Origin: Bryobacterales bacterium
GTDB lineage: Bacteria; Acidobacteriota; Terriglobia; Bryobacterales; Bryobacteraceae
Length of the DNA: 7,037 bases
NCBI GenBank assembly: GCA_016789785.1
Contig: JAEUQE010000340.1
Coordinates: 1 to 7,037, forward strand
Direction: 5' to 3'
Shown: piece after piece, positions 1-7,037 of the stretch
Layout of the letters: every line of letters starts with the position of its first letter
How positions within the stretch are numbered: the first letter of the stretch is position 1
Position numbers and translations under genes: made by a program
The notes under the pieces: generated by a model
Database searches by the model: none
Told to the model about the DNA's origin: nothing
The model's input: the letters and a program-made list of their open reading frames with translations, nothing else

Positions 1-49
1 GGCCGTGGTGGTGGACGCGATGCTGCGTCCGCTGGAAGGGAAGAGGTAG
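1..49 (+). CDS. 3' end of an unidentified upstream gene, probably in the same operon
   Basis: A reading frame enters from the left edge (first full codon at base 2) and stops at TAG 47-49. The visible residues are AVVVDAMLRPLEGKR. That is too short to assign a family. The next start codon comes only 5 bases after the stop, and the purine-rich stretch GGGAAGAGG (38-46) that should serve as its ribosome binding site lies inside this gene's last codons. Both facts point to one polycistronic transcript. By context it would be another type III effector gene, but that is inference only. Confidence 0.55.
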   Translation, partial: AVVVDAMLRPLEGKR

Positions 50-54
50 GAGAC

Positions 55-2517
55 ATGAGCCGAGACTGGCGAAGCCAGCTTCAATCCCTGGACAAGTCCG
101 GATTGCCCCGATCGAAGGGAGCCGATCCGTCTTCGCCAGGAATTGAGCAAAAGAGCAAGGCAGAGACTCCCGGGGCGACAGGGGAGAATGAGCCACTGCG
201 CCATTCCGTGCGGATCACGCGCCCGGAGCGTGCAGGCCGTGCGCCGTACAACTTCGTTCCCTTGCCCAAAGAACCGCGATGGTATCACGAGCCACCCATG
301 GACCAGACCGTTGCGGAGGATGGGCAGAAGCGGTTTTCGGGCCACATTGACGTGAAACTGCGATCCCTGACGCGATTCTATGTGCGCGGCATGAGGACGC
401 TGGCCCAGTTCAAGCAGGATGAAGCGCAACGGCGCGAGGAAAAGGCCTCTCCCCGGCCAGGAGCGTTTCAGGTTTCGAACCGGTATGCGATTCCGGGCAG
501 TTCGCTTCGTGGAATGATCCGGACGTTGGTGGAGATTCTGGGGGCGTCGCCCCTGGATCCGATCAACGCGGAGCACCAGCTTTTCTATCGAGCGGTTGCG
601 TCCGACGATCAGCCATATTCGAACGGCAAGCGGAACACCTCGTTCGATCCCAACGCGGTTGCGTACAAGAAGTACCTTTCCAAGGGGAGGGGAACTCACG
701 CGGATCCCGTTTGCCCGATTGCCAAAGCCGGGTATCTCAGCGTGAAGAATGGAAAGTGGACGATCACGCCCGCATCCAAAGACAGGAGCGGAGCGCAGTG
801 GTACCGCGCGGCAAGCGCGTTAAGCCATGCAGCGATAGACCTCTTCCCGGACGGAGATTGGAAGCCTGTTCGTGTCTGGTTTGAAGAACCTAAAGCTCTC
901 ACACTCGACTCTTATCCGCACAGCGGGAAGTACTTCGAGTTCGGAATTGTCAAGAAGCTGAGCATACAGCCAGTCAAAGGGTACAAAGAGGGCTACCTGG
1001 TTCGCTCCGGAGAAATACCTCGCAAGTTTCTCCAGTGGATCATCCGGGGACCTGTAACGGATCCCGCATCAATGGTAGTCATGAGTCCGCAGGACGTGGA
1101 GGCTTACTGTTTCGACCGTGATCATCGCTCCAACGCCAAGATCGCGTATACGGAAAAGTCTCAAAAAGAGCCTTGCTTCTATGTGGAATGGAAGGATTTT
1201 GATGGCGAGAGTCACGTCACCATCGGCCACACGGGACACTTCCGGATTCCCTACGAGAAGCTGATGGGGATGGCCAACCCCTGTGCGCGCCGTACTGACG
1301 ATTCCCGATGGGACCTGGCACAGGCCGTATTCGGGCGGACGACAACGGCGAGCCGGAAAGGCCGGGCCACCCGGGTGTTCTTTGAGGACGCAATCAGCGC
1401 GGTGGCGCCTGACCCGAATCAAGAGGCGATCCGCGCCGTGCTCGGCACACCGAAACCCACTTACTATCCTCACTATCTGGTCCAGGAATCGGAGGAAATT
1501 GAGGCGGCGATTCATTGGGATGGCCAATGGGCCGAAGGGCCGGCCACGGTTCATCCGGAGAAGGCGGTGGTCAGGGGATGGAAGGGTTACCTGCATCGGG
1601 GTGACGATGCACCTTTCCAGATACCAGGGTCCGACTCTCGGAAAAAAGAGCAAGTAAAGGTGGCCACATCGTTCTCCCCTGCGCCGCGCGGCGTGGAACT
1701 CGAATCGAGAATCCGGTTCGAGAATCTGGATGCCGTGGAACTGGGTGCTCTTCTGACCGCACTCGATCTACCCCCGAAGCACGCTCACCGGATTGGGATG
1801 GCGAAACCGCTCGGTTTCGGCAGCATGGCTCTCAGTAGTAAGTTGACCCTGACTACCCATGCCGAGCGCTATGGCACGTTCTTTGGGCGGGCGGACGACG
1901 GGAGTCTCCTGCTCACCACGGGAGGGAAGGAGGCCGACGACAAGGAGACCCGTGGCTTCAAAGCGGCGTTCGCGAAATGGGCGCTCGGGATCGAGGATGC
2001 GAAGGAGGATGCCAAGGAAGATCTTTGGAAGCTCTTGGATCAGGAGGCGGGGGATGCCGCGGAGCGCGCGCGGCTGAAGGAACTGCGTGCCCTTCTGAGG
2101 TGCGGAGATCTCGCATCGACCGATCCGAAGACTTCCCCGGCAGGCACGTCCTGGCAGGACTGGCAGAACGCAACCCGGTACCTGGCGTTCGACAGCTTCG
2201 ATCTGCACGAAGACTCCAAACCCAAGCCAACCCAGCAGCACTACAACGAGTATAAGCACGTTGGATACGATCGAGGTTGGCTTGACGACCCCACAGGGAC
2301 GCCGCAGAGGGGACGGTGGAGGCCGGCGCCGTTCGAGTGGGACAACAAGCCACTGGTGGAGAGCCGGCGTCCGCTTCCGCCAGCGTCACAACTCATCGAC
2401 GGGCTGGATCAGTTGCCGAAGGATCCTCTGCCGGACTTTGGCGCGTACGAGTATGACGCAGCGAAGAGGGCGTATCGCCGGAAGGAGAAGCCCGGCGACG
2501 GAGGACGCCCCCGTTGA
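55..2517 (+). CDS. Large CRISPR-associated RAMP protein, TIGR03986-like (820 aa)
   Basis: This is a probable RNA-binding, Cas7-like subunit of a type III effector complex. RAMP hallmarks are visible. The opening strand FSGHIDVKLRSLTRFYVRG (residues 94-112) is followed by the signature IPGSSLRGMIR (146-156). Later come VVRGWKGYLHRG, the stretch SRIRFENLDAVELGALLTAL (551-570), and a glycine-rich loop GMAKPLGFGS (581-590). Both the SSLRG motif and the KPLGFGS loop are typical of TIGR03986 members. Residues 1-90 are charged and proline-rich and look disordered. About 230 residues follow the glycine-rich loop; I recognise no domain in them, only an Asp/Glu/Lys-rich stretch and a Pro-rich end. The ATG at 55 is preceded by GGGAAGAGG at 8-nt spacing. 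The gene follows an upstream gene by 5 nt and precedes cas6 by 13 nt, so it is operonic. The family call rests on motifs, not a search, and the III subtype cannot be fixed without the upstream genes. Confidence 0.85.
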   Translation: MSRDWRSQLQSLDKSGLPRSKGADPSSPGIEQKSKAETPGATGENEPLRHSVRITRPERAGRAPYNFVPLPKEPRWYHEPPMDQTVAEDGQKRFSGHIDVKLRSLTRFYVRGMRTLAQFKQDEAQRREEKASPRPGAFQVSNRYAIPGSSLRGMIRTLVEILGASPLDPINAEHQLFYRAVASDDQPYSNGKRNTSFDPNAVAYKKYLSKGRGTHADPVCPIAKAGYLSVKNGKWTITPASKDRSGAQWYRAASALSHAAIDLFPDGDWKPVRVWFEEPKALTLDSYPHSGKYFEFGIVKKLSIQPVKGYKEGYLVRSGEIPRKFLQWIIRGPVTDPASMVVMSPQDVEAYCFDRDHRSNAKIAYTEKSQKEPCFYVEWKDFDGESHVTIGHTGHFRIPYEKLMGMANPCARRTDDSRWDLAQAVFGRTTTASRKGRATRVFFEDAISAVAPDPNQEAIRAVLGTPKPTYYPHYLVQESEEIEAAIHWDGQWAEGPATVHPEKAVVRGWKGYLHRGDDAPFQIPGSDSRKKEQVKVATSFSPAPRGVELESRIRFENLDAVELGALLTALDLPPKHAHRIGMAKPLGFGSMALSSKLTLTTHAERYGTFFGRADDGSLLLTTGGKEADDKETRGFKAAFAKWALGIEDAKEDAKEDLWKLLDQEAGDAAERARLKELRALLRCGDLASTDPKTSPAGTSWQDWQNATRYLAFDSFDLHEDSKPKPTQQHYNEYKHVGYDRGWLDDPTGTPQRGRWRPAPFEWDNKPLVESRRPLPPASQLIDGLDQLPKDPLPDFGAYEYDAAKRAYRRKEKPGDGGRPR

Positions 2518-2530
2518 GGCGAAACCGTGC

Positions 2531-3400
2531 ATGTTCTTCCGAAGCGCAGTGGGGCGGTTGGAAGCGGACGGCGTGGTGTCGATTCCACTCACGCATGGCA
2601 AAGCGATGCAGGGTGAGTTGTTCCGGCAACTGCGTCTTCTGGATTCGGCTGGGGCATCCCTGCTCCACGGTGGCGGCCCGGACCGCCGCCACTACACCGT
2701 CTCCCAGATTTCGGGCCCCTTTGACGTGGAGCGCGGCCTGGCGTGGGCGAGACCGGGCGCTCCGTATTGGTTCCGGCTGACAGGGATTGGGGCGGTTGCG
2801 GTGGCTGCTCTGTCGGCTGTCACGGAAAAAGTGCGCGACTGGAACTGTGCCGGAGCGCAGTTCCGGATCGCCGGCTGGGAGACACAGGCGGGTTCGGGTG
2901 AATCGTGGGGCGGATCCCTGGACATGGGGCAGTTGCTGGAGGCTGCGGTGCACGACCACGCCGCCGAGCCAAACCGGATTGTTCTGGGGTTCCTGTCGCC
3001 AGCCACGATGAAGCGGAATTCCGAATCCCGATGGGCACGGTGCAATCCGATCCCAGTTCCCGAGCAGGTCTTCGCAAGCATTTCCGAGCGAGCTTCACTG
3101 GTCAGCCCGGACTTCCCACGCCCTCCCGATTGGCGAGCCCTGCTGACGGAGTGCCTGGCCGTTGGGCAGTATGAGTTGCAGACACGCTCGCTCGATTTTG
3201 GCAGAGATGGAGGCAAGCGAGTGGGTTTTGTGGGAACTTGCGAGTTCCTGATCGATCCCGCGCTGGGGCCTTCGGAGCGTTTGTGGCTTCACTTATTGGG
3301 TGGTTTGGCGTTTTACACGGGCGTGGGTGCGGAGACTTCGTGGGGGATGGGGCAAGCGCGGCGGGAACCCGCTGAGCGTTTCCGCTACCGGGGCTGGTAG
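2531..3400 (+). CDS. cas6: CRISPR pre-crRNA endoribonuclease Cas6 (289 aa)
   Basis: Cas6 cuts the repeat RNA of CRISPR transcripts to release crRNAs. The N-terminal half has the usual Cas6 order: a helix with LFRQLRLLD (30-38), then LLHGGG with a candidate catalytic His46, then YTVSQISGPF (55-64) and PYWFRLTGIG. The C-terminal half has GFVGTCEFLI followed by the diagnostic glycine-rich segment TGVGAETSWGMGQARR (263-278), which matches the C-terminal Cas6 domain (PF10040 type). Length is normal for the family. The open frame extends upstream to an ATG at 2261, but that start would overlap the RAMP gene by about 250 bases with low-complexity Arg/Gly-rich sequence. The ATG at 2531, 13 nt after the previous stop, is the only sensible start, with GAGG at 2516-2519 as a rather distant ribosome site, so coupling to the preceding gene is likely. 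His46 as the catalytic residue is inferred from its position. Confidence 0.88.
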   Translation: MFFRSAVGRLEADGVVSIPLTHGKAMQGELFRQLRLLDSAGASLLHGGGPDRRHYTVSQISGPFDVERGLAWARPGAPYWFRLTGIGAVAVAALSAVTEKVRDWNCAGAQFRIAGWETQAGSGESWGGSLDMGQLLEAAVHDHAAEPNRIVLGFLSPATMKRNSESRWARCNPIPVPEQVFASISERASLVSPDFPRPPDWRALLTECLAVGQYELQTRSLDFGRDGGKRVGFVGTCEFLIDPALGPSERLWLHLLGGLAFYTGVGAETSWGMGQARREPAERFRYRGW

Positions 3401-3402
3401 CG
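3383..3402 (+). other. Perfect 7-bp stem-loop across the cas6 stop codon
   Basis: CGCTACC (3383-3389), a 6-nt loop, and GGTAGCG (3396-3402) form a perfect inverted repeat that contains the TAG stop of cas6. No T-tract follows on the plus strand, so it does not look like a standard intrinsic terminator. It could stabilise the 3' end of the cas mRNA, or act where this operon converges with minus-strand transcription of array 1. Function is not established. Confidence 0.45.
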
Positions 3403-3569
3403 CGAGAGGATGACACCGTTCGAATTCAAGGTATCCCGCTGATTCTGTAAGCCGTTCGGTAGACCAGGCCTTCCGGTTCTCCAATCCAACGAAACTATGC
3501 CATTGAGGGTCAGCGGTTGCGGCGGTTGCAGTCGCTGAATGCACCAATGTGCTTGGTTAGCGAGAGTCC

Positions 3570-3881
3570 GTTTCCGTGCTGTCATTCCAGCGGTCTACTG
3601 AAACTGCCAAGCAACACTGCTCGACATGTGCTAGTTTCCGTGCTGTCATTCCAGCGGTCTACTGAAACAGAAGCACTCAAAGAAACCAAAATCAGCACTC
3701 TGAGTTTCCGTGCTGTCATTCCAGCGGTCTACTGAAACTGTTTGTTGAGAGCAGCAATCAGGCATCACTATTTGTTTCCGTGCTGTCATTCCAGCGGTCT
3801 ACTGAAACTGTTCATTCATGGTGAGTATACCGCAGATAAGATCAATGTTTCCGTGCTGTCATTCCAGCGGTCTACTGAAAC
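3570..3881 (-). CRISPR. CRISPR array 1: five identical 35-nt repeats, four spacers
   Basis: Repeats lie at 3570-3604, 3634-3668, 3704-3738, 3774-3808 and 3847-3881 and are identical. Spacers are 29, 35, 35 and 38 nt. Read on the minus strand, the repeat starts GTTTCAGTAGACCGCTGGAA and ends TGACAGCACGGAAAC. It has a terminal GTTTC/GAAAC palindrome and an internal GCTG/CAGC stem that can extend with two further G-C pairs across a 2-nt bulge. The minus strand is chosen because the right flank matches the leader of array 2 in three blocks at identical offsets. A crRNA tag cut 8 nt from the repeat end would be ACGGAAAC. The opposite orientation would give ACTGAAAC, also a plausible type III tag, so orientation is well supported but not proven. 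Perfect repeats suggest recent or maintained function. Spacer targets are unknown. Confidence 0.97.
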
Positions 3882-3951
3882 CCTACCCGAACAAGTGCCC
3901 TGTTGTCAACAGTTTTCCGACCCCCGCTCCCTGCAAAACTGCACAGTACAC
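3882..3951 (-). promoter_or_regulatory. Leader of CRISPR array 1
   Basis: This 70-nt flank shares three blocks with the flank of array 2 at exactly the same distances from the last repeat. They are an 18-nt block touching the repeat (3882-3899), TGTCAA (3904-3909, read TTGACA on the minus strand) and a 17-nt block AAAACTGCACAGTACAC (3935-3951). The 4 and 25 nt between the blocks do not match. The outer block holds an ACTG/CAGT dyad. This is the pattern expected of a leader whose acquisition-complex and promoter contacts are conserved. TTGACA is a perfect -35 hexamer facing the array, but no good -10 follows it, so the promoter role is uncertain. The VWA lipoprotein gene ends only 12 nt upstream. 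Confidence 0.8.
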
Positions 3952-3963
3952 CGGTGACGCCTC

Positions 3964-4740
3964 CTACCACTGCAAGGCAAAATCGAGAACCGCCGCGGCG
4001 TACCGCTCCTTGGGGAAGACGGCGCCCGCAGCCTGGAAGTACTGAAGCCAGAACTTCTCAATCTGGCGCAGCTTCTCCTCGGGGATCGCCCCGGCGGCCG
4101 ACCCGGCCTTCCAAACCCGCACCCCCTGGAGAGCTGGAAGCCGGCCCGCCACCCGTTCGGCCTCTATAATTGCCGCGATCCGCCGATCGTCGAGGCGGTC
4201 CGTCTTGAAATCGTACAGGTCTGACTCCTCCACCATATCGCTAAAGATGACCAGGGCCTTGCGGTGCGCCTCGCGCCATTCCTCTCCATTGAAAACCTTG
4301 GCGGCAACGGAGAGGGCGTTGAGAATCTCGGTCTTCGTGGCGGGCTTGGTGGCCAGAAGCTGTCCGAACTGCTCGTTGGCCTGAGCGAGCGCGGGCCGAA
4401 GGACTTTCTTCTCGTGATAATCCGAATCGGAAGTCACCGCGTTGAAGGCCGGGACGGCGACCCGCAGCGGCACCGTAGCCCGGTTCAGGACATCGGCGCC
4501 AATGACATCACCGCGCAGTTGCCCGCCACGCTTACTCCAAACGTCCAGGATGGTCGCAAAGTCCTTCCTGGCTTGCTCCTGGACGCGGGTTGACGCAGTG
4601 CTGATGGAGACGTCCACGAGCAGGAAAACGGCGGAGGGCGGCTTGCCCGAAACCATTTCGCCCATCTCCCGGGCGACCCGGCTGCCGCAACTGCAAAGCA
4701 GCACAACTCCCAGGAGCGGAAGGACGGTTGTAGCCCTCAT
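3964..4740 (-). CDS. VWA-domain lipoprotein (258 aa)
   Basis: The first 18 residues form a lipoprotein signal peptide: Arg2, a hydrophobic stretch, then LLCSC with Cys18 as the likely lipidated residue, so the mature protein should be membrane-anchored outside the cytoplasm. The body looks like a von Willebrand factor A fold. The strand AVFLLVDVSIST carries a complete metal-site motif D43-x-S45-x-S47. T137 in TKTEILNAL fits the second metal-site loop, and D168 in VIFSDM the third. Such domains usually bind a protein ligand through a divalent metal. The ATG at 4740 overlaps the stop of the preceding membrane-protein gene (ATGA), with GAGG 8 nt upstream, so the two are translationally coupled. 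The stop lies 12 nt before the array 1 leader. I recognise no specific family and know of no established CRISPR role. Confidence 0.8.
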   Translation of the reverse strand: MRATTVLPLLGVVLLCSCGSRVAREMGEMVSGKPPSAVFLLVDVSISTASTRVQEQARKDFATILDVWSKRGGQLRGDVIGADVLNRATVPLRVAVPAFNAVTSDSDYHEKKVLRPALAQANEQFGQLLATKPATKTEILNALSVAAKVFNGEEWREAHRKALVIFSDMVEESDLYDFKTDRLDDRRIAAIIEAERVAGRLPALQGVRVWKAGSAAGAIPEEKLRQIEKFWLQYFQAAGAVFPKERYAAAVLDFALQW

Positions 4741-6065
4741 GTGCGATCCCTCTCCCTGGCGGCTGCCGCCAGCACGAGGTCCTCCGAGGGTTGCGCGACG
4801 GGTGTTCGGGCCGGGACTGTGGAGCCGGCGGGCGCAGCGGAGGATGCGGCGCTGGTGGGAACCGCTTCGGCATGGAGACCCGGAGAAGCAGGAGGGCGGG
4901 TATTTGCCGTGTCCGGATCGGGAGACGGATCATCCGGCAGTTCGGCTGGTCCAACGGCAGCCCCCTGGGCCGCCGAGTCCGCCGCGGCCTGACCGCCGAT
5001 CCGTTGTGTGAAGTGCTTCGGAAGAGAGACGAGGGGGCTGGTATTGATGGCGTCGAAGTATTTGGGCCGAAGGATCCCGCGCTCCTCTCCGGCATCCTGG
5101 CGAGCCCGGCGATTGTACATATGGTAGAGCTTGAACAACTCCAAGTGTTGATCGGTGACCTGGTGGGCTTCCGTCTCGCGGGTGACGCGGAGGGTTTCGC
5201 GGGCACGCTCGGCGAGTGCCAGTTCCTTGTCGAGCCGTTCCTTCCGGCTTCGCGCCGCGCGAAGGACCCGGCCGGCGGATTCGACATGCTCAATCCCGGT
5301 CATGTGACGGTGCCGGGACAGGAATGCCGCGCAGCCGAAGATCATCAGATTGAAGATGGCGAATGCCCGCATCAGAAGCGCCGACGAGGGGAGCTTCAAT
5401 TCGGGGTTGTGGCTAAGATAGGCGGTCCGCAGTTCCGCGACGGAAAGAATGGCCAGGAAGGCCAGCGATACGAGCAGGATGACATCCAACAAGGCGCCGC
5501 GGTCTTTCGACGGACCTTTGCGCCAGGCGACGCCGAGGTAGTGCGCCAACACGAGCAAGGAGCCACCGATGGCGAGCGCGGTTGCGCCGGTGAGCCAGCC
5601 GGCGTTTTCCCCGAACAGCTTGAAGGCCGAGAAGTTCATGGGAAATTCCAGGACCAGGAAGAACGCCGTGATCAGCCAATAGGACAAAACGCGGTTCTTC
5701 ACCGTATCGGGTGGGATTTCGGGGTTTTTCTCCTTGAAGTACTTACAGGCCATTTCGTATTCGCCCTGGGCGCGCGCCAGTGACTGGTCCGCCGCCTCGG
5801 ACTCCTTTTTGAGCTGCACGATGCGGAGCTGGTGTGCGGCGTCTTCTTTCTGGAACTGTCCGAGGATTCCCCGGACGATCCCATCGAAGTGTTCCTTCAT
5901 CCCGGCGACGAACCAGGGACATGTTTCGTCATCCCAGCCAGGTACGGGAGAAGACAACTCCGCGTCCTGCCGGGCGTGATAACGCACCTCACTCAAGGTG
6001 TAGGTTGTGATGTCGCCCCACCAACCGAATTTCCAGCGCTCCCACCAAGACTTCACCCAAGCCAT
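4737..6065 (-). CDS. Four-helix membrane protein with coiled coils (442 aa), function unknown
   Basis: The first about 125 residues are soluble, Trp-rich at the start (WWERWKFGWW, 7-16), with a probable coiled coil at about 70-110. Four hydrophobic segments follow at about 128-148, 157-180, 190-211 and 230-250. A second charged helical region (about 255-300, rich in Glu, Arg and Leu) and a Pro/Ala/Ser-rich, probably disordered tail (about 355-430) complete it. No enzyme motif is apparent. The start is set at the ATG at 6065 because GGAGG lies 5 nt upstream of it; the open frame extends 10 codons further to a TTG at 6095 that lacks this support. The gene overlaps the VWA lipoprotein gene by 4 nt, so the products probably work together, perhaps as a cytoplasm-to-periplasm assembly. 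The pair lies between two CRISPR arrays on the same strand. Function is unknown. Confidence 0.8.
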   Translation of the reverse strand: MAWVKSWWERWKFGWWGDITTYTLSEVRYHARQDAELSSPVPGWDDETCPWFVAGMKEHFDGIVRGILGQFQKEDAAHQLRIVQLKKESEAADQSLARAQGEYEMACKYFKEKNPEIPPDTVKNRVLSYWLITAFFLVLEFPMNFSAFKLFGENAGWLTGATALAIGGSLLVLAHYLGVAWRKGPSKDRGALLDVILLVSLAFLAILSVAELRTAYLSHNPELKLPSSALLMRAFAIFNLMIFGCAAFLSRHRHMTGIEHVESAGRVLRAARSRKERLDKELALAERARETLRVTRETEAHQVTDQHLELFKLYHMYNRRARQDAGEERGILRPKYFDAINTSPLVSLPKHFTQRIGGQAAADSAAQGAAVGPAELPDDPSPDPDTANTRPPASPGLHAEAVPTSAASSAAPAGSTVPARTPVAQPSEDLVLAAAARERDRT

Positions 6066-6070
6066 GCGGA

Positions 6071-6075
6071 CCTCC
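6071..6075 (-). promoter_or_regulatory. Ribosome binding site fixing the membrane-protein start
   Basis: On the minus strand GGAGG is followed by five bases (TCCGC) and then ATG at 6065-6063. This is the best Shine-Dalgarno match near the start and selects the ATG over the upstream TTG at 6095. Confidence 0.7.
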
Positions 6076-6134
6076 GCTGCGGAAGAGATTGCCAACCGGG
6101 CCGCGAGGCTGGAAACCTTGTGGCCCGCACTTCG

Positions 6135-6167
6135 ATTACAGCGTTGCGAGTAAGCATGATCTTACTC
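6135..6167 (-). promoter_or_regulatory. Candidate promoter with operator-like dyad for the membrane/VWA operon
   Basis: GAGTAAG (6148-6154), a 6-nt centre CATGAT, and CTTACTC (6161-6167) form a perfect 7-bp dyad. Reading the minus strand, TGTAAT (6140-6135) follows it by 7 nt and matches the -10 consensus at five of six bases, but the hexamer 17 nt upstream is a poor -35. That combination would suit an activator- or repressor-controlled promoter, with a leader RNA of about 60 nt before the ATG at 6065. The assignment rests on position and consensus only. Confidence 0.3.
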
Positions 6168-6377
6168 CGTTTTGGTGCGGATTGGAATGGGAACACTCGG
6201 GAAAATGTCTGCGACGGAACGGGGAGGTGGTCGGGCGACCTGAGAGCCCTGCGGGCAGGGGGCCATGGGGCACAATGCGCAAGCGGACGAAGGGTTGACT
6301 TGCGCGGGCGGGTGGAATTCGGACTGCGCGAGACGCCGCCACGCTGGGATCAGCCGGCTACAGGTCGAGCATGACGA

Positions 6378-6402
6378 GTTCCGGTCATTCCAGGTCTACC
6401 TG
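6378..6402 (-). repeat. Decayed CRISPR repeat beyond the leader-distal end of array 2
   Basis: On the plus strand the segment reads GTTCCG, then GTCATTCCAG, then GTCTAC. Those are three parts of the array 1 repeat in the right order, with small deletions between them (T, TGCT and CG missing). It ends 36 nt before the next recognisable repeat at 6439, which is within the spacer size of these arrays. This fits an eroded terminal repeat plus its spacer. It resembles the array 1 repeat form rather than the newer form of array 2. Confidence 0.6.
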
Positions 6403-6438
6403 TTGCGTAAGCTTAAGGGGTCTAATACTGACCGTTTG

Positions 6439-6797
6439 GGTTCCGTGCTGTCGTTCCAGCGGTCTACTCAAACGCGATTCAGGATACGGGTTCCAGCGGT
6501 CTACTCAAACAACAAAAACACAGGTCTCTGCAAAGTCAAAAATACGGGATTCAGGATACGGGTTCCAGCGGTCTACTCAAACCATGCCCGTACGGTTCAG
6601 GGCCAGGCGGAAGAAATCAAGATTCAGGATACGGGTTCCAGCGGTCTACTCAAACGCGCCAGCGCACGCGGCTGGCATAGTCGTCAGCACGGAGATTCAG
6701 GATACGGGTTCCAGCGGTCTACTCAAACAACAGACTCTCTTTTATTCCCAAACCAGGGTCATGATTCAGGATACGGGTTCCAGCGGTCTACTCAAAC
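6439..6797 (-). CRISPR. CRISPR array 2: one ancestral-type and five chimeric 35-nt repeats
   Basis: The leftmost repeat (6439-6473) differs from the array 1 repeat at only three positions. Five further repeats (6476-6510, 6548-6582, 6621-6655, 6694-6728, 6763-6797) are identical to one another. On the minus strand they share the first 21 nt with the leftmost repeat, but their last 14 nt read CCGTATCCTGAATC instead of GACAGCACGGAACC. The gap between the leftmost repeat and the first chimeric one is only GC (2 nt). The other spacers are 37, 38, 38 and 34 nt. The chimeric form loses the GTTTC/GAAAC ends and the CAGC arm of the internal stem. Orientation follows the leader and cas2-like gene on the right. 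A decayed repeat lies just beyond the left end. Confidence 0.95.
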
Positions 6798-6867
6798 CCT
6801 ACCCGAACAAGTGCCATCCTGTCAATCCCTTAGCGGGGAGGGGTGGCGAGAAAACTGCACAGTACAC
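6798..6867 (-). promoter_or_regulatory. Leader of CRISPR array 2
   Basis: The flank begins with the same 18-nt block as array 1 (6798-6815), then TGTCAA (6820-6825) and AAAACTGCACAGTACAC (6851-6867), at offsets of 22 and 53 nt from the repeat edge, exactly as in array 1. The 25 nt between the second and third blocks are unrelated between the two leaders. The cas2-like gene ends 15 nt upstream on the same strand, the classic position for a leader. TTGACA on the minus strand could be a -35 element, but no clear -10 follows. Confidence 0.85.
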
Positions 6868-6882
6868 ATCCGGAGGCCCAGA

Positions 6883-7037
6883 TCATGCGAAATACGCGAG
6901 GGGTTCCGTGTACAGGGGTGGGCCGCCCTGCTCCTTCGCCTTGGCAAGGCACCTTGGGCAGACCGGATAGTAGCGCACCCGGTCGCCCGGCAGTTCCAGA
7001 AGGCTGGTCACGCGGCGACGCAACTCCTCCAACTCCG
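6883..7037 (-). CDS. cas2: Cas2-like adaptation protein, C-terminal 50 residues (5' end outside the window)
   Basis: Cas2 is the dimeric partner of Cas1 in the spacer-integration complex. The visible part reads ELEELRRRVTSLLELPGDRV, then RYYPVCPRC, then a GGPP turn and LYTEPLAYFA before TGA. A basic helix followed by a short turn, a DRVRYYP strand, a Cys-rich turn and a final short strand is the usual C-terminal layout of Cas2. Its position, reading directly into a CRISPR leader, supports the call. Cas1 would be expected upstream, to the right. Only about half of a typical Cas2 is visible, so the N-terminal catalytic-like Asp and any fusion cannot be judged. Confidence 0.72.
   Translation of the reverse strand, partial: ELEELRRRVTSLLELPGDRVRYYPVCPRCLAKAKEQGGPPLYTEPLAYFA

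Follow-up and report, generated by a model that had tools for sequence, protein, structure and literature searches.

The stretch of DNA analysed here (the window, 7,037 nucleotides in length) carries two CRISPR arrays, both read on the minus strand, together with a type III effector gene, a gene for the repeat-processing enzyme Cas6 and two genes that lie between the arrays. The features are as follows.

55..2517, plus strand: type III RAMP (Cas7) of the TIGR03986 family, III-D-like, 820 aa (NCBIfam and PADLOC)
2531..3400, plus strand: Cas6 endoribonuclease, 289 aa, adjoining array 1 (Pfam PF10040)
3570..3881, minus strand: array 1, five identical 35-nt repeats GTTTCAGTAGACCGCTGGAATGACAGCACGGAAAC and four spacers of 29-38 nt
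3882..3951, minus strand: array 1 leader (right flank), aligned with the array 2 leader
3964-4740, minus strand: 258-aa protein, lipoprotein-like as judged by eye, between the arrays, no confident family
4737-6095, minus strand: 452-aa protein, no family match, between the arrays and overlapping the gene at 3964-4740
6439-6797, minus strand: array 2, six repeats (five of a form called C, and one, R0, at the leader-distal end)
6798..6867, minus strand: array 2 leader (right flank), 25/28 identical to the array 1 leader beside the repeat

The RAMP protein scores 293.3 bits against the TIGR03986 family in NCBIfam (cut-off 161.35), and its best PADLOC model is Cas7_IIId (E 1.3e-89), with a III-A/III-D Csm3 model scoring almost as well (E 7.3e-88). 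Cas6 was recognised by PF10040 at 44.6 bits (cut-off 25) in a Pfam scan of 2525-3400, and lies below the cut-off in NCBIfam (22.1 vs 58.65); 17 related proteins were listed for it, the window's own among them. The window therefore holds the pair of features by which type III-D was judged, a Cas7_IIId-type RAMP and a Cas6 adjoining an array, and we read it, from gene families, as the probable edge of a type III-D system. Its first base already falls inside an open frame, with the start of the RAMP gene close by. Among the four window genes scanned with Pfam, NCBIfam and PADLOC, none was assigned by family to cas10, cas1 or cas2, and none of the four to a reverse transcriptase. The 258-aa protein gave a weak von Willebrand A match (E 0.0071, below the cut-off). 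The 452-aa protein has hydrophobic stretches when judged by eye; its homologue P0008 and the RAMP homologue P0032 are each listed with 12481 bases as the length of their longest contig, so this gene may travel with type III-D systems.

Leaders, repeats and stems of the two arrays

The orientation of the arrays was established from their flanks. To the right of the two arrays the nearest 18 bases are identical (18/18), with 25/28 identical over 28 bases and 29/40 over 40; the left flanks agree at 7/28 and 8/40. A second block of 17 bases, GTGTACTGTGCAGTTTT, is common to both right flanks, as is TTGACA. Because the right flanks match and the left flanks do not, the leader lies on the right of both arrays. 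This is the side on which the original prediction had placed it for array 2, and not the left, the placement that it had named as fatal to its own account (25/28 vs 7/28).

Array 2 has the fixed repeats, the unique spacers of similar size and the leader of a CRISPR array, the exceptions being a 2-nt gap at 6474-6475 and the divergent repeat R0. Its parts are listed below, all on the minus strand; C1 is the oldest of the C repeats.

6439..6473: R0, leader-distal repeat of apparently ancestral type, GTTTGAGTAGACCGCTGGAACGACAGCACGGAACC, 35 nt
6474..6475: GC remnant between C1 and R0
6476..6489: in C1, the 14 nt that we regard as captured, CCGTATCCTGAATC (minus strand), which with 6474-6475 form a 16-nt insert
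6490..6510: in C1, the retained 21-nt leader-side part, 21/21 identical to R0
6763-6797, 6694-6728, 6621-6655, 6548-6582 and 6476-6510 (leader first): the C repeat, GTTTGAGTAGACCGCTGGAACCCGTATCCTGAATC, 35 nt
6511..6797: the four later spacers (6511-6547, 6583-6620, 6656-6693, 6729-6762) and four further C repeats

R0 and the array 1 repeat disagree at 3/35 positions (5, 21 and 34), the three mismatches that had been noted originally. The C repeat is identical to R0 at positions 1-21 and differs from it at 9 of the 14 positions 22-35, with the change concentrated at positions 22-28 and 30. All five C copies are identical, with no intermediate form among them, and on either side of C the flanking bases change from unit to unit, which puts its boundary at exactly 35 nt. 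The repeat thus kept its length of 35 nt in 5/5 copies despite the change at positions 22-35, as a ruler would leave it. The spacers between C copies measure 34, 38, 38 and 37 nt, and the gap between C1 and R0 consists of GC alone. The original prediction had reported the retained 21 nt, the constant total of 35 nt and the gap shrunk to GC (6474-6475) where the other array 2 spacers have 34-38 nt, and all of these hold. Its description of the remaining 14 nt as unrelated is slightly too strong, since five of the last seven match R0 (29, 31, 32, 33 and 35).

The distal form common to R0 and array 1 appears to be the ancestral state, and that of C the derived one. Moreover, C carries G5 and C21, states that are found in array 2 and have no counterpart in array 1. 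These states support its descent in place from an R0-type repeat and speak against the insertion of an unrelated family.

On the leader-first strand, a 4-bp stem, GCUG/CAGC, is open to the array 1 repeat and to R0, and exactly 8 nt (ACGGAAAC or ACGGAACC) remain beyond it; Cas6 cleavage usually yields a tag of 8 nt behind a stem. RNA folding of C gave no GCUG/CAGC stem ahead of the 8-nt tag. The minus-strand folds are weak (z -1.77 for array 1, -0.38 for R0 and -0.46 for C), and the plus strand folds about equally well (array 1 -7.0 and R0 -6.4 kcal/mol, vs -8.3 and -6.3 on the minus strand); the orientation therefore rests on the leaders and not on folding. The 8-nt spacing also speaks for this strand, and the loss of the stem in C is suggestive only. 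Because the stem ahead of the tag is gone, the resident Cas6 likely cuts C inefficiently, if it cuts it at all. Some Cas6 enzymes do bind repeats that lack structure. If the resident enzyme needs the stem, which the weak fold energies leave uncertain, array 2 would have gained spacers without a normal yield of crRNA.

Origin of the changed repeat

How repeats can change is not obvious when two partners, the integrase and the RNA-processing enzyme, have to recognise them throughout. The stretch from C1 to R0 reads R0[1-21] + CCGTATCCTGAATCGC + R0, and its first 35 nt are exactly C. The account that we favour starts from an older array of R0-type repeats, at whose leader end a lesion would have left repeat positions 1-21 (or 1-22) and 15-16 nt of non-repeat DNA immediately before R0. 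The exact bookkeeping suggests that the spacer integrase then made one join where the leader meets the repeat and the other at a measured distance of 35 nt. Every acquisition would have copied 21 nt of old repeat and 14 nt of non-repeat DNA, turning them into a new fixed repeat, with GC left behind, and four acquisitions would have produced four new spacers and five identical chimeric repeats. Because a 35-nt copy reproduces both C and GC, one history would explain a change running from mid-repeat to the end, the kept length of 35 nt and the spacer missing at just that place. We lean towards such a lesion followed by 35-nt length-measured copying as the best single account of C and GC, on the strength of a single case on a single contig. 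A change that runs from mid-repeat to the end and breaks the GCUG/CAGC stem is as expected of an accident.

Two features sit less easily with capture. The captured nucleotides end in GAATC and so match R0 at positions 31, 32, 33 and 35 (G31 A32 A33 C35, a GAAnC end), an agreement with a chance of 0.0022 in random DNA of spacer composition. At least five matches in the last seven positions occurred in 0.76% of random draws of that composition, and 4 of the 360 14-mers taken from the eight full spacers on both strands reach at least five of the last seven. Over all 14 positions the likeness is unremarkable, with at least five matches in 18% of draws. The end match may reflect luck, a filter that let lineages arise solely from junctions whose end was usable, or a block substitution in which the end was preserved; capture thus needs luck, such a filter or a different history. 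With the captured 14 nt the repeat regained a GAAnC end resembling the old one. The array is therefore no proof that the distal repeat is dispensable, and the earlier claim that the leader and about 20 nt of repeat were enough for acquisition is not supported in the form given; distal repeat sequence may matter for acquisition. The second feature is the length of the non-repeat segment, 15-16 nt, which calls for truncation or a short insert because full spacers here have 29-38 nt.

The nature of the lesion was therefore considered in its own right. A single deletion, proposed originally, fits the junction, and two other events explain it as well. R0 contains a perfect direct repeat, GGAAC, at positions 17-21 and 30-34, where the array 1 repeat has GGAA alone. 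A slip between the two copies would give a 22-nt prefix, GTTTGAGTAGACCGCTGGAACC, identical to the start of C, and the spacer that follows would then contribute just 15 nt. When R0 was shuffled, the 5-mer that ends at position 21 occurred a second time in 2.5% of cases and some 5-mer was repeated in 27%, so we treat the slip as suggestive only. Alternatively, a second cut at the inner GGAAC in place of the end GGAACC would give R0[1-21]-insert-R0 with a 16-nt insert and no deletion; the compatible inner cut positions are 15-21, with inserts of 22 down to 16 nt. A short insert is possible, because a type III Cas6-RT-Cas1-Cas2 complex is reported to be most active with substrates of 15 to 55 nt (PMC8102632). 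In our judgement, which is not computed, a plain deletion and a mis-sited or aborted Cas1-Cas2 integration of a short piece deserve equal weight, each just short of an even chance, with the GGAAC slip plus spacer loss trailing both. We discarded by reasoning the idea that C1 and GC (37 nt together) were a spacer captured from a normal array, in which position 21 is not followed by CCGTAT.

Histories other than capture were weighed against the same features. Positions 22-30 of the leader-end repeat could have been rewritten in place, by template switching, gene conversion or several substitutions, with GAAnC kept, spread of the new form by normal acquisition and separate loss of the R0-side spacer down to GC. 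Such a rewriting would suit the concentration of change at positions 22-28 and 30 and the retention of G31 A32 A33 C35, and array 1 and R0 already disagree at position 34. It requires, however, two unrelated events at one place; the window offers no donor for the 14 nt (the best match outside the array is 10/14), the GCUG/CAGC stem was broken, and the five C copies include no intermediates. We consider it unlikely. A donor array elsewhere is the premise of a second alternative, in which C was already established as the repeat of a different array, within this genome or its population, and became joined to the R0 end within the shared 21 nt. The same genome may indeed hold other arrays. Against this, C has the array-2-only G5 and C21 in common with R0, and the origin of C itself would be left unexplained. 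Moreover, the 21-letter word of the shared repeat part had 0 exact matches in genome_contigs and viral_contigs, a C-specific word had 0 in viral_contigs, and array 2 with its flanks matched nothing in plasmids (6400-7037) or phages (6400-6860). Import of this kind appears improbable. An artefact, finally, would have the contig joining two arrays through the shared 21 nt, and the window is probably a single metagenome contig, its own proteins being listed on one contig of 7037 bases. A misjoin within those 21 nt can replace the sequence after R0 position 21 but cannot create a GC stub between C1 and the start of the next repeat, and both arrays on the contig have matching leaders; we give this explanation very little credence.

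Returning to length-measured capture, the earlier interpretation survives in its leader orientation, in the descent of C in place and in its arithmetic, which is exact: the 35 nt copied include 14 non-repeat bases, and 2 stay behind. A single deletion is one of several candidate causes, and the sufficiency of the leader and about 20 nt of repeat is not supported in the form given. A longer chain is conceivable, and to our minds doubtful: some accident beside the leader, possibly a Cas1-Cas2 integration that was aborted, copied by the ruler into a new repeat family in one step, the array still acquiring spacers and the new repeats lacking the Cas6 stem and the original tag, so that the writing of memory became uncoupled from its use. 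If capture is true, repeat families can jump rather than drift, with a ruler turning whatever DNA lies at the right distance into repeat. The half-repeat and its 16 nt are a concrete target for asking how much repeat an integrase needs, and whether Cas6 follows.

Comparison with known integrases and arrays

Length-measured copying itself is already known from laboratory work (in the sections of PMC6895254 and PMC8102632 used here), and our finding is a variation on known integrase behaviour, not a new kind of system. In the type II-A system of S. thermophilus, distance helps to set the second cut (PMC6895254, with type I-E and I-B studies cited there), and a ruler element occupies positions 28-32 of the 36 in the repeat. 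The new repeat can take in a base of the preceding spacer so that the position is kept, and a misplaced second-site reaction, eight bases into the spacer, partly duplicated that spacer (PMC6895254). On our reading, array 2 would resemble these cases in the fixed distance to the second cut and in the entry of neighbouring bases into the repeat. The changes described in that part of the II-A work were insertions or deletions of 1-3 bases, whereas in array 2 the change covers 14/35 bases, including the 28-32 region, arose naturally and was propagated through four acquisitions. Since the place of the II-A ruler element falls in the replaced part, a ruler anchor here, if the analogy holds, would have to sit in the first 21 nt.

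A type III Cas6-RT-Cas1-Cas2 complex gave full-site insertions with duplication of the adjacent 35 bp in 14/25 cases, 12/14 of them at the leader-repeat junction; the other 11/25 (by subtraction) were partial or whole insertions followed by deletion (PMC8102632). The likeness to our account of array 2 lies in the 35-bp duplication of adjacent DNA and in the presence of partial insertions and deletion among the products. Those reactions were carried out in vitro with another system, whereas family assignment of the four window genes gave neither Cas1 nor a reverse transcriptase. The second step in type V-A depends on a ruler and also on the sequence of the repeat end (PMC13034035, in the part consulted), and by analogy this need for an end sequence would count against a direct transfer of the ruler idea.

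Two further comparisons concern the repeat itself. In E. coli type I-E, the incoming spacer supplies the final base of the repeat (PMC10011333), so that there too a repeat position derives from spacer DNA. In that system, as the cited part describes it, a single base enters from the incoming spacer as a regular outcome, whereas in array 2 the 14 bases would have come from DNA already beside the repeat and been captured once. Arrays with divergent terminal repeats (PMC8047081) share with array 2 a leader-distal repeat that differs from the rest at its 3' end. In the portion of that study used here, the terminal repeat is usually the odd one, whereas the terminal R0 of array 2 agrees with array 1. 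A search of titles and abstract starts in the open-licence literature returned no report of a natural array with such a repeat change.

Relatives and spacers

The word and match searches of genome_contigs, viral_contigs, plasmids and phages yielded no relative of array 2, and none with an undeleted or intermediate form of it. A scan of genome_contigs was guided by Cas6, with an alignment built from 13 of the 17 Cas6 proteins. The pattern matched 43 stretches, which led to three distant loci with 31, 29 and 23% identity. When direct repeats within set limits were sought at these loci, an array-like family appeared at one alone (L003). The L003 repeat can form a stem 7 nt ahead of its end, TGGAAAC, on the strand presumed to be leader-first, a presumption based on an odd end repeat at the opposite end. 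This stem was set aside as support, since the fold does not beat shuffled sequences (z 0.07), the centroid is unpaired and the other strand folds more stably.

Protospacers were sought in viral_contigs with 20-mers from 6 of the 8 full spacers. For three of the six (6583-6620, 6656-6693 and 3739-3773), an unbroken run of 21-22 bases also occurs in viral contigs L004, L005 and L006/L007. The matches cover just 22/38, 25/38 and 25/35 bases of these spacers, and therefore none amounts to a full protospacer.

Three spacers have features of their own. Spacer 6511-6547, the oldest acquired after the change, starts with CCGTAT on the minus strand, as do the captured 14 nt; such a start in any of the four spacers has a chance of 0.00078, a figure for a feature chosen after the fact, and the agreement is probably chance. 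The first nine bases of spacer 6656-6693 on the minus strand, TCCGTGCTG, also occur in the distal part of R0 when that is reverse-complemented. A match of at least nine bases arose in 72/1500 shuffled spacers, and we set this one aside as a signal. In array 1, the leader-distal spacer (3605-3633) has 29 nt, compared with 35-38 for the other three.
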